64,000 bases of DNA from positions 1-64,000 of the forward strand of contig CALMYH010000035.1 in the NCBI GenBank assembly GCA_937873395.1, in the 5' to 3' direction. The notes under the pieces were generated by a model. That model did no database searches. It worked only from the letters and a program-made list of their open reading frames with translations, and was not told the origin of the DNA. Position numbers and translations under genes: made by a program. Shown here one piece after another: positions 1 to 64,000 of the stretch. Numbering within the stretch: the first letter of the stretch is position 1; the number at the start of each line of letters is the position of its first letter. This stretch comes from an uncultured Burkholderiales bacterium. Its GTDB lineage: Bacteria; Pseudomonadota; Gammaproteobacteria; Burkholderiales; Burkholderiaceae_C.

Positions 1-366
1 GGGGCCCGCGATCGGACGTTCGAGATCGGTCCCGTGCGTCGCCAGTTCGTGCGCGTCCAGGTACACCTGACCATCCTCGACCTTGACGCTGAACTTCGGC
101 GTGCAGCCCTCGTCGGGCGCCGAGGCCTGGCCGTCGCACAGGCCGATGGTCCAGTTGTGCAGCGGGCAGGCCACGTGCGTGCCGAACACGATGCCTTGCG
201 ACAGCGGGCCGCCCTTGTGGGGGCAGCGGTCGAGCAGGGCAAACACGGTGTCCTGGTCGTTGCGGAAGATCGCCACGTCCAGCCCGCGCTCGCGTTCCAC
301 GCGGCGTGAGCCCAGCACGGGAATGTCCTCGACACGGCAGATGGGGGCCCAGGCAGCGGCGTTCAT
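1..366 (-). CDS. nirD: Nitrite reductase (NADH) small subunit NirD, 3' end cut by window edge
   Basis: The first 122 codons are present and the frame is still open at base 1, so only the C-terminus is missing. The product is the Rieske-type small subunit that partners NirB in cytoplasmic NADH-dependent reduction of nitrite to ammonium. A Rieske-like fold is suggested by the segment RCPHKGGPLSQG followed by ACPLHNW. Each segment has a Cys-x-His pattern, whereas many NirD proteins have lost these ligands, so a bound cluster is possible but unproven. Its ATG overlaps the nirB stop as ATGA (363-366), indicating translational coupling. It is the last visible gene of the nrtABC-nirBD operon, and a nitrate reductase gene would be expected to the left. 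Confidence 0.9.
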   Translation of the reverse strand, partial: MNAAAWAPICRVEDIPVLGSRRVERERGLDVAIFRNDQDTVFALLDRCPHKGGPLSQGIVFGTHVACPLHNWTIGLCDGQASAPDEGCTPKFSVKVEDGQVYLDAHELATHGTDLERPIAGP

Positions 367-2858
367 ACAGCACTCCCTTCGGTGGCGGCCGACACGGCCT
401 TGATCGGAATGAACTGCCGCGCGTCCACGGCGGCCTTGTCGAACTCGAACCACGGGTCGGGCTCACCGTCGAGCGCGAACTGCAGCTGTTCCCACAGCGC
501 CTTGCGGCCTTCGGCGTCCTCGATGATTCGTTGCTTCACGTAGTCCATGCCCACGCGGTTGACGTAGTGCACGGTGCGTTCCAGGTACCAGCCTTCGAGC
601 CGGTAGAGCTGCATGAAGGCGCCGGTGTATTCCATGACTTCTTCGGCCGTCCGGAGCTTGACCAAGAAGTGCGCCACCTCGGTCTTGATGCCGCCGTTGC
701 CAGCGATGTACATCTCCCAGCCGGAATCCACGCCGATGATGCCCACGTCCTTGATGCCGGCCTCGGCGCAGTTGCGTGGGCAGCCGCTGACGGCGAACTT
801 CACCTTGTGTGGTGCATACATGCGCCACATGGCGCGTTCCAGGTCCTTGCCCATCTGGGTCGAGTCCTGGGTGCCCATGCGGCACCATTCGCTGCCCACG
901 CAGGTCTTGACCGTGCGCAGCGCCTTGGCGTAGGCGTGGCCGCTGGGCATGCCGATGTCCTTCCAGACGTTGACCAGGTCTTCCTTCTTCACGCCCAGCA
1001 GGTCGATGCGCTGGCCGCCGGTGACCTTGACGGTCGGGATCTGGTACTTGTCCACCGCGTCGGCGATGCGGCGCAGCTCGTCGGCCGTGGTCTCGCCGCC
1101 CCACATGCGCGGAATGACACTGTAGGTGCCGTCCTTCTGGATGTTGGCGTGCGAGCGCTCGTTGATGAAGCGGCTCTGCGGATCGTCTTTCGCCTCCTTG
1201 GGCCAGGTGCTGATGAGGTAATAGTTGACCGCCGGGCGGCAGGTGGCACAGCCGTTGGGCGTCTTCCAGCCCAGGGCCTTGAAGGTGTCGCCAATGGTCA
1301 GCAGCTTCTGATCGCGGATGGCGTCCCGCACGTCCTGGTGGCTGTGCTCGGTGCAGCCGCAGATGGCTTTCTTCTTCGGCGTGGCCGAGTAGCCGGCGCC
1401 GACAGTGGCCATCAGGATCTGTTCGACCAGGCCGGTGCAGGAGCCGCAGCTGGCGCTGGCCTTGGTGTGCTTCTTCACCTCGTCCAGCGTGAACAGGCCC
1501 TTGTCCTTGATGGCCTTGCAGATACTGCCCTTGGTCACGCCGTTGCAGCCGCAGACCTCGTCGGCATCCTGCATGGCCGCCGCCTTGTTCTGCCCCGCGT
1601 GGCCGGCATCGCCGATGTTCGATTCGCCGAACATCAGCTTGTCCCGAATGTCGTGCACCTTGCGGCCTTCGCGCAGCAGCTTGAAATACCAGCCACCGTC
1701 CACCGTGTCGCCGTACAGGCAGGCACCGACCAGCTGGTCGTCCTTGATCACCAGCTTCTTGTAGACGCCGCCGAAGGGGTCGCTCATCACGATCTCTTCG
1801 GTGCCTTCGCCGCCCATGAAGTCACCGGCCGAGAAGAGGTCGATACCGGTGACCTTCAGCTTGGTCGAGGTGAGCGAGCCGGTGTAGCGGCCGATGCCGA
1901 ACTCGGCCAGGTGCGTGGCCAGCACTTTGCCCTGCTCGAACAGCGGCGCCACCAGGCCGTAGGCGATGCCGCGGTGCGCCGCGCATTCACCCACGGCGTA
2001 GATGCGTGCATCGGTCACAGTCTGCAGGGTGTCGCTCACCACGATGCCGCGGTTGACATGCAGGCGCATCTTCTCGGCCAGCGCGGTGTTGGGGCGGATG
2101 CCCACGGCCATCACCACCAGGTCGGCTGGCACTTCGCTGCCGTCCTTGAATTTCACGGCCTTGACACGGCCGTCTTCACCACCGATCAGTTCCTGCGTGT
2201 TCGCGCCCATCAGGAACCGCATGCCGCGCTCTTCGAGCGACTTTTGCAGCAGCTGGCCCGCCACGTCGTCCAGCTGGCGCTCCATCAGCCACGGGGCCAC
2301 ATGCACCACGCTGACCTGCATGCCGCGCTTCATCAGGCCGTTGGCCGCTTCCAGGCCCAGCAGTCCGCCGCCGATGACCACCGCGTGCTGGTACTGCGCG
2401 GCGGCGTCGATCATGGCCTGCGTGTCGGCGATGTCGCGGTAGGCCAGCACACCCTGCAGGTCCTTGCCTGGGAGGGGCAGGATGAAAGGGTTGGAGCCGG
2501 TGGCCATGATCAGGCGGTCATAGTGGGCCGTGACCGCCTGGCCCTCGGCGTTGACGCCGGTCACCACGCGCCTGACGCGGTCCACGTCGGTCACCTTGAC
2601 GCCCGCATGCAATGTGATGCCGTGGTCGGTGTACCAGGCCCAGTCATTGAGCACGATCTGGTCCAGCGTCTGCTCGCCCGCCAGCACCGGGCTGAGCAGG
2701 ATTCGGTTGTAGTTGGGGTGCGGTTCGGCACCAAAGACGGTGATGTCGTACAGGTCGGGCGCGATCTTGAGCAGCTCTTCGAGCGTGCGCACACCGGCCA
2801 TGCCGTTGCCGACCATCACCAGCTTCATCTTCGCCTTGGGGTTGACGCGCATGTCCAT
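363..2858 (-). CDS. nirB: Nitrite reductase (NADH) large subunit NirB, 831 aa
   Basis: This is the siroheme-containing assimilatory nitrite reductase, which reduces nitrite to ammonium with NADH in the cytoplasm. Domains in order are an N-terminal FAD/NAD oxidoreductase (GNGMAG near residue 17), two BFD-like [2Fe-2S] regions (Cys-x-Cys at about 436/438 and 500/502, each followed by a Cys-x2-Cys pair), then the ferredoxin-like and siroheme/[4Fe-4S] half. The four siroheme-cluster cysteines are C653, C659, C693 and C697. I chose the ATG at 2858 because GAGGAG lies 6 bases before it and overlaps the TGA of nrtC. The open frame runs further upstream but that part is inside nrtC and has no homology. 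Length is normal for the family (about 820-850). Confidence 0.95.
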   Translation of the reverse strand: MDMRVNPKAKMKLVMVGNGMAGVRTLEELLKIAPDLYDITVFGAEPHPNYNRILLSPVLAGEQTLDQIVLNDWAWYTDHGITLHAGVKVTDVDRVRRVVTGVNAEGQAVTAHYDRLIMATGSNPFILPLPGKDLQGVLAYRDIADTQAMIDAAAQYQHAVVIGGGLLGLEAANGLMKRGMQVSVVHVAPWLMERQLDDVAGQLLQKSLEERGMRFLMGANTQELIGGEDGRVKAVKFKDGSEVPADLVVMAVGIRPNTALAEKMRLHVNRGIVVSDTLQTVTDARIYAVGECAAHRGIAYGLVAPLFEQGKVLATHLAEFGIGRYTGSLTSTKLKVTGIDLFSAGDFMGGEGTEEIVMSDPFGGVYKKLVIKDDQLVGACLYGDTVDGGWYFKLLREGRKVHDIRDKLMFGESNIGDAGHAGQNKAAAMQDADEVCGCNGVTKGSICKAIKDKGLFTLDEVKKHTKASASCGSCTGLVEQILMATVGAGYSATPKKKAICGCTEHSHQDVRDAIRDQKLLTIGDTFKALGWKTPNGCATCRPAVNYYLISTWPKEAKDDPQSRFINERSHANIQKDGTYSVIPRMWGGETTADELRRIADAVDKYQIPTVKVTGGQRIDLLGVKKEDLVNVWKDIGMPSGHAYAKALRTVKTCVGSEWCRMGTQDSTQMGKDLERAMWRMYAPHKVKFAVSGCPRNCAEAGIKDVGIIGVDSGWEMYIAGNGGIKTEVAHFLVKLRTAEEVMEYTGAFMQLYRLEGWYLERTVHYVNRVGMDYVKQRIIEDAEGRKALWEQLQFALDGEPDPWFEFDKAAVDARQFIPIKAVSAATEGSAV

Positions 2859-2868
2859 GGGGTTCTCC

Positions 2869-3684
2869 TCAGGCCACTTTCTCGACGTGCGCCTGGCGCG
2901 TGTAGAGGAAGTCGATGACCGCTTTGCGGACCTGCTGGTACCGCGCGTCGTCGGCCAGGGCCACGCGGTTGCGCGGGCGCGGCAGTTCGACAGCGAGCAC
3001 TTCACCGATGGTGGCGGCGGGCCCGTTGGTCATCATCACGATCTTGTCGGACAGCAGCACCGCCTCGTCCACGTCGTGCGTCACCATGACCACGGTGGCG
3101 TGGGTCTTGGCGACGATGTCCAGCAGCTCGTCCTGCAGCTTGGCGCGGGTCAGGGCGTCGAGCGCACCGAAGGGCTCGTCCATCAGCAGCACCTTGGGCT
3201 CCATCGACAGGGCACGTGCGATGCCGACGCGCTGCTTCATGCCACCCGAGATTTCGCCGGGTCGCTTCTGGGCGGCCGCGGTCAGGCCCACCAGTGCCAG
3301 GGCGTCGTTGGTGCGGGCCTTCAGCTGGGCCTTGTTTTCCTTGCCACCAAACACGCGCTCGACTGCCAGGTAGATGTTTTCGTAACAGGTCAGCCAGGGC
3401 AGCAGCGAATGGTTCTGGAACACCACCGCGCGCTCGGGGCCGGGGCCGGCGATTTCCCTGTCGGCGCACAGCAGTACCCCGCCGGTGGGTGTGGTCAGAC
3501 CGGCGATCAGGTTCAGCAGCGTGGACTTGCCGCAGCCCGAGTGGCCGATGAGGGCAACAAACTCGCCCTTGGCCACCGTCAGGTGGATGTCGCGCAGCGC
3601 CGGGAACAGCCCCTTCTTGGTCTTGAAGGTCTGCTCGACGCCCTGGATGTCGATGTATTTCGTGGTCATGGCGGCGGTGTTCAT
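2869..3684 (-). CDS. nrtC: Nitrate ABC transporter ATP-binding protein, 271 aa
   Basis: This is the ATPase of a nitrate/nitrite import system of the NrtABC/NasFED type. Visible motifs are Walker A GHSGCGKST (about residues 47-55), signature SGGMKQR, Walker [13 protein letters not shown] and the switch histidine in MVTHD. It lacks the extra C-terminal NrtA-like domain of cyanobacterial NrtC and so resembles the enterobacterial NasD form. Its ATG at 3684 overlaps the stop of the permease gene (ATGA). A second in-frame ATG at 3669 is an alternative start. The next gene is nirB, 10 bases on. The symbol is given by family and context; nasD would be equally valid. Confidence 0.9.
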   Translation of the reverse strand: MNTAAMTTKYIDIQGVEQTFKTKKGLFPALRDIHLTVAKGEFVALIGHSGCGKSTLLNLIAGLTTPTGGVLLCADREIAGPGPERAVVFQNHSLLPWLTCYENIYLAVERVFGGKENKAQLKARTNDALALVGLTAAAQKRPGEISGGMKQRVGIARALSMEPKVLLMDEPFGALDALTRAKLQDELLDIVAKTHATVVMVTHDVDEAVLLSDKIVMMTNGPAATIGEVLAVELPRPRNRVALADDARYQQVRKAVIDFLYTRQAHVEKVA

Positions 3685-4610
3685 GCCTTCACCTCTTCAA
3701 AGGTAAACAGGGAAGCCAGCTTGATGAGGGCGAACTCCAGCAGCAGGCCGACGATGCCGATCACGAAGATGGCGATGATGATGGACGACACGTTGAGGTT
3801 GTTCCACTCGTCCCAGACCCAGAAGCCGATGCCCACGCCACCGGTCAGCATCTCGGCCGCGACGATCACCAGCCAGGCGGTCCCCACCGCCAGGCGCACG
3901 CCGGTCAGCAGGTAGGGCAGCACGGCCGGCAGGAGGATCCTGGTGAAGATCTTCCATTCGCTGAGGTTGAGCACCCGGGCCACGTTCATGTAGTCCTGCG
4001 GCACACGCTGCACACCCACGGCGGTGTTGATGATCATGGGCCAGATCGAGCAGATGAAAATGGTCCAGATGGCGGCCGGGTTGGCGCCCTTGAACACCAG
4101 CAGGCCGATGGGCAACCAGGCCAGCGGCGATACCGGGCGCAGCAGGCTGATCAGCGGGTTGAACATGCGGCTGAGGAACTCGAAGCGGCCGATGGCGAAG
4201 CCGGCCGGAATGCCGACCAGCGCGGCCAGACCAAAGCCGATGCCCACGCGTTGCAGCGACTGCAGCACGTTCCAGCCAATGCCCTGGTCGTTGGGGCCGT
4301 TGCTGTAGAACGGATCGGAGAACACCTCCACCGCCTGATGCCAGGTGTCCAGCGGCTTCGGAATGCCGCTGTTGCCGGTGCTGGCGATCAGCGACCAGAT
4401 GAAGACCAGTAGGGCCAGGCCCAGCACCGGTGGCAGGACGGCGAGCCACAGGCCGCTGAAGTCCCGAGGGCTGCGGGCTGAAGCCGGGGGAGGCATGGGC
4501 CTGTCTGCCCGCGCAGCGGGCTTCTCGGAGGTCACCAGCCCTGCGCTTTTGGGCGGTGCCTCGGCGCCGGGCGCGGCGTCGGCGGGTGTGTGAAATACGG
4601 CGCTGACCAT
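3681..4610 (-). CDS. nrtB: Nitrate ABC transporter permease, 309 aa
   Basis: This inner-membrane permease belongs to the NrtB/TauC-type branch of the binding-protein-dependent transporter family. The first roughly 50 residues are a Pro/Ala-rich cytoplasmic tail, followed by about six hydrophobic segments. The EAA-type loop is seen in RVPQDYMNVARVLNLSEWK. I chose the ATG at 4610 because GACAGGAG lies about 7 bases before it; the upstream open frame has no homology and overlaps nrtA. It sits 29 bases after nrtA and overlaps nrtC by four bases, so it is part of one transcription unit. Substrate assignment rests on NrtA and NirBD next door. Confidence 0.9.
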   Translation of the reverse strand: MVSAVFHTPADAAPGAEAPPKSAGLVTSEKPAARADRPMPPPASARSPRDFSGLWLAVLPPVLGLALLVFIWSLIASTGNSGIPKPLDTWHQAVEVFSDPFYSNGPNDQGIGWNVLQSLQRVGIGFGLAALVGIPAGFAIGRFEFLSRMFNPLISLLRPVSPLAWLPIGLLVFKGANPAAIWTIFICSIWPMIINTAVGVQRVPQDYMNVARVLNLSEWKIFTRILLPAVLPYLLTGVRLAVGTAWLVIVAAEMLTGGVGIGFWVWDEWNNLNVSSIIIAIFVIGIVGLLLEFALIKLASLFTFEEVKA

Positions 4611-4639
4611 GGTGTGGGCTCCTGTCCGGGGTTGAAGGG

Positions 4640-5926
4640 TCAGGCCTTGATGGCGAAGGAGTCGGCGTACTTGCGCGGGTCCTTGCCGTCCCACACCACA
4701 CCGTCGATCAGCTTGCTGCTGCGCATCTCGCTGCTGGGCAGCGGGGTCTTGGTGGCTTCCGCCGCCTGCTTGTACAGGTCGATCTTGTTGATTTCCCGGG
4801 CCATCTTCAGGTAGTCCGGGTGGCTGTTGATGAGACCCCAGCGCTTGTGTTGCGTCAGGAACCACATGCCATCACTCAGGTAGGGGAAGTTCACCGCACC
4901 GCCATCGTAGAACTTCATGTGGTCGGGGTCGTCCCAGGTTCGACCCAGACCGTTCTGGTAGCGACCCAGAATGCGCTGATTGATCGCGTCCACGCTGGTG
5001 TTCACGTAGGCTCGGGCTGCGATGGTTTCGGCCATGCGCAGCTTGTTCTGCAGGCCGGCGTCGATCCACTTGCTTGCCTCGAGGATGGCCGCGGTCACGG
5101 CGCGACAGGTGTTGGGGAATTTTTCGGTGAATTCGCCGGTGGTGCCCAGCACTTTCTCGGGATGGTCTTTCCAGACATCCTGGGTGGTGGCGGCCGTGAT
5201 GCCGATGCCGTCGATGATGGCCCGGTGGTTCCAGGGCTCGCCCACGCAGAAGCCGTCCATGTTGCCTACCCGCATGTTGGCCACCATCTGCGGAGGCGGC
5301 ACCGTAATCACCTTGGAGTCCCTGAACGGGTTGATGCCCGCGCTGGCCAGCCAGTAGTACAGCCACATGGCATGGGTGCCGGTGGGGAAAGTCTGCGCAA
5401 AGGTGTACTCGCGTTTTTCGCTGGCCATGAGCTTGGCCAGTCCGGTCACATCCTTCGCACCCGCGTCCGCCAGCTTCTTGCTCAGCGTCAAGGCCTGGCC
5501 ATTGCGGTTCAGGGTCATGAGCACCGCCATGTCTTTCTTCGGGCCTGCGGTGCCCATGTGCACGCCGTAGATCAGGCCGTACAGCACGTGGGCAAAGTCC
5601 AGCTCGCCATTGACCAGCTTGTCGCGTACGCCGGGCCAGCTGGCCTCCTTGGTCGGGACGATCTTCACGCCGTATTTCTGGTCGATTCCCAGCACCGACG
5701 CCATCACCACACTGGCACAGTCGGTCAGGGGAATGAAGCCGATCTTCACTTCCTTCTTCTCCGGCGCGTCGGACCCGGCGGCCCAGACACCGCTGTGACC
5801 CAGGGTGGAGAAGAAGGTGGCGGTGCCGAGGGCGACGCCGGTGCGCATGAAGTCGCGTCGCGAGGGCGTGGCTTCGGTCAGGGGGGCGGGTGCCGGGCTG
5901 GAAGTGGCCGTGGGGTTGTGTCGCAT
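4640..5926 (-). CDS. nrtA: Nitrate ABC transporter substrate-binding protein with Tat signal, 428 aa
   Basis: This is the NrtA/NasF-type periplasmic nitrate/nitrite-binding protein. The N-terminus carries a twin-arginine signal (SRRDFM) followed by a hydrophobic stretch ending in AAG, so Tat export is likely. The mature part begins near EVKIGFIPLTDCASVVMA, which is typical of the nitrate-binding CmpA/NrtA family. AAGGAG lies 6 bases before the ATG at 5926; the upstream open frame is the untranslated leader. It is the first gene of nrtABC-nirBD. Expression is probably governed by the sigma-54 promoter near 6091-6105 and by antitermination in the leader, described separately. Confidence 0.93.
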   Translation of the reverse strand: MRHNPTATSSPAPAPLTEATPSRRDFMRTGVALGTATFFSTLGHSGVWAAGSDAPEKKEVKIGFIPLTDCASVVMASVLGIDQKYGVKIVPTKEASWPGVRDKLVNGELDFAHVLYGLIYGVHMGTAGPKKDMAVLMTLNRNGQALTLSKKLADAGAKDVTGLAKLMASEKREYTFAQTFPTGTHAMWLYYWLASAGINPFRDSKVITVPPPQMVANMRVGNMDGFCVGEPWNHRAIIDGIGITAATTQDVWKDHPEKVLGTTGEFTEKFPNTCRAVTAAILEASKWIDAGLQNKLRMAETIAARAYVNTSVDAINQRILGRYQNGLGRTWDDPDHMKFYDGGAVNFPYLSDGMWFLTQHKRWGLINSHPDYLKMAREINKIDLYKQAAEATKTPLPSSEMRSSKLIDGVVWDGKDPRKYADSFAIKA

Positions 5927-5964
5927 GGTCTGCTCCTTGGCAATGGATGAAAAGTGGCCCGGAC

Positions 5965-5999
5965 AAAGAAAAACGGCGCCCATTCGCGACCGCGCCGTT
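5965..5999 (-). terminator. Leader intrinsic terminator upstream of nrtA
   Basis: A perfect 8-bp stem (AACGGCGC at 5992-5999 and GCGCCGTT at 5972-5979 read on the minus strand) with a 12-base loop runs into TTTTTCTTT. It lies between the presumed promoter and nrtA, ending about 40 bases before the start codon. A terminator in this position, downstream of two ANTAR-type hairpins, is the hallmark of NasR-controlled antitermination. Confidence 0.85.
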
Positions 6000-6014
6000 G
6001 AGCGCAGAAGGAAT

Positions 6015-6068
6015 GGACGCCGTTGTCCGTGTCTGGGAAGACTTTGAAGCCCGGGCCGCCGTTGGCCC
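6015..6068 (-). promoter_or_regulatory. ANTAR two-hairpin RNA target in the nrtA leader
   Basis: Two small hairpins on the minus strand have identical hexanucleotide loops AACGGC. P1 is GGGCC-AACGGC-GGCCC (6053-6068, 5-bp stem) and P2 is GGAC-AACGGC-GTCC (6015-6028, 4-bp stem), 24 bases apart. Known ANTAR targets have paired stems with six-base loops carrying A at position 1 and G at position 4, and both loops fit. The terminator follows 15 bases later. The NIT-ANTAR protein gene is immediately upstream. Binding by that protein is inferred. Confidence 0.82.
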
Positions 6069-6090
6069 CGATTTCTCTGCAACGATCTAA

Positions 6091-6105
6091 GCAGTTACCG
6101 TGCCA
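6091..6105 (-). promoter_or_regulatory. Sigma-54 promoter for nrtABC-nirBD
   Basis: The minus strand reads TGGCACGGTAACTGC, which matches the sigma-54 consensus TGGCAC-N5-TTGC at all but one base. The GG (-25/-24) and GC (-13/-12) elements are 10 bases apart, as required. Transcription would start near 6079, about 11 bases before the first leader hairpin. The presence of upstream dyads and an IHF match supports it. Confidence 0.8.
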
Positions 6106-6133
6106 GCCTCAGGGTTTTACCCAGGGGGTGTTG

Positions 6134-6146
6134 CAAGTGCTTGATT
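6134..6146. promoter_or_regulatory. IHF binding-site match
   Basis: CAAGTGCTTGATT matches the IHF consensus YAA-N4-TTGATW at every defined position. It lies at about -55 to -67 relative to the inferred start, between the sigma-54 promoter and the upstream dyads. DNA bending there commonly brings an enhancer-bound activator to sigma-54 polymerase. Confidence 0.6.
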
Positions 6147-6200
6147 TTTCGGGGCTCACCCGGGGTCCTTGCACGCCCGGTCAAACCGGTCGCACGCCGC

Positions 6201-6257
6201 GCACCAAACATGTGCACCAAGGGTGTGCGGGTTTCGCTTCAGGCACGTCTTTTGTGC
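6201..6257. promoter_or_regulatory. Three NtrC-like dyads (GCAC-N7-GTGC)
   Basis: Dyads of the form GCAC-N7-GTGC occur at 6201-6215, 6214-6228 (flanked as TGCAC on the left) and 6243-6257. This is the core of the NtrC enhancer consensus. The first two overlap by two bases; the centres lie at roughly -129, -142 and -171 from the inferred start. They end 16 bases before the nasR stop codon, so the enhancer fills the space downstream of nasR. Confidence 0.68.
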
Positions 6258-6272
6258 GGTGCAGCACATGCT

Positions 6273-7550
6273 TCATCGGACCGCGCCGGGCAGCACATCC
6301 GCCATGGCCAGCACCGCCTCGGCCACCTCGACCAGGCGCTTGTTCTGGTTCATGGCCATCTGCCGCATGGTCTTGTGGGCCTCGGCCTCGCTGAGCTGAC
6401 GGTGCGCCATCAGCAGGCCCTTGGCCCGTTCGATCAGCTTGCGTTCGTTCAGGCTGGCCCGCACCGTGTCCAGCTCGTCACTGACCGTCTGCAGGCGCCG
6501 GGCCTGCTCTTGCACCAGGTCCAGGATGGAGCGGTCCAGGGGGGACGACCAGGCCGGCGCAGTGGGCGCGGCGGGTGAGGGAGGTGGAGCCCCGGAGTCC
6601 TCGAAAAAGGACAGAGTGCGCGGGCCTGTGCGCGGCTCGCTGCTGGTGCTGGCCAGCAGGCTGTCGAGTACCGCCAGCTCGCCTCGGGCCAGATCCAGCT
6701 GCTGTTCACACAGGGCCTGCAACTCGTCGGCCAGTCGGTCTTCGACGGACTTCATCGCGTCCATCCGCGCGGTGCAGGCATCGAACCAGACCTGGCTGAG
6801 CGCCTTGTCCAGCGCCTGACCGGCCTGGGCGGTGCAGATCACCCGCCGCAGCCGCTCCAGCCCGGCCAGGGTCTCGGCCTGCTGGGCGCGGTCCCAGGCC
6901 GCCTTCAGGTCCTGGCTGGCAAATTCGGCAAACACCCGCAGGCAGCGCTCCTGGTTGTCGATCAGGTGCAGCAGGTGCTGCTGGTCAGCCGCTTCGGAGC
7001 GCCCGGAGCCGAAGGCCGCTGAGCCACAGGCGCGTTCCTGGCCCGCCAATTCCTTGCCCTGCATGAAATTGAACAGGGCCACCAGCCGGCGCGAGATCTC
7101 AGGGTCCCCGGCGCTGTCGGCGGCCTCGAACACCACCGCAAGAAGTCCGTTGATCAGACGGATGTACGCCTGCGTGGCGCGTCGCGGGGCCCAGGCGCGT
7201 GAGCGCACCTGCTGGCGCAGCGCGGGCAGGGCATCCAGGCCCTGCATGGCGTAGGCGATGCGGCCGAACAGCCGGGCGCCCTGTCCGGGGCGGGGCTCCA
7301 TGTCCAGGCGACCGAAACCGTCCAGCAGTTCCTGTTGCAGGGTGGTGTTGGCCGATGCCTGGGTGTCCAGTTCGACGGCCCACTGCCCGTCCTGACTGGC
7401 CAGGTACAGGTTGGACAGGCCACGCTCGCGTTGCAGGCCGTGCACCAGCCGGGCCGTCACACGCACCAGCGCACTGGTCTGCCCCAGCTGGAACAACTCG
7501 TTGATTTCGCAGCGCTTGGCCGCAATGAGGAAATGCAGTCCCGTTTTCAT
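6273..7550 (-). CDS. nasR: NIT-domain ANTAR antiterminator (NasR-like), 425 aa
   Basis: The protein has an N-terminal nitrate/nitrite-sensing NIT region (about residues 30-280, with [18 protein letters not shown] typical of the domain), a low-complexity Pro/Ala linker near residue 335, a coiled-coil-like stretch, and a C-terminal ANTAR RNA-binding domain (about 365-425, including [10 protein letters not shown] and [13 protein letters not shown]). In Klebsiella NasR, nitrate or nitrite binding allows the ANTAR domain to prevent termination in the nas operon leader. The same arrangement is seen here: the target-like hairpins and terminator lie in the gap to nrtA. I chose the ATG at 7550; the ribosome site is weak. 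The gene is divergent from tsaD. Confidence 0.88.
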
Positions 7551-7618
7551 GTGTGCGGGGTGGCAGCAACAACCGTGCCCGTCCATGCGAGGCATCGCAA
7601 CACGTACACTCCCGGCCC

Positions 7619-8710
7619 ATGCGCATCCTCGGCTTCGAATCCTCCTGCGACGAAACCGGTGTGGCCCTGGTCGACGCCAGCGGGCCCGGTGTGCCACGCC
7701 TGCTGGGTCATGCCCTGCACAGCCAGATCGAGATGCACCAGGCCTATGGCGGTGTGGTGCCCGAGCTGGCCAGCCGCGACCACATCCGGCGGGTGCTGCC
7801 GCTGACCGAAGCGGTGCTGGCCCAGGCCGGTCTGCCCCTGGGCGATGTCGACGCCATCGCCTACACCCGCGGTCCCGGGCTGGCCGGGGCCCTGCTGGTG
7901 GGGGCGGGGGTGGCGGTGTCTCTGGCCATGGCCCTGGGCAAACCGGTGCACGGCATCCACCACCTCGAAGGGCACCTGCTGTCGCCCTTCCTCAGCGCCG
8001 ACCCCCCCGAGTTCCCGTTTGTGGCCCTGCTGGTCTCGGGCGGGCATACCCAGCTCATGCGCGTGGACGGGGTGGGGCGCTACGATCTGCTGGGGGAAAC
8101 CATCGACGACGCGGCCGGCGAGGCCTTCGACAAGTCGGCCAAACTGCTGGGTCTGGGCTACCCGGGCGGACCGGCGCTGGCGCGTCTGGCCGGGCAGGGC
8201 GATGCCCTGGCGTACCGGTTTCCGCGTCCCATGCTGCACAGCGGCGACCTGGACTTCTCGTTTGCGGGCCTGAAGACCGCGGTGCTCACCCAGGTCAAGC
8301 GGCTGGCGCACGCCCGACCCGAAGGGCCGGCGACCAGCCACCTGGCCGACCCGTTGACCGAGCAGCAGAAGACCGACGTCGCCGCCAGCGCCCAGGCGGC
8401 CATCGTCGAGGTGCTGGTGAAAAAATCTCTAGCCGCTCTCAAGACCACCGGCCTGCGGCGCCTCGTGGTCGCGGGAGGGGTCGGGGCCAACGCCCTGCTG
8501 CGCCAGCAGCTCGACGCGGCCTGCGCGCGTGCCGGTGTGCGCGTGCATTATCCCGAGCTGCACCTGTGCACCGACAACGGCGCCATGATCGCGCTGGCGG
8601 CGGGCCTGCGGGCCCAGGCCGGTCTGCCGGACCCGGCGGGCGGCGCCGCCCTCCGATTTGGTGTGCCGGCGGGCTGGCCCCCGGCCGATCTGGAACCTGC
8701 GAGCACCTGA
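7619..8710 (+). CDS. tsaD: tRNA N6-threonylcarbamoyladenosine transferase TsaD, 363 aa
   Basis: TsaD transfers the threonylcarbamoyl group to A37 of ANN-decoding tRNAs, acting with TsaB and TsaE in the cytoplasm. The start [19 protein letters not shown] and the metal-site segment HLEGH (H115 and H119) are diagnostic, as are SGGHTQL and the C-terminal CTDNGAMIA. Length is slightly above the E. coli protein (337), through short insertions usual in Burkholderiales. The open frame continues upstream of 7619 but without homology and across the divergent promoter region. Confidence 0.97.
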
Positions 8711-8738
8711 CCCCTCAATACCCGGGGGGAGATGTGGT

Positions 8739-8755
8739 TGTAATTATGAATTACA
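8739..8755. promoter_or_regulatory. AT-rich palindrome upstream of the LivK-like gene
   Basis: TGTAATT-ATG-AATTACA is a perfect 7-bp inverted repeat with a 3-base spacer in an otherwise GC-rich gap, 90 bases before the start codon at 8845. It has the look of an operator. No regulator is identified. Confidence 0.45.
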
Positions 8756-8767
8756 CTCCGCACTCCC

Positions 8768-8794
8768 GTCACCGGCGCGACAGGTGCCGGTGAC
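8768..8794 (+). repeat. 9-bp inverted repeat between tsaD and the LivK-like gene
   Basis: GTCACCGGC and GCCGGTGAC are perfect inverted repeats with a 9-base loop. Only CTTT follows, so this is at best a weak terminator for tsaD; it could equally be a 5' leader hairpin of the next gene. Confidence 0.45.
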
Positions 8795-8844
8795 CTTTGC
8801 GGGCGACCCACCCGGCCGCCCGGCCTGTTCCGGAGATCGTTTTC

Positions 8845-10143
8845 ATGTATCTGCTTTCCTTCGGCCGCGCCCGCCGCAGCCTGTTGTCTCTGGCCCTGGG
8901 CCTGCTCGCCGCGGTGCCACTGCACGCCCAGCCCACACCGCCCCAGGGCGAGCCCATCCGCATCGCCATGATCGAGGGCCTCTCAGGCCCGTTCGCCAAC
9001 ACCGGTGAGGCTGTGTTCCGCAACCTGGTCTGGGCCGCCGAACGGGTCAATGCCCGCGGTGGTGTGAAGCTGCCGGCGTCCGAAGGGGGCGCCCGCCCGC
9101 TGCTTATCGAACGCTTCGACAGCAAGGGTCAGGCCGAAGAGGCCATGTCCGCCCTGCGCTCGGCGGTCGACCGCGGCATCCGCATCGTGGCCCAGGGCAA
9201 TTCCTCGGCCACCGCGAGTGCCCTCATCGAGGCCATCAGCCGCCACAACGTGCGCGAGCCCCAGCGCCGCATGGTCTTCCTCAACTACTCGGCGGTCGAC
9301 CCGGTGCTGACCAACGAGAAATGCAACTACTGGCATTTCCGTTTCGATGCCCATGCCGATATGCGCATGACCGCGCTCATGAGCGTGCTGCGAGAAGACC
9401 GTGACCTCAAGCGCATCTACCTCATCGGCCAGGACTACAGCTTCGGTCAGGCGGTGCTGCGCGAAGCCCGCCAGCAACTGGCCACGCAACGGCCCGACAT
9501 CCAGATCGTGGGTGACGAACTGCACCCCATGGCCCGCGTCAAGGACTTCCTGCCCTATGCCACCAAGATCCGCAACAGCGGTGCCCAGGCCGTGCTCACC
9601 GGCAACTGGGGCAACGACCTGACCCTGCTGGTCAGGGCCGCCCGCGAGGTCGGCTTCACCGGCAGCTTCTACACTTTCTACGGCAACGCCCTGGGCGCCC
9701 CGGCGGCCATGGGCGAGGCTGGCATCGGCAAGGTCATTGCCGTGGCCGACTGGTTCCCCAACGTGCCCACGCCCGAGTCCGAGGCCTTCTACCAGGCCTT
9801 CCGCCAGCGTTTCCCCAGCCCGGCCGACGACTACGTCCACATGCGCATGCAGCTCATGATCGAGGCGCTGGCCCAGGCCATCGAGCGCGCCGGACGCGTG
9901 GAAGCCGGCGCCATCGCGGCCGCGCTGGAGCAGGCCGACGTCACCCTGGCCGGCCAGCGCGCCCGCATGCGCGCGGCTGACCACCAGGTGCAGCAAACCC
10001 TGGGCGTGGCCGTCATGGACCGCCAGGGCGCTCCTGGCGTCAAGTTCGATGTCGAAGGCTCCGGCTATGGCTTCCGCGTCATCCGCCAGCTCAGCCCCGA
10101 ACAGGCCGAACACCCGCACAGCTGCCAGATGAGCCGCCCCTGA
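8845..10143 (+). CDS. LivK-like periplasmic ligand-binding protein, 432 aa
   Basis: The product is a secreted binding protein of the branched-chain amino acid/amide type-1 periplasmic fold. A Sec signal peptide is visible (SLALGLLAAVPLHAQ, cleavage after HAQ), followed by IRIAMIEGLSGPFANTGEA, which is typical of the family. The ATG at 8845 has GGAGAT upstream and gives a complete signal peptide; the open frame starts earlier without homology. No permease or ATPase genes lie beside it, so it is an orphan receptor here. The ligand cannot be read from sequence. A C-terminal MxAxD-containing or PQQ-linked role has been suggested for some relatives, but nothing here tests that. Confidence 0.8.
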   Translation: MYLLSFGRARRSLLSLALGLLAAVPLHAQPTPPQGEPIRIAMIEGLSGPFANTGEAVFRNLVWAAERVNARGGVKLPASEGGARPLLIERFDSKGQAEEAMSALRSAVDRGIRIVAQGNSSATASALIEAISRHNVREPQRRMVFLNYSAVDPVLTNEKCNYWHFRFDAHADMRMTALMSVLREDRDLKRIYLIGQDYSFGQAVLREARQQLATQRPDIQIVGDELHPMARVKDFLPYATKIRNSGAQAVLTGNWGNDLTLLVRAAREVGFTGSFYTFYGNALGAPAAMGEAGIGKVIAVADWFPNVPTPESEAFYQAFRQRFPSPADDYVHMRMQLMIEALAQAIERAGRVEAGAIAAALEQADVTLAGQRARMRAADHQVQQTLGVAVMDRQGAPGVKFDVEGSGYGFRVIRQLSPEQAEHPHSCQMSRP

Positions 10144-10158
10144 GTCAGCCGGTTCGGC

Positions 10159-10179
10159 GCCGGGGCCACGCGCCCCGGC
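10159..10179 (+). repeat. GC-rich hairpin after the LivK-like gene
   Basis: GCCGGGGC and GCCCCGGC form an 8-bp perfect stem with the loop CACGC. It is 15 bases past the stop codon and could act as a transcript 3' end, but no T-run follows. Confidence 0.45.
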
Positions 10180-10208
10180 ATACTCCTGGCTTCAACCAGG
10201 AGAAATGC

Positions 10209-11381
10209 ATGCGCCAGGTGGTGTCAGGTCTGCAGGAATCGCGCATCCGCGAAGTGGCCAACGAAGGCATGGGCCGCGAGGGCGTGCTGCGCTTCTGGTT
10301 TGGCGAAAGCGATGAAGTCACCCCCGAGGTGATCCGCCAGGCGGCCATCGCCTCGCTCAACGCCGGCGAGACCTTTTACGCCCACAACCTCGGCCTGCCC
10401 GAGCTGCGCCACGCCATCGCCGGCTACACCCACAGCCTGCACCGCCACCTGTCCACCCTGGCCCTGTTCGATCGCATCGCCGTCACCTCCGGCGGCGTCA
10501 ACGGCCTCATGCTCGCCTCGCAGGCCCTGGTCGATGCCGGTGACGAGGTCGTCGTCGTCACCCCCGCCTGGCCCAACCTCGCCGCCCAGCCGGCCATCCT
10601 GGGCGCCCGTGTCCACAGCTTCCCGCTGAGCGTGTCGGCCGGCGCCTGGACGCTCGACCTGCCGGCCCTGCTGCAGGCCATCACGCCGGCCACCCGCCTG
10701 CTCATCGTCAATGCCCCCAGCAACCCCACCGGCTGGACACTCAGCCGCACCGAGCAGCAGGCCATCGTGAACCACTGCCGAAGCACCGGCACCTGGATCC
10801 TGGCCGACGAGGTCTATGAGCGCCTCTACTATGGCGACGACACCCCCCACGGTGCCGCCAGCAGCTTCCTCGATGTGGCTGAACCCGACGACCGCCTCAT
10901 CGTCGCCCACAGCTTCTCCAAGAGTTTTCTGATGACCGGCTGGCGCCTGGGCTGGCTGGTGCTGCCGCCCGCACTCACCCCGGCCATCGGCAAGCTCATC
11001 GAGTTCAACACCTCGTGTGCACCGGTGTTCGTGCAGCGCGCCGCCACCGTCGCCCTGCAGCACAGCGACGAGATCACCCCCGCCCTGGTGGCCCACCTGA
11101 AAGACTGCCGAGACACCCTGGTACCCCGCCTGCAGGCCCTGCCCGGTGTCGAACTGGCCAGCCCGCGCGGCGGCATGTATGCCTTTTTCCGCCTGCCCGG
11201 CCACCCCGACTGCCTGCAGACAGCCAAACGCCTGGTCCGCGAAGCCGGCCTCGGCCTGGCCCCCGGCAGCGCCTTCGGCGACGAAGGCGCCGGCTGGCTG
11301 CGCTGGTGCTTCGCCAGCCGCGACCTGCGGCGGCTGGAGGAGGGGGTGGAGCGGCTGGCGGGGTGGCTTCGGAAAGGCTGA
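10209..11381 (+). CDS. PLP-dependent aminotransferase class I/II, 390 aa
   Basis: A fold-type I aminotransferase of the aspartate aminotransferase superfamily. The PLP-binding lysine is K238 in HSFSKSFLMTGWRLGW, NAPSNPTGW is the conserved Asn-Pro segment, and WILADEVYERLYY holds the Asp-x-x-Tyr cofactor contacts. AGGAG ends 6 bases before the ATG at 10209. Substrate is not determined; close family members are annotated as generic pyridoxal-phosphate aminotransferases. It stands alone, convergent with the LysR gene with only 5 bases between the stop codons. Confidence 0.9.
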   Translation: MRQVVSGLQESRIREVANEGMGREGVLRFWFGESDEVTPEVIRQAAIASLNAGETFYAHNLGLPELRHAIAGYTHSLHRHLSTLALFDRIAVTSGGVNGLMLASQALVDAGDEVVVVTPAWPNLAAQPAILGARVHSFPLSVSAGAWTLDLPALLQAITPATRLLIVNAPSNPTGWTLSRTEQQAIVNHCRSTGTWILADEVYERLYYGDDTPHGAASSFLDVAEPDDRLIVAHSFSKSFLMTGWRLGWLVLPPALTPAIGKLIEFNTSCAPVFVQRAATVALQHSDEITPALVAHLKDCRDTLVPRLQALPGVELASPRGGMYAFFRLPGHPDCLQTAKRLVREAGLGLAPGSAFGDEGAGWLRWCFASRDLRRLEEGVERLAGWLRKG

Positions 11382-11386
11382 CGCGG

Positions 11387-12259
11387 CTACGCCAACCCCT
11401 CTGCCAGCGCCTCGAACACCACCCGTATCCGGCGCGCGGTACGCAGCTCGCGGTGGCTGACCAGCCAGATCGGAAAGCGCACCGGCGGCACGTCATCCAG
11501 CACACGCACGACGCTGGCTGTGCTCCGCGCAATTTCATCCATCATGGCGCCGATGCCCATGCCCTGCTGCACCAGCGCCCAGTGGGCCACCGAGTGTTCG
11601 GCATAGCTGCTGAAACTGGCCTCGGTCACGGGCAGGCCATGGGCCTGCAGATAGCCCAGGTACTGGCCGCTGCGGTCGGCGCCGATGAAGGGCAGGGTGG
11701 CGGCCTCGGCCGCAGTGCGGGGGTGGCCGTGCCGGCTGACCCACTCTTCGGAAGCGTAGAAGCTGGCGGAGGCCTCGCGCACCAGCCGCGCGATCAGTTC
11801 GGGCTGCTCGGGCTTGACGTGGCGAATGGCGATGTCGGCCTCGCGCCGCAACAGGTCGCTCAGCGCGTTGGACGCAATCACCTCGATGGCAATGCCCGGC
11901 TCCTGCTCGCGCAGGCGCCGCACCAGCGGTGGCAGCAGGAAGGTAGCCACCGCGTCACTGGCCGACACCGACACCACACCGCCCAGGGCCTGTGAACGGC
12001 CGCTGGCTGCCAGGCCCAGGGCATCGGCGGCCGCACCCATGGCACGGGCGTGCTCCAGCAGGTCGTGGCCGGTGGTGGTGAGTGTGAGGCCCTTGCCGAC
12101 GCGCTCGAACAGGGTCACACCCAGACGCTGCTCGATGGCCGCGACCTGCCGGCTCAGGGTGGGCTGCGTCAGGCCCAGCTGGCGCGCCGCTCCTGACAGC
12201 GATCCTGCCTGGGCAGTGGCCAGAAAGGCGCGCAGCTGGTTCCAGTCGATGCTATCCAT
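11387..12259 (-). CDS. LysR-family transcriptional regulator, 290 aa
   Basis: The N-terminal winged helix-turn-helix is clear (LRAFLATAQAGSLSGAARQL then TQPTLSRQVAAIEQRLG, residues about 9-50), followed by the usual effector-binding domain. Length is standard. It is divergent from the methyltransferase gene, and LysR proteins often control the divergent neighbour. A perfect 14-bp inverted repeat spans the shared region (12249-12323), and one arm covers this gene's start codon, which suggests autorepression. The effector is unknown. Confidence 0.92.
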   Translation of the reverse strand: MDSIDWNQLRAFLATAQAGSLSGAARQLGLTQPTLSRQVAAIEQRLGVTLFERVGKGLTLTTTGHDLLEHARAMGAAADALGLAASGRSQALGGVVSVSASDAVATFLLPPLVRRLREQEPGIAIEVIASNALSDLLRREADIAIRHVKPEQPELIARLVREASASFYASEEWVSRHGHPRTAAEAATLPFIGADRSGQYLGYLQAHGLPVTEASFSSYAEHSVAHWALVQQGMGIGAMMDEIARSTASVVRVLDDVPPVRFPIWLVSHRELRTARRIRVVFEALAEGLA

Positions 12260-12323
12260 GCATTTCTGTATAGGTGGACTGCAATTTACCGCAATTCCCT
12301 GCAGTCATTTGCATGGATAGCAT
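12249..12323. repeat. 14-bp perfect inverted repeat in the LysR/methyltransferase divergent promoter
   Basis: ATGCTATCCATGCA (12249-12262) and TGCATGGATAGCAT (12310-12323) are exact inverted copies separated by 47 bases. The left arm contains the LysR start codon; the right arm would read as the same Met-Asp-Ser codons in the other direction. The loop also holds two copies of GCAATT. Confidence 0.7.
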
Positions 12324-12361
12324 GGTGTCCATTGTCTCCCGGCCCTCATCCATCACCCGCC

Positions 12362-13108
12362 ATGCTCCGTCCTTCGTCCGCCGCCGCGGCCTCTGTCGAG
12401 TCGCCCGCCCTGTCGTCCGTCAGTGCCGCCCTGGCCCGCAAGGCCCGCTTCTGGGACCGCATCGCGCGCAAGTACGCTGCCGACCCGATCGCCGACCTGC
12501 CGGGCTACGAGGCCACGCTGCAGCGGGTGCAGGGCCTGCTGTCTGCCAACCACGATGTGCTGGAAATCGGCTGTGGCACCGGCAGCACCGCCTTGCGGCT
12601 GGCACCGCACACCCGCCGCCTGCTGGCCACCGACGTGTCGGCCGAAATGATTGCCATCGCCCGCGATAAGCTGGCCGCCCAGCCCATGCCGCAACTGGGC
12701 TTTGCGGTGGCCGATGCCGACGCACCGGTGTTCGGGCAGGGTGCCTGGGATGCGGTGCTGGCCTTCAACCTGCTGCACCTGGTCGACGACCTGGACCATG
12801 CCATTGACGCGGCCGCGCAGGCGCTGCGGCCGGGTGGGCTGTTCATTTCCAAGACCGCTTGCATCAAGGAGATGAACCCGCTGGTGCCGCGGCTGGCCCT
12901 GCCGCTGATGCGCGCCATCGGCAAGGCGCCGCACGTGCTGTGCTTCGACGCAGCGCAATTGCAGGCCACGATGCTCCGCCACGGCCTGATCATCGAGGCG
13001 GTCGAGCGCCACGGCACCAGAGGCAAGGACATCCGGGTCTTCATCGTGGCCCGCAGGCCGGCCGGATCTGTCAGCTTGCCATGCCAGCAGACGCAGGCTG
13101 CGCTATAA
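12362..13108 (+). CDS. SAM-dependent class I methyltransferase, 248 aa
   Basis: Motif I VLEIGCGTGS and the acidic ATDVSAEMI strand identify a Rossmann-fold SAM methyltransferase of the Methyltransf_11/25 type. AFNLLHLVDD is the motif II/post region and ALRPGGLFISKT is motif III. The substrate is not evident; the overall pattern is like UbiE/arsenite-type small-molecule methyltransferases but without their specific cysteines. I chose the ATG at 12362; a TTG at 12332 is an in-frame alternative and neither has a clear ribosome site. It is divergent from the LysR gene. Confidence 0.82.
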   Translation: MLRPSSAAAASVESPALSSVSAALARKARFWDRIARKYAADPIADLPGYEATLQRVQGLLSANHDVLEIGCGTGSTALRLAPHTRRLLATDVSAEMIAIARDKLAAQPMPQLGFAVADADAPVFGQGAWDAVLAFNLLHLVDDLDHAIDAAAQALRPGGLFISKTACIKEMNPLVPRLALPLMRAIGKAPHVLCFDAAQLQATMLRHGLIIEAVERHGTRGKDIRVFIVARRPAGSVSLPCQQTQAAL

Positions 13109-13109
13109 T
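13081..13109 (+). promoter_or_regulatory. Sigma-70 promoter for rpsO
   Basis: A perfect TATAAT (13104-13109) has ATGCCA (13081-13086) 17 bases upstream as a four-of-six -35 match. It overlaps the methyltransferase stop codon. Transcription would begin near 13116, leaving a leader of about 130 bases before rpsO. Confidence 0.65.
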
Positions 13110-13115
13110 GATGGG

Positions 13116-13244
13116 TTGCTGTGACGTCCGATGGCTCGGATGCTCGGCAATCACGCCCGTTGCGGCGTCCTGAGCGAGCCGGAGTTCATCGGCGAAGCCA
13201 GGGCTGGCTGCGGCGGGGCGCCCGTCCCATTACCGGAATCAACC
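13116..13244 (+). promoter_or_regulatory. Structured rpsO leader, possible S15 autoregulatory RNA
   Basis: The leader can fold into a long-range GGCTCG/CGAGCC stem (13133-13138 with 13175-13180) enclosing ACGCC-CGTTGC-GGCGT (13153-13168), followed by GCCAG-GG-CTGGC. In E. coli and other bacteria S15 represses its own translation by binding rpsO leader structures. The present structure was folded by eye and shares no proven motif with those. Confidence 0.42.
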
Positions 13245-13511
13245 ATGATCGCTCAATCCGTCAAGGCCGAAGTCATTGCGGCCAACGCCCGTGCCGCCAA
13301 CGACACCGGCAGCCCCGAAGTGCAGGTGGCCATTCTGACCGCCCGCATCAACGAACTGACCCCCCATTTCAAAGAGCACAAGAAGGACCACCACGGTCGC
13401 CGTGGCCTGCTCAAGATGGTCAGCCGCCGTCGCAAGCTGCTGGACTACCTCAAGTCCAAGGACGCCGACCGCTACGTCGCCCTGATCCAGAAACTGGGCC
13501 TGCGCAAGTAA
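13245..13511 (+). CDS. rpsO: 30S ribosomal protein S15, 88 aa
   Basis: S15 binds 16S rRNA in the platform of the small subunit. The sequence is full-length and typical ([17 protein letters not shown], then [20 protein letters not shown]). It is followed by a strong terminator and then pnp, the classic rpsO-pnp order. The ATG at 13245 gives the family's exact N-terminus; its ribosome site is poor, as is common for S15 genes under translational control. Confidence 0.98.
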
Positions 13512-13534
13512 TTGGCCCCGCGCTGATGTGCTCG

Positions 13535-13577
13535 ACGCCTGAGTTGGTTCGCTGGCTCAGGCGTTTTGCGCTTTTTT
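13535..13577 (+). terminator. rpsO terminator
   Basis: A 9-bp perfect stem (ACGCCTGAG at 13535-13543 with CTCAGGCGT at 13556-13564) is followed by TTTT and then a six-T run. It separates rpsO from pnp, although read-through may supply part of pnp expression as in E. coli. Confidence 0.85.
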
Positions 13578-13613
13578 AACCCGGAAACCGCGTCGCGCAG
13601 ATCGAAGCTGTGT

Positions 13614-13656
13614 CATTCCAACGGGCCTGAGTCACGGGCCCAGCCCCGCTGGAATG
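13614..13656 (+). promoter_or_regulatory. Long hairpin in the pnp leader, candidate RNase III site
   Basis: CATTCCAACGGG (13614-13625) pairs with CCCGCTGGAATG (13645-13656) with a single A-C mismatch, and the inside can extend through GGGCC/GGCCC. It lies 83 bases before the pnp start. In E. coli, RNase III cuts a hairpin in the pnp leader and PNPase then degrades it to repress itself; the position here invites the same model, which is inferred. Confidence 0.5.
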
Positions 13657-13738
13657 GCATCGTGTTCTGCCCTCGACGGCTCCAGGCCCCGGACGCAGCC
13701 CATGCGTTCCATCCCCTGAACAACAGCAGGAGCATCAC

Positions 13739-15874
13739 ATGACCATGTTCAACAAAGTCACCAAAACCTTCCAGTGGGGCCAGCACACGGTCCGCATGGA
13801 AACCGGCGAAGTCGCCCGTCAGTCCACCGGCGCTGTGCTGCTGGACATGGAGGGCACCGTGGTGCTGGCCACCGTGGTGGCCCGCAAGGAAGCCAAGGCT
13901 GGCCAGGACTTCTTCCCCCTGACCGTCGACTACCTCGAAAAGTCCTATGCCGCCGGCAAGATTCCCGGCAGCTTCTTCAAGCGCGAAGGCCGCCCCAGCG
14001 AGTTTGAAACCCTGACCAGCCGCCTGATCGACCGTCCGATCCGCCCGCTGTTTCCGGACGGTTTCTTCAACGAAGTGCAGGTGGTCATCCACACCCTGTC
14101 GCTCAACCCCGAAGTTGATGCCGACATCGCCGCCATGATCGCCACCTCGGCGGCCCTGTCTGTGTCCGGCATCCCGTTCAACGGTCCGATCGGCGCGGCC
14201 CGCGTGGGTTACATCAACGGCCAATATGTGCTGAACCCCGGCCAGACCGAGCGCAAGAACTCCTCGATGGACCTGGTGGTGGCCGGTACCCAGGCCGCCG
14301 TGCTGATGGTCGAGTCCGAAGCCGACCAGCTGTCCGAAGAGATCATGCTGGGCGCCGTGGTGTTCGGCCACGAACAGGGCAACATCGCCATCGCCGCCAT
14401 CAACGAGCTGGTGCGTGACGCCGGCAAACCCGAGTGGGACTGGCAGCCGCCCGCCAAGGACGAGCCGCTGATCGCCAAGGTCGAAGCCCTGGGCAAGGCC
14501 AAGCTCGAGACCGCCTACCAGATCCGCAACAAGCAGGCCCGCACCCAGGCCTGCCGCGAAGCCTACGCCGCCGTCATGGATGGCCTGAAGGCCGAGGGCG
14601 TGGCTTTTGATGGCGTGGCCGTCGAGGGTCTGCTGTTCAACATCGAAGCCGCCATCGTGCGTGGTCAGATCCTGGCCGGCGAGCCCCGCATCGACGGCCG
14701 CGACACCCGCACCGTGCGCGCCATCGAGATCCGCAACGGCGTGCTGCCGCGCACCCACGGTTCGGCCCTGTTCACCCGGGGTGAAACCCAGGCGCTGGTG
14801 ATCGCCACCCTGGGCACCGATCGCGACGCCCAGCGCATCGACGCGCTGGCCGGCGAGTTCGAAGACCGCTTCATGCTGCACTACAACATGCCTCCGTTCG
14901 CCACCGGCGAAACCGGTCGCGTGGGCAGCCCCAAGCGCCGCGAAATCGGCCACGGTCGGCTGGCCAAGCGTGCCCTGATCGCCGCGCTGCCGCCCAAGGA
15001 CGAGTTCCCCTACACCATCCGCGTGGTGTCCGAAATCACCGAATCCAACGGCTCCTCGTCCATGGCCTCGGTCTGCGGCGGCTGCCTGGCGCTGATGGAC
15101 GCCGGCGTGCCCATGAAGGCGCACGTGGCCGGCATCGCCATGGGCCTGATCAAGGAAGGCAACCGCTTTGCGGTGCTGACCGACATCCTGGGTGACGAGG
15201 ACCACCTGGGCGACATGGACTTCAAGGTGGCCGGCACCACCAACGGCGTGACCGCGCTGCAGATGGACATCAAGATCCAGGGCATCACCAAAGAGATCAT
15301 GCAGGTGGCCCTGGCCCAGGCCAAGGAAGCGCGCATGCACATCCTGGGCAAGATGCAGGAAGCCATGGGCGAGGCCAAGACCGAGATCTCCGATTTCGCG
15401 CCGCGCCTGTACACCATGAAGATCAACCCCGAGAAGATCCGCGACGTGATCGGCAAGGGTGGCGCCACCATCCGCGCGCTGACCGAAGAGACCGGCACCC
15501 AGATCGACATCGGTGAAGACGGCACCATCACCATCGCCTCTACCGACGGTGCCAAGGCCGAAGAAGCCAAGCGCCGCATCGCCGAGATCACCGCCGAAGT
15601 CGAGGTGGGCAAGGTCTACGAAGGCCCGATCACCAAGATCCTGGACTTCGGTGCCCTGGTCAACCTGCTGCCGGGCAAAGACGGTCTGCTGCACATCAGC
15701 CAGATCGCGCATGAGCGCGTCGAGAAGGTCACCGACTACCTGCAGGAAGGTCAGATCGTCAAGGTCAAGGTGCTGGAGACCGACGAGAAGGGCCGTGTCA
15801 AGCTGTCCATGAAGGCACTGCTCGACCGCAACGGTGGCAACGCCGCCGAAGCCCAGCAGCAGCAACAGCAGTAA
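13739..15874 (+). CDS. pnp: Polyribonucleotide nucleotidyltransferase (PNPase), 711 aa
   Basis: PNPase is a phosphorolytic 3'-5' exoribonuclease of the RNA degradosome. Order of domains: RNase PH 1 (about 1-210), helical domain, RNase PH 2 (about 310-550) with catalytic D486 and D492 in [15 protein letters not shown] domain ([12 protein letters not shown] near 565) and S1 domain (about 620-690). The C-terminus ends in a run of six glutamines. AGGAG lies 6 bases before the ATG at 13739; the ATG two codons on is an alternative. Confidence 0.98.
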
Positions 15875-15890
15875 GCACCTGCGCGTGGTC

Positions 15891-16889
15891 ATGTCCCAGA
15901 TGTCCGCAGTCGAGATTGGCAGCTTCGGTGGCCCGGAGGTACTGCGCCTGACGCAGCGCCCGGTCCCCGTGGCCGGGGCTGGCGAGGTGCTCATCCGCGT
16001 GGCTGCCTCCGGTGTCAACCGGCCCGACGTGCTGCAGCGCAGTGGCGCCTATCCGCCACCCCCCGGGGCCTCCGACCTGCCGGGCTTGGAAGTGGCGGGT
16101 GTCATTGAGTCGGGTGACAGCGCAGCCATGGCCGAAGCCGGCCTGTCGGTGGGCGATCGCGTCTGCGCGCTGGTGGCCGGTGGCGGTTATGCCGCCTGGT
16201 GTGTGGCCCCGGTGGGCCAGTGCCTGCCCGTGCCGGCCGGCTTCGATGACGTGCAGGCCGCTTCCCTGCCCGAGACCTTCTTCACCGTCTGGAGCAATGT
16301 GTTCGACCGGGGGCGTCTGCAACCGGGCGAAACCCTGCTGATCCAGGGCGGCACCAGCGGCATCGGCGTCACCGCCATCCAGATGGCCAAGGCCTTCGGT
16401 GCCACCGTCATCGCCACCGCCGGCAGTGACGACAAATGTGCCGCCTGCCGGCAGCTGGGCGCCGATCACGCCATCAACTACCGCAGCCAGGACTTTTCTG
16501 CCGTGGCCCGGGAGCTGACGGGCGGCAAGGGCGTGGATGTCATTCTCGACATGGTCGCTGGCGACTATGTGGCGCGTGAGGTCGAGTGCCTGGCCGAAGA
16601 CGGTCGCCTGGTCATCATCGCCGTGCAGGGCGGGGTCAATGCCAGCTTCAATGCGGGTCTGGTGCTGCGCCGGCGCCTGCACATCACCGGCTCCACCCTC
16701 CGTCCTCGCCCGGTGGCCTTCAAGGCCGCCATTGCCCGTTCGCTGGGCGAGAAGGTCTGGCCGCTGCTGGAGCAGGGGAAGATCAAGCCCGTCATCCACA
16801 GCACCTTCGACGCCGCCCGTGCTGCCGATGCCCACGCCCTGATGGAAACCAACCAGCACATCGGCAAGATCGTGCTGACCTGGTCCTGA
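15891..16889 (+). CDS. NAD(P)H-quinone oxidoreductase, zinc-less MDR family, 332 aa
   Basis: A medium-chain dehydrogenase/reductase of the PIG3/quinone oxidoreductase branch. [20 protein letters not shown] is the family signature, [21 protein letters not shown] is the NADPH-binding Rossmann turn, and no catalytic-zinc cysteines are present. It begins 16 bases after pnp and ends 19 bases before tpiA, so it is probably cotranscribed with both. The start at 15891 is the first reasonable ATG; a second lies three codons later and neither has a strong ribosome site. Confidence 0.88.
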
Positions 16890-16908
16890 ACATCACCGGA
16901 ACACCGAT

Positions 16909-17652
<744 letters not shown>

Positions 17653-17686
17653 GCGCTGCGCCCTTCAACTTCGGAGTCCCATTTCC

Positions 17687-18082
17687 ATGAACTTCCTCCT
17701 GACCCTACTCCTGGCGGTACAGATGCTGTCTGCCCTGGCCATGATCGGCCTGATCCTGATGCAGCACGGGAAAGGTGCTGACGCCGGTGCCGCTTTCGGA
17801 GGCGGCGGCGCTGGCTCTGCCAGCCTGTTCGGCGCCAGTGGCGGTGCCAACTTCCTGTCGCGCACCACCGGTGTGCTAGCGACCGTGTTTCTGGCATCGA
17901 CACTGGGTCTGGCCTATTTCGGCAACTTGCGCGAGGCACCCAGTTCGGGCAGCGTGCTCGAAGGTGCCGCACCCGCCACGCCGGCGACGTCGATTCCCGC
18001 GGGCGAACCGGCTGCGGTGCCAGCACCGGCTGAAGGCAGCACGCAGGCCCCCGCAGGCGCCGCCCAGATCCCGGGTCAGTGA
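17687..18082 (+). CDS. secG: Preprotein translocase subunit SecG, 131 aa
   Basis: SecG is the small subunit of the SecYEG channel. Two membrane segments flank the conserved Gly/Ser-rich loop (ILMQHGKGADAGAAFGGG and GASGGANFLSR). The C-terminus has a Pro/Ala/Gly-rich extension of about 50 residues, usual in Burkholderiales but absent from the shorter E. coli protein. GGAG lies about 10 bases before the ATG. Confidence 0.95.
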   Translation: MNFLLTLLLAVQMLSALAMIGLILMQHGKGADAGAAFGGGGAGSASLFGASGGANFLSRTTGVLATVFLASTLGLAYFGNLREAPSSGSVLEGAAPATPATSIPAGEPAAVPAPAEGSTQAPAGAAQIPGQ

Positions 18083-18115
18083 GCCACGGCGTCCCGGCGC
18101 CCGGTCTTGCCCGAC

Positions 18116-18146
18116 GGTCGGGATGTTGCTGTGCAGCAACCCGACC
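18116..18146 (+). repeat. Imperfect hairpin between secG and tRNA-Leu
   Basis: GGTCGG and CCGACC enclose GTTGCT/AGCAAC with a short bulge and a GTGC tetraloop. It is the only strong structure after secG but lacks a T-run, so it may be a processing or weak termination structure. Confidence 0.45.
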
Positions 18147-18175
18147 TGGATCCTTGGAAATTCCCAGGCTTTCGC

Positions 18176-18204
18176 TCGAAAGACGGGGTGTTTCAGGGTA
18201 AACT
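18176..18204 (+). promoter_or_regulatory. Possible promoter for tRNA-Leu and nuo
   Basis: TCGAAA (18176-18181) and TAAACT (18199-18204) are each four-of-six matches to -35 and -10 with a 17-base spacer, placing the start about 50 bases before the tRNA. It is the best candidate in the gap but not a strong one. Confidence 0.35.
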
Positions 18205-18259
18205 CTTATGGTTGTCCAGTCAGCTCACGCCATAGCGGTGAGCCGGGCAACAAAACCCA

Positions 18260-18344
18260 GCCGACGTGGTGAAATTGGTAGACACGCTATCTTGAGGGGG
18301 TAGTGGCGAAAGCTGTGCGAGTTCGAGTCTCGCCGTCGGCACCA
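18260..18344 (+). tRNA. tRNA-Leu (anticodon GAG)
   Basis: The acceptor stem GCCGACG pairs with CGTCGGC and an encoded CCA end is present (ACCA at 18341-18344). The anticodon stem CTATC/GGTAG frames the loop TTGAGGG, giving anticodon GAG at 18294-18296, which reads CUC/CUU leucine codons. A class II long variable arm (GGCGAAAGCT) and the T-arm GCGAG-TTCGAGT-CTCGC are visible. It lies 50 bases before nuoA, so it is probably cut from a nuo-containing transcript. Confidence 0.96.
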
Positions 18345-18394
18345 GACAAAAGACCAGCATGGCCCGGCGCCATGTCTCCGGAACAATGCCCATG

Positions 18395-18754
18395 ATGAGC
18401 CTGGAACAGTACCTCCCCGTGCTTTTGTTCATTCTGGTGGGCATTGCCGTCGGGATCATCCCTCAGGTGCTGGGCTACATCCTGGGTCCCAACCGCCCCG
18501 ACGCGGAAAAGAACTCTCCCTACGAATGCGGCTTCGAGGCCTTTGAAGACGCCCGCATGAAGTTCGATGTGCGCTACTACCTGGTGGCCATCCTCTTCAT
18601 CCTGTTCGACCTCGAGATTGCCTTCCTGATTCCCTGGGCCGTCGCCTTCTCCGACATCGGCATGACCGGTTTTGTCGCGGGCGTGGTCTTCCTGGCCATC
18701 CTCACCGTCGGTTTTGCCTACGAGTGGAAAAAGGGTGCCCTGGACTGGGAGTGA
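18395..18754 (+). CDS. nuoA: NADH-quinone oxidoreductase subunit A, 119 aa
   Basis: A membrane subunit of complex I with three hydrophobic segments. The conserved loop [22 protein letters not shown] lies between the first and second segments and contains the universally conserved Glu and Cys. I chose the ATG at 18395, which gives [12 protein letters not shown] and the usual family length; in-frame ATGs at 18392 and 18386 are alternatives, with GGAAC upstream. It is the first of fourteen nuo genes. Confidence 0.95.
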
Positions 18755-18790
18755 TGGCAGGCGCCACCGCATGGCGTACCGGAGCGTTTC

Positions 18791-19270
18791 ATGATTGAAG
18801 GTGTGTTCAAGGAAGGTTTTGTCACCACCAGCTACGACTCGGTGGTGAACTGGGCCAAGACCGGCTCGTTGTGGCCCATGACCTTTGGCCTGGCCTGTTG
18901 CGCGGTCGAGATGATGCACGCGGCCACCGCCCGCTACGATCTGGCGCGTTTCGGCGCCGAGGTTTTCCGTGCCAGCCCGCGCCAGTCGGATCTCATGATC
19001 GTCGCTGGCACCCTGTGCAACAAGATGGCACCGGCGCTGCGCAAGGTGTACGACCAGATGGCCGAGCCGCGCTGGGTGTTGTCCATGGGCTCCTGCGCCA
19101 ATGGCGGCGGCTATTACCACTACAGCTATTCGGTCGTGCGCGGCTGCGACCGCATCGTGCCGGTCGATGTCTACGTCCCGGGCTGCCCGCCCACCGCAGA
19201 GGCCCTGCTGTACGGGATCATGCAGCTTCAGCAGAAGATCCGCCGCACCCACACCATTGCGCGGGCCTGA
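18791..19270 (+). CDS. nuoB: NADH-quinone oxidoreductase subunit B, 159 aa
   Basis: Carries the terminal cluster N2 of complex I, which passes electrons to quinone. The unusual adjacent cysteines C36-C37 (GLACCAVEM) and those in [10 protein letters not shown] (about C102) and [10 protein letters not shown] (about C132) are the four ligands. The protein lies 36 bases after nuoA. Length is family-typical. Confidence 0.97.
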
Positions 19271-19308
19271 GCGCCCCTTGCGCGCCCATCTCACCAGGAA
19301 GACGGATC

Positions 19309-19929
19309 ATGAGTGACGCCGCCATCACGTACGCCACGCGCCCGCAGGACCTGCAGCAGACCCTGACCGCTCTGCTGGGTGAGCGGGTGCAATCGGTCAG
19401 CCTCGAACGCGATGAGGTCACCGTCACCGTGGGTGCCGATCATTACCTGGGCGTGATGCAGGCTCTGCGTGACGCACCCGAGGCCCGATTCGAGCAACTC
19501 GTGGACCTGTGCGGCATGGACTATTCCGACTACGGCGATGGGCGCTGGGACGGCCCGCGTTTTGCCGCCGTCAGCCACCTGCTGTCGGTTTCATTGAACC
19601 AGCGCGTGCGCGTGCGCGTGTTCTGCCCCGACGACGACTTTCCGGTGCTGCCGTCGGTCAATGGTCTCTGGAACAGCGCCAACTGGTACGAGCGCGAGGC
19701 CTTCGACCTGTATGGCATCGTGTTCGAAGGGCATGAGGACCTGCGCCGCATCCTGACCGACTACGGCTTCATCGGCCACCCCTTCCGCAAGGACTTCCCG
19801 CTGTCCGGTCACGTCGAGATGCGCTATGACGCCGAGCGCCAGCGGGTGGTTTACGAGCCGGTGAGCATCGAGCCGCGCGAGATCACGCCGCGGGTGATCC
19901 GTGAAGACAACTACGGAGGGCTGCACTGA
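19309..19929 (+). CDS. nuoC: NADH-quinone oxidoreductase subunit C, 206 aa
   Basis: Peripheral-arm subunit (30 kDa). The signature [18 protein letters not shown] and the following [18 protein letters not shown] are intact. It is separate from nuoD, unlike the fused nuoCD of E. coli. I chose the ATG at 19309 because AGGA lies about 10 bases before it; the frame is open upstream inside nuoB but without homology. Confidence 0.95.
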
Positions 19930-19957
19930 GGGCACGCGCCCGAGGCGGAATCACCCC

Positions 19958-21211
19958 ATGGCTGAAATCAAGAACTACACCCTGAACTTCGGTCCGCAGC
20001 ACCCGGCGGCCCACGGCGTGCTGCGCCTGGTGCTGGAGCTGGACGGCGAGGTCGTGCAACGTGCCGACCCGCACATCGGCCTACTGCACCGCGCCACCGA
20101 GAAGCTGGCCGAGCACAAGACCTTCATCCAGTCGCTGCCCTACATGGACCGGCTGGACTACGTGTCCATGATGTGCAACGAGCACGCCTATTGCCTGGCG
20201 ATCGAGAAGCTGCTGGGCATCGAGGTGCCGATCCGCGCGCAGTACATCCGCGTGATGTTCAGCGAGATCACCCGCATCATGAATCACCTGATGTGGTTGG
20301 GCTCGCATGGCAACGACTGCGGCAGCTCGACCATCCTGATCTATGCCTTCCGCGAGCGCGAAGACCTGTTCGACATGTACGAGGCGGTCTCCGGCGCCCG
20401 CATGCACGCGGCCTACTTCCGTCCGGGCGGGGTCTATCGCGACCTGCCGGACAGCATGCCGCAGTACAGGCACAGCAAGATCCGCAACGCGCGGGCCATG
20501 GAAGAGCTGAACAAGAACCGCCAGGGCTCGCTGCTGGACTTCATCGACGACTTCACCCAGCGCTTCCCCAGGTACCTGAGCGAGTACCACACGCTGCTGA
20601 CCGACAACCGCATCTGGAAGCAGCGCACCGTGGGCATTGGCGTGGTGCCGCCCGAGCGGGCGCTGAACCTGGGCATGACCGGACCCATGCTGCGCGGCTC
20701 CGGCATCGCCTGGGACCTGCGCAAGAAGCAGCCGTACGACGTGTACGACCGCATGGACTTCGACATCCCGGTCGGCAAGACCGGTGACACCTACGACCGC
20801 TATCTTGTCCGCATGGAGGAGATGAAGCAGTCCAACCGCATCATCCAGCAGTGTGTGCAGTGGCTGAAGGCCAACCCGGGTCCGGTGATCACCGACAACC
20901 ACAAGGTGGCACCGCCCTCGCGTGAAGCGATGAAGTCGAGCATGGAAGAGCTGATCCACCACTTCAAGCTTTTCACCGAAGGTTTTCACGTGCCCGAGGG
21001 CGAGGCCTATGCGGCTGTCGAACACCCCAAGGGAGAATTCGGCATCTACCTGGTCAGCGACGGCGCCAACAAACCCTACCGCCTGAAGATCCGGGCGCCC
21101 GGCTTTGCGCACCTGGCCACGCTGGATGAGATGGCGCGCGGCCACATGCTGGCCGATGCGGTGGCCATCATCGGCACCATGGACATCGTTTTCGGAGAGA
21201 TCGACCGATGA
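19958..21211 (+). CDS. nuoD: NADH-quinone oxidoreductase subunit D, 417 aa
   Basis: The 49-kDa subunit lines the quinone cavity with NuoB. The start [19 protein letters not shown] contains the quinone-site histidine; the C-terminal segment ends in the standard [19 protein letters not shown] precedes the ATG at 19958; earlier in-frame starts lie inside nuoC. It overlaps nuoE by four bases (ATGA at 21208-21211). Confidence 0.97.
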
Positions 21212-21741
21212 GTCACACCTCCCCCACCACCGGGCCTGTCCAGGCCATGGTGCTGTCCGACGCCACGCGCGCGCGTTTCGCGCGCGAGGTCGCCAAGTAC
21301 CCGGCCGAGCAGGCGCAGTCGGCCGTCATGGCCTGCCTGTCCATCGTGCAGCAGGAGCAGGGCTGGGTCAGCCGCGAGGCGGAACTGGCGGTGGCCGGCT
21401 ACCTGGGCCTGGCGCCCATGGCGGTGCATGAGGTCACGACCTTCTACAACATGTACAACCAGCAGCCGGTGGGCAAGTACAAGCTCAATGTCTGCACGAA
21501 CCTGCCATGTCAGCTGCGGGGTGGCAACGAAGCACTGGCCCACCTGGCGCAAAGGCTGGGTGTCGCCATGGGCGGTACCACCGCCGACGGCCTGTTCACG
21601 CTGCAGCAGTGTGAGTGCCTGGGCGCCTGTGCCGATGCGCCGGTGATGTTGGTCAACGACCGGAACATGTGCAGCTTCATGAGCCACGACAAGCTGGACC
21701 AGCTGGTCGATGGTCTCAAGGCCGCGGAGGGCCAGGCATGA
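21208..21741 (+). CDS. nuoE: NADH-quinone oxidoreductase subunit E, 177 aa
   Basis: The 24-kDa subunit holds [2Fe-2S] cluster N1a in the NADH dehydrogenase module. Ligands are C96 and C101 in VCTNLPCQL and C137 and C141 in [12 protein letters not shown] thioredoxin-like C-terminal half follows a helical N-terminal half. It is coupled to nuoD upstream and nuoF downstream by ATGA overlaps. Confidence 0.96.
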
Positions 21742-23084
21742 ATGCGCAACAGGTGATTTCGCAGTTTCGCGCCACCGGCGTGCAGACCTGCTTCCACGAC
21801 CGCCACATCGATCCGCAGATCTACGCCGGCCTGAACGGCAGCAACTGGTCGCTCAAGGACTACGAGGCGCGCGGCGGCTACCAGGCGCTGCGCAAGATCC
21901 TCCTCGGGCAGGACGGCGGCCCCGGCATGACCCAGGACGAGGTCATTGCGGCGGTCAAGGAATCGGCCCTGCGCGGCCGTGGCGGCGCCGGTTTCCCCAC
22001 CGGCCTGAAGTGGAGCTTCATGCCGCGACAGTTCCCCGGCCAGAAGTATCTGGTGTGCAACTCGGACGAGGGCGAGCCCGGCACCTGCAAGGACCGCGAC
22101 ATCCTGATGTACAACCCGCACATCGTCATCGAGGGCATGGCGATCGCGGCGTACGCCATGGGCATCAGCGTCGGCTACAACTACATCCACGGCGAGATCT
22201 TCGAGGTTTACGAGCGTTTCGAGGCCGCGCTCGATGAGGCCCGCGCCGCCGGTTACCTGGGCCAGGGCATCCTGGGCTCGAAATTCTCGTTCCAGCTGCA
22301 TGCCCACCACGGCTTCGGTGCCTACATCTGCGGCGAAGAAACCGCCCTGCTGGAATCGCTGGAAGGCAAGAAGGGGCAGCCCCGGTTCAAGCCACCGTTT
22401 CCGGCCAGCTTCGGCCTCTACGGCAAGCCGACCACCATCAACAACACCGAGACGTTCGCGGCGGTGCCCTGGATCATCCGCCACGGCGGCGATGCCTACC
22501 TGGAGATTGGCAAGCCGAACAACGGTGGCACCAAGATCTACTCCGTCAGTGGTGACGTGAACCTGCCGGGCAACTACGAGGTGCCCATGGGGACGCCATT
22601 CGCCAAGCTGCTCGAACTGGCCGGGGGCGTGCGTACCGGTCGCCAGCTCAAGGCGGTCATTCCCGGTGGTTCGTCGGCGCCCGTGCTGCCGGCCCACATC
22701 ATGATGGAGTGCACCATGGACTACGACTCGATTTCCAAGGCGGGGTCGATGCTGGGTTCGGGCGCGGTCATCGTCATGGACGACAGCCGCTGCATGGTCG
22801 AGTCGCTCAAGCGCCTGTCCTACTTCTACATGCACGAGTCCTGCGGTCAGTGCACCCCTTGCCGCGAAGGCACCGGCTGGCTCTGGCGTCTGGTCGACCG
22901 CATCCAGCGCGGCGAAGGGCGCCCTGCCGACCTGGACCTGCTGGACAACGTCGCGGGCAACATCATGGGCCGCACGATCTGTGCGCTGGGTGACGCGGCG
23001 GCCATGCCGGTGCGCGCCATGCTCAAGCATTTCCGGCATGAGTTCGCGGCCATGATCAAGGCCGACGCCGCAGCCTCCGCCTGA
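21738..23084 (+). CDS. nuoF: NADH-quinone oxidoreductase subunit F, 448 aa
   Basis: The 51-kDa subunit binds NADH and FMN and cluster N3. The NADH/FMN glycine-rich segment [13 protein letters not shown], the FMN segment [15 protein letters not shown] and the [4Fe-4S] motif [13 protein letters not shown] (C369, C372, C375, with a fourth Cys near 415) are all present. The ATG at 21738 overlaps the nuoE stop (ATGA); frames extending further upstream lie within nuoE. Confidence 0.97.
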
Positions 23085-23098
23085 TATCGGAACACGTT

Positions 23099-25243
23099 AT
23101 GGTTGAAATCGAACTCGACGGCCAGAAGGTGGAAGTGCCCGCCGGCAGCATGGTGATGCATGCGGCCGAAAAGGCAGGCACCTACATTCCGCACTTCTGC
23201 TACCACAAGAAGCTGTCCATCGCGGCCAACTGCCGCATGTGCCTGGTTGACGTGGAGAAGGCGCCCAAGCCCATGCCGGCTTGCGCCACGCCCGTGACCC
23301 AGGGCATGATCGTACGCACCAAGAGCGATAAGGCCATCAAGGCCCAGCAGTCGGTGATGGAGTTCCTGCTCATCAACCACCCGCTGGACTGCCCGATCTG
23401 CGACCAGGGGGGGGAATGCCAGCTGCAGGACCTGGCCGTCGGTTATGGCGGAGGCGCCTCGCGCTACCAGGAAGAAAAGCGCGTCGTGTTCCACAAGAAC
23501 GTGGGGCCCCTGATCTCCATGGAAGAGATGAGCCGCTGCATCCACTGCACCCGATGCGTCCGCTTTGGCCAGGAGATCGCCGGCGTCATGGAGCTGGGCA
23601 TGTCGCACCGCGGCGAGCACGCCGAGATCGAGTCGTTTGTCGGGGCATCGGTGGACTCCGAACTCTCCGGCAACATGATCGACATCTGCCCGGTCGGTGC
23701 CCTGACCAGCAAGCCGTTCCGTTACAGCGCCCGTACCTGGGAACTCTCGCGCCGCAAGAGCGTCAGCCCGCACGATTCGACCGGTGCCAACCTGATCGTG
23801 CAGGTCAAGAACCATCGCGTCATGCGCGTGGTGCCGCTGGAGAACGAGGCTGTCAACGAGTGCTGGATCGCCGACCGGGATCGCTTCTCCTACGAAGCGC
23901 TCAACAGCGACGAACGACTGACCCAGCCCATGCTCAAGCAGGGCGGCGAATGGAAAACCGTCGACTGGCAGACTGCGCTCGAGTACGTGGCCAACGGCCT
24001 CAGGCAGGTCAAGGCCGAGCACGGTGCCGGCGCCATCGGGCTGCTGGCCAGCCCGCACAGCTCGGTGGAAGAGCTGGCCTTGGCCGGGGCACTGGTGCGG
24101 GGCCTGGGCAGCCAGAACATCGACAGCCGCCTGCGCCATGCCGCGTTCGACAACGTCCTGCCCGGCGGCAAGGCGCGCTGGCTGGGTCGGTCGATCGCCT
24201 CGCTCTCGCAGCTGCAGCGCGTGCTGGTGGTGGGTTCCAGTCTGCGCAAGGACCATCCGCTGTTCGCGCAGCGCATCCGACAGGCCGTGCGCCACGGAGC
24301 CCAGCTGTTCCGCCTCGCCGACCGCGACGAGGACTGGGCCACGCCTCTGGCCGCTTCGGTGCAGGCCGACGCCAGCGTCTGGGTCGCGGCCCTGGCGGGT
24401 ATCGCCGCTGCGGTGGCGGCTGAGGCCGGGCTGCAGACGCCGGTGGCCGGTGAGGTCAACGAAACGAACCGGGCCATCGCCCGCGCGCTGATGGGCGGCG
24501 AGCACAAGGCCATCCTGCTGGGCAACGCGGCTGCACACCACGAGAAGGCGTCCAGCCTGCTGAGCGTGGCCAACTGGATCGGTCAGCAGACCGGTGCCAC
24601 GGTGGGCTACCTCACCGAGGCGGCCAACACGGTCGGCGCACAGCTTGTGGGCGGGCTGCCGGGGCAGGGCGGCCTGCACGCCGGGCAGATGCTGGGTGGG
24701 GCGCTCAAGGCGGCCATCCTGCTGAATACCGAGCCCGTGCACGACAGTGCCGCCGGTGCTACGGGTCTGCAGGGCGCAGGCATGGTGGTCACGCTCAGTC
24801 CTTTCAAGGCCAATATGGACATCAGCGACGTGCTGCTGCCCATCGCGCCGTTCACCGAGACCTCGGGTTCCTTCGTGAATGCCGAGGGCCGCCTGCAATC
24901 CTTCAGTGCTGTGGTGCGTCCGCTGGGCGAAACCCGTCCGGGCTGGAAGGTGCTGCGGGTGCTGGGCAACCTGCTGGGCCTGCCCGGCTTTGATGCCGAG
25001 TCGTCGCAGGCGGTGCTGGCGTCTGCCTTGCCAGGCGTTGCTGCCGGCGAGCGGGTCGATGCCGCCCGTCTGTCGAACGCCGACGCCGGTGTCGGTCCGG
25101 CCGGGGCCGATCTCAACCCGGCTCGGGTGCGCCCCTGTGTGGCCCCGATCTACCAGCTCGATGGCCTGGTGCGTCGTGCACCGGCCTTGCAGCAGACGCG
25201 CGATGCCCGGACGGTCGTTGAAGCCGAAGGAGTGCACGCATGA
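23099..25243 (+). CDS. nuoG: NADH-quinone oxidoreductase subunit G, 714 aa
   Basis: The 75-kDa subunit relays electrons through several clusters. The N-terminal [2Fe-2S] domain has cysteines in [17 protein letters not shown] and ACATP; next come [18 protein letters not shown] (His/Cys-ligated N5) and [11 protein letters not shown] with CPVGAL (N4). The remainder is a molybdopterin-oxidoreductase-like domain with no cofactor function in complex I. The C-terminal part is Ala/Val-rich and more variable. The stop overlaps the nuoH start (ATGA at 25240). Confidence 0.96.
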
Positions 25244-26316
25244 TTGACGCCTTCTACAACGGCGGTCTCGGCCTGATCAACGCCGCGTGGTGGACCTCGG
25301 CGGCCTGGCCGGTCATCTGGGGCCTGATCAAGATCGTGGCCGTGCTGGCACCGCTGATGGGCGCGGTGGCCTACCTCACGCTCTGGGAGCGCAAGCTGCT
25401 GGGCTTCATGCAGGTGCGCATCGGCCCGAACCGGGTCGGGCCTTTCGGTCTGCTGCAGCCCATCGCCGATGCCGTCAAGCTGCTGACCAAGGAGCTGATC
25501 AACCCGACGGCCGCCAGCCGCGGCCTGTTCCGGCTGGGCCCGATCATGGCCATCATGCCGGCTCTGGCCGCCTGGGTCGCCATTCCTTTTGGCCCCGAAG
25601 CGGTGATCGCCAACGTCAACGCCGGTCTGCTGGTCATCCTGGCCATCACCTCGATCGAGGTCTACGGCGTGATCATCGCCGGCTGGGCGTCCAACTCCAA
25701 ATACGCCTTTCTGGGGGCGCTGCGTGCCTCGGCCCAGATGGTGAGCTACGAGATCGCCATCGGCTTCTGTTTCCTGGTGGTGGTCATGACTGCCGGCAGC
25801 CTGCACCTGGGCGAGATCGTCGCCTCGCAGGCGCGCGGCATGGGCGCCGACATGGGCCTCGACTTCCTGTCCTGGAACTGGCTGCCTCTGCTGCCCATCT
25901 TCATGGTCTACCTGATCTCCGGCGTGGCCGAGACCAACCGGCACCCCTTCGATGTGGTCGAGGGCGAGGCCGAGATCGTGGCCGGGCACATGGTCGAGTA
26001 CTCGGGCATGGGTTTTGCCATTTTCTTCCTGGCTGAATACGCCAGCATGTGGCTGGTGTCCATCCTGGCGGTGCTGATGTTCCTCGGGGGCTGGCTGCCA
26101 CCGGTGGCCGCGCTCGACTTCATCCCCGGCTGGATCTGGCTGGGCATCAAGACCTTCTTTGTGGTGTCCCTGTTCATCTGGATCCGCGCCACCTTCCCGC
26201 GCTTCCGCTACGACCAGATCATGCGTCTGGGCTGGAAGATCTTCATTCCCGTGACCCTCATCTGGCTGCTGCTGGTCGGCGCCCTGATGAAGTCTCCCTG
26301 GAACATCTGGACGTGA
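25240..26316 (+). CDS. nuoH: NADH-quinone oxidoreductase subunit H, 358 aa
   Basis: Membrane subunit at the junction of the two arms that forms part of the quinone chamber. The family signatures [21 protein letters not shown] and [20 protein letters not shown] are complete, and about eight hydrophobic segments are visible. Start at 25240 is fixed by the four-base overlap with nuoG. Confidence 0.97.
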
Positions 26317-26323
26317 GGAGGCC

Positions 26324-26839
26324 ATGAGCATGTCCCACACCGCTGTTGCCCCGTTTTCGCTGCGCGACTTCTTCAAGAGCTTCCTGCTCGTCGAACTTTT
26401 CAAGGGCATGGCCCTGACGGGCCGCTACGCCCTGCGCCGCAAGGTGACGGTGCAGTTTCCGGAAGAAAAGACGCCGCTGTCACCGCGTTTTCGCGGCCTG
26501 CACGCCCAGCGCCGTTATGAAAACGGCGAAGAGCGCTGCATCGCCTGCAAGCTGTGCGAGGCGGTCTGCCCGGCCATGGCCATCACCATCGAGGCTGGCG
26601 AGCGCGAGGACGGCACGCGTCGCACCACCCGCTACGACATCGACCTGACCAAATGCATTTTCTGTGGTTTCTGCGAAGAGGCCTGCCCGGTGGATGCCAT
26701 TGTCGAGACCCACATCCTCGAATACCACGGCGAAAAGCGTGGCGATCTTTACTTCACCAAGGAGATGCTGCTGGCCGTGGGTGACCGCTACGAAAGCGAA
26801 ATCGCGGCAGCCAAGGCGGCCGATGCGAAGTACCGCTGA
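26324..26839 (+). CDS. nuoI: NADH-quinone oxidoreductase subunit I, 171 aa
   Basis: Ferredoxin-type subunit carrying clusters N6a and N6b. The two [4Fe-4S] motifs are [12 protein letters not shown] (C72, C75, C78, C82) and [16 protein letters not shown] (C111, C114, C117, C121). GAGGAGG directly precedes the ATG at 26324, and the gene starts 7 bases after nuoH ends. Confidence 0.97.
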
Positions 26840-26875
26840 AGACGACTGCCGACCCACGCCACCGCACGGATTCCC

Positions 26876-27514
26876 ATGGATTTCACCACCGGCTTTTTCT
26901 ACCTGTTTGCCGCGGTGCTGCTGTTTGCAGCCTTTCGCGTCATCACCGCGCGCAACACCGTGCACGCGGCCCTCTACCTGATGCTGGCCTTCTCGCAGGC
27001 CGCCGCGCTGTGGCTGCTGCTCAAGGCCGAGTTCCTGGGCCTGACCCTGGTGCTGGTCTACCTGGGCGCGGTGATGGTGCTGTTCCTGTTCGTGGTGATG
27101 ATGCTGGACATCAAGTTCGAGGGCGACCGCTGGGCGTTCTGGCAGCACTTCCCGATCGCCGCGGCCATCGGCGCGGTGGTGGCGGCGCAATTGATCGCGG
27201 TGCTCTGGATCGGCTTTCCCAACATCGCCGTGCAGGCGCCCGACATGGCGGCCGATGCCCCATCGAACACCGCGGCGCTGGGTCTGCTGCTCTACACCGA
27301 ATACCTGTATCCGATCCAGGTGGCCGCAGTCATCCTCTTGGTGGCCATGGTGGCCGCCATCGCCCTGACGCTGCGCCAGCGCAAGGACAGCAAGGCCATC
27401 AACCCCGGCCTGCAGGTCAAGGTCAAGGCCAGTGAGCGCCTGGTGGTGGTGCCCATGGCCGCCACCCAGAAGGCCGCCGAAGCGGCCCCGAATCCGGAAG
27501 AGGGCAAGGCATGA
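26876..27514 (+). CDS. nuoJ: NADH-quinone oxidoreductase subunit J, 212 aa
   Basis: Membrane subunit with five hydrophobic segments; the pi-bulge helix [19 protein letters not shown] is conserved. The C-terminal tail of about 45 residues is charged and cytoplasmic. It starts 36 bases after nuoI and overlaps nuoK by four bases (ATGA at 27511). Confidence 0.95.
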
Positions 27515-27822
27515 CGAGCCTCACATTGGGACATTTTCTTTCCGTCGGCGCGATCCTGTTCGCGCTGTCGGTCATCGGCATCTTTCTGAACCGCCGCAAC
27601 CTGATCGTGCTGCTGATGGCCATCGAGCTGATGCTGCTGGCGGTCAACATGAACTTCGTGGCCTTCTCTCACTACCTGGGCGACATGCACGGGCAGGTGT
27701 TCGTGTTCTTCATCCTGACCGTGGCCGCCGCCGAGTCGGCGATCGGCCTGGCGATCCTGGTGCTGCTGTTCCGTAACCGCTCGTCCATCAGCGTCGAGGA
27801 ACTGAACACCTTGAAGGGTTGA
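27511..27822 (+). CDS. nuoK: NADH-quinone oxidoreductase subunit K, 103 aa
   Basis: Three-helix membrane subunit related to MrpC. The conserved glutamates lie in [16 protein letters not shown] and [15 protein letters not shown], both part of the hydrophilic proton axis. Length is standard for the family. Confidence 0.97.
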
Positions 27823-27846
27823 GGCCCAAAAAGAACAGGCAAGAAG

Positions 27847-29868
27847 ATGAGCACAACCCTCTCTGCAAGCACCCTGCTGGCCGTTCCGCTGGCGCCGCTG
27901 GTGGGCTCGGCACTGGCCGGTATCCTGGGTACCACCTTCGGTGGCAACGTCATTGGCCGCCGCACCTCGCACACCTTCACCATCCTCGGGGTGCTGGTGG
28001 CTTTCATCCTGTCGGCCATGACGCTCAAGGATGTCATCGGCGGTGCCCGCTTCAACGAGACCATCTACGAATGGATGGTGATCGGCGGCCTGAAGATGGA
28101 AATCGGCTTCATGGTCGACGGCCTGACCGCCATGATGATGTGTGTCGTGACCTTCGTGTCGCTGATGGTCCACATCTACACCATCGGCTACATGGAGGAA
28201 GACGCCGGCTACAACCGCTTCTTCGCCTACATCTCGCTCTTCACCTTCTCCATGCTGATGCTGGTGATGAGCAACAACCTGCTGCAGCTGTTCTTCGGCT
28301 GGGAGGCCGTGGGTCTGGTGTCCTACCTGCTGATCGGCTTCTGGTTCAACAAGCCGACCGCCATCTTCGCCAACATGAAGGCCTTCCTGGTCAACCGGGT
28401 CGGTGACTTCGGCTTCATCCTGGGCATCGGCCTGATCGTGGCCTACACCGGCACGCTCAACTACACAGAGATCTTCGCCCAGGCCGAGCAGCTGGGCACG
28501 CTGGGCTTCCCGGGCACCGACTGGCTGCTGGTGACCGTCATCTGCATCTGCCTGTTCATCGGCGCCATGGGCAAGTCGGCCCAGTTCCCGCTGCACGTGT
28601 GGCTGCCCGACTCCATGGAAGGCCCGACCCCGATCTCGGCGCTGATCCACGCCGCCACCATGGTGACGGCCGGCATCTTCATGGTGGCGCGCATGTCACC
28701 CCTGTTCGAACTGTCGGACACCGCGCTGAACTTCATCCTCATCGTCGGTGCCGTGACAGCGCTGTTCATGGGCTTTCTGGGCATCATCCAGAACGACATC
28801 AAGCGGGTGGTGGCCTACTCGACCCTGTCCCAGCTGGGCTACATGACCGTGGCCCTGGGGGCTTCGGCCTATTCTGTGGCGGTGTTCCACCTGATGACCC
28901 ACGCCTTCTTCAAGGCCCTGCTGTTCCTGGCCGCCGGCTCGGTGATCATGGGCATGCACCACAACCAGGACATCCGCTGGATGGGCAATGTGCGCAAGTA
29001 CATGCCCATCACCTGGATCACCTCGCTGCTGGGCACGCTGGCCCTGATCGGCACCCCGTTCTTCGCCGGCTTCTATTCCAAGGACTCGATCATCGAGGCG
29101 GTGCATTTCAGCAACCTGCCCGCCAGCGGCCTGGCCTATGTGGCCGTGCTGGCCGGTGTGTTCGTGACCTCGTTCTACTCGTTCCGCCTGTACTTCTTGG
29201 TCTTCCACGGCCAGGAGCGCTACGACCAGAACCCGGACGCCCACCACGACGACCACCACGACGACCATGGACACCATGGCGACGGCAAGCCGCACGAGTC
29301 GCCCTGGGTGGTGACGGTGCCGCTGCTGCTGCTGGCCGTGCCCTCGGTGGTCATCGGCTACCTGACCATCCAGCCCATGCTGTTCGGTGATTTCCTGGCC
29401 GATGCGATCTTCATCAACACCGAGGCCCACCCGGCCATGGCCAAGTTCGCCGAGATCTTCCACGGTCCCCTGGCCATGGTCTCGCACGCCTTCTTCACAC
29501 CGCCGCTGTACCTGGCGGCGGGTGGGGCGCTGACCGCCTGGTACATGTACATGGTCAATCCGGCCCTGCCGGCCGCCATTGCCCGCACTTTCCGGCCGGT
29601 CGTCACGGTGATGGAAAACAAGTACTACATGGACTGGTTCAACGAAAACGTGCTGGCCCGTGGCGCGCGTGCGCTGGGCGTGGGCCTGTGGAAGGGCGGA
29701 GACCGGGGTTTGATCGAGGGAGGCATCGTCAACGCCAGCTGGAAGCTCGTCGGTGCCATTGCCGCTGCGGTGCGGCGCGTGCAATCGGGCTACCTGTACC
29801 ACTACGCGCTGGTGATGATTGTTGGCGTGCTGCTGTTCATGACGTACTTCGTCTGGCTCGCCAAATAA
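27847..29868 (+). CDS. nuoL: NADH-quinone oxidoreductase subunit L, 673 aa
   Basis: Distal antiporter-like proton-pumping subunit with the long lateral helix at the C-terminus. GWEAVGLVSYLLIGFW and LPDSMEGPTPISALIHAATM are the family signatures, with the conserved Lys in MGKSAQFPLH. An unusual His/Asp-rich insertion of about 20 residues (about 464-483, reading HHDDHHDDHGHHG) follows FHGQERYDQN in a loop after a membrane segment. Similar but variable His-rich loops occur at this place in other betaproteobacteria. Confidence 0.96.
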   Translation: MSTTLSASTLLAVPLAPLVGSALAGILGTTFGGNVIGRRTSHTFTILGVLVAFILSAMTLKDVIGGARFNETIYEWMVIGGLKMEIGFMVDGLTAMMMCVVTFVSLMVHIYTIGYMEEDAGYNRFFAYISLFTFSMLMLVMSNNLLQLFFGWEAVGLVSYLLIGFWFNKPTAIFANMKAFLVNRVGDFGFILGIGLIVAYTGTLNYTEIFAQAEQLGTLGFPGTDWLLVTVICICLFIGAMGKSAQFPLHVWLPDSMEGPTPISALIHAATMVTAGIFMVARMSPLFELSDTALNFILIVGAVTALFMGFLGIIQNDIKRVVAYSTLSQLGYMTVALGASAYSVAVFHLMTHAFFKALLFLAAGSVIMGMHHNQDIRWMGNVRKYMPITWITSLLGTLALIGTPFFAGFYSKDSIIEAVHFSNLPASGLAYVAVLAGVFVTSFYSFRLYFLVFHGQERYDQNPDAHHDDHHDDHGHHGDGKPHESPWVVTVPLLLLAVPSVVIGYLTIQPMLFGDFLADAIFINTEAHPAMAKFAEIFHGPLAMVSHAFFTPPLYLAAGGALTAWYMYMVNPALPAAIARTFRPVVTVMENKYYMDWFNENVLARGARALGVGLWKGGDRGLIEGGIVNASWKLVGAIAAAVRRVQSGYLYHYALVMIVGVLLFMTYFVWLAK

Positions 29869-29881
29869 GAGGAAAAACCAA

Positions 29882-31357
29882 ATGGGTTTGCTGAGCCTTG
29901 CCATCTGGACGCCGGTCTTTTTCGGCGTCGTCCTGCTCGCCTTCGGGAGGGACGAGCAGGCCCACATGGTCCGCTGGATCGCGCTGGTGGGCGCGGTCGC
30001 CGGACTGGCCGTCACCGTGCCCCTGTACACCGGCTTCGAGGTCGGTTCGGCGGCGATGCAGTTTGTCGAGAAGAGCGTCTGGATCGACACCTTCAATGTC
30101 CACTACCACCTGGGTGTGGACGGCATTTCGTTGTGGCTGGTGTTGCTCACGGCCTTCATCACCGTGGTGGTGGTGGTGGCCGGCTGGGAGGTGATCACCG
30201 AGCGCGTGAACCAGTACATGGGCGCGTTCCTGATTCTCTCGGGCCTGATGATCGGCGTCTTCTCCGCCCAGGACGCGATGCTGTTCTACGTGTTCTTCGA
30301 GGCCACGCTGATCCCGATGTACCTGATCATCGGTATCTGGGGCGGCCCGAACAAGATTTACGCGGCCTTCAAGTTTTTCCTGTACACGCTGCTGGGCTCG
30401 CTGCTGATGCTGGTGGCCCTGATCTACCTGTACGTGCAATCGGGCAACAGCTTCGACCTGGCGACCTGGCACCGGCTGCCGCTGGGGTCGACCGCCCAGA
30501 CGCTGCTGTTCTTCGCCTTCTTTGCTGCCTTCGCGGTCAAGGTGCCGATGTGGCCGGTGCACACCTGGCTGCCCGATGTGCACGTGGAGGCCCCCACCGG
30601 CGGCTCGGCGGTGCTGGCGGCCATCATGCTCAAGCTCGGGGCCTACGGCTTCCTGCGCTTCTCGCTGCCGATCGCGCCCGATGCCTCGCAGGAATGGGCC
30701 TGGCTGATGATCACCCTGTCGCTGGTGGCGGTGATCTACGTCGGCCTGGTGGCCATGGTGCAGCAGGACATGAAGAAGCTGGTGGCCTATTCGTCGGTGG
30801 CGCACATGGGTTTTGTGACCCTGGGTTTCTTCGTCTTCAGCGACCTGGGGGTCTCGGGCGCCATCGTGCAGATGATCGCCCACGGCTTCGTCTCGGCCGC
30901 CATGTTCCTGTCCATCGGGGTGCTGTACGACCGGGTGCACTCGCGTGAGATTGCCGATTACGGCGGTGTGGTCAACACCATGCCCAACTTCACCGCGTTT
31001 GCGCTGCTGTTCGTGATGGCCAATTGCGGCCTGCCGGGCACGGCCGGTTTTGTGGGCGAGTGGATGGTGATCCTGGCCGCCGTCAAGGCCAATTTCTGGC
31101 TGGGTCTGGCCGCAGCGTCGGCACTGATCTTTGGTGCCGCCTATTCGCTGTGGATGTTCAAGCGCGTCTACCTGGGCTCGGTCGGCAACGACCATGTCAA
31201 GGCGCTGACCGACATCAATTCGCGCGAGTTTTTTGTGCTGGCCGTGCTGGCCGTGGCGGTGCTGTTCATGGGGGTCTATCCCAAGCCCTTCACCGACGTG
31301 ATGGATCCGTCGGTGGCCGAGCTGCTGCGCCACGTCGCCATTTCCAAGCTGAACTGA
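29882..31357 (+). CDS. nuoM: NADH-quinone oxidoreductase subunit M, 491 aa
   Basis: Antiporter-like proton-pumping subunit with about 14 membrane segments. [20 protein letters not shown] carries the conserved Glu of helix 5, and [20 protein letters not shown] is the discontinuous-helix signature with its lysine. GAGG lies about 10 bases before the ATG at 29882, 13 bases after nuoL. Confidence 0.97.
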
Positions 31358-31391
31358 GCCGACGCCACACCGACATCAAGAGAGTCCCCAC

Positions 31392-32891
31392 ATGATTGAC
31401 AACCTCAGCTGGGTCGCGGCCTACCCGGAAATCCTGTTGCTGGTGATGGCCTGTGTGATCGCGCTGCTCGACCTGGCGGTCAAGAGTCCGCTGCGTGGCG
31501 CCACCTACGCACTGACCCTGCTGACACTGGCCGTGGTGGCCGTCTTCCAGGGCCTGTACGCCAGCTCCGGCCAGACCATCGTCGGCTGGAGTGGCATGAT
31601 CGTCAGCGACCCCATGGGCAACTGGCTCAAGTGTTTCGCCGCCATTGCCATGATGGTCACCCTGGTCTACGGCCGTTCGTATGCCGGCAGCCGGGACATG
31701 CTGCGCGGTGGTGAGCTGTTCACCCTGGGCCTGTTCTCCCTGCTCGGCATGTTCGTCATGATCTCGGGGCACAACTTCCTGGTGATCTATCTCGGCCTGG
31801 AGCTGCTGACCCTCTCGGCCTATGCGCTGGTGGCGCTGCGCCGCGACGATCTGCGGGCCACCGAGGCGGCCATGAAGTACTTCGTGCTGGGCGCCCTGGC
31901 CAGCGGCTTCCTGCTGTATGGCCTGTCCATGGTCTACGGCGCCACCGGTTCGCTTGATCTGGCGGCGGTGATGCAGGCCATTGCGGGCGGCCCCGAGACC
32001 CTCAAGGGCTCGCCGCAGGTGCTGACCCTGGGTCTGGTCTTTGTGGTGGCCGGCCTGGCCTTCAAGCTGGGTGTGGTGCCTTTCCACATGTGGGTGCCCG
32101 ACGTCTACCACGGCGCCCCGACCGTGGTCACCCTCATGATCGGCGGCGCACCCAAGCTGGCCGCCTTTGCCATCGTGATCCGCCTGCTGGTCGAGGGCAT
32201 GCAGCCCCTGGCCTTCGACTGGCAGCAGATGCTGGCCGTGCTGGCAGTGGCCTCGCTGCTGGTGGGCAATCTGGCGGCCATTGCCCAGACCAACCTCAAG
32301 CGCATGCTGGCCTTCTCGACCATTGCGCAGATGGGTTTCATGCTGCTGGGCCTCCTGGCCGGTGTGGTGCAGGGCGATGACAGCAACATGGCCAATGCCT
32401 ACGCCTCATCGATGTTCTATGTGGTCACCTATGTGCTGACCACGCTGGGCACCTTCGGCGTCATTCTGCTGCTCAGCCGCGACGGCTTCGAGTCGGAAGA
32501 GATCCAGGACCTGGCCGGTCTGAACCAGCGCAGCCCGCTGTACGCCGGCGTGATGGCCATCTGCATGTTTTCGCTCGCCGGTGTGCCGCCGCTGGTGGGC
32601 TTCTATGCCAAGCTGGCGGTGCTGCAGGCCTTGTTGGCCTCGCCGGACGCGTTCTATGTCGGCCTGGCCGTGTTTGCGGTGCTGATGTCGCTGGTCGGCG
32701 CCTTCTACTACCTGCGCCTGGTCAAGGTCATGTACTTCGATGCACCGACCCAGACAGCCGCCATTGAGGCCGGCGCCGATGTGCGCTCGGTGCTGTCCCT
32801 CAACGGAGGCCTGGTGCTGGTGCTGGGCATTGTGCCGGGTGGGCTGATGGCGCTGTGTGCCCAGGCCGTGTCTTCGATGTTCACCGGCTGA
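31392..32891 (+). CDS. nuoN: NADH-quinone oxidoreductase subunit N, 499 aa
   Basis: Third antiporter-like subunit and the last canonical nuo gene. [20 protein letters not shown] and [20 protein letters not shown] are diagnostic. Length is typical. No terminator follows, and the DUF2818 gene begins 45 bases on, so transcription probably continues. Confidence 0.97.
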
Positions 32892-32936
32892 AGTCGGACG
32901 AGTGAACTTGCCCGCCTGTCCTGCCTCATATCCCCG

Positions 32937-33239
32937 ATGAACCCTAGCTATTCGATCTGGCTGGTGCTTGGCGCCGCCTTTGTGGCCGCCAACCTCCCTT
33001 TTGTGAACCACCGCTGGATGCTGGTCGGCCCTCGCCAGGAACCCAAGCCCCTCTGGGGGCGCCTTTTGGAGTTGGTCGTCTGGTACTTTCTGGTCGGTGG
33101 TCTGGGCCTGGCCCTTGAGCAGCATGCCGGTCAGATCTATCCGCAGGGCTGGGAGTTCTACGCGACCACGGCCTCGCTGTTCCTGACCTTCGCCTTCCCC
33201 GGCTTTGTGTATCGCTACCTGATGCGCCGGCGCGGCTGA
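32937..33239 (+). CDS. DUF2818 membrane protein, 100 aa
   Basis: A small integral membrane protein of the DUF2818 family with three predicted hydrophobic segments (about residues 6-22, 45-63 and 76-95). It is known as a frequent companion downstream of nuoN in Burkholderiales; its function is not established, though a role as an accessory or assembly factor of complex I is a reasonable guess from position. The charged loop NHRWMLVGPRQEPKPLWGR between the first two segments is the most distinctive part. It ends 2 bases before the Nudix gene. Confidence 0.85.
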   Translation: MNPSYSIWLVLGAAFVAANLPFVNHRWMLVGPRQEPKPLWGRLLELVVWYFLVGGLGLALEQHAGQIYPQGWEFYATTASLFLTFAFPGFVYRYLMRRRG

Positions 33240-33241
33240 TC

Positions 33242-33838
33242 ATGGGCGATGACACGCACCTGCGGGAAACGCCGGTGGCCCGTGCCGAGTTGATGCGGGG
33301 TCATTTTCTGCATGTGGTGCGCGACACGGTGCGGCTGCCCTCCGGACGAGAGGCCACGCGCGAATACGTGTTGCACCCGGGCGCCGTCATGGTCATCGGC
33401 CTGCTGGACGACGGTCGTGTGGTACTGGAGCGTCAGTACCGGCATCCGATGCGCTCGGTGCTGATCGAGTTTCCGGCCGGCAAGCGCGACCCCGGCGAGG
33501 ACAGCCTGGCCTGTGCGCAGCGAGAATTTCAGGAAGAGACGGGCTATGTCGCCCGCGAGTGGGCATTTGCCGGCCGACTGGCGCCGACGGTGGCCTATTC
33601 CGACGAATGCATCGACATCTGGTTCGCGCGAGGCCTCGAACCGGGTGAGCGCCGACTGGACGAGGGCGAGTTCCTCGAGGTGATCCTGGGCACCGCAGAC
33701 GAACTGCTGGAGTCCTGCCGCCTGGGCGAAATCATCGATTCCAAGACGCTGATCGGCGCCTTGTGGCTGCAGAACGTGCGCAGCGGTGCCTGGGTTCTTG
33801 AATGGGTCGACGCCACCGGGCGGCCACTTTCCCGATAA
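33242..33838 (+). CDS. Nudix hydrolase, ADP-ribose pyrophosphatase type, 198 aa
   Basis: The Nudix box is complete: GKRDPGE, DSLACAQ, REFQEETG fits G-x5-E-x7-REU-x-EE-x-G. The surrounding sequence (LERQYRHPMRSVLIEFPAGK) matches the ADP-ribose diphosphatase branch (NudF-like), which splits ADP-ribose into AMP and ribose 5-phosphate. Its place after the nuo genes would fit NAD(H) turnover, but substrate is inferred. The start codon follows the DUF2818 stop by 2 bases. Confidence 0.9.
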   Translation: MGDDTHLRETPVARAELMRGHFLHVVRDTVRLPSGREATREYVLHPGAVMVIGLLDDGRVVLERQYRHPMRSVLIEFPAGKRDPGEDSLACAQREFQEETGYVAREWAFAGRLAPTVAYSDECIDIWFARGLEPGERRLDEGEFLEVILGTADELLESCRLGEIIDSKTLIGALWLQNVRSGAWVLEWVDATGRPLSR

Positions 33839-33845
33839 TGGCGGT

Positions 33846-34301
33846 ATGAAGGTCCTCAACCTCCAGTGCGAGCACGGCCACGATTTCGAGGGCTGGTTTG
33901 CCTCCGAAGACGATTTCCGGCAGCAGCTGGAGAGCGAACTGCTGACCTGTCCCGTCTGTGGCCACACCGGGATTCGGAAAATGCTGTCGGCTCCGCGCCT
34001 GAATTTGGGCGCCTCTGCCGTCGCCGAGGCACCCGTGCAGGGGGAAGTGGCTCTGGGCCACGCTGCGCCCGGCACCCAGTTGCAGGCGCGCTGGCTGCGC
34101 GCCATGCGTGAGCTGGTGGCGCAGACCGAAGACGTGGGCGACCGGTTTGCCGACCAGGCCCGGGCCATGCACCACGGCGAGATCGAGCAGCGCAACATCC
34201 GCGGCAAGACCACGCCCGAGGTGGCGATGGAGCTGATCGAAGAAGGCATCGAGGTCATGCCTCTGCCAGCACTGCCGGCCATCAAAGAGACGCTCCAATG
34301 A
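33846..34301 (+). CDS. DUF1178 family protein, 151 aa
   Basis: A conserved protein of unknown function found across alpha- and betaproteobacteria. The N-terminus has a putative metal site, with Cys/His in LQCEHGHDFEGWF and a CPVCGHTG pair about 30 residues on, as in small zinc ribbons of the regulatory FmdB type. The C-terminal half is mostly helical and ends near the conserved EDVGDRFADQARAMHHGE. It starts 8 bases after the Nudix stop and is the last gene before a terminator-like hairpin. Confidence 0.85.
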   Translation: MKVLNLQCEHGHDFEGWFASEDDFRQQLESELLTCPVCGHTGIRKMLSAPRLNLGASAVAEAPVQGEVALGHAAPGTQLQARWLRAMRELVAQTEDVGDRFADQARAMHHGEIEQRNIRGKTTPEVAMELIEEGIEVMPLPALPAIKETLQ

Positions 34302-34322
34302 AAAAGCCCCGCAGCGCGGGGC
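34301..34322 (-). terminator. Terminator of glutamate dehydrogenase gene, possibly bidirectional
   Basis: GCCCCGC-AGC-GCGGGGC is a 7-bp perfect stem between convergent genes. On the minus strand it is followed by TTTTT, so it terminates the dehydrogenase transcript. Read on the plus strand it could also end the nuo-DUF1178 transcript, where CCTCTT follows. Confidence 0.8.
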
Positions 34323-34346
34323 CTCTTGCATGGGGATGTGGTCCAG

Positions 34347-35678
34347 TCAGGGGTACAGGCCACGCAGGTCGCGGGCGTGCAGGATGCGCTTGCAGGCCAC
34401 GATGAAGGTGGCGGTGCGCAGGCTGACCTTGTGCTCTTCGGCCACCTGCCAGACGGCCGCGAAGGCGCCTTGCATGATGCGCACGAGGCGTTCGTTGATT
34501 TCTTCTTCGGTCCAGAAGAAACTGGAAAAGTCCTGCACCCATTCGAAGTAGCTGACCGTCACGCCGCCGGCGTTGGCAATCACGTCGGGCAGCACCAGCA
34601 CGCCCCGGTCGTGCAGGATGTCGTCGGCCTGCGGGGTGGTGGGACCGTTGGCGCCCTCGATGATCATGCGGGCCTGGATGCGCGGTGCGTTGGCTTCGGT
34701 GATCTGCTGCTCCAGGGCGGCCGGGATCAGGATGTCGCAAGGCACTTCCCAGAAGGCGTCAGCGTCGATGACCTCGGCCTGCTGGAAGCCGGCGACGCCG
34801 CCGGTGCGCGACACATGGGCCAGCAGGGCCGGCACGTCCAGTCCCGCCTCGCGGTGGATGCTGCCGCTGTGGTCCTGTACGGCCACGACGCGGGCGCCAG
34901 CCTCGGCAAACAGCTTGCCAGCCACGCCGCCGACGTTGCCGAAGCCCTGCACGGCCACCCGGGCGCCGGCAATCTCCATGCCGATGCGCTTGGCGGCTTC
35001 GACGCCGACGGTGAACACGCCGCGGCCGGTGGCCTCGCGGCGCCCGAGCGAGCCGCCCAGGTCCACCGGCTTGCCGGTGACCACGCCGGTGGAAGTGGAG
35101 CCCTCGTTCATCGAGTAGGTGTCCATCATCCAGGCCATGACCTGTTCGTTGGTGTTGACATCGGGTGCCGGGATGTCCTTGGTCGGGCCGATGATGAGGC
35201 CGATCTCGCTGGTGTAGCGGCGGGTCACGCGCTCAAGTTCGCCGGTGCTCAACTGACGCGGGTCGACCCGGATGCCGCCCTTGGCCCCACCGTAGGGCAC
35301 GTTGACCGCGGCGTTCTTGATCGACATCCAGGCCGACAGCGCCATCACCTCGGACAGGGTGACGTCCTGGTGGAAGCGCACACCCCCCTTGCCGGGGCCG
35401 CGCGAGGTGTTGTGCTGCACGCGGTAGCCCTCGAAGTGGGCCACCGAACCGTCGTCGAGGTGGATCGGCACGTCCACGATGAGGGTGCGCTTGGGGCGCT
35501 TGAGGGTGTCGACCCAGCGGCCCAGGGAGCCCAGGTAGGGCGTGACGCGGTCCACCTGCTGCAGGTAGATGCCCCAGGGGCCGAGATTGTCGGGGTTGAG
35601 GTAGGAGGGCAGGGCGCGCGTCAGGGCCGAGGGGCTGTAGCTGGACGGATCGCGCGGCTGTTTCGTTGCTTGTGACAT
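34347..35678 (-). CDS. gdhA: Glu/Leu/Phe/Val dehydrogenase (glutamate dehydrogenase), 443 aa
   Basis: Catalyses reversible oxidative deamination of glutamate to 2-oxoglutarate. [12 protein letters not shown] and [14 protein letters not shown] contain the substrate and catalytic lysines, DIPAPDVNT holds the catalytic Asp, and VQGFGNVGG is the NAD(P)-binding turn. The sequence resembles the roughly 430-residue NAD-type enzymes rather than the 447-residue E. coli NADPH enzyme; cofactor preference is inferred. The gene is convergent with the nuo-Nudix-DUF1178 unit and has its own upstream region. Confidence 0.9.
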
Positions 35679-35783
35679 CGTTGAGGCTTCCTTGTGGGTG
35701 GAGTCAGGCCCATGGCCAGAGCCTGACGTCAGCGACTGTAGGGACCTGCGGCCAAGCTGTCCAAGGCCGGCTTGCGATGCCGT

Positions 35784-35800
35784 TATGCGTTCAATGCATA
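35784..35800. promoter_or_regulatory. TATGC-N7-GCATA dyad upstream of gdhA
   Basis: A perfect 5-bp inverted repeat with 7-base spacer lies between the gdhA start (35678) and the MsbA-like stop (35814). Its form resembles a LysR or Lrp box. No regulator gene is nearby. Confidence 0.35.
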
Positions 35801-35813
35801 GATGGGGTTGGGC

Positions 35814-37601
35814 TCAGCTGTTGAATTGCAGGGCCGCGAGTCCGGCGTAGGTGCCGCCGGCGGCCACCAGGCTGGCGTGGGTGCCCTGTTCCACGATGCG
35901 GCCGTGGTCCAGCACCACGATGTGGTCGGCCCGTTGCACGGTGGCCAGCCGGTGGGCAATCACCAGCGTGGTGCGGTCGCGCATGGCCGCCTCGAGGGCG
36001 GCCTGCACCAGGCGCTCGCTCTGGGCGTCCAGGGCGCTGGTGGCCTCGTCGAGCAGCAACAGGGGCGGGTTCTTCAGCATGGCCCGTGCGATGGCGATGC
36101 GCTGGCGCTGCCCACCCGAAAGGCGCACGCCGCGCTCGCCCAGGAAGGTGTCGTAGCCTTCAGGCAGGCGGACGATGAATTCCTCGGCATGGGCGGCCCT
36201 GGCCGCCGCCCGAACCTCTTCGTCGCTGGCGTCGGGGCGGCCATAGCGGATATTGTCGATCGCGCTGGACGAGAAAATGACCGGGTCCTGCGGCACGATG
36301 CCGATGCGTTCGCGCAGGCCTTTGAGCGGCCATCGGTCGATGGGGAGGCCGTCGAGTTCGGTGTGGCCGGACTGCGGGTCATAGAAGCGCAGCAGCAGGC
36401 TGAACACCGTGCTTTTGCCCGCCCCGCTGGGGCCGACCAGCGCCACGGTCTGGCCCGGTTGCACGAACAGGCTGAAATCGTCCAGGGCCGGCTGGTCGGG
36501 TCGCGAGGGGTAGCGAAAACCGAGTTTGTGGAACACCAGGGAACTGCCACCAGCCGGGACGGGTGGCTCCTGCGGGTGGGTGGGGTCCTGCACCGGCGAT
36601 TTTGTGGCCAGCAGTTCGACCAGCCGTTCGCTGGCCCCGGCGGCGCGCAGCAGGTCGCCATAGACCTCGCCCAGCACCGCCACGGCGCCGGCAAAAATGA
36701 TGACGTAGAGCACGGCCTGGCCCAGTTGGCCGGCGCTGAGCTGGCCGGCCATGACCGCCTGGGTGCCCTGGTACAGGCCCCAGAGGATGAGCGCCGCATT
36801 GGCGATGATGATGAAGGCCACCAGGGCGGCGCGGGCACGGCTGCGCCGCACGGCGGTCAGGAAGGCGCTCTGGGTGGAGCGGTCGAACCTGGCCGACTCG
36901 CGGTCTTCGGCGGCGTAGCTCTGCACCACCGGAATCGCGTTGAGCACCTCGGCCGCAATGGCGCTGGAGTCGGCCACCCGGTCCTGGCTGGCACGCGAGA
37001 GGCGCCGCACGCGCCGCCCGAACCACATCGCCGGCAGGATCACAAACGCCACCACCAGCAGCACCTGGAACATCACGTAAGGGTGGCTCCAGACCAGCAT
37101 GCCCAATGCGCCCAGGCCCATGACCGCGTTGCGCAGGCCCATGGACAAGGAGGACCCGACCACGGTCTGTACCAGGGTGGTGTCGGTGGTCAGGCGGGAG
37201 AGCACTTCGCCGGTCTGCGTGGTCTCGAAGAACTGCGGACTCTGGCGCAGCACATGACTGTAGACCGCGTTGCGCAGGTCGGCCGAGACCCGCTCGCCCA
37301 GCCAGCTGACCACATAGAAGCGGGCGGCCGAGAACAGGCCCAGGGCCACCGCCACGCCGAACAGGGCCAGAAAGTGGCCGCGCAGGTTCATGGCCTGGGC
37401 ACCCGGGTTCCGGTCGACCAGCCCTGCATCGATCAGGTGGCGCAGCGCCACCGGGAACAGCAGGGTGGCCGCGGCGGCGAGCACCAGGAACAGCACCGCC
37501 AGGGCGATCTGGGGCTTGTAGGGGCGCAGAAAAGGCAGCAGGCCCCGGAGGGAGGTGGGGGAACGGGCGGCAGGCCGGTCGGCGGCGGATGCAGAACTCA
37601 T
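35814..37601 (-). CDS. ABC exporter with fused permease and ATPase (MsbA/LmrA type), 595 aa
   Basis: A half-transporter of the ABCB family: six membrane segments (about residues 20-310) and a C-terminal nucleotide-binding domain with Walker [10 protein letters not shown], signature [14 protein letters not shown] and Walker [13 protein letters not shown]. Such proteins export lipids, lipid A core or drugs as homodimers; the substrate is not evident. I chose the ATG at 37601; the frame is open further upstream but there it overlaps the divergent ATPase gene and has no homology. It may well be a lipid transporter, but the term msbA is not justified by sequence alone. Confidence 0.9.
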
Positions 37602-37673
37602 GGCGCGAGTGTGCCCGACTTCGAGACGACAGGCGGGACGGGCGGTGCCTCGTCCCTCGCTTGTCCCGCGACC

Positions 37674-37715
37674 TTGACCCAGGTCATGGGCGAAGGGCCC
37701 GCTTCCTGTCATACT
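37674..37715 (+). promoter_or_regulatory. FNR/CRP-type box with matching -10 element
   Basis: TTGAC-CCAG-GTCAT (37674-37687) matches the FNR/NnrR-type pattern TTGAY-N4-RTCAA at eight of ten defined positions or better. A CATACT -10 element lies at 37710-37715. If transcription begins seven bases past it, at 37722, the box is centred at -41.5, the class II activation position. Confidence 0.45.
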
Positions 37716-37721
37716 GAAAAA

Positions 37722-38486
<765 letters not shown>

Positions 38487-38504
38487 AGCGGAACAGGTCC
38501 CGCG

Positions 38505-40874
38505 ATGAAGGCCCTGCACATCAAGCTTCTGCGTGACCTGCGCCGCCTGCGCGCGCAGGTGCTGACGATCGCGGTGGTGGTGGCCATCGGGGTGGCTGGT
38601 TTTGTGGGCATGTTCGCGGTGCACGCGTCCCTGCTGGAGGCGCGCGACAGCTTCTACCGGGAGAACCGTCTGGCCGACGTGTTTGCCAACGTCAAACGGG
38701 CGCCACTGACGCTGCGCAACCGGCTGGCGGCCATCGACGGCGTGGCCGAGGTCAAGACCGAGGTGGTGTTCGATGCCCAGATCGGGCTGGCGGGCGTGGA
38801 TCCGCCGGTCACCGGCCGTTTCATCGGTCTGGACCTGGCCGCGGTGCAGCAGGGCCGGCAGGGACTGAACCGGCTGACGCTCAAGCGGGGCCGCTGGCCC
38901 GAGGCCGGCGGCGCGCTGGAGGCGCTGGTCAACGACCGCTTTGCCACCGCGCGCGGGCTTGAGCCGGGCGATACCGTGGTCGCCATCCTCAACGGCCGGC
39001 GCGAGCGGGTGCACCTGGTGGGTACGGCGGCCTCGCCCGAATACGTGTTTGCTTCGCAGGGCGGCGCACCGGACGACATGTCCTTTGGCATCTGGTGGAT
39101 CGACGGCCACCGCATGGCCCAGATCTTCGACATGGAGGGCGCCTTCAACCAGCTGGCGCTGGGCCTGGAGCCGGGCGTCGCGCCCGAGCGCATCCTGCCC
39201 GAGGTCGATCGTGTGCTGGAGCGATACGGCGCCTTCGGGGCCGTGGGCCGTGACCGGCAGCTGTCGACCAAGATCGTCGAGGACGAGCTGTCGCAGCTCA
39301 AGGTCATGGGCACGGTGCTGCCGGCGATTTTCCTGGCCGTGGCCATGTTCATCCTCAACGTGGTGCTCAGCCGGCAGGTGGCCACCCAGCGCGGCCAGAT
39401 CGCGGCGCTCAAGGCTCTGGGTTACAGCGACGGTGCCATTGCCTGGCACTACATCCAGCTGGCGCTGGTGATCGCCGGGCTCGGCGTCGTGGCGGGCCTG
39501 GGCCTGAGCGTGGTGATCGGGCAGGGGATGCTGGGCCTGTACGACGAGGTGTTCCGCTTCAACCGGCTGAGCTACATCACCAGCCCGGTGCTGGTGCTGC
39601 TGTCGGTGCTGATCGCCAGCGCGGCGGCGGCGGCCGGCACCTGGACCGCGATCCGGGCCGTGGTCAGCCTGAGTCCGGCGCAGGCCATGCAGCCGCCGGC
39701 TCCGCCGTCTTACCGCGCCACGCTCATCGAGCGGCTGGGCCTGGGGCGACACGTGTCTGCCGGTACATTGATGGTGATCCGCAACTTTGAGCGCAAGCCC
39801 CTGCGGGCGTTGTTCACCGTCACCGGCATCGCGCTGGCCGTGGCCTTGCAGATTTCGGGGGCGTTCTGGCTGGACGCGATCAACCACATCATCGACACCC
39901 AGTTCCGGCGTGTGCAGCAGGGCGACGTGCTGGTCAACTTCCACCGGCCGGTCCCCGTGGACGTGGTGCGTGACCTGCGACGCCTGCCCGGGGTCATCGA
40001 AGCCGAGGTCTACCGTTTCGAGCCGGTTCGGGTGAGCGGCGGCGGCCGCACCGAGGACACGGTGCTCATGGGCTTGCGCGGCGAAGCGCGGCTGATGCGC
40101 CTGGTCGACGAGACGCGTGGCCCCGTCGGCCTGCCGCCGCACGGCGTGGTGCTCTCGGGCCTGCTGGCCAGGGAGTTGCAGGCTGGCGTCGGTGACCGCG
40201 TCGAGCTGGAGTTCCGGCTCTGGAACCAGCGCCGGGCGCAGCTGGAGGTGGTCGATGTGGTGCACACCATGTTCGGCAAACAGCTTTACATGGAGCTGGA
40301 CGCCATGAACCGGCTGGCCGGCGACGGCAACGGGGTGGCCGATGCGGCGCTGCAGGTCGACCCGCTGGAACTGGACGCCTTCTGGCAGGCGGTCAAGGCG
40401 GCGCCCAGCATCAACTCGGTGTTCGACAAGTCCAGCACCCTGGCCAACTTCCGGGACAACACGGCGCGTACCATGGGCATTTTCAGCGGTGTGCTGACGC
40501 TGTTTGCCATTGCCATGGCGGTCGGCATCATCTACAACGCGGCCCGCATCTCGCTGTCCGAGCGGGCCTGGGAGCTCGCCAGCCTGCGGGTGCTGGGCAT
40601 GACACGGGGCGAGGTGTCGGTGCTGTTGCTGGCCGAGCTCGGGGTCGAACTGCTGATTGCCTTGCCGCTGGGTGCGCTGGCCGGCTGGGGGCTGGCCGAG
40701 CTGCTGATGATGCTGATGTCATCGGACGCGATCGATTTTCCGGTGATCATCGAACCGGCGACCTACGCGTCGGCGGCCCTGATTGTGTTGGCCGCCGGGG
40801 TGGTCAGCGCCTTGCTGGTGCGCCGGCAGGTGGACCGGCTGGATCTGGTGGCGGTTTTGAAGGTGCGCGAATGA
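38505..40874 (+). CDS. FtsX-like ABC transporter permease, 789 aa
   Basis: The permease of the tripartite system. Sequence has a membrane segment near the N-terminus ([20 protein letters not shown]), a large periplasmic domain, then FtsX-type clusters of three segments in the middle (about residues 260-390) and at the C-terminus (about 660-780). The segment [26 protein letters not shown] corresponds to the FtsX cytosolic-side motif. It resembles MacB-like permeases duplicated into one chain. It starts 18 bases after the ATPase and overlaps the HlyD gene by four bases. Confidence 0.88.
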
Positions 40875-42088
40875 ACGAGAAACGAAAAACAGGACGGTGG
40901 CGGGCGTGGATCTGGCCGGTGGGGCTGGCCCTGGCGGTCGCGGCGGTGCTCTGGACCGCTTACCGACCGCGGCCACTGGTGGTGGAAGTGGCCCGGGTCG
41001 AGACCGGACGCTTCGAGCAGGTGCTGGAAGAAGACGGCCGCCTGCGCCTGCGCGACCGCTACGTGCTGCACGCGCCGGTGCCGGGTGAGCTGCGGCGCCC
41101 GGCCCTGCGGGTCGGTGACGAGGTGCGTCAGGGCCAGGTGGTGGCCGAGCTGGTGCCGGTGGCGCCGCAGCTGATCGACGCCCGCACCCGCCAGGTGCTG
41201 GTGCAGCGCATGGGCAGCGCCGACGCGGCCCGCCAGGCCGCCCTGGCCCAGGTGGCACGGGCGGAGGTGGCCCTGTCGCAGGCCCGCAGCGACGCGGGCA
41301 GGGCCCGCAGCCTGGCCGATGCCGGCTTCACCGCCGCGGCCGCGCGGGAACAGGCCGAGCAGGCCTTGCTGGCGGCCGAGCAGGCCCTGCGCGCGGCCCA
41401 GGCGCAGCGCGCGGTGGCCGACTTCGGTCTGGCCGAGGCCCGCTCGGCCCTGGCAGCGGTCGAGCCGGGCCAGGGCGCCGGGACGCGGGGTGGCCTGTCC
41501 TTGCGCAGCCCCATCGATGGCCGGGTCGTGAAGCTGCACCAGGACAGCGCCGGGCCGGTGGCGGCCGGACAGGCGCTGCTCGACATCGGTGACACCGCTG
41601 CGCTGGAGGCGGTGGTCGACGTGCTGTCGACCGAGGTCGGCCAGGTCGGCACGGGCGCGGCCGTGCAGCTGTCGGTGGGAGTTGGTGCGCCGATCCTGAG
41701 CGGCCGGGTGCAGCGGGTGGAGCCGGTGGCCTTCACCAAAGTGTCGGCGCTGGGCATCGAGGAGCAACGCGTCAACGTCATCGTCGCGCTGGATCAGGCC
41801 CCCGAGGCGGCGCTGGGCGATGGCTTCCGTGTCGAGGCGCGCATCGCGCTGTCGGCGCAGGACGGCGTGCTGTTGGTGCCGGCGGCGGCGCTGGTGCGCG
41901 ACGGGGGCGGCTGGCGGGTGTTTGTGGTCGACGGCGACCGCGCGCGCGCGCGCTCGGTGCAGGTCAGGGAACGCAACGCCTCGCAGGCCTGGGTGAGCGA
42001 GGGCCTGAGCGAAGGCCAGACGGTTGTGCTCTACCCTGGCAGCCTGGTCACCGACGGCCAGCGCGTGCGCCTGCAGGACGCGCGCTGA
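40871..42088 (+). CDS. HlyD-type periplasmic adaptor protein, 405 aa
   Basis: Membrane-fusion (adaptor) protein anchored by one N-terminal membrane segment (about residues 13-28, AWIWPVGLALAVAAVLW). The barrel-sandwich and hairpin regions follow (VLHAPVPGELRR, then the coiled coil with many Ala/Arg repeats around residues 95-190, and LRSPIDGRVVKLHQDSAGPV). It connects the inner-membrane permease to an outer-membrane channel; no channel gene is next to it. The overlapping start and stop (ATGA at 40871) show coupling with the permease. Confidence 0.88.
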   Translation: MNEKRKTGRWRAWIWPVGLALAVAAVLWTAYRPRPLVVEVARVETGRFEQVLEEDGRLRLRDRYVLHAPVPGELRRPALRVGDEVRQGQVVAELVPVAPQLIDARTRQVLVQRMGSADAARQAALAQVARAEVALSQARSDAGRARSLADAGFTAAAAREQAEQALLAAEQALRAAQAQRAVADFGLAEARSALAAVEPGQGAGTRGGLSLRSPIDGRVVKLHQDSAGPVAAGQALLDIGDTAALEAVVDVLSTEVGQVGTGAAVQLSVGVGAPILSGRVQRVEPVAFTKVSALGIEEQRVNVIVALDQAPEAALGDGFRVEARIALSAQDGVLLVPAAALVRDGGGWRVFVVDGDRARARSVQVRERNASQAWVSEGLSEGQTVVLYPGSLVTDGQRVRLQDAR

Positions 42089-42098
42089 ACCTGCGCCC

Positions 42099-43226
42099 TC
42101 AGAGTCGCAGCCGGCTGGCGTAGCCGGTCATTTCCAGGTAGCCACGTCCCACTGGCCGTCCCTGCGCGTCCAGCAGGTCCGACAGGCCCTCCCAGTAGAT
42201 CGTGCCGGTGCTCTGGCGGCTGTCCAGTTCCTGGGCGTCTAGCAAGGGGCGCACGCCGAACCGGCCGGCCGGCGTGTCGATGGTCCATTCCACCGGGTAG
42301 CTGGCGCGGGTCTGCGGGCTGGTCCAGCGGCGGCCCCCGTGCATGCGGACCTCCTGCGGCCCGAAGCGCAGTCCGGCCAGCGGGGCCTGACCCTGCGCGG
42401 CTGGGCGAAAACTCCCGCCGGTCCAGAGCGCGCTGCCGTCGCGCCGGCGCAGCTGGAACGCGGTCAGGCTGTCGCCGTTGAACAGGTTCATGCCGATCCA
42501 GTCCCAGCCCTCGGCGTCGGGGTGCAGGATGGCCTCGCTCCACTCGTGGTCCAGCCAGGCGCTGCCCTCGATGGCCAGCGTCTCGCGCCCCAGGCGCAGC
42601 TGCCCGGTCACCGTCAGCTGCGGGTGCGTGACATAGAAGCTGGCCTGCTCGGGGTCCGGCCCCTTGCGCGAAAAGCCCTTGTCACCCTGCAGCAACAAGG
42701 CCTGGCGCGGCTCGGCGCGCAGGCTGATGCCGATCTCGTCGCCCGCGACTTCGGTGCGGTAACGGTCCCCGGCCTCGCGCCGAAACCACCAGTCGCGCAG
42801 CACCACGTGCGTGTCCTGCTCGCTGGCAAACACCGCTGGCAGCGGGTCACCGGGCGGCTCGCCGTTCCAGCGCGCGATGCGGTCGTCGTGCCACAGGCGG
42901 CGATTCTGCACATCGGTGATGGCCGCGTGGGCAAACAGCAGCTGGCGCGCGGCCAGCCGGCTGCGCAGGCCTTGCGCGGGGTCGACCCGGCTGCGGAAAA
43001 ACGTCACCTGAAAGCCCAGCTCACGCCCCTCGCGCGTGCGGCCATGGCCGGTCAGGTACCACCACTCGGTGCGGGTGTCGTTGTGGCTGCCGTGGTCGCG
43101 CGGGAAGACCAGCGGGCGGGGCACCAGCACGGGCCCACTGGCCAGCACCGGGCCGCTCAGGGGCAGCAGGGGCAAGGAAGCCAGGGCCATCAGGGTCTGA
43201 CGGCGTGAGAGCGGGGGCGAAGCCAT
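42099..43226 (-). CDS. CrtC-like/lipocalin-type secreted protein, 375 aa
   Basis: Belongs to the CrtC-like (hydroxyneurosporene synthase-like, AttH) beta-barrel family. Signature segments are HNDTRTEWWYLTGH near the N-terminus and WDWIGMNLFNGDSLTAFQL in the second half. A signal with a twin-arginine motif (LSRRQTLMAL) is visible, so export by Tat is likely. No carotenoid genes are in the window, so a carotenoid hydratase function is not indicated; related proteins are encoded with FtsX-type transporters and may bind a lipid. Its ATG at 43226 shares one base with the stop of the permease gene (TGATG). Confidence 0.85.
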   Translation of the reverse strand: MASPPLSRRQTLMALASLPLLPLSGPVLASGPVLVPRPLVFPRDHGSHNDTRTEWWYLTGHGRTREGRELGFQVTFFRSRVDPAQGLRSRLAARQLLFAHAAITDVQNRRLWHDDRIARWNGEPPGDPLPAVFASEQDTHVVLRDWWFRREAGDRYRTEVAGDEIGISLRAEPRQALLLQGDKGFSRKGPDPEQASFYVTHPQLTVTGQLRLGRETLAIEGSAWLDHEWSEAILHPDAEGWDWIGMNLFNGDSLTAFQLRRRDGSALWTGGSFRPAAQGQAPLAGLRFGPQEVRMHGGRRWTSPQTRASYPVEWTIDTPAGRFGVRPLLDAQELDSRQSTGTIYWEGLSDLLDAQGRPVGRGYLEMTGYASRLRL

Positions 43227-45814
43227 CACCAGTCCTCCTTCACCGCCCGCACCGCGTCCCGGCTCGCCGCAGCCTGACCGGCGAGCCAGGCGGTCACGGT
43301 GCCGGCCACGACCACGGCCGCGCACAGGGCCAGCAGGCGCAGCCAGGGCAGCACCAGGTCCATGGTCCAGTGGAAGCTCTGCGGGTTGACCACGTGCACC
43401 AGCACCAGGCTGACGGCCAGACCCAGGCCCAGGCCGGCCAGGGCGCCCAGCGCGGTCCAGGCCAGGCCCTCCAGCGCCACCACCGACAGGATCTGGCGCC
43501 GGGTCAGGCCCAGGTGGGCCAGCAGGCCGAACTCGCGCCGCCGCGCCAGCACCTGGGCGCTGAAGCTGGCGGCCACGCCGAACAGGCCGATGCCGATGGC
43601 CACGCCCTGCAGCCAGACGGTGACCGCGAAGCTGCGGTCGAAGATGCGCAGCGAAGCGGCGCGGATCTGGCCCGACGAGGCGAACTCGATCAGGTCCTGC
43701 AGGCCCTGCCGCTGTGCGATCTGCTCGATGCCGTCGCGCACCGTGCCTTCGCCACTGCCCTCGGTCAGGTGCAGAGCCAGGTCGTTGACGCGCGTGTCGC
43801 CGGTCAGGCGGATGAAGTCGGCGCGGTCGATGGCCACGCTGCCGTGCTGGCGGCCGTAGTCGCGCCAGACGCCGGCCACATGAAAACGCGCGCCCTCGAA
43901 GCCCGGGAACACGCTGGCCAGGGCGGGCAGGTCCTGGCCGGGCTGCGCGCCGTACAGGTCGACCATGGCCTCGCTGACGTAAACCTCCACCACCTCACCC
44001 GCGCCGGCAGGGGCGGGTCGCAAGGTGCCCACCAGGGGAAGCACCTGGGCCCGGTCTGCCGCCCCGTGCAGCGGGCGCACCAGCAGGGTGACGGGGGGAC
44101 GTGCGGCGTCGAACTGCAGCGGCGTGGCGCGCAGGGTGTCGACCCGCTGCACCCCGGGCAGGGCTTCGATGGCATCGATGAAGGTGGTTGGCAGGTGGCG
44201 GCTGTCGGCCACCGTGCCGCCGGTGCTGCGCACATAGAGCTCGGCGGGCAGCACCGCATCGAGCCAGCGGGTGACCGAATCGCGAAAACTGGCGACCATG
44301 ACGGTCAGGGCCACCGACAGGGCGAGGCTGGCCACCACGCCGCTGGTGGCCACGGCAGCGGTTTCGCGCAGGCGGCGCGAGCGCTCCACCGCCAGCAGGG
44401 GGAGGGCGCGCCGGGCCACCAGTGGCGCCAGCCGGTCGAGCAGGGCACCCACGGCCAGCGGCAGGGCGGCAATGCCGCCCACCAGCAACAGGCCGACCGA
44501 CACATAGGCGGCTACCGGCACACCGGCCACCGGGGGTGCCCAGGCCAGCAGGGCGGCCAGGCCGATCAGGGCCAGGGCGATGCGGTGTTGTCGCGGCGCG
44601 GCCTGCCCGGTCAGCCCCAGGCCTTTGAGGGCCAGCGCCGGGGCCATGCGCGCCATGGCCTGGGCGGGCCACCAGCCACCGGCCAGCGCGGCGGCCAGGC
44701 CCAGGCCGCCATAGACCAGCGCAGCGCCCAGGCTCCATTGCAGCGGCGGCGCCGCGCCGCTGAAGTAGCCACCCCCCAGGTCACCGCCCAGCCGGTCCAG
44801 CGCCAGCGCGGCCAGCGCCGTGCCCAGGGCGATGCCCGCCACGCTGCCCAGCAGCCCAAGCCCGGCGGATTCGGCCAGCACCAGGCGCAGACGCTCGCGT
44901 GCCGACAGGCCCAGCACGCCCAGCAGGGCGAACTGCTGCTGGCGCCGCGCCACCGACAGCGACAGCACCGAGAACACCAGGAAGGCGCCGGTGAACAGGG
45001 CCACCAGCGCCAGCACCGTGAGGTTGATGCGGTAGGCGCGCGACAGGTTGCTGGCGCGCTCGGTGCCCTGCTCGGGCACCTCGGCCAGCACATGGGGCGG
45101 CAGGCCCAGTTCGGCCTGCACGCGGCTGGCCTGCCGCCCAGGTTGCAGCCGCAGGTCGATGCGGCTGAGCTGGCCCGGCCGGTCCATCAGGTCCTGCAGG
45201 GCGGCCACGTCCATGACCGCCAGCGGCTCGCCGGCGGCGGCCACCGTGCCGGCCACCCGCACCGGCAGGCGCTCGGCCCCGCGCCACAGCCACAGGCGGA
45301 CCTGGGCGCCGGCCTCGGTGTCGACCCCCAGCAGTTGGCGGGCACTGGCATTGAGGAAGACCGCATCGGGCGCGAACAGGTCGAGCCGGTCGCCGCGCTC
45401 GGCACCCTCGGCGCTGTCGCTGCGCCGCGGCAGCAGCGCGGGCGAGACCGGGGCCACCGACAGGGCATCGACACCCACCAGGCGCAGGGCTTGGGGGCGT
45501 GCCCCGTCGTCGCCCTCGGCCGAGGCCGGCACCGACAGCTCCAGCACCGGGCTGGCCACCGACACCGCCGGCGAGCCCAGCACCTGGTCCAGCAGCCGGT
45601 CGTCCAGCGTGCCCTGGCGGGCTTTGAGGCGCAGGTCGGGCTGGCCGTTGACCGACGCCACCGCGCTGGCGAACTCGGCCAGGGCCGAGGCGTTGATGAG
45701 GTGCACACCGAAGGCCAGCGCCACGCCCAGCATGACCGCGACCACCGCCGAGGCGCTGCGCCAAGGGTGGTGGCGCAGCTCCTGCCAGGAAAAGGTGCGG
45801 ATCAGGGACCACAT
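43226..45814 (-). CDS. FtsX-like ABC transporter permease, 862 aa
   Basis: Large two-module permease of the YbbP/LolC/MacB superfamily. It has an N-terminal segment (SAVVAVMLGVALAFGVHLI), a long periplasmic region, a central FtsX cluster near residues 260-480 and a C-terminal cluster from about 740 (GVAIGIGLFGVAASFSAQVL and on). The start at 45814 (MWSLIRTFSW) gives the expected membrane orientation; the longer open frame is unsupported. No matching ATPase gene lies on this strand, whereas family members usually have a YbbA-like partner. It is coupled to the CrtC-like gene downstream. Confidence 0.86.
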   Translation of the reverse strand: MWSLIRTFSWQELRHHPWRSASAVVAVMLGVALAFGVHLINASALAEFASAVASVNGQPDLRLKARQGTLDDRLLDQVLGSPAVSVASPVLELSVPASAEGDDGARPQALRLVGVDALSVAPVSPALLPRRSDSAEGAERGDRLDLFAPDAVFLNASARQLLGVDTEAGAQVRLWLWRGAERLPVRVAGTVAAAGEPLAVMDVAALQDLMDRPGQLSRIDLRLQPGRQASRVQAELGLPPHVLAEVPEQGTERASNLSRAYRINLTVLALVALFTGAFLVFSVLSLSVARRQQQFALLGVLGLSARERLRLVLAESAGLGLLGSVAGIALGTALAALALDRLGGDLGGGYFSGAAPPLQWSLGAALVYGGLGLAAALAGGWWPAQAMARMAPALALKGLGLTGQAAPRQHRIALALIGLAALLAWAPPVAGVPVAAYVSVGLLLVGGIAALPLAVGALLDRLAPLVARRALPLLAVERSRRLRETAAVATSGVVASLALSVALTVMVASFRDSVTRWLDAVLPAELYVRSTGGTVADSRHLPTTFIDAIEALPGVQRVDTLRATPLQFDAARPPVTLLVRPLHGAADRAQVLPLVGTLRPAPAGAGEVVEVYVSEAMVDLYGAQPGQDLPALASVFPGFEGARFHVAGVWRDYGRQHGSVAIDRADFIRLTGDTRVNDLALHLTEGSGEGTVRDGIEQIAQRQGLQDLIEFASSGQIRAASLRIFDRSFAVTVWLQGVAIGIGLFGVAASFSAQVLARRREFGLLAHLGLTRRQILSVVALEGLAWTALGALAGLGLGLAVSLVLVHVVNPQSFHWTMDLVLPWLRLLALCAAVVVAGTVTAWLAGQAAASRDAVRAVKEDW

Positions 45815-45946
45815 GGGTGGGGAGCATAGCGGCCCTCGCCGTCGTGCCGACCACGCCCTGTCAATGCCCTGCAAGGGGCCCAGGCGGGAAGGGCCGTCCG
45901 GTTGTGGCCTAATAGAGGTTTTGCCAACTCTCTTCAGGATTCCGTC

Positions 45947-46117
45947 ATGGGCAACAAAATCGTCACCGAAGCCGACCGCAAGCGCACCCCGCGTCCCACC
46001 CCCGCCCCGGGCGTTTCCCTGCCTTCCCCGGGCCGTGGCCAGCGCGTGAGCCTGGAGCGTGGCGTCGCCACCCGCAGCAAGAAGAACCCGGGCAAGCGCT
46101 CCAAGAAGGGCGGCTGA
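45947..46117 (+). CDS. Small basic hypothetical protein, 56 aa
   Basis: I do not recognise a family. The product is very rich in Arg, Lys, Pro and Gly and ends RSKKNPGKRSKKGG; the middle is Pro/Gly-rich. It is probably disordered and nucleic-acid-binding or ribosome-associated by composition alone. AGGA lies about 8 bases before the ATG, the codon use is normal and a good terminator follows, so it is likely to be expressed. It stands by itself between two operons. Confidence 0.68.
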   Translation: MGNKIVTEADRKRTPRPTPAPGVSLPSPGRGQRVSLERGVATRSKKNPGKRSKKGG

Positions 46118-46145
46118 TCGCCTTCCGGCCGCGCGGCCGCAGCAG

Positions 46146-46166
46146 GGCCCGCTTCGGCGGGCCTTT
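46146..46166 (+). terminator. Terminator of the small basic protein gene
   Basis: GGCCCGC-TTCG-GCGGGCC is a 7-bp stem closed by a stable UUCG tetraloop and followed by TTTGT. It ends 51 bases after the stop codon of the 56-residue protein gene. Confidence 0.8.
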
Positions 46167-46212
46167 GTGCGTCTGGCTGGCTCCCAAGGCCGCGGGGTTG
46201 CCACCGAGGTCC

Positions 46213-46218
46213 TACAAT
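46213..46218 (+). promoter_or_regulatory. -10 element for the thiamine transport operon
   Basis: TACAAT is a five-of-six -10 match located 11 bases before the riboswitch. A convincing -35 at 17 bases is not seen; TTGCCA at 46198 is too close. Confidence 0.42.
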
Positions 46219-46228
46219 ACGCAGCTTC

Positions 46229-46313
46229 ACCGGGGGTGCCGGGCCGCATGTGCCGGCCGGGCTGAGAAACACCCCTCTCACCTGATCTGGGTCGTGCCAG
46301 CGTAGGGAGCGTG
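46229..46313 (+). promoter_or_regulatory. TPP riboswitch (THI element)
   Basis: The core signatures are all in order: CGGGGGTG at the left of the first stem, GCTGAGAAACACCCCT (the CUGAGA core and closing strand), CACCTGATCTGGGTCGTGCC, and AGCGTAGGGAGCG. It lies about 80 bases before the thiB start. TPP binding would be expected to block ribosome access or cause termination, giving thiamine-repressed uptake. Confidence 0.93.
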
Positions 46314-46394
46314 AGCCGTAGCGGACACCTGTCATTCGTTCCGCCCCGTCTTTGCCCGCCGTCGCCCGGCCAGCCCGTCGGCGAAAGGTTTCAC

Positions 46395-47429
46395 ATGCAA
46401 AGACGTCACGTCCTGTATTCCGCTCTCGCCCTGGGCTTGTCTGCCCTGGGTTTCACCACGGCCGCCTGGGCCCAGGTGCCGCTGCGCGTCATGACGCACA
46501 GCTCCTTCGACCTGCCCAAAGAGCTGCTGGCCCGCTTCGAGCAGGAGGCCGGCACCAGGCTGCAGATCGTCAAGGGCGGGGATGCCGGCGAGATGCTCAA
46601 CAAACTCATCCTGACACGGTCCAGGCCGGTGGCCGACGTGGTTTATGGCATCGACAACACCCTGCTGCCGCGCGCGCTGGGGGCCCGGGTGCTGGAGACC
46701 TACGAGGGGCCGGCGGCGCGGCGCCCGGCGCAGGTGGACATGGCCGGGGCCCTGGTGCCGGTGGACTATGGCTATGTCACGCTGAACATCGACAAGGCCT
46801 GGTTCGAACAGCGCCAGTTGGCCTTGCCCACAACCCTGCAGGACCTGACCCAGCCGGCCTACCGCCGCCTGCTGGTGGTGCAGAACCCGGCCACCTCCAG
46901 CCCGGGTCAGGCCTTCATGCTGGCCACCATCGCCGGCCTGGGCGAAGAGGCGGCGTTCGACTGGTGGGCGCGCATGCGAGCCAACGGGGTCAAGGTGGTC
47001 AAGGGCTGGTCCGAGGCCTATTACACCGAATTCACCCGCAACGGCGGCACCCGCCCCATCGTGGTGAGCTACGCCACCAGCCCGGCGGCCGAGGTGTTCT
47101 ACAGCGAGAAGAAGATCAGCGAGCCACCGACCGCCAACCTGTTCCTCAAGGGCGGGGTGTACCGGCAGGTCGAGGGTGTGGGCCTGGTGCGCGGTGGCAA
47201 CCCCGCCGCGCGCGAGGCGGCCGGGCGTTTCATCGAGTTCATGCGTTCGCCCGAGGTGCAGCGGGCCTTGCAGACCAGCATGTGGATGTACCCGGTCGAG
47301 CCCGGTGTGGCGCGCGACCCGGTCATGCAGCACGCCGCCGAGCCCACCGAATTCGTCAGCCTGACGCCCGAGCAACTGGCTCAGGCGGCGCAATGGCAGC
47401 AGCGCTGGACGCGCGTGGTGCTGAAGTAA
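46395..47429 (+). CDS. thiB: Thiamine-binding periplasmic protein ThiB (TbpA), 344 aa
   Basis: The periplasmic receptor of the thiamine/TPP importer. A Sec signal peptide (YSALALGLSALGFTTAAWAQ) precedes the family start LRVMTHSSFDLPKELLARFE, and ADVVYGIDNTLLPRA and YGYVTLNIDKAW are typical. The ATG at 46395 gives a complete signal; the frame opens earlier within the riboswitch region. It is the first gene of thiBPQ under the TPP riboswitch. Its length is close to that of the E. coli protein (327). Confidence 0.93.
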   Translation: MQRRHVLYSALALGLSALGFTTAAWAQVPLRVMTHSSFDLPKELLARFEQEAGTRLQIVKGGDAGEMLNKLILTRSRPVADVVYGIDNTLLPRALGARVLETYEGPAARRPAQVDMAGALVPVDYGYVTLNIDKAWFEQRQLALPTTLQDLTQPAYRRLLVVQNPATSSPGQAFMLATIAGLGEEAAFDWWARMRANGVKVVKGWSEAYYTEFTRNGGTRPIVVSYATSPAAEVFYSEKKISEPPTANLFLKGGVYRQVEGVGLVRGGNPAAREAAGRFIEFMRSPEVQRALQTSMWMYPVEPGVARDPVMQHAAEPTEFVSLTPEQLAQAAQWQQRWTRVVLK

Positions 47430-47437
47430 GCCAGACC

Positions 47438-49090
47438 GTGCACCCGACCCCCGCTGGGCGCTGGCTGCTGGCCGGCCTGCCCCTGGTGTTCCTGGGGGTG
47501 GTGCTGGTCGCGCCGGTGCTGCGCCTGCTGGCCGAGGGCCTGGGGCTGGCCGGCGACCCGCTGCTGACCGGAGAGGCGGCTTCCTGGTGGCTGCCCTGGC
47601 AGGACGCCCACCTGCGCTGGCGCCTGGGCTGGTCGCTGACCCAGGCGGCGGTGACCTCGGTGCTGGCCCTGCTGCTGGGCCTGCCCCTGGCCTGGGTGCT
47701 GGCGCGGCTGGAGTTCGCCGGGCGCGCGCTGACGCTGCGCCTGCTGATGCTGCCCTTTGTGGTGCCGACCCTGGTGGCGGCGCTGGGGGTGCTGGCCCTG
47801 TGGGGCCCGCGTGGCTGGCTGGGTGAACCGCTGCTGCGCGCCGGCATCGACCTGAGCGAGACGCCCTGGCTGCTGCTGTACGGCAACCTGTTCTTCAACC
47901 TGTGCCTGGTGGTACGCGCCGGCGTCGAGGCGCTGGAGCAGGTCAGTGCCCAGCAGGTGGCGGCCGCGCGCAGCCTGGGTGCCTCGCCCTGGCGGGCCTT
48001 CTGGCGGGTCGAGTGGCCCGCCATCGGGCCCTGGCTGGCCTCGGCCCTGTGCCTGGTGTTCCTGTACTGCTTTGCCGGTTTTGGCCTGGCCCTGGTGCTG
48101 GGCGGCCAGCGCTACGCCACGGTCGAAGTCGAGCTCTACACCCTGGTGGCGCACGAGCTGGCGCTGGGACAGGCCAGCGTGCTGGCGGTCTGGTCGCTGC
48201 TGCTGACCGCCCTGGTGGCCATGGCCTATGCGGTGCTGCAGCGGCGCCTGGCCGCCCCGGTGCGCCCGCAGCCGCTGCCACGGCGGCGGCCGGCCGGTGT
48301 GCGCGAACGGCTGGCGGTGCTGCTGTGCCTGGGTGTGTTGCTGCTGGTGTGTGTGGCGCCACTGCTGGCCATTGTGGGCCAGGCGGCGCTGGCCCTGGCC
48401 GGCGGCGCCGCAGCGGTGCTGCTGGAGGCCGAGGCGCTGCAGGCACTGGGGAACACCTTGCGTTTCACCGGGTTGGCCCTGGTGCTGGCCACGGCCCTGG
48501 GGCTGGCCCATGCGCTGGGCGTACACGCGCTGGACCGCCAGGCGGTGCGCCAGGGGCGAAGTGGGCAGGGGGCTGGCGCCTTGCTTTGGCGTGCCGCGGT
48601 CTACCTGCCCTTCATCGTGTCACCGGTCACCGTGGCCTTTGGTCTGCTGCTGCTTTATCCCGGCTGGACCGCCAGCCTGGGGCTGCTGCTGGCGGCCTAT
48701 GCCCTGCTGGCCTACCCCTTTGTGGCGCAGGCGCTGGCCGCGGCGCTGGACCGGCTGCCGGCCAGCTATGCGCAGGCGGCGGCCACCCTGGGAGCGCGGC
48801 CGGGCCGCGTGCTCTGGCGTGTGACGCTGCCGCTGGTGGCACCGGCCCTGCGGCGCGGCATGGCGTTTGCCGCGGCCACGGCCCTGGGTGAGTTCGCCGT
48901 CACCCTGTTCCTGTCACGGCCCGAGTGGACCACCCTGACCACCCTGATCTACCAGCGCCTGGGCCGGCCGGGCGAAGCCAACCTGGACGCGGCCATGGTG
49001 CTGGCCTGCCTGCTGATGGCGCTGGCCCTGCTGGCCTTTGTGCTGATCGAAGGCCCCGATCGAAACGCTGCGGACCGACGCCATGCTTGA
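47438..49090 (+). CDS. thiP: Thiamine ABC transporter permease ThiP, 550 aa
   Basis: Inner-membrane permease with two halves, each with about six membrane segments and an EAA-type loop (AARSLGASPWRAFWRVEWP and AAATLGARPGRVLWRVTLP). The best start is the GTG at 47438, 8 bases after the thiB stop. An in-frame ATG at 47394 would overlap thiB by 36 bases and add 15 residues. Its start is thus not certain. The gene overlaps thiQ by 8 bases. Confidence 0.9.
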   Translation: MHPTPAGRWLLAGLPLVFLGVVLVAPVLRLLAEGLGLAGDPLLTGEAASWWLPWQDAHLRWRLGWSLTQAAVTSVLALLLGLPLAWVLARLEFAGRALTLRLLMLPFVVPTLVAALGVLALWGPRGWLGEPLLRAGIDLSETPWLLLYGNLFFNLCLVVRAGVEALEQVSAQQVAAARSLGASPWRAFWRVEWPAIGPWLASALCLVFLYCFAGFGLALVLGGQRYATVEVELYTLVAHELALGQASVLAVWSLLLTALVAMAYAVLQRRLAAPVRPQPLPRRRPAGVRERLAVLLCLGVLLLVCVAPLLAIVGQAALALAGGAAAVLLEAEALQALGNTLRFTGLALVLATALGLAHALGVHALDRQAVRQGRSGQGAGALLWRAAVYLPFIVSPVTVAFGLLLLYPGWTASLGLLLAAYALLAYPFVAQALAAALDRLPASYAQAAATLGARPGRVLWRVTLPLVAPALRRGMAFAAATALGEFAVTLFLSRPEWTTLTTLIYQRLGRPGEANLDAAMVLACLLMALALLAFVLIEGPDRNAADRRHA

Positions 49091-49727
49091 ACTGCGCCAC
49101 ATCCACAAACACTGGGACGGTCAACCCCTGCTGGCCGGGGTGGGCCTGCAGGTCGCGGCCGGTGAAACGGTGGCGCTGCTGGGGGCCTCGGGCAGCGGCA
49201 AGAGCACGCTGCTGAAGATCGCGGCCGGGCTGGAGCCGGCCGAACAGGGGCAGGTGCTGTTTGACGGTCAGGACATCAGTGGCTGGCCGCCGGAGCGGCG
49301 GGGTTTTGCCCTGATGTTCCAGGACTTTGCGCTGTTCCCGCACCTGAACGTGCAGGACAACGTGGCCTTCGGGCTGGTCGAACAGGGCATGGGGCGGTCG
49401 CAGGCCCGCGACCAGGCCCGGGTCATGCTGGCGCGTTTTGGCCTGGCCGGTCAGTCCCATGCACGGGTGTGGACCCTCTCGGGAGGCGAGCAGCAACGGG
49501 TGGCCCTGGCGCGTGCCCTCATCACCCGCCCGCGCGCCCTGCTGCTGGACGAGCCCTTCTCGGCATTGGACGCCGAGCTGCGCCAGCAGCTGCGCGACGA
49601 GTTCCGCCAGCACATCGCCGAGGCCGGCATGTGCGCGCTGCTGGTGACCCACGACGAAGCCGAGGCGCGGGCCATGGCGGCGCATGCCTGGCGGCTGGAG
49701 GGCGGTCGGTTGATGCCGCTGTGGTGA
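49083..49727 (+). CDS. thiQ: Thiamine ABC transporter ATP-binding protein ThiQ, 214 aa
   Basis: Short ABC ATPase with Walker [10 protein letters not shown] (about residues 36-44), signature [15 protein letters not shown], Walker B LLLDEPFSALD and switch histidine in LVTHDEAEA. The short length without a C-terminal regulatory domain is typical of ThiQ. It overlaps the thiP end by eight bases and completes the operon. Confidence 0.93.
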   Translation: MLELRHIHKHWDGQPLLAGVGLQVAAGETVALLGASGSGKSTLLKIAAGLEPAEQGQVLFDGQDISGWPPERRGFALMFQDFALFPHLNVQDNVAFGLVEQGMGRSQARDQARVMLARFGLAGQSHARVWTLSGGEQQRVALARALITRPRALLLDEPFSALDAELRQQLRDEFRQHIAEAGMCALLVTHDEAEARAMAAHAWRLEGGRLMPLW

Positions 49728-49778
49728 CACGGCAGGCTGCTGGCACAATGCCTCAGAGCATTTGACGCGACACCCTCC

Positions 49779-50225
49779 ATGGACGCCTACATCCTCATCG
49801 GCAACACCAACACCCGCAAGGCCTCGGTGCTGCGCAGCCTCAGTGGCTGCTTCAACCGCAGCGTGCGCGAAATCCAGCTGCAGTCGGGGCGGCGTCCGGT
49901 GCGCTTCTATGCACGTGTGGGGGCGCTGCAGGCCACCCGCACCTCGGTGGACGACTTTGTGCAGGAGGTCGCCCGCTCGCGCTGCGAGGCCGTGCTGTTC
50001 TGCCTGACCCCCACGGCACAACACACCGATCTCATGGACTACCCCGACGCCCAGGCCTACGTGGCCGCGTTTCGCGAGCGTGGCTGGCGGATCAAGGGCG
50101 TCGCCGTGCTGGGTCAGGACAGCGGCGGTGTGCGGGCCCCCAACCTGCGCCAGCACATCCTGGCCCCCACCCAGCCGGTGAACGTGACCGCACGCGATGT
50201 GCGGGCCCAGTTTGGCTGGATTTGA
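49779..50225 (+). CDS. Hypothetical protein, 148 aa, with degenerate P-loop-like motif
   Basis: I do not recognise the family. The N-terminus reads like a hydrophobic strand followed by a loop (YILIGNTNTRKASVL) resembling a Walker A motif GxxxxGK[ST] but lacking the second glycine and ending Lys-Ala-Ser. A central strand (CEAVLFCLTP) and another (IKGVAVLGQD) fit an alternating alpha/beta fold with one open sheet. No signal peptide or membrane segment. The gene stands alone, with its stop only 8 bases from the convergent transglycosylase gene. Codon use is like its neighbours. Confidence 0.8.
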   Translation: MDAYILIGNTNTRKASVLRSLSGCFNRSVREIQLQSGRRPVRFYARVGALQATRTSVDDFVQEVARSRCEAVLFCLTPTAQHTDLMDYPDAQAYVAAFRERGWRIKGVAVLGQDSGGVRAPNLRQHILAPTQPVNVTARDVRAQFGWI

Positions 50226-50233
50226 GGCAGGCC

Positions 50234-51424
50234 TCAGCCGCCGCGCAGCGCCCTCAGCATCTTCTGCCCGCCGCGCCCGTTGACCTCGTGACCCAGGCGT
50301 TCCTGTTCAATGCGGATGGCGGCCCGGCTGCGTTCGCCCAGCATGCCGTCGACCGCGCCGATGTCGTGGCCGCGCAGGATCAGCAGGCCTTGCAGTTCAC
50401 GGCGCTCGGCGCGTGACAGGCCCGGATCGTCTGTCGGCCAGGGCGTGACAAACGGGGCGCCGCCTTGCATCCGGTCGGCGAGATGGGCAATGGCCAGACC
50501 GTAGCTTTCGGCGGCGTTGTAGCTGAACAGGGCATCGAAGTTGCGCATGACCAGGAAGGCCGGTCCCTGGGGGCCGGCCGGTGTCATCAGGCCGGCACTG
50601 CCGCTGGCCGGCAGCGGTGAGCCGTCAACGCGGCGCAGGCCGCGCGTGGTCCATTCGCTCATCGGGCGCTTGGTGCGACGGCCTTCGCCGGTGGTGTTGA
50701 TGCCCGCAGGCAGGCGCACCTCGAAACCCCAGGGCTGTCCGGTCTGCCAGCCGGCCCGCTGCAGGAAGTGCGCAGTGGAGGCCAGGGCGTCCGGGATGCT
50801 GTCCATCAGGTCCGCCTTGCCGTCGCCGTCGAAGTCCACCGCCAGGCGCTCGAAGGTGCTGGGCATGAACTGGGTGTGGCCGAACGCGCCAGCCCAGGAG
50901 CCCTGCAGGCGTTCGGGCGCGATGTGGCCAGCCTGCAGAATCCGCAGCGTGGCGTAGAACTCGCCGCGGAAGAAATTCTGCCGCCGGCCGTGGCACGACA
51001 GGGTGCCCAGGGCCTGCACCAACGGGTAGCGGCCGAAGGTCTGCCCGAAATTGCTTTCCACGCCCCACACGGCCACCACCGTGGCCGGGTCGACTCCGTA
51101 GCGCTGTTCCACGCGGCGCAGCACCTCGGCGTGCCGGGCCAGCAGCGCCTGTCCCTCGGCCACACGCTCGTCATCGACGAGCCCGGACAGGTAGTCCCAG
51201 ATCGGCATGCGGAACTCGGGCTGGAAATTGAGCCGGTCGATCACGCTCATGTCGGGCACAAGTTCGCGGGTGTGCTGGTCGAAGGTTTCCGCGCGCACAC
51301 CGGCCTGCAGGGCGGGGCCGCGCAGCTGGCTCAGGCAGCGCTGGAACTCGGGGTCCGACTGGGCCAGGGCCGGCAAGCTGAAGACCAGGGCAGAGGCGCA
51401 AAACGCGATGCGTTGGAGGAACAT
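50234..51424 (-). CDS. Lytic murein transglycosylase (MltB-like), 396 aa
   Basis: A periplasmic peptidoglycan-cleaving enzyme. The Sec signal peptide (IAFCASALVFSLPALAQ) is followed by an SLT_2/MltB-type catalytic domain: VVAVWGVESNFGQTFGRYP with the likely catalytic Glu, GSWAGAFGHTQFMPSTF and VDFDGDGKADLMDS. A C-terminal peptidoglycan-binding domain (LQGLLILRGHDIGAVDGMLG) ends the protein. The ATG at 51424 yields the complete signal peptide; the open frame extends further upstream with no homology. There is no lipobox cysteine, so it is soluble. Confidence 0.92.
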   Translation of the reverse strand: MFLQRIAFCASALVFSLPALAQSDPEFQRCLSQLRGPALQAGVRAETFDQHTRELVPDMSVIDRLNFQPEFRMPIWDYLSGLVDDERVAEGQALLARHAEVLRRVEQRYGVDPATVVAVWGVESNFGQTFGRYPLVQALGTLSCHGRRQNFFRGEFYATLRILQAGHIAPERLQGSWAGAFGHTQFMPSTFERLAVDFDGDGKADLMDSIPDALASTAHFLQRAGWQTGQPWGFEVRLPAGINTTGEGRRTKRPMSEWTTRGLRRVDGSPLPASGSAGLMTPAGPQGPAFLVMRNFDALFSYNAAESYGLAIAHLADRMQGGAPFVTPWPTDDPGLSRAERRELQGLLILRGHDIGAVDGMLGERSRAAIRIEQERLGHEVNGRGGQKMLRALRGG

Positions 51425-51521
51425 GGAAGGGCTACCCAAGAAGACACGTGTAGAAGTGGGGACGCGATAGCAGCTGGTCCAGCACACACCGCGGAACTGG
51501 CTTTGCCAGGCCGCAGGTGTG

Positions 51522-51563
51522 GCCCCCCCCTCAGGGGGGAAGACGCGAAGCGGCGCAGGGGGG
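51522..51563. repeat. C-run/G-run intergenic repeat element
   Basis: CCCCCC-TCA-GGGGGG is followed by AAGACGCGAAGCGGCGCA and a second six-G run. The C-run can pair with either G-run, giving two alternative hairpins. Elements with this look are scattered through intergenic regions of Comamonadaceae in my knowledge. It lies between two minus-strand genes and ends 2 bases past the stop of the MBL gene. Confidence 0.65.
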
Positions 51564-51565
51564 CT

Positions 51566-52930
51566 TCATATGCCCCAGGTGCTGCCGTGTTCGGGCACCA
51601 GGGCCTGCCAGCGCAGTTCGTTTTCGATGCGGTAGCGCAGGCGGTCGGACGCTTGCGGGTCGCCGTGCACCACGAACACGCGCCGAGGCGCCGACGGCAT
51701 GGCGCGCAGCCAGTCCAGCAACTGCCCGGCGTCGGCGTGCGCCGAGGCCGAGCTGAGCTGGACCACCTCGGCCCGCACCGGGATGTCCTGGCCATGGATG
51801 CGCAAGGTCGGTGCGTTGCCGGCCAGGCTGGCGCCGCGTGTGCCGGGCGCCTGGTAGCCGGTGAGGATCACCATGTTGCGGTGGTCGCTCAGGTAGCGCG
51901 CCAGGTGGTGCAGCACGCGGCCGCCGGTGGCCATGCCGCTGGCCGACAGAATGACCTTGGGACCGTGCTGTTGGGCAATGGCCTTGGACTCGTCGGGGGT
52001 GCGGGTGAAGGTGGCGGCATGGCCCATGTCGCGACACTGGGCGGCGTTGAGCCGGTGCTCGCCGAGGTGCTGGGCGAAAAGTTCGGTGCTGTGGATGGCC
52101 ATGGGGCTGTCCAGGTAGACCGGCAGGGCGCGCGGCAACTGGCCGGCGGCCTTGAGTTCGGCAATGGCGTGCAGCAGGGCCTGGGCACGACCGACCGCAA
52201 ACACCGGCACCACCGCCGTGCCGCCGCGCGCGGCCACGCGCTGCAGGACAGGGGCCAGTTCGCCGAGGATGTCTTCCTCCGGGTGGTCGCGGTCGCCGTA
52301 GGTGGATTCGCAGACGACGGCATCGGCCCCGGGGGGTGTCTCCGGTGGCAGCATCAGGAGGTCGTCGCTGCGGCCCAGGTCACCCGAGAACAGGATGCGG
52401 CGGCCGCCCACTTCCAGCAGCAGGCTGGCCGCACCCAGAATGTGTCCGGCGCCGGTGAACCGGGCCTGCCAGCCGCGCACCGGCTCGAAGGCCTGCCCCA
52501 TGGGAACGGTGCGCAACTGCTTGAGGCTGCGCTCGGCGTCTTCTTCGGTGTAGAGCGGCAGGGCCGGCTGGTGCTTGGAAAACCCGTGCCGGTTGGCAAA
52601 GGCCGCGTCTTCTTCCTGGATGTGTCCGCTGTCGGGCAGCAGGATCTTCGCCAGGTCGCGGGTGGCGGGCGTGACCCAGACCTTGCCCTTGAAACCCTCC
52701 TTGACCAGCAGGGGCAGATAGCCGCTGTGGTCCAGGTGGGCGTGCGTCAGCAGCACCGCGTCGATGTGGTTGGGCTCGATCGGCAGCGGATCGCGGTTGC
52801 GCAGACGCAGCTGCTTGTAGCCCTGGAAAAGACCGCAGTCGACCAGGACACGGTGGTTGTCGTGCTCGACCAGAAACTTGGAGCCGGTGACGGTGCCGGC
52901 ACCCCCCAGAAATCGCAGATGGACACTCAT
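51566..52930 (-). CDS. MBL-fold/beta-CASP nuclease with RMMBL domain, 454 aa
   Basis: The metal-binding motif is LTHAHLDHSG (H63, H65, D67, H68), followed by the beta-CASP insertion and a C-terminal RMMBL segment (ASAHADAGQLLDWLRAM). This architecture is that of CPSF73/RNase J-like RNA nucleases and the bacterial YsH1-like group of about 450 residues. It begins MSVHLRFLGGAGTVTGSKFL, which is typical for the group. Substrate is not known. It stands alone, with an AT-rich gap upstream. Confidence 0.9.
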   Translation of the reverse strand: MSVHLRFLGGAGTVTGSKFLVEHDNHRVLVDCGLFQGYKQLRLRNRDPLPIEPNHIDAVLLTHAHLDHSGYLPLLVKEGFKGKVWVTPATRDLAKILLPDSGHIQEEDAAFANRHGFSKHQPALPLYTEEDAERSLKQLRTVPMGQAFEPVRGWQARFTGAGHILGAASLLLEVGGRRILFSGDLGRSDDLLMLPPETPPGADAVVCESTYGDRDHPEEDILGELAPVLQRVAARGGTAVVPVFAVGRAQALLHAIAELKAAGQLPRALPVYLDSPMAIHSTELFAQHLGEHRLNAAQCRDMGHAATFTRTPDESKAIAQQHGPKVILSASGMATGGRVLHHLARYLSDHRNMVILTGYQAPGTRGASLAGNAPTLRIHGQDIPVRAEVVQLSSASAHADAGQLLDWLRAMPSAPRRVFVVHGDPQASDRLRYRIENELRWQALVPEHGSTWGI

Positions 52931-53225
52931 TCAAGCATCTTAAACCCCACAGACGCGTGGGCGGATCAGAACAGGCTGCCCAGCACCGACAGGCCGAATA
53001 TGGAACCCACGGTTTGCGCCAGCCCCGTCGGAGGGGCGGGCTTCGGCAGAGCATTGCACCGGCAGTTCCAGCTGCGCGACACAGGGAGGCTGTCGATACT
53101 GCGGAAGGGTCTGGTCACGCTTTTTTTATATAGATAAGAAATATAGAAAGAGTAAAAAAGTCGTTTGTTAATTTAAGAGTCGTTTCTACCATCGCCCCCA
53201 TCCTGTCCATATCAGACCCCGCCAC
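52931..53225. other. Gap between MBL nuclease and sbp, with AT-rich promoter region
   Basis: No coding frame is supported. The left part has a small hairpin (GCCCC-GTCGGA-GGGGC at 53022-53037). The right part, about 53121-53185, is strikingly AT-rich compared with the surrounding sequence and contains the direct repeats TATAGA (53130-53135 and 53143-53148) and AGTCGTTT (53159-53166 and 53178-53185, 19 bases apart). It is the likely promoter and activator region for the sulfate operon; a CysB-type site would be expected there. Confidence 0.55.
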
Positions 53226-54218
53226 ATGAAAACGCTCATCCAACGCTCGCTGGCTGCCGCGGCCCTGGTCTCGGCTTCGCTGGTTTCCGCCCAGTCCCTG
53301 CTCAACGTGTCCTACGACGTTTCGCGCGAGTTCTTCCGCGAGATCAACCCCGCCTTTGTGGCCCACCAGAAAAAGACCAGCGGTCGCGACGTCAAGGTGG
53401 ACCAGTCGCACGCCGGTTCGAGCGCGCAGGCCCGTGCCGTGGCCGATGGCCTGGATGGCGACGTGGTGACCTTCAACACCACCACCGATGTCGATTTCCT
53501 GGCCGATCGGGGGGTGGTCGCCAAGGACTGGCGCCAGCGCTTTCCGCACAACGCCGCCCCCACCACCTCGACCATGCTGTTCCTGGTGCGCCAGGGCAAC
53601 CCCAAGAACATCCGCGACTGGGACGACCTGATCAAGCCCGGCGTGCAGGTGATTGTGGTCAACCCCAAGACCGGGGGCAACGGCCGCATGGCCTACCTGG
53701 CCGCCTGGGGCTATGTGCGCAGCCAGGGGGGCAGCGACGCCGACGCGCAGGAATTCGTGCGAAAACTCTATGCCAACGTGCCGGTGCTGGCCCGCGGCGG
53801 ACGCGATGCGACCGGCATCTTTTTGCAGCGCAACATCGGTGACGTGCTGGTGACCTTCGAGTCCGAAGTGGTGTCGGTGGACAACGAGTTCGGTAAAGGC
53901 CGTGTCGATGCCGTTCACCCCAGCGCCTCGTTGCTGACCGAGAACCCGGTGGCCATCGTCGAGCGCACCGTCAACAAGAAGGGCACGGCCGAGCTCGCCA
54001 AGGACTACCTGGACTTCCTGTACAGCCCGGAAGGCCAGGAGATCGCCGCGCGCCACAACATCCGTCCGCGCAACGAGGAGATCCTGAAGAAATACAGCCA
54101 CGCCTTCAAGCCGATCCGGCTGTTCACGGTGGAGCAGTATTTCGGCTCGCTGGCCGAGGCGCAGCGGGTGCATTTCAACGACGGCGGGCTGTTCGACCGG
54201 CTATACACGAACCGCTGA
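53226..54218 (+). CDS. sbp: Sulfate ABC transporter substrate-binding protein, 330 aa
   Basis: Periplasmic sulfate/thiosulfate-binding protein. The Sec signal peptide ends VSAQ, the mature chain starts LLNVSYDVSREFFREIN, which is the family signature, and NPKTGGNGRMAYLAAWGY is the second. It leads sbp-cysTWA, with 69 bases to cysT. The symbol sbp is by family; cysP cannot be excluded. Confidence 0.94.
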   Translation: MKTLIQRSLAAAALVSASLVSAQSLLNVSYDVSREFFREINPAFVAHQKKTSGRDVKVDQSHAGSSAQARAVADGLDGDVVTFNTTTDVDFLADRGVVAKDWRQRFPHNAAPTTSTMLFLVRQGNPKNIRDWDDLIKPGVQVIVVNPKTGGNGRMAYLAAWGYVRSQGGSDADAQEFVRKLYANVPVLARGGRDATGIFLQRNIGDVLVTFESEVVSVDNEFGKGRVDAVHPSASLLTENPVAIVERTVNKKGTAELAKDYLDFLYSPEGQEIAARHNIRPRNEEILKKYSHAFKPIRLFTVEQYFGSLAEAQRVHFNDGGLFDRLYTNR

Positions 54219-54287
54219 TCCTGCGCCGGGCGGCCGCCACGGTTCGCCCTGTCCCACCTCGTCGGTTCCACTCTTCGGGTTTGCCTC

Positions 54288-55166
54288 ATGAGCTCTGCCA
54301 CGCTGTCCGCCGGGACGGCTCCTTTCTCCGGTGTGCGCCGCAGCGCGCGCGTCCTGCCGGGCTTCAACCTCACGCTGGGGTACACGCTGCTGTACCTCAG
54401 CCTGATCGTGCTGATTCCGCTGTCGGCGCTCATCTTCAAGACGCTGTCTCTCACCTGGGCCGAGTTCTGGGACGCGGTCACCGCCCCGCGGGTGATGGCT
54501 TCGTACCGGCTGACTTTCGGCGCCTCGCTGATCGCGGCCACGGTCAACCTGTTCGCCGGCCTGCTGGTGGCCTGGGTGCTGGTGCGCTACAGCTTTCCGG
54601 GCAAGAAAATCGTCGACGCGCTGGTGGACCTGCCATTTGCCCTGCCGACCGCGGTGGCCGGCATTGCGCTGACCGCGCTGCTGGCGGGCAACGGCTGGGT
54701 CGGACAGTTCTTCGAGCCCTACGGCATCCAGCTGGCCTTCAACCCCAACGGCGTGGTCATCGCGCTGATCTTCATCGGTCTGCCTTTCGTGGTGCGCACG
54801 GTGCAGCCGGTGCTGGAAGACGCCGAGAAGGAGCTGGAAGAGGCCGCCACCTGCCTGGGGGCCACGCGCTGGCAGACCTTCAGCCGGGTCATCCTGCCGA
54901 CCATCCTGCCGGCCCTGCTGACCGGTTTTGCCCTGGCCTTCGCGCGTGCGGTGGGGGAATACGGTTCGGTGGTCTTCATTGCCGGCAACATGCCCATGAT
55001 CTCTGAAATCACCCCGCTCATCATCATTGGCAAGCTGGAGCAGTACGACTACGCGGGCGCCACCGCCGTGGCCACCGTGATGCTCGTGATCTCGTTCCTG
55101 CTGCTGCTGCTCATCAACGGCCTGCAGGCCTGGCAGCGCCGGCGTGCCGTGGGGAACATGCAATGA
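54288..55166 (+). CDS. cysT: Sulfate ABC transporter permease CysT, 292 aa
   Basis: One of two inner-membrane permeases. [20 protein letters not shown] and [20 protein letters not shown] are family-typical, and the EAA loop is [21 protein letters not shown]. Six membrane segments are visible. Overlaps cysW by four bases (ATGA at 55163). Confidence 0.95.
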
Positions 55167-56119
55167 ACCCGAACCAGACCCGTTCGGCCCGCAAGGGCAC
55201 CAGTGAAGCCGCCTGGGTCCGCTGGCTGCTCATTGCGCTGGCGCTGGGCTTCATGTTCCTGTTCCTGGTGCTGCCGCTGGCGGCCGTCTTCACCGAGGCG
55301 CTGCGCAAGGGCTGGGGCGCCTACGGGGAAGCCATCAGGGAGCCCGACGCCTGGTCGGCCATCCGCCTGACCCTGCTGACCGCGGCCATCTCGGTGCCGG
55401 TGAGCCTGGTGTTCGGCGTGGCCGCGGCCTGGTGCGTGGCCAAGTTCGAGTTCCGGGGCAAGGCCTTTCTCACCACGCTGATCGACCTGCCGTTCTCGGT
55501 CTCGCCGGTGGTGGTCGGCCTGATCTACGTGCTGGTGTTCGGCGCCCAGGGCTGGTTCGGCCCCTGGCTCATGGCCAACGACATCAAGATCATTTTTGCG
55601 GTGCCCGGCATCATCCTGGCCACGCTGTTCATCACCTTCCCGTTCATCGCCCGCGAGTTGATTCCGCTGATGCAGGCCCAGGGCAACGACGAGGAACAGG
55701 CAGCCATCGTGCTGGGGGCCACCGGCTGGCAGACCTTCTGGCGCGTGACCCTGCCGAACGTGAAATGGGGTCTCATTTACGGGGTGATCCTGTGCAACGC
55801 GCGCGCCATGGGCGAGTTCGGTGCCGTCTCGGTGGTGTCGGGGCACATCCGCGGCCAGACCAACACCATGCCCCTGCACATCGAGGTGCTCTACAACGAG
55901 TACCAGTCGGTGGCCGCGTTTGCCGTGGCCTCGCTGCTGGCCTTGCTGGCGCTGGTCACCCTGGCCATCAAGAGCTTCGTCGAGTGGAGCCATGAGCGCG
56001 AAATGAAGGCCCTGGCCGAACTGCCACCCGAGCGCCCGACGACGCCGTCGCCGGCCTCGCCTACCACAAAAAGGCCGGCGCGCGAATTTGTCCCGGCCGC
56101 CGTTCGTGCAGCCCCCTGA
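55163..56119 (+). CDS. cysW: Sulfate ABC transporter permease CysW, 318 aa
   Basis: Second permease of the sulfate importer. [20 protein letters not shown] and [20 protein letters not shown] are diagnostic, with EAA loop [21 protein letters not shown]. The C-terminus carries a charged Pro-rich tail of about 35 residues after the last helix, longer than in E. coli. The next gene begins 19 bases on. Confidence 0.95.
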
Positions 56120-56138
56120 ACCGACAACGGACACGACC

Positions 56139-57251
56139 ATGAGCATCCAGATCCGAGACGTCAACAAGCATTTCGGCCAGTTCCACGCCCTGAAAAGCGT
56201 CAACCTGGACATCGATTCCGGCGAGCTGCTGGCGCTGCTGGGGCCTTCGGGCTGCGGCAAGACCACGCTGCTGCGCATCATTGCCGGGCTCGAGACGCCG
56301 GACACCGGCAGCATCCTGTTCAGCGGCGAAGACACCACCGATGTGCATGTGCGCGAGCGCAACGTCGGCTTCGTTTTCCAGCACTATGCGCTGTTTCGCC
56401 ACATGACGGTGTTCGAGAACGTGGCCTTCGGCCTGCGCGTCAAGCCGCGCGGGCAGCGCCCCGGCGAAGCGCAGATCAGGGCCAAGGTGCACGAACTGCT
56501 GGGGCTGGTCCAGCTGGACTGGCTGGCCGACCGCTACCCGTCCCAGCTCTCGGGGGGGCAGCGTCAGCGCATCGCCCTGGCGCGGGCACTGGCGGTCGAA
56601 CCCAAGGTGCTGCTGCTGGACGAACCTTTCGGTGCCCTGGACGCCAAGGTGCGCAAGGAGCTGCGCCGCTGGCTGCGCCGCCTGCACGACGAATTGCATG
56701 TCACCAGCATCTTTGTGACCCACGATCAGGAGGAGGCCCTGGAAGTGGCCGATCGTGTGGTGCTGATGAACCAGGGTGTGGTCGAGCAGGTGGGCACGCC
56801 GCAGGACGTCTGGGACCACCCGGCCAGTCCCTTTGTGTACGGCTTCCTGGGCGACGTCAACCTGTTCCACGGCCGCGCCCACGAGGGCCTGCTGCACCTG
56901 GACGGTGTGGCCATCCAGTCGCCCGAGCATGCGGACGCGCGCGACGCCCAGGCGTTCGCCTATGTGCGGCCGCACGACCTCGATGTGCATCGCTACCGGC
57001 CGGGCGCCGAGGTGGACGGGGCCGGCCGGCCGCAGGGCATCGTGGCCCGGCTGGACCGGGCGATCGTCGTCGGACCGATTGCGCGCCTGGAACTCATGCC
57101 GGTCGATGCCGAGCCGCGACAGGGGCACGACCCCCTCATCGAGGCGCAGATTCCGGCCCAGCAGTTCCGGGAACTGGCTTTCCGCGAAGGCGAGACCCTG
57201 GTCGTGTCCCCGCGCAAGGCCAAGGTGTTCCTGCAGCCCCAGGCCGCCTGA
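56139..57251 (+). CDS. cysA: Sulfate/thiosulfate ABC transporter ATP-binding protein CysA, 370 aa
   Basis: ATPase of the importer. Walker [10 protein letters not shown] (about residues 35-43), signature [17 protein letters not shown], Walker [20 protein letters not shown] and [14 protein letters not shown] are visible. The C-terminal TOBE-like domain (about 230-370, including [12 protein letters not shown]) is present. The ATG at 56139 is the first with the family N-terminus. It is the last gene of the operon. Confidence 0.95.
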
Positions 57252-57336
57252 AGCCGCCGCCCGATGCGGCCTGGCCGGCCGGGCGCCCGGTGCGGAAACT
57301 TCCCGGGTCCGGCCGGTATCATCATCGCCAACTGCC

Positions 57337-58560
57337 ATGGCGAAAACGTTTCTGCTCCTGGGCCTGATCGTCTTTCTGGCCTATCTGTTTCGGGCCGTGT
57401 TCGACCGCACGCGCGTGCCGGACGTGCTGCTGCTCATGGGCCTGGGCATTGTGCTGGGGCCGGTGCTGGGCTGGGCCGACGCCGACGATTTCGGCAAGGC
57501 CGGGCCGGTGCTGGCGACGCTGGCATTGATCGTGATCCTGCTGGAAAGTGGCACTTCCCTGCACCTGACCATGCTGGGGCGGTCGCTGCACAGCACGCTG
57601 GGCCTGACGCTGCTGTCCTTCTTCGGCACCATGGCCGTGGTCACCGGGGTGGGTTACTGGGTGCTCAACCTGCCTATGGTGCTGGCCCTGATTCTCGGGG
57701 GCACCCTGGGCGGCACCTCTTCGGCGGTGGTGATTCCCATCGTGCAGGGCCTGAAGATGGGCAACCGCAGCGCCACCATGCTGGTGATGGAGTCGGCCCT
57801 GACGGACGTGCTGTGCATTGTCGCGGTCTATGCCCTGCTCGACGCGCAGCGCTATGGCCAGCTTGAACTGCTGCCCATGAGCTGGAGCGTGGCCCAGTCG
57901 CTGGGCGTCGCGGTCGTCATTGGGCTGCTGGGCGGCGTCTGCTGGCTGCTGATCCTGCGCACGGTGCGCCGGCTGCCGGTCAATCTGTTCGCTTCGATCG
58001 CGTTTGCCATGATCCTGTACGGCGGGGTCGAGGCCCTGCAGTTTTCCGGGGCGATCGCGGTGCTGGCCTTCGGCATCGCCCTGACCAACCGCACCCAGCT
58101 GGGACTGGGGCGCCTGGGCAAGCTGCCCGCGCTGTCGGCCACCGACCTGGGTTTCTTCAGGGAGTGGGTGTTCCTGCTCAAGGTCTTCTTTTTCATCTAC
58201 CTCGGCCTGGCACTGCAGCTGGCCAACTTGGGGTGGATGCTGCTGGCCTTGGGCCTGGTGTTGGCGGTCTATGGTCTGCGCTGGCTGATCGTGCGCCACC
58301 TGGTGGCCCGGGCCGAGCCGCGACAGGAGCAGGCCACCATGGCCATCATGGCGCCCAAGGGCCTCGCCGCCGCCGTTCTGGCCGGTGTTCCCCTGCAGCA
58401 GGGCGTGGCCGAAGGGCAGGTCATGCAGGACTTCACCTTTGTGGTGGTCTTCGTCAGCATCCTGCTGACCGCCTTGTTGCTGCCGCTGGTGTCCGCCCAG
58501 CGGGCCCGGGGCGAGGCCGCACCGTCGCAGCCACCGGTCACGCCCCCGTCAGCCGACTGA
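57337..58560 (+). CDS. CPA1-type cation/proton antiporter, 407 aa
   Basis: A membrane protein of about 12 hydrophobic segments of the monovalent cation:proton antiporter superfamily. The sequence begins with a hydrophobic segment and continues VPDVLLLMGLGIVLGPVLG, typical of CPA1/CvrA-like proteins; GGTLGGTSSAVVIPIVQGL corresponds to the unwound core helices. No regulatory TrkA domain follows. The C-terminus is a short Pro/Ala tail. It starts 85 bases after cysA without a strong ribosome site and may be transcribed separately. The transported ion is not evident. Confidence 0.87.
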   Translation: MAKTFLLLGLIVFLAYLFRAVFDRTRVPDVLLLMGLGIVLGPVLGWADADDFGKAGPVLATLALIVILLESGTSLHLTMLGRSLHSTLGLTLLSFFGTMAVVTGVGYWVLNLPMVLALILGGTLGGTSSAVVIPIVQGLKMGNRSATMLVMESALTDVLCIVAVYALLDAQRYGQLELLPMSWSVAQSLGVAVVIGLLGGVCWLLILRTVRRLPVNLFASIAFAMILYGGVEALQFSGAIAVLAFGIALTNRTQLGLGRLGKLPALSATDLGFFREWVFLLKVFFFIYLGLALQLANLGWMLLALGLVLAVYGLRWLIVRHLVARAEPRQEQATMAIMAPKGLAAAVLAGVPLQQGVAEGQVMQDFTFVVVFVSILLTALLLPLVSAQRARGEAAPSQPPVTPPSAD

Positions 58561-58636
58561 CCCGAAGGAACCGATCGACCCGAACAGCCGCATCAGCAGG
58601 CATGGGCGGTTCCCAAGAATGCTTGCCGCAGGCAGC

Positions 58637-59320
58637 TCAGGCTTGTTCGTGTGCGCGAAGCCGCTGCGGCAAGGCCCAGACCCTGCCCGTAGCCACCGGA
58701 TACAGGGCCTTGTCGTTGCCAGGCACACAGGCGTGTCCGCCTGTGAAGGCACCGAAGGCCGGCAGGATGGCCTGCCCCGCTGTCTGCACGAAGCAGGGCA
58801 GGCGAAGCCGGTCGCGGCCCGGACCCTGCATGTGGCAGACCGGGTGCAGGTGGCCGGACAGCACGAAGTGGCTCGGGTGGGCCTGGGGGTGGTGGCAGCA
58901 GGCAAACGGGCCGAGCAACCAGGGCTCGTCGACCACCGCGATGCCGGCCTCGGGCGGCGGATCGCCGGCGCGGTCGTCGTGGTTGCCGCGCACCAGTGTC
59001 ATTTCGATGCGGGCGTGGCGCTGGCGCCATTCGAGAAGCGCCTGCAGCACCCGGGCTGTGCGGCCGCTGGCCGCGTGCAGGAAGTCGCCCAGGAAGACCA
59101 GTTGCTGTGGGTCGTGGTCGGCAATCAGCGCGTCCAGTCGAACGAGGTTGTCGGCCGTGGTGCCCCCGGGCACCGGCTGGCCTTGCTCGCGGTAGCTGGC
59201 GGCCTTGCCCAGGTGCAGGTCGGCGACGAACAGGGCACGCCTTGCAGGCCACCACAGGGCGTGCTCGGGCAGCAGGTGCAACTCCTCATCGGCCCAGCGG
59301 ACCGCGGCGTGGGGGCTCAT
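58637..59320 (-). CDS. pdeM: Ligase-associated DNA damage response phosphoesterase PdeM, 227 aa
   Basis: A calcineurin-like metallophosphoesterase. The motifs are VADLHLGK (D34, H36), LGDFLHA (77-83), RGNHDD (110-115) and SGHLHP (154-159). PdeM is found with a DNA ligase and Lhr-type helicase in a conserved bacterial DNA repair cluster, and both are just upstream here. Its ATG at 59320 overlaps the stop of the glutathione transferase gene (ATGA), so both are coupled. The activity (a DNA end-processing phosphoesterase/nuclease) is inferred from family. Confidence 0.9.
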   Translation of the reverse strand: MSPHAAVRWADEELHLLPEHALWWPARRALFVADLHLGKAASYREQGQPVPGGTTADNLVRLDALIADHDPQQLVFLGDFLHAASGRTARVLQALLEWRQRHARIEMTLVRGNHDDRAGDPPPEAGIAVVDEPWLLGPFACCHHPQAHPSHFVLSGHLHPVCHMQGPGRDRLRLPCFVQTAGQAILPAFGAFTGGHACVPGNDKALYPVATGRVWALPQRLRAHEQA

Positions 59321-59940
59321 GCGTAAGCGTATTCGCCACCTTTCTTCAGGGCGGTCTCGTAGGCCGGGCGGGCGTGGATCTTCTTGAGCCAGGCCATGGT
59401 GGCGGGGCGGGACGCACCCAGGCCGGCGCGCGAGGTGGCGGCTTCCAGCGGGAAGCTCATCATGATGTCGGCGGCGGTCATTTTCTTGCCGGCGAACCAG
59501 GGGCGCGAGGCCAGCACCTGCTCGATGTAGTCCAGGTGCGTGTCCACCATGGGCTGTACCTTTTTGACCGCCACCTTGCCCAGCAGCGGCACCTTGGACA
59601 TGGCCAGCATCAGCAACAGCATGGGCATGACCGAACCCTCCGCATAGTGCATGAACTGGCGGTAGTCCCGCAGGCCTTGTTCGCGGTCGAGGGGGCCGAG
59701 CTGGCCGGTCTTGTCGACCAGGTATTCGCAGATGGCGCCGGTCTCCACCAGCTTGATATCGCCGTCTTCCAGCACTGGCGACTTGCCCAGCGGGTGCACC
59801 TGCTTGAGTGCCGGCGGAGCCAGCATGGTGCGCTTGTCGCGTTCGTAGAAGCGGATCTCGTAGGGCAGCTCCAGTTCTTCGAGCATCCACAGCAGGCGTT
59901 GCGAGCGGGAGTTGTTCAGGTGGTGGACGATGAGGGTCAT
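59317..59940 (-). CDS. Glutathione S-transferase family protein, 207 aa
   Basis: An N-terminal thioredoxin-like domain (LNNSRSQRLLWMLEELELPYE with the catalytic Ser/Arg region, and LGKSPVLEDGDIKLVETGAI as the glutathione-binding stretch) is followed by the helical C-terminal domain. This is the class with an N-terminal Ser rather than Tyr. It lies inside the ligase-helicase-PdeM unit, 60 bases after the helicase stop, and overlaps pdeM. Its link to repair is not clear; it may be a bystander or detoxify electrophiles. Confidence 0.9.
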   Translation of the reverse strand: MTLIVHHLNNSRSQRLLWMLEELELPYEIRFYERDKRTMLAPPALKQVHPLGKSPVLEDGDIKLVETGAICEYLVDKTGQLGPLDREQGLRDYRQFMHYAEGSVMPMLLLMLAMSKVPLLGKVAVKKVQPMVDTHLDYIEQVLASRPWFAGKKMTAADIMMSFPLEAATSRAGLGASRPATMAWLKKIHARPAYETALKKGGEYAYA

Positions 59941-60000
59941 GGTGCTTCAGGGTTGGGGCCGGAACGGCCGATTGTGGCGCGATGCGGCAAAGCGTGCTGG

Positions 60001-62565
60001 CTAGCGTGGCCGGTGGGGTCGTCGTTTTTCCCGCGCCTGTGCAGGCGGCTTGTCGACACCGCTGTCGCGCCCGAAGGCCAGCGACTGCCGGACGTGGTCG
60101 GCATCACCGCCCGAAGCACCACCGGCGGCCTTCTCGAGCCGGGCCAGCATGCGCGCGATGCGGTCGGCCACGCTCTCGTTGCTCAGTTTCTCGCGCAGGC
60201 GCTCGACCATCAGCGGAAAGGCGAAGGGCGTGGCCCGCTCCAGGGGCTTGAGGACCAGGTGCTGGCGCGCCATCCGGTGCAAGGCCGCGCGCAGGCGGCC
60301 CATCTCCAGTTCCTGCGCCAGCAGCTCGGCCTCGGCCTGCTGCAGCAGCCGGTTGCCGGGGTCGTACTTGCGGAACACCTCCCAGAACAGGCTGCTGGAG
60401 GCCTGCAGCTGCCGGCTGCTGCGCTTCTCGCCCGGGTGGCCCTGGAAGATCAGGCCCGAGACGCGCGCAATCTCGCGAAAGCGCCGCTGGGCGAGCTCGC
60501 TGGCGTTCAGGCTTTGCAGGATCTGCTGCAGCAAGGCCTCGTCGTCCGCCTCCACCTTCAGCAGCTCCGGCAGCAACGACGACCAGTCGATCCCGGTCGC
60601 GCTCAGCAGCTCGAAGCCGTAGTCGTTGACCGCGATCGAAAACGTGTTGGGCGCGCGTTGTGCCACACGCCAGGCCAGCAGGTTGGCCAGGCCCAGGTGC
60701 GCGTGCCGGCCCGCGAAGGGGTAGAGGAACAGGTGGGTGCCCTCGCGCGACTGCATCACCTCGGCCAGCAGGGTGTCGGGCGAGGGCAGGGCGGACCATT
60801 GAGCCTGCAGGTCCAGCAGCGGCCGCGCAGCCTGCAGCTCGGGGTCGTCGAAGTCACCCTGCTGCACCCGCGCCAGCTTTGCCACCACCGCGTCGGCCAG
60901 CGTGGTCGACAGCGGCATCTTGCCGCCGTTCCAGCGCGGCACCGCGGGCTTGCGGGCGGTGGCGCGTTTGACCCAGGCCGTCATGTCGTGGGTGCGCACC
61001 AGTTCCAGCAGGCGCCCGCCGAAGGTGAAGCAGTCACCGGGTTTGAGCCGCGCGGCAAAGCTCTCCTCCACATGGCCGATCTTGCTGCCCCCCACATACT
61101 GCACCGCCATGCTGGCGTCGCTCACGATGGTGCCGATGTTCATGCGGTGGCGCCGCGCCAGCCGTGCGTCTGGCACACGCCAGAGCCCCTCGTCATCCGG
61201 CACGGCACGGCGGTAGTCGGGGTAGGCCGCCAGCGAGCCGCCGCCCTGCGAGACGAAGTCCAGGCACCAGCGCCAGTGCTCGTCGGGCAGGTCGGCGTAG
61301 GCGGCGGTGGTGCGGACTTCGGCCAGCAGTTCGTCAGAGGTGAAGCCGCCACCCAGCGCGACCGTCACCAGGTGCTGCACCAGCACGTCCAGCGGCTGTC
61401 GGGGTGTCTCGCGCGCCTCGATCTGCCCGGCCACCACCGCTGCGCGGGCGGCCGCGCCTTCGACCAGCTCCAGGCTGTGCGTGGGTACGATGCTCACGCG
61501 CGAGGGCCGGCCCGGCGCGTGGCCCGAACGGCCGGCGCGCTGCAGCAGCCGCGCGATGCCTTTGGGCGAACCGATCTGCAACACACGCTCCACCGGCAGG
61601 AAGTCCACGCCCAGGTCCAGGCTGCTGGTGCAGACCACGGCGCGCAGCTCGCCCGCCTTCAACCCAGCCTCGACCCACTCGCGCACCGCGCGGTCCAGCG
61701 AGCCGTGGTGCAGCGCGATCAGGCCTGCCCACTCCGGCTTTGCGTCCAGCAGCGCCTGGTACCAGATCTCCGCCTGCGACCGGGTGTTGGTGAAGATCAG
61801 GGTGCTGCCGCTGGTGGCGATCTCGTGCACCACCGACGGCAGCATGGCCAGGCCCAGGTGGCCGCCCCAGGGAAAGCGGTCCACCCGCGGTGGCAGCAGG
61901 GTGTCGACGGTCAGTTGCTTCGGCGTCTGGCCGCGCACCAGGCGACCGGTCGCGGCGGCGGGCGGACCGAGCAGGGTGTGCATGGCTTCATCGAGGTTGC
62001 CCAGCGTGGCCGACATGCCCCAGACCATCAGACCCGGGTTCCAGCGCCGCAGCCGCGCGATGGCCAGTTGCGCCTGCACGCCACGCTTGTTGCCCATCAG
62101 CTCGTGCCACTCGTCCACCACCACCAGCGCGTTGCGGCCCAGGGCCTCGGGTGCGTCGGCGCGCGCGATCAGCAGGCTCAGGCTCTCGGGCGTGGTCACC
62201 AGCACGGTGGGCAGGCGCTCGGCTTGTTTCGCGCGTTCGCTGCTCGATGTGTCGCCGCTGCGCACGCCGGCCGTCCAGGCGGGCGCCAGGTCGGGCAGCG
62301 GTTCCTTCAGGGCCCGCAGCGTGTCCGCCGCCAGTGCCCGCATGGGCGTGAGCCAGACCACGGTCAGCGGCGGCGTGCGCTTCGCTTCCACATCGGCCAG
62401 CGCCTGCAGTGCGCCCAGCCATACGGCGTAGGTCTTGCCGGCGCCGGTGGTGGCGTGCAGCAGGCCGCTCTCGCCGCGGGCCATGGCGTCCCAGACCTCT
62501 TGCTGGAACGGAAAGGGCGACCAGCCGCGTGCGGACAGCCAGGCGGCAGGGTCGGGCTTGTTCAC
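60001..62565 (-). CDS. Ligase-associated DEXH-box DNA helicase (Lhr-type), 854 aa
   Basis: A superfamily 2 helicase of the ligase-associated Lhr branch. Walker A is ATTGAGKT (residues 38-45), the DEXH box is DEWH (151-154), and [22 protein letters not shown] is motif VI. An Lhr-specific C-terminal region (winged-helix and DUF4145-like parts) fills the last 450 residues. Its ATG at 62565 overlaps the ligase stop (ATGA). It is typical of the cluster with DNA ligase and PdeM that repairs interstrand and alkylation damage; the helicase opens DNA 3'-5' in related proteins. Confidence 0.9.
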
Positions 62566-64000
62566 ACTGCGCCCCCAGGCAGCAGCGCCGCCAGCGTCTG
62601 CAGGGTGTCGGCTTCGTCGACCGGTTTGTCCTCGCGCCAGCGCAGCATGCGCGGGAAGCGCACCGCAATGCCGCTCTTGTGGCGCGGGCTGCGCGCAATG
62701 CCCTCGAAGCCCAGTTCAAAGACGAGGGTCGGGCGCACGCTGCGCACCGGGCCGAAGCTCTCGAGGGTGGTGGCGCGGATGATGGCGTCCACCTTGGCCA
62801 TCTCGGCGTCCGTCAGGCCCGAGTAGGCCTTGGCGAAGGGCACCAGCGCGCGGCCCTCAAGGCCGGGCGGCCCGTTCCACACGGCGAAGGTGTAGTCGCT
62901 GTACACGCTGGCACGGCGGCCGTGGCCGCGCTGGGCGTAGATCAGCACCGCGTCCACGCTCATGGGGTCGATCTTCCACTTCCACCAGGTGCCCGCGGCC
63001 TTGGTGCGACCCACCCCGTAGGCGCTGCTGCGCTGCTTGAGCATGAAGCCTTCGGTACCGCGTTCACGGGCCTGTTCTCGCAGGGTGGCCAGTTCGGCCC
63101 AGGTGGCGCCGGTCAGCACCGGGCTGGCGACCAGCAGCGGGTGGTTCAGCTCCTGCACCATTGCGTCCAGTGCCGCTCGGCGCGCGTGCAGCGGCTGCTC
63201 GCGCAGGTCCTGCCCACCGTGCTCGATCAGGTCGTAGGCCAGCAGCGCCACCGGCAGTTCACGCAGGATCTTCGGCCCCAGGGCCTTGCGGCCGATGCGT
63301 TTCTGCAGGTCGGCAAAGGGCTGAGGCTCACCATCGCGCCAGACCACGACTTCACCGTCCAGCACCGAGCCCTCAGGCAGGGCCTCGCCCAGCGCGGCCA
63401 GCTCTGGAAAGCGCTCGGTCACCAGCTCTTCACCGCGCGACCACAGCCAGACCTGTCCGCCGCGTTTCACCAGCTGGGCGCGGATGCCGTCCCATTTCCA
63501 TTCCACCAGCCAGTCGGCCGGCGTGCCCAGCAGTTCGTTGAAGCGCTCCGGCGCTTCGTTGAACGGATGCGCCAGGAAGAAGGGGTAGGGCTGACCGCTG
63601 GTCTTCTGATCCTGTTCGGTGCTGCTCTCCGGCGCCACCAGCGCCGCGTAGTCCGCCGCCGAGGGCAGGGCGCCGATGTGCGTGTAGCCCATCAGCCGCT
63701 GCGCCACGCGTTTGGCGTCCACGCCCGCGACCGCGGCGAGTGCCTGCGTCACCTGCAGCTTGGACACGCCCACCCGGAAGCCGCCGGTGATGAGCTTGAA
63801 GTAGACAAAGCGCTGGTCGTCGGGAAGGGCGTTCCACTGTTCGCCCAGGCGTTCGGCCTGCACCTCGGGTGGCAGACCCCGCATCGGCAGCAGGTGCTGC
63901 GTCAGCCATTCGGCCAGGCCGCGGTCGACCGGCGCCGTGGCTGGCGGCAGCAGCAGCGACACGGTTTCGGCCAGGTCGCCCACGGTCTGGTAACTCTCTT
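62562..64000 (-). CDS. ATP-dependent DNA ligase (cisplatin damage response type), 5' part cut by window edge
   Basis: The frame is open to the right edge, and the segment [16 protein letters not shown] shows that the N-terminal domain continues beyond 64000. The adenylation motif [12 protein letters not shown] contains the catalytic lysine, VLDGEVVVW is motif III, and [16 protein letters not shown] and WWKWKIDP are motifs IV/V. The C-terminal OB-fold region ends [12 protein letters not shown]. About 479 codons are present; family members have about 530-560. It is the head of the ligase-helicase-GST-pdeM unit visible here, though genes to the right may precede it. Confidence 0.92.

Follow-up and report, generated by a model that had tools for sequence, protein, structure and literature searches.

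A predicted NasR-type nitrate attenuator ahead of nrtA in an uncultured Burkholderiales bacterium and its likeness to the narK RNA and P11 families

How the 346 bases between a nasR-like gene and an nrtA-like gene (6273 to 5926) might govern the nitrate genes that follow them is the question raised by this locus. The DNA analysed (the window, 64,000 nucleotides) begins at base 1 of its contig (C35) in a 3.7 Mb genome; the nasR-like gene, the leader, nrtA, nrtB, nrtD, nirB, and nirD all lie on the minus strand, in that order (Table 1), and the contig end breaks the nitrate operon off inside nirD (1-369, minus strand). A first-pass annotation, made from the letters alone, had described an ANTAR antitermination leader of a nitrate/nitrite operon, with a NIT-ANTAR gene upstream and nrtA downstream. 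These neighbours are borne out: the upstream protein has both domains and matches PDB chain 4akk, the Klebsiella NasR structure, across the two of them (E 7.4e-52), it accounts for the only ANTAR match in its genome, and nitrate transporter and nirBD genes stand behind the terminator. The element is real and of a known kind, and the interpretation first given to it is partly supported. Judged from its sequence, it is very probably a NasR/ANTAR-type nitrate-responsive transcription attenuator controlling nrtA-nrtB-nrtD-nirBD.

Table 1. Features of the nitrate locus and its leader (positions in the window)
Feature	Position	Strand	Evidence or remark
nasR-like gene, 425 aa, NIT + ANTAR	6273..7550	-	PF08376 E 5.7e-55, PF03861 E 2.2e-19
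Two overlapping NtrC-like sites, tentative	6200..6229	-	10/12 consensus positions each
σ54-type promoter TGGCACGGTAACTGCT	6090..6105	-	-24 GG 6104-6103, -12 GC 6092-6091
P1 hairpin GGGCC-AACGGC-GGCCC, 5 bp, loop 6063-6058	6053..6068	-	sequence, fold
P2 hairpin GGAC-AACGGC-GTCC, 4 bp, loop 6024-6019; antiterminator, presumed ANTAR site	6015..6028	-	sequence, fold
Terminator 5' arm, 14 bp: P2 loop, P2 3' strand, and ATTC	6011..6024	-	fold, relatives
Inner hairpin CTGCGCT/GGCGCGG, covering part of the third AACGGC	5990..6007	-	fold
Third AACGGC (5999-5994) + GC, 5' arm of the 8-bp stem first proposed, partner 5979-5972	5992..5999	-	judged not to be the terminator
Terminator 3' arm GAATGGGCGCCGTT	5972..5985	-	fold, relatives
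Terminator T-rich run	5965..5973	-	sequence
nrtA-like nitrate-binding protein gene	4640..5926	-	NMT1_2 PF13379 E 7.9e-98
nrtB-like permease gene, start approximate	3681..4610	-	PF00528
nrtD-like ATPase gene	2869..3684	-	PF00005
nirB-like nitrite reductase gene, start approximate	363..2954	-	Pyr_redox_2, Fer2_BFD, NIR_SIR
nirD-like gene, cut by contig end	1..369	-	Rieske domains, open frame

The span first annotated, 5965-6068, is exactly P1 through the T-run, and both of the hairpins with AACGGC loops described there are found. The leader is of the dual-hexaloop type, with A1 and G4 in each loop, the hexaloop positions stressed for ANTAR leaders (PMC3369931, PMC7496416). AACGGC does occur three times on the minus strand of the leader, the third copy following the two loops; the hexamer is not over-represented in the window as a whole (47 occurrences against 42.9 expected), and the fold is the special part. 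An AAGGAG precedes the nrtA ATG, after the T-run.

The fold departs from the one first drawn in its terminator. A terminator with a T-rich run exists as described, but its stem is not the 8-bp one; the predicted fold and the relatives agree on a 14-bp stem, AACGGCGTCCATTC/GAATGGGCGCCGTT, with its 5' end in the P2 loop. The minimum-energy fold pairs AACGGCGUCCAUUC, which comprises the loop and 3' strand of P2 and the four bases after them, with GAAUGGGCGCCGUU, and drawn straight the two make 14 pairs, one of them G-U. The 5' arm, which had been taken to begin with the third AACGGC, is accordingly made of P2 loop and P2 3' strand; because P2 and the terminator are built from the same bases they are mutually exclusive, an arrangement already described for ANTAR leaders, and this overlap is likely the antitermination mechanism. 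Folding of the leader, which the first-pass annotation had proposed as a check, does give a strongly structured RNA (-65.4 kcal/mol versus -45.9 +/- 3.8 in shuffles; z -5.2; 0/200 shuffles as low), with the long stem in place of the short one. In the unconstrained fold the mean pairing probability of the terminator is 0.98 for the window leader, and it exceeds 0.9 in 31 of the 40 leaders of the family alignment described below.

It is very improbable that the 8-bp stem is the terminator after all and that the triple hexamer is itself functional, as a decoy or a third binding site. The 8 pairs exist and are worth -13.8 kcal/mol alone, and an alternative helix to the same arm reaches at least 6 pairs in 12/40 leaders and at least 8 in 5/40, the window leader included; the long stem is nevertheless far stronger (-22.1 kcal/mol alone and -35.7 with the inner hairpin, against -5.5 for P2, all as drawn pieces) and is backed by compensatory changes. 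Only 1 of 41 family leaders, that of the window, and 1 of 76 leaders in a second set (L153) have a further AACGGC in the stretch from P2 to the terminator arm, and the decoy idea was set aside on these counts and on the preference for the long stem. Moreover, ANTAR binding to a P2 that shared no bases with the terminator would have no obvious way of preventing termination. When P1 and P2 are imposed on the window leader, which abolishes the long terminator by construction, the 8-bp stem has a mean probability of 0.05 and the inner hairpin, which tops the terminator and in the fold can stand while P2 is held, one of 0.54, so that the short stem does not simply take over termination once P2 is captured. 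Under the same constraint the freed 3' arm pairs elsewhere (mean above 0.5) in 21/40 leaders, and in the window leader its GCC pairs with something at 0.77; since other partners are found, the model does not show a 3' arm left single, and these folding energies take no account of kinetics. Additional pairing of the P1 loop with the terminator arm was also rejected, P1 position 3 being C, A, or T whatever the arm.

Upstream of P1 lies a putative promoter of σ54 type, with the -24/-12 pattern of such promoters, that the first-pass annotation had missed. Transcription is therefore expected to start before P1, near 6079 as predicted from this pattern, and not downstream of the hairpins, the case that the annotation had considered against its own reading. 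Two σ54 gene pieces lie at contig ends in the genome. Two overlapping sites further upstream resemble the NtrC consensus; an equally good site occurs in 0.8% of 2000 mononucleotide shuffles, and one with at least 10/12 positions in 13 of the 40 leaders examined, the window leader included, so NtrC sites before the leader are only suggestive.

Relatives of the window protein were taken at E 1e-40 or better and occur in 62 of 250 genomes of its family. Forty-three loci (L002-L043 and L061, that of the window's genome included) were examined; the σ54-type pattern is present in 40 of them, and a P1/P2/terminator parse succeeded in 41, L025 and L039 giving no P2 (the contig of L039 ends in the gene). 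The arrangement, which the annotation had described as known from enteric bacteria, is not confined to these, although within the window's own family only the 62 genomes counted above gave a NasR relative. P1 loops in the 41 leaders read AACGGC (19), AAAGGC (9), AATGGC (9), AAAGAC (2), AATGAC (1), and one mis-pick, and P2 loops AACGGC (36), AAAGGC (4), and AATGGC (1). The identity of the two loops, to which importance had been attached, is what independent variation of P1 and P2 would give: 17 of 41 leaders have identical loops, with about 18 expected.

With L037 left out for its mis-picked P1, 40 rows form the alignment (A1). The P1 loop has A, A, G, and C at positions 1, 2, 4, and 6 in 40/40, with G (37) or A (3) at position 5 and C, A, or T at position 3, and the P2 loop is AANGGC in 40/40 on a nearly invariant stem; the parse itself looked for AANGRC in P1 and AANGGC in P2, which favours this conservation. 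Pairing in P1 and the terminator is kept by compensatory change: 95.3% of cells are paired versus 84.9 in shuffles, 70 cells are changed on both sides versus 16.4, and the covariation value is 0.328 versus 0.132, differences that kinship among the rows inflates; sliding the partners by 1-3 columns, which preserves kinship, gives at most 0.077. Within P1, four pairs were counted, and three of them show changes on both sides.

A second, named set began from 80 named NasR loci, 77 of which had a plus-strand match to a leader model, R1, and 76 of which could be parsed; stored DNA ends soon after nasR in the three without a match (L128, L143, L173), and L147 was not parsed. Four leaders are common to both sets, so that the two are not independent. 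P2 loop and terminator arm change together, AACGGC standing with GCCGTT in 41/76 and AAAGGC with GCCTTT in 35/76, in a parse that demanded at least 7 pairs from a P2 candidate and so does not test loop/arm pairing independently; because 27 of the 35 AAAGGC loci are titled Variovorax, the change may represent few events. Identical loops number 23/76 (about 25 expected), and the σ54-type pattern, under a looser definition, 75/76. P1 loops of AACGGT and AACGCA in this set are possible mis-picks. An AAGGGC between P2 and the arm in 20/76 leaders was considered as a loop; by eye it looks like part of the apical stem.

These comparisons bear on a further alternative, slightly less probable still than the short stem, in which a constitutive terminator and promoter operate without ANTAR control and the hairpins merely end nasR transcription. 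The element does sit just behind nasR. The σ54-type pattern, however, lies between nasR and the hairpins, as in 75/76 of the named set, so the terminator would end the nrtA transcript too, and P1 is retained, with its four invariant loop positions, although it lies outside the terminator; the rows in which those positions are invariant had been picked with AANGRC, which favours the invariance.

In the preferred reading, that of nitrate-responsive attenuation, nitrogen shortage would lead NtrC and σ54 to initiate at about 6079. In the absence of nitrate, RNA polymerase would halt at the U run once the 14-bp terminator had formed. Nitrate or nitrite would cause the NIT domain to release the ANTAR domains, which would grip P1 and P2; with P2 held and not unzipped, the terminator 3' arm would lack its partner and polymerase would read through, and the inner hairpin may help by keeping the third AACGGC out of a short replacement stem. 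The P2 loop is doubly constrained, since it has to suit the protein and also pair with the terminator arm leading into the U tract; P1 presumably has to suit the protein alone. Retention of A2 and C6 in P1 is a hint that the NasR proteins of this lineage recognise loop positions beyond A1 and G4.

The regulator itself resembles Klebsiella NasR without being identical to it at the positions to which functions have been assigned. Of the Klebsiella residues R340, K345, K347, R366, and N373, whose roles are described in PMC7496416, the window protein keeps all except K345, which is Arg; at its positions 188, 190, 389, and 392, E191 is replaced by Ala, R193 by Gln, E359 by Ala, and W362 by His. Trp 362 is needed for RNA binding in Klebsiella, and changing E191 lets that protein bind without nitrate (PMC7496416). 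Of three inter-domain contacts to which the closed state of Klebsiella NasR is ascribed, two are lost in the window protein (E191, R193), and because the E191 change frees the Klebsiella protein from nitrate, the lineage of the window may maintain its off state by other means. Over 122 close loci, of which some appear in more than one set, His stands at position 362 in 105 and Tyr in 16, position 191 is Ala in 62, and position 193 is Gln in 98. RNA binding and the off state of the window protein may, from these substitutions, differ in detail from those of Klebsiella.

More distant NasR-like proteins, with 34-41% identity, are also found in the family (L044-L063, L061 apart). Their leaders are similar, R1 matching at E 1e-5 or better in 14 of the 19 searched, and in four loci viewed the genes behind them are a formate/nitrite transporter (L053, L059) or begin with a nirB-like start (L060, L062). 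At the position of 362 this candidate NIT-ANTAR group has Phe in 15/20, which runs against the statement in PMC7496416 that NIT-ANTAR proteins never have Phe there. Rfam at E 0.01 or better gave one match over the 20 distant loci, to RF03032 in L059 (38.5 bits, below cut-off).

With 150 of 4745 candidates scored in the window's own genome, R1 has one strong match, the window leader (E 1.8e-22), together with an opposite-strand mirror; that plus-strand match is a mirror of the terminator, and seven others, at E 0.46 or worse, were taken as chance. Ten candidates were scored per genome across 369 genomes of the class, and at least 57 of these have R1 matches at E 1e-3 or better, a lower bound. 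Opposite-strand mirrors excluded, some genomes have R1-type leaders in three places (G410, G275) or two (G302, G454, G330, G376), several of them 2-11 kb apart; with one place in the window's genome and several in these, multi-operon regulons of this kind probably exist beyond it. Elsewhere in the window, at 46222-46326 on the plus strand, a TPP riboswitch (57.3 bits, just above the cut-off of 54.3) precedes an ABC binding protein-like open reading frame; the GTG start listed for this frame at 46311 falls within the riboswitch, and translation probably begins at a later codon.

Rfam at gathering score returned no ANTAR-type family over the window. At relaxed scores the leader matches RF03032, the narK RNA, with 27.1 bits, and because this is below the gathering cut-off of 43.2 it is not filed there, though built alike; relaxed matches on the leader to ctRNA_p42d, suhB, ncS035, a thermometer, and SAH were dismissed as chance, being terminator-like or weak. 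The RF03032 consensus starts with GGCaCAgcucUUGCU, which is -24/-12-like, its single modelled hairpin is P1 with an AACGGC loop, and its 3' end, ACGACAAAGACGUCG, left unpaired by Rfam, reads as P2 with the loop AAAGAC. Differences remain: the P1-P2 linker is longer in the window, and no pairing of P2 or of a terminator is drawn in the Rfam model as printed. The σ54-type start, P1 with AACGGC, and P2-like sequence are common to both.

To our knowledge the narK RNA has so far been without a known partner, and its distribution in the order points to one. RF03032 matches at E 1e-3 or better occur in 45 of 399 genomes, 3 of the 399 having one above cut-off, and ANTAR matches in 188/399, the two counts being taken as the same 399 genomes from their equal number and handles. 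All 45 RF03032-positive genomes have an ANTAR gene, versus 143 of the 354 others (Fisher p 8e-17, optimistic since the genomes are related), and none of the 211 ANTAR-free genomes has an RF03032 match. An ANTAR domain lies on the same strand within 400 bases upstream of the match in 28/45 and within 10 kb in any arrangement in 40/45; in the remaining five it is on another contig (four) or far away (one, G788). By length only, 23 of the 28 close genes are in frames of less than 400 aa (NasT-like size) and 5 in frames of at least 400 aa (NasR-like size). One match, in G020, is itself a nasR-nrtA leader of the leader set (L012/L198).

Thirty loci were fetched from the 45 matches. P1 with at least 3 pairs is present in 30/30 and P2 in 29/30, both largely built into the model; a helix that the model lacks, joining the P2 loop by at least 7 pairs to an arm further downstream, is found in 25/30, 24 of them with at least 6 T at the end, and this helix is at or below 1% of shuffles in only 14/30. 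The terminator script allowed starts at loop positions 1-3, and in L206 the helix, seen by eye, starts at position 4. The promoter GG and TGC are kept in 26/30 on a loose check. R1, which contains the terminator, unlike RF03032, and shares P1 and P2 with it, matches all 30 loci at E 1.8e-4 or better. Behind these loci an nrtA-like start follows within 150 bases in 19/30 and further off in 3 more, and a nirB-like start within 150 bases in 2; others precede MFS transporters, narK-like by family (L186, L188, L194), a molybdopterin oxidoreductase (L196), an OprD porin (L203), and an EAL protein (L206). In the last, from G711, an RF03032-type leader (P1 AACGGT, P2 AACGGC, terminator by eye) stands directly before the EAL-domain gene (L206:1501-2880), a possible link from nitrate to c-di-GMP; the listed ANTAR match of this genome is on another contig.

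RF00625, P11, is a second family of this appearance. The window leader scores 25.0 bits against it, below the gathering cut-off of 70, and P11 shares with that leader a σ54-type start, a hexaloop, GGACAAAGGCGUCC, and a GGACGCC terminator arm. Matches occur in 10 of 229 class genomes, one above cut-off, and R1 matches all 10 loci. The full-score example (L212:1501-1640) contains TTGGCACAGCTTCTGCT, the hexaloop CTC-AACGTG-GAG, and GGACAAAGGCGTCC ... GGACGCCTTTTTT, followed by nirB. The Pseudomonas nirBD leader NalA is described as σ54-dependent and subject to NtrC and to NasT antitermination (review PMC12830290), and the position before nirB in L212 points to P11 being NalA. P11-type leaders are in that case already known in substance, and what is new is the equation of the Rfam P11 entry with NalA.

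Taken together, these observations give good, if slightly lesser, confidence that the narK RNA is not a separate class: its first 15 conserved positions would be a σ54 -24/-12 element and the rest a NasT/NasR P1/P2 target with an unannotated terminator overlapping P2, P11 would be the same architecture before nirB, and both families would belong with the window leader to one widespread kind of nitrate attenuator. No paper linking the narK RNA (RF03032) with ANTAR proteins was found in a literature search that was incomplete for subscription papers and supplements, which makes this absence weakly supported. If the assignment is true, the narK RNA is expected to be bound by NasT or NasR and to answer to nitrate, not to a small molecule of its own; this re-identification is the more interesting outcome, beyond the window leader itself. 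P11 has been called a regulator of the nirB operon and is reported to alter C. elegans behaviour (eLife 2025, PMC12080996). Since full-score P11 combines a σ54-type promoter with an ANTAR-type leader, its amount is expected to vary with nitrogen status and with nitrate; P11-like 'small RNAs' would be terminated attenuator transcripts whose level tracks NtrC activity and drops when nitrate permits read-through, which would matter for experiments that treat such RNAs as free-standing regulators. That the terminated leader (about 110 nt) might, besides acting in cis, serve as a small RNA with targets elsewhere is unlikely in our analysis: Pseudomonas P11 and NfiR are described as acting RNAs, and P11-type leaders are of similar architecture, but no sign of such targets was noticed in the window's genome, and deletion of a leader takes away the control of its own operon along with the RNA, so that effects in trans are hard to separate.

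The locus places in the Hydrogenophaga/Variovorax group a full NasR circuit whose proposed mechanism is here revised, and the 40-leader alignment gives a first indication of the requirements of the protein (AANGRC in P1) as distinct from those of the terminator (a P2 loop that pairs with an arm running into the U tract). ANTAR leaders before nitrate transporter and nitrite reductase genes are already in print (PMC3369931). The closest known system is the NasR/nasF leader of Klebsiella oxytoca, which shares the NIT-ANTAR regulator, dual hexaloops with A1 and G4, a P2 overlapping the terminator, and nitrate assimilation genes (PMC3369931, PMC7496416); the window differs in its nrtA-nrtB-nrtD-nirBD genes, its Hydrogenophaga-type lineage, His at 362, the loss of E191 and R193, and the P1 loop AANGRC. 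The Paracoccus nasA and Pseudomonas NalA leaders share hairpins, a terminator, and an ANTAR antiterminator, and NalA also the σ54 promoter and NtrC of the present reading (PMC12830290); these NasT/NasS systems use a separate NasS sensor, whereas the window has a single NIT-ANTAR protein. The eut leaders controlled by EutV/EutW in Enterococcus have the dual hexaloop and a P2 embedded in the terminator as well, but with a REC-ANTAR regulator and ethanolamine genes (PMC8934654).
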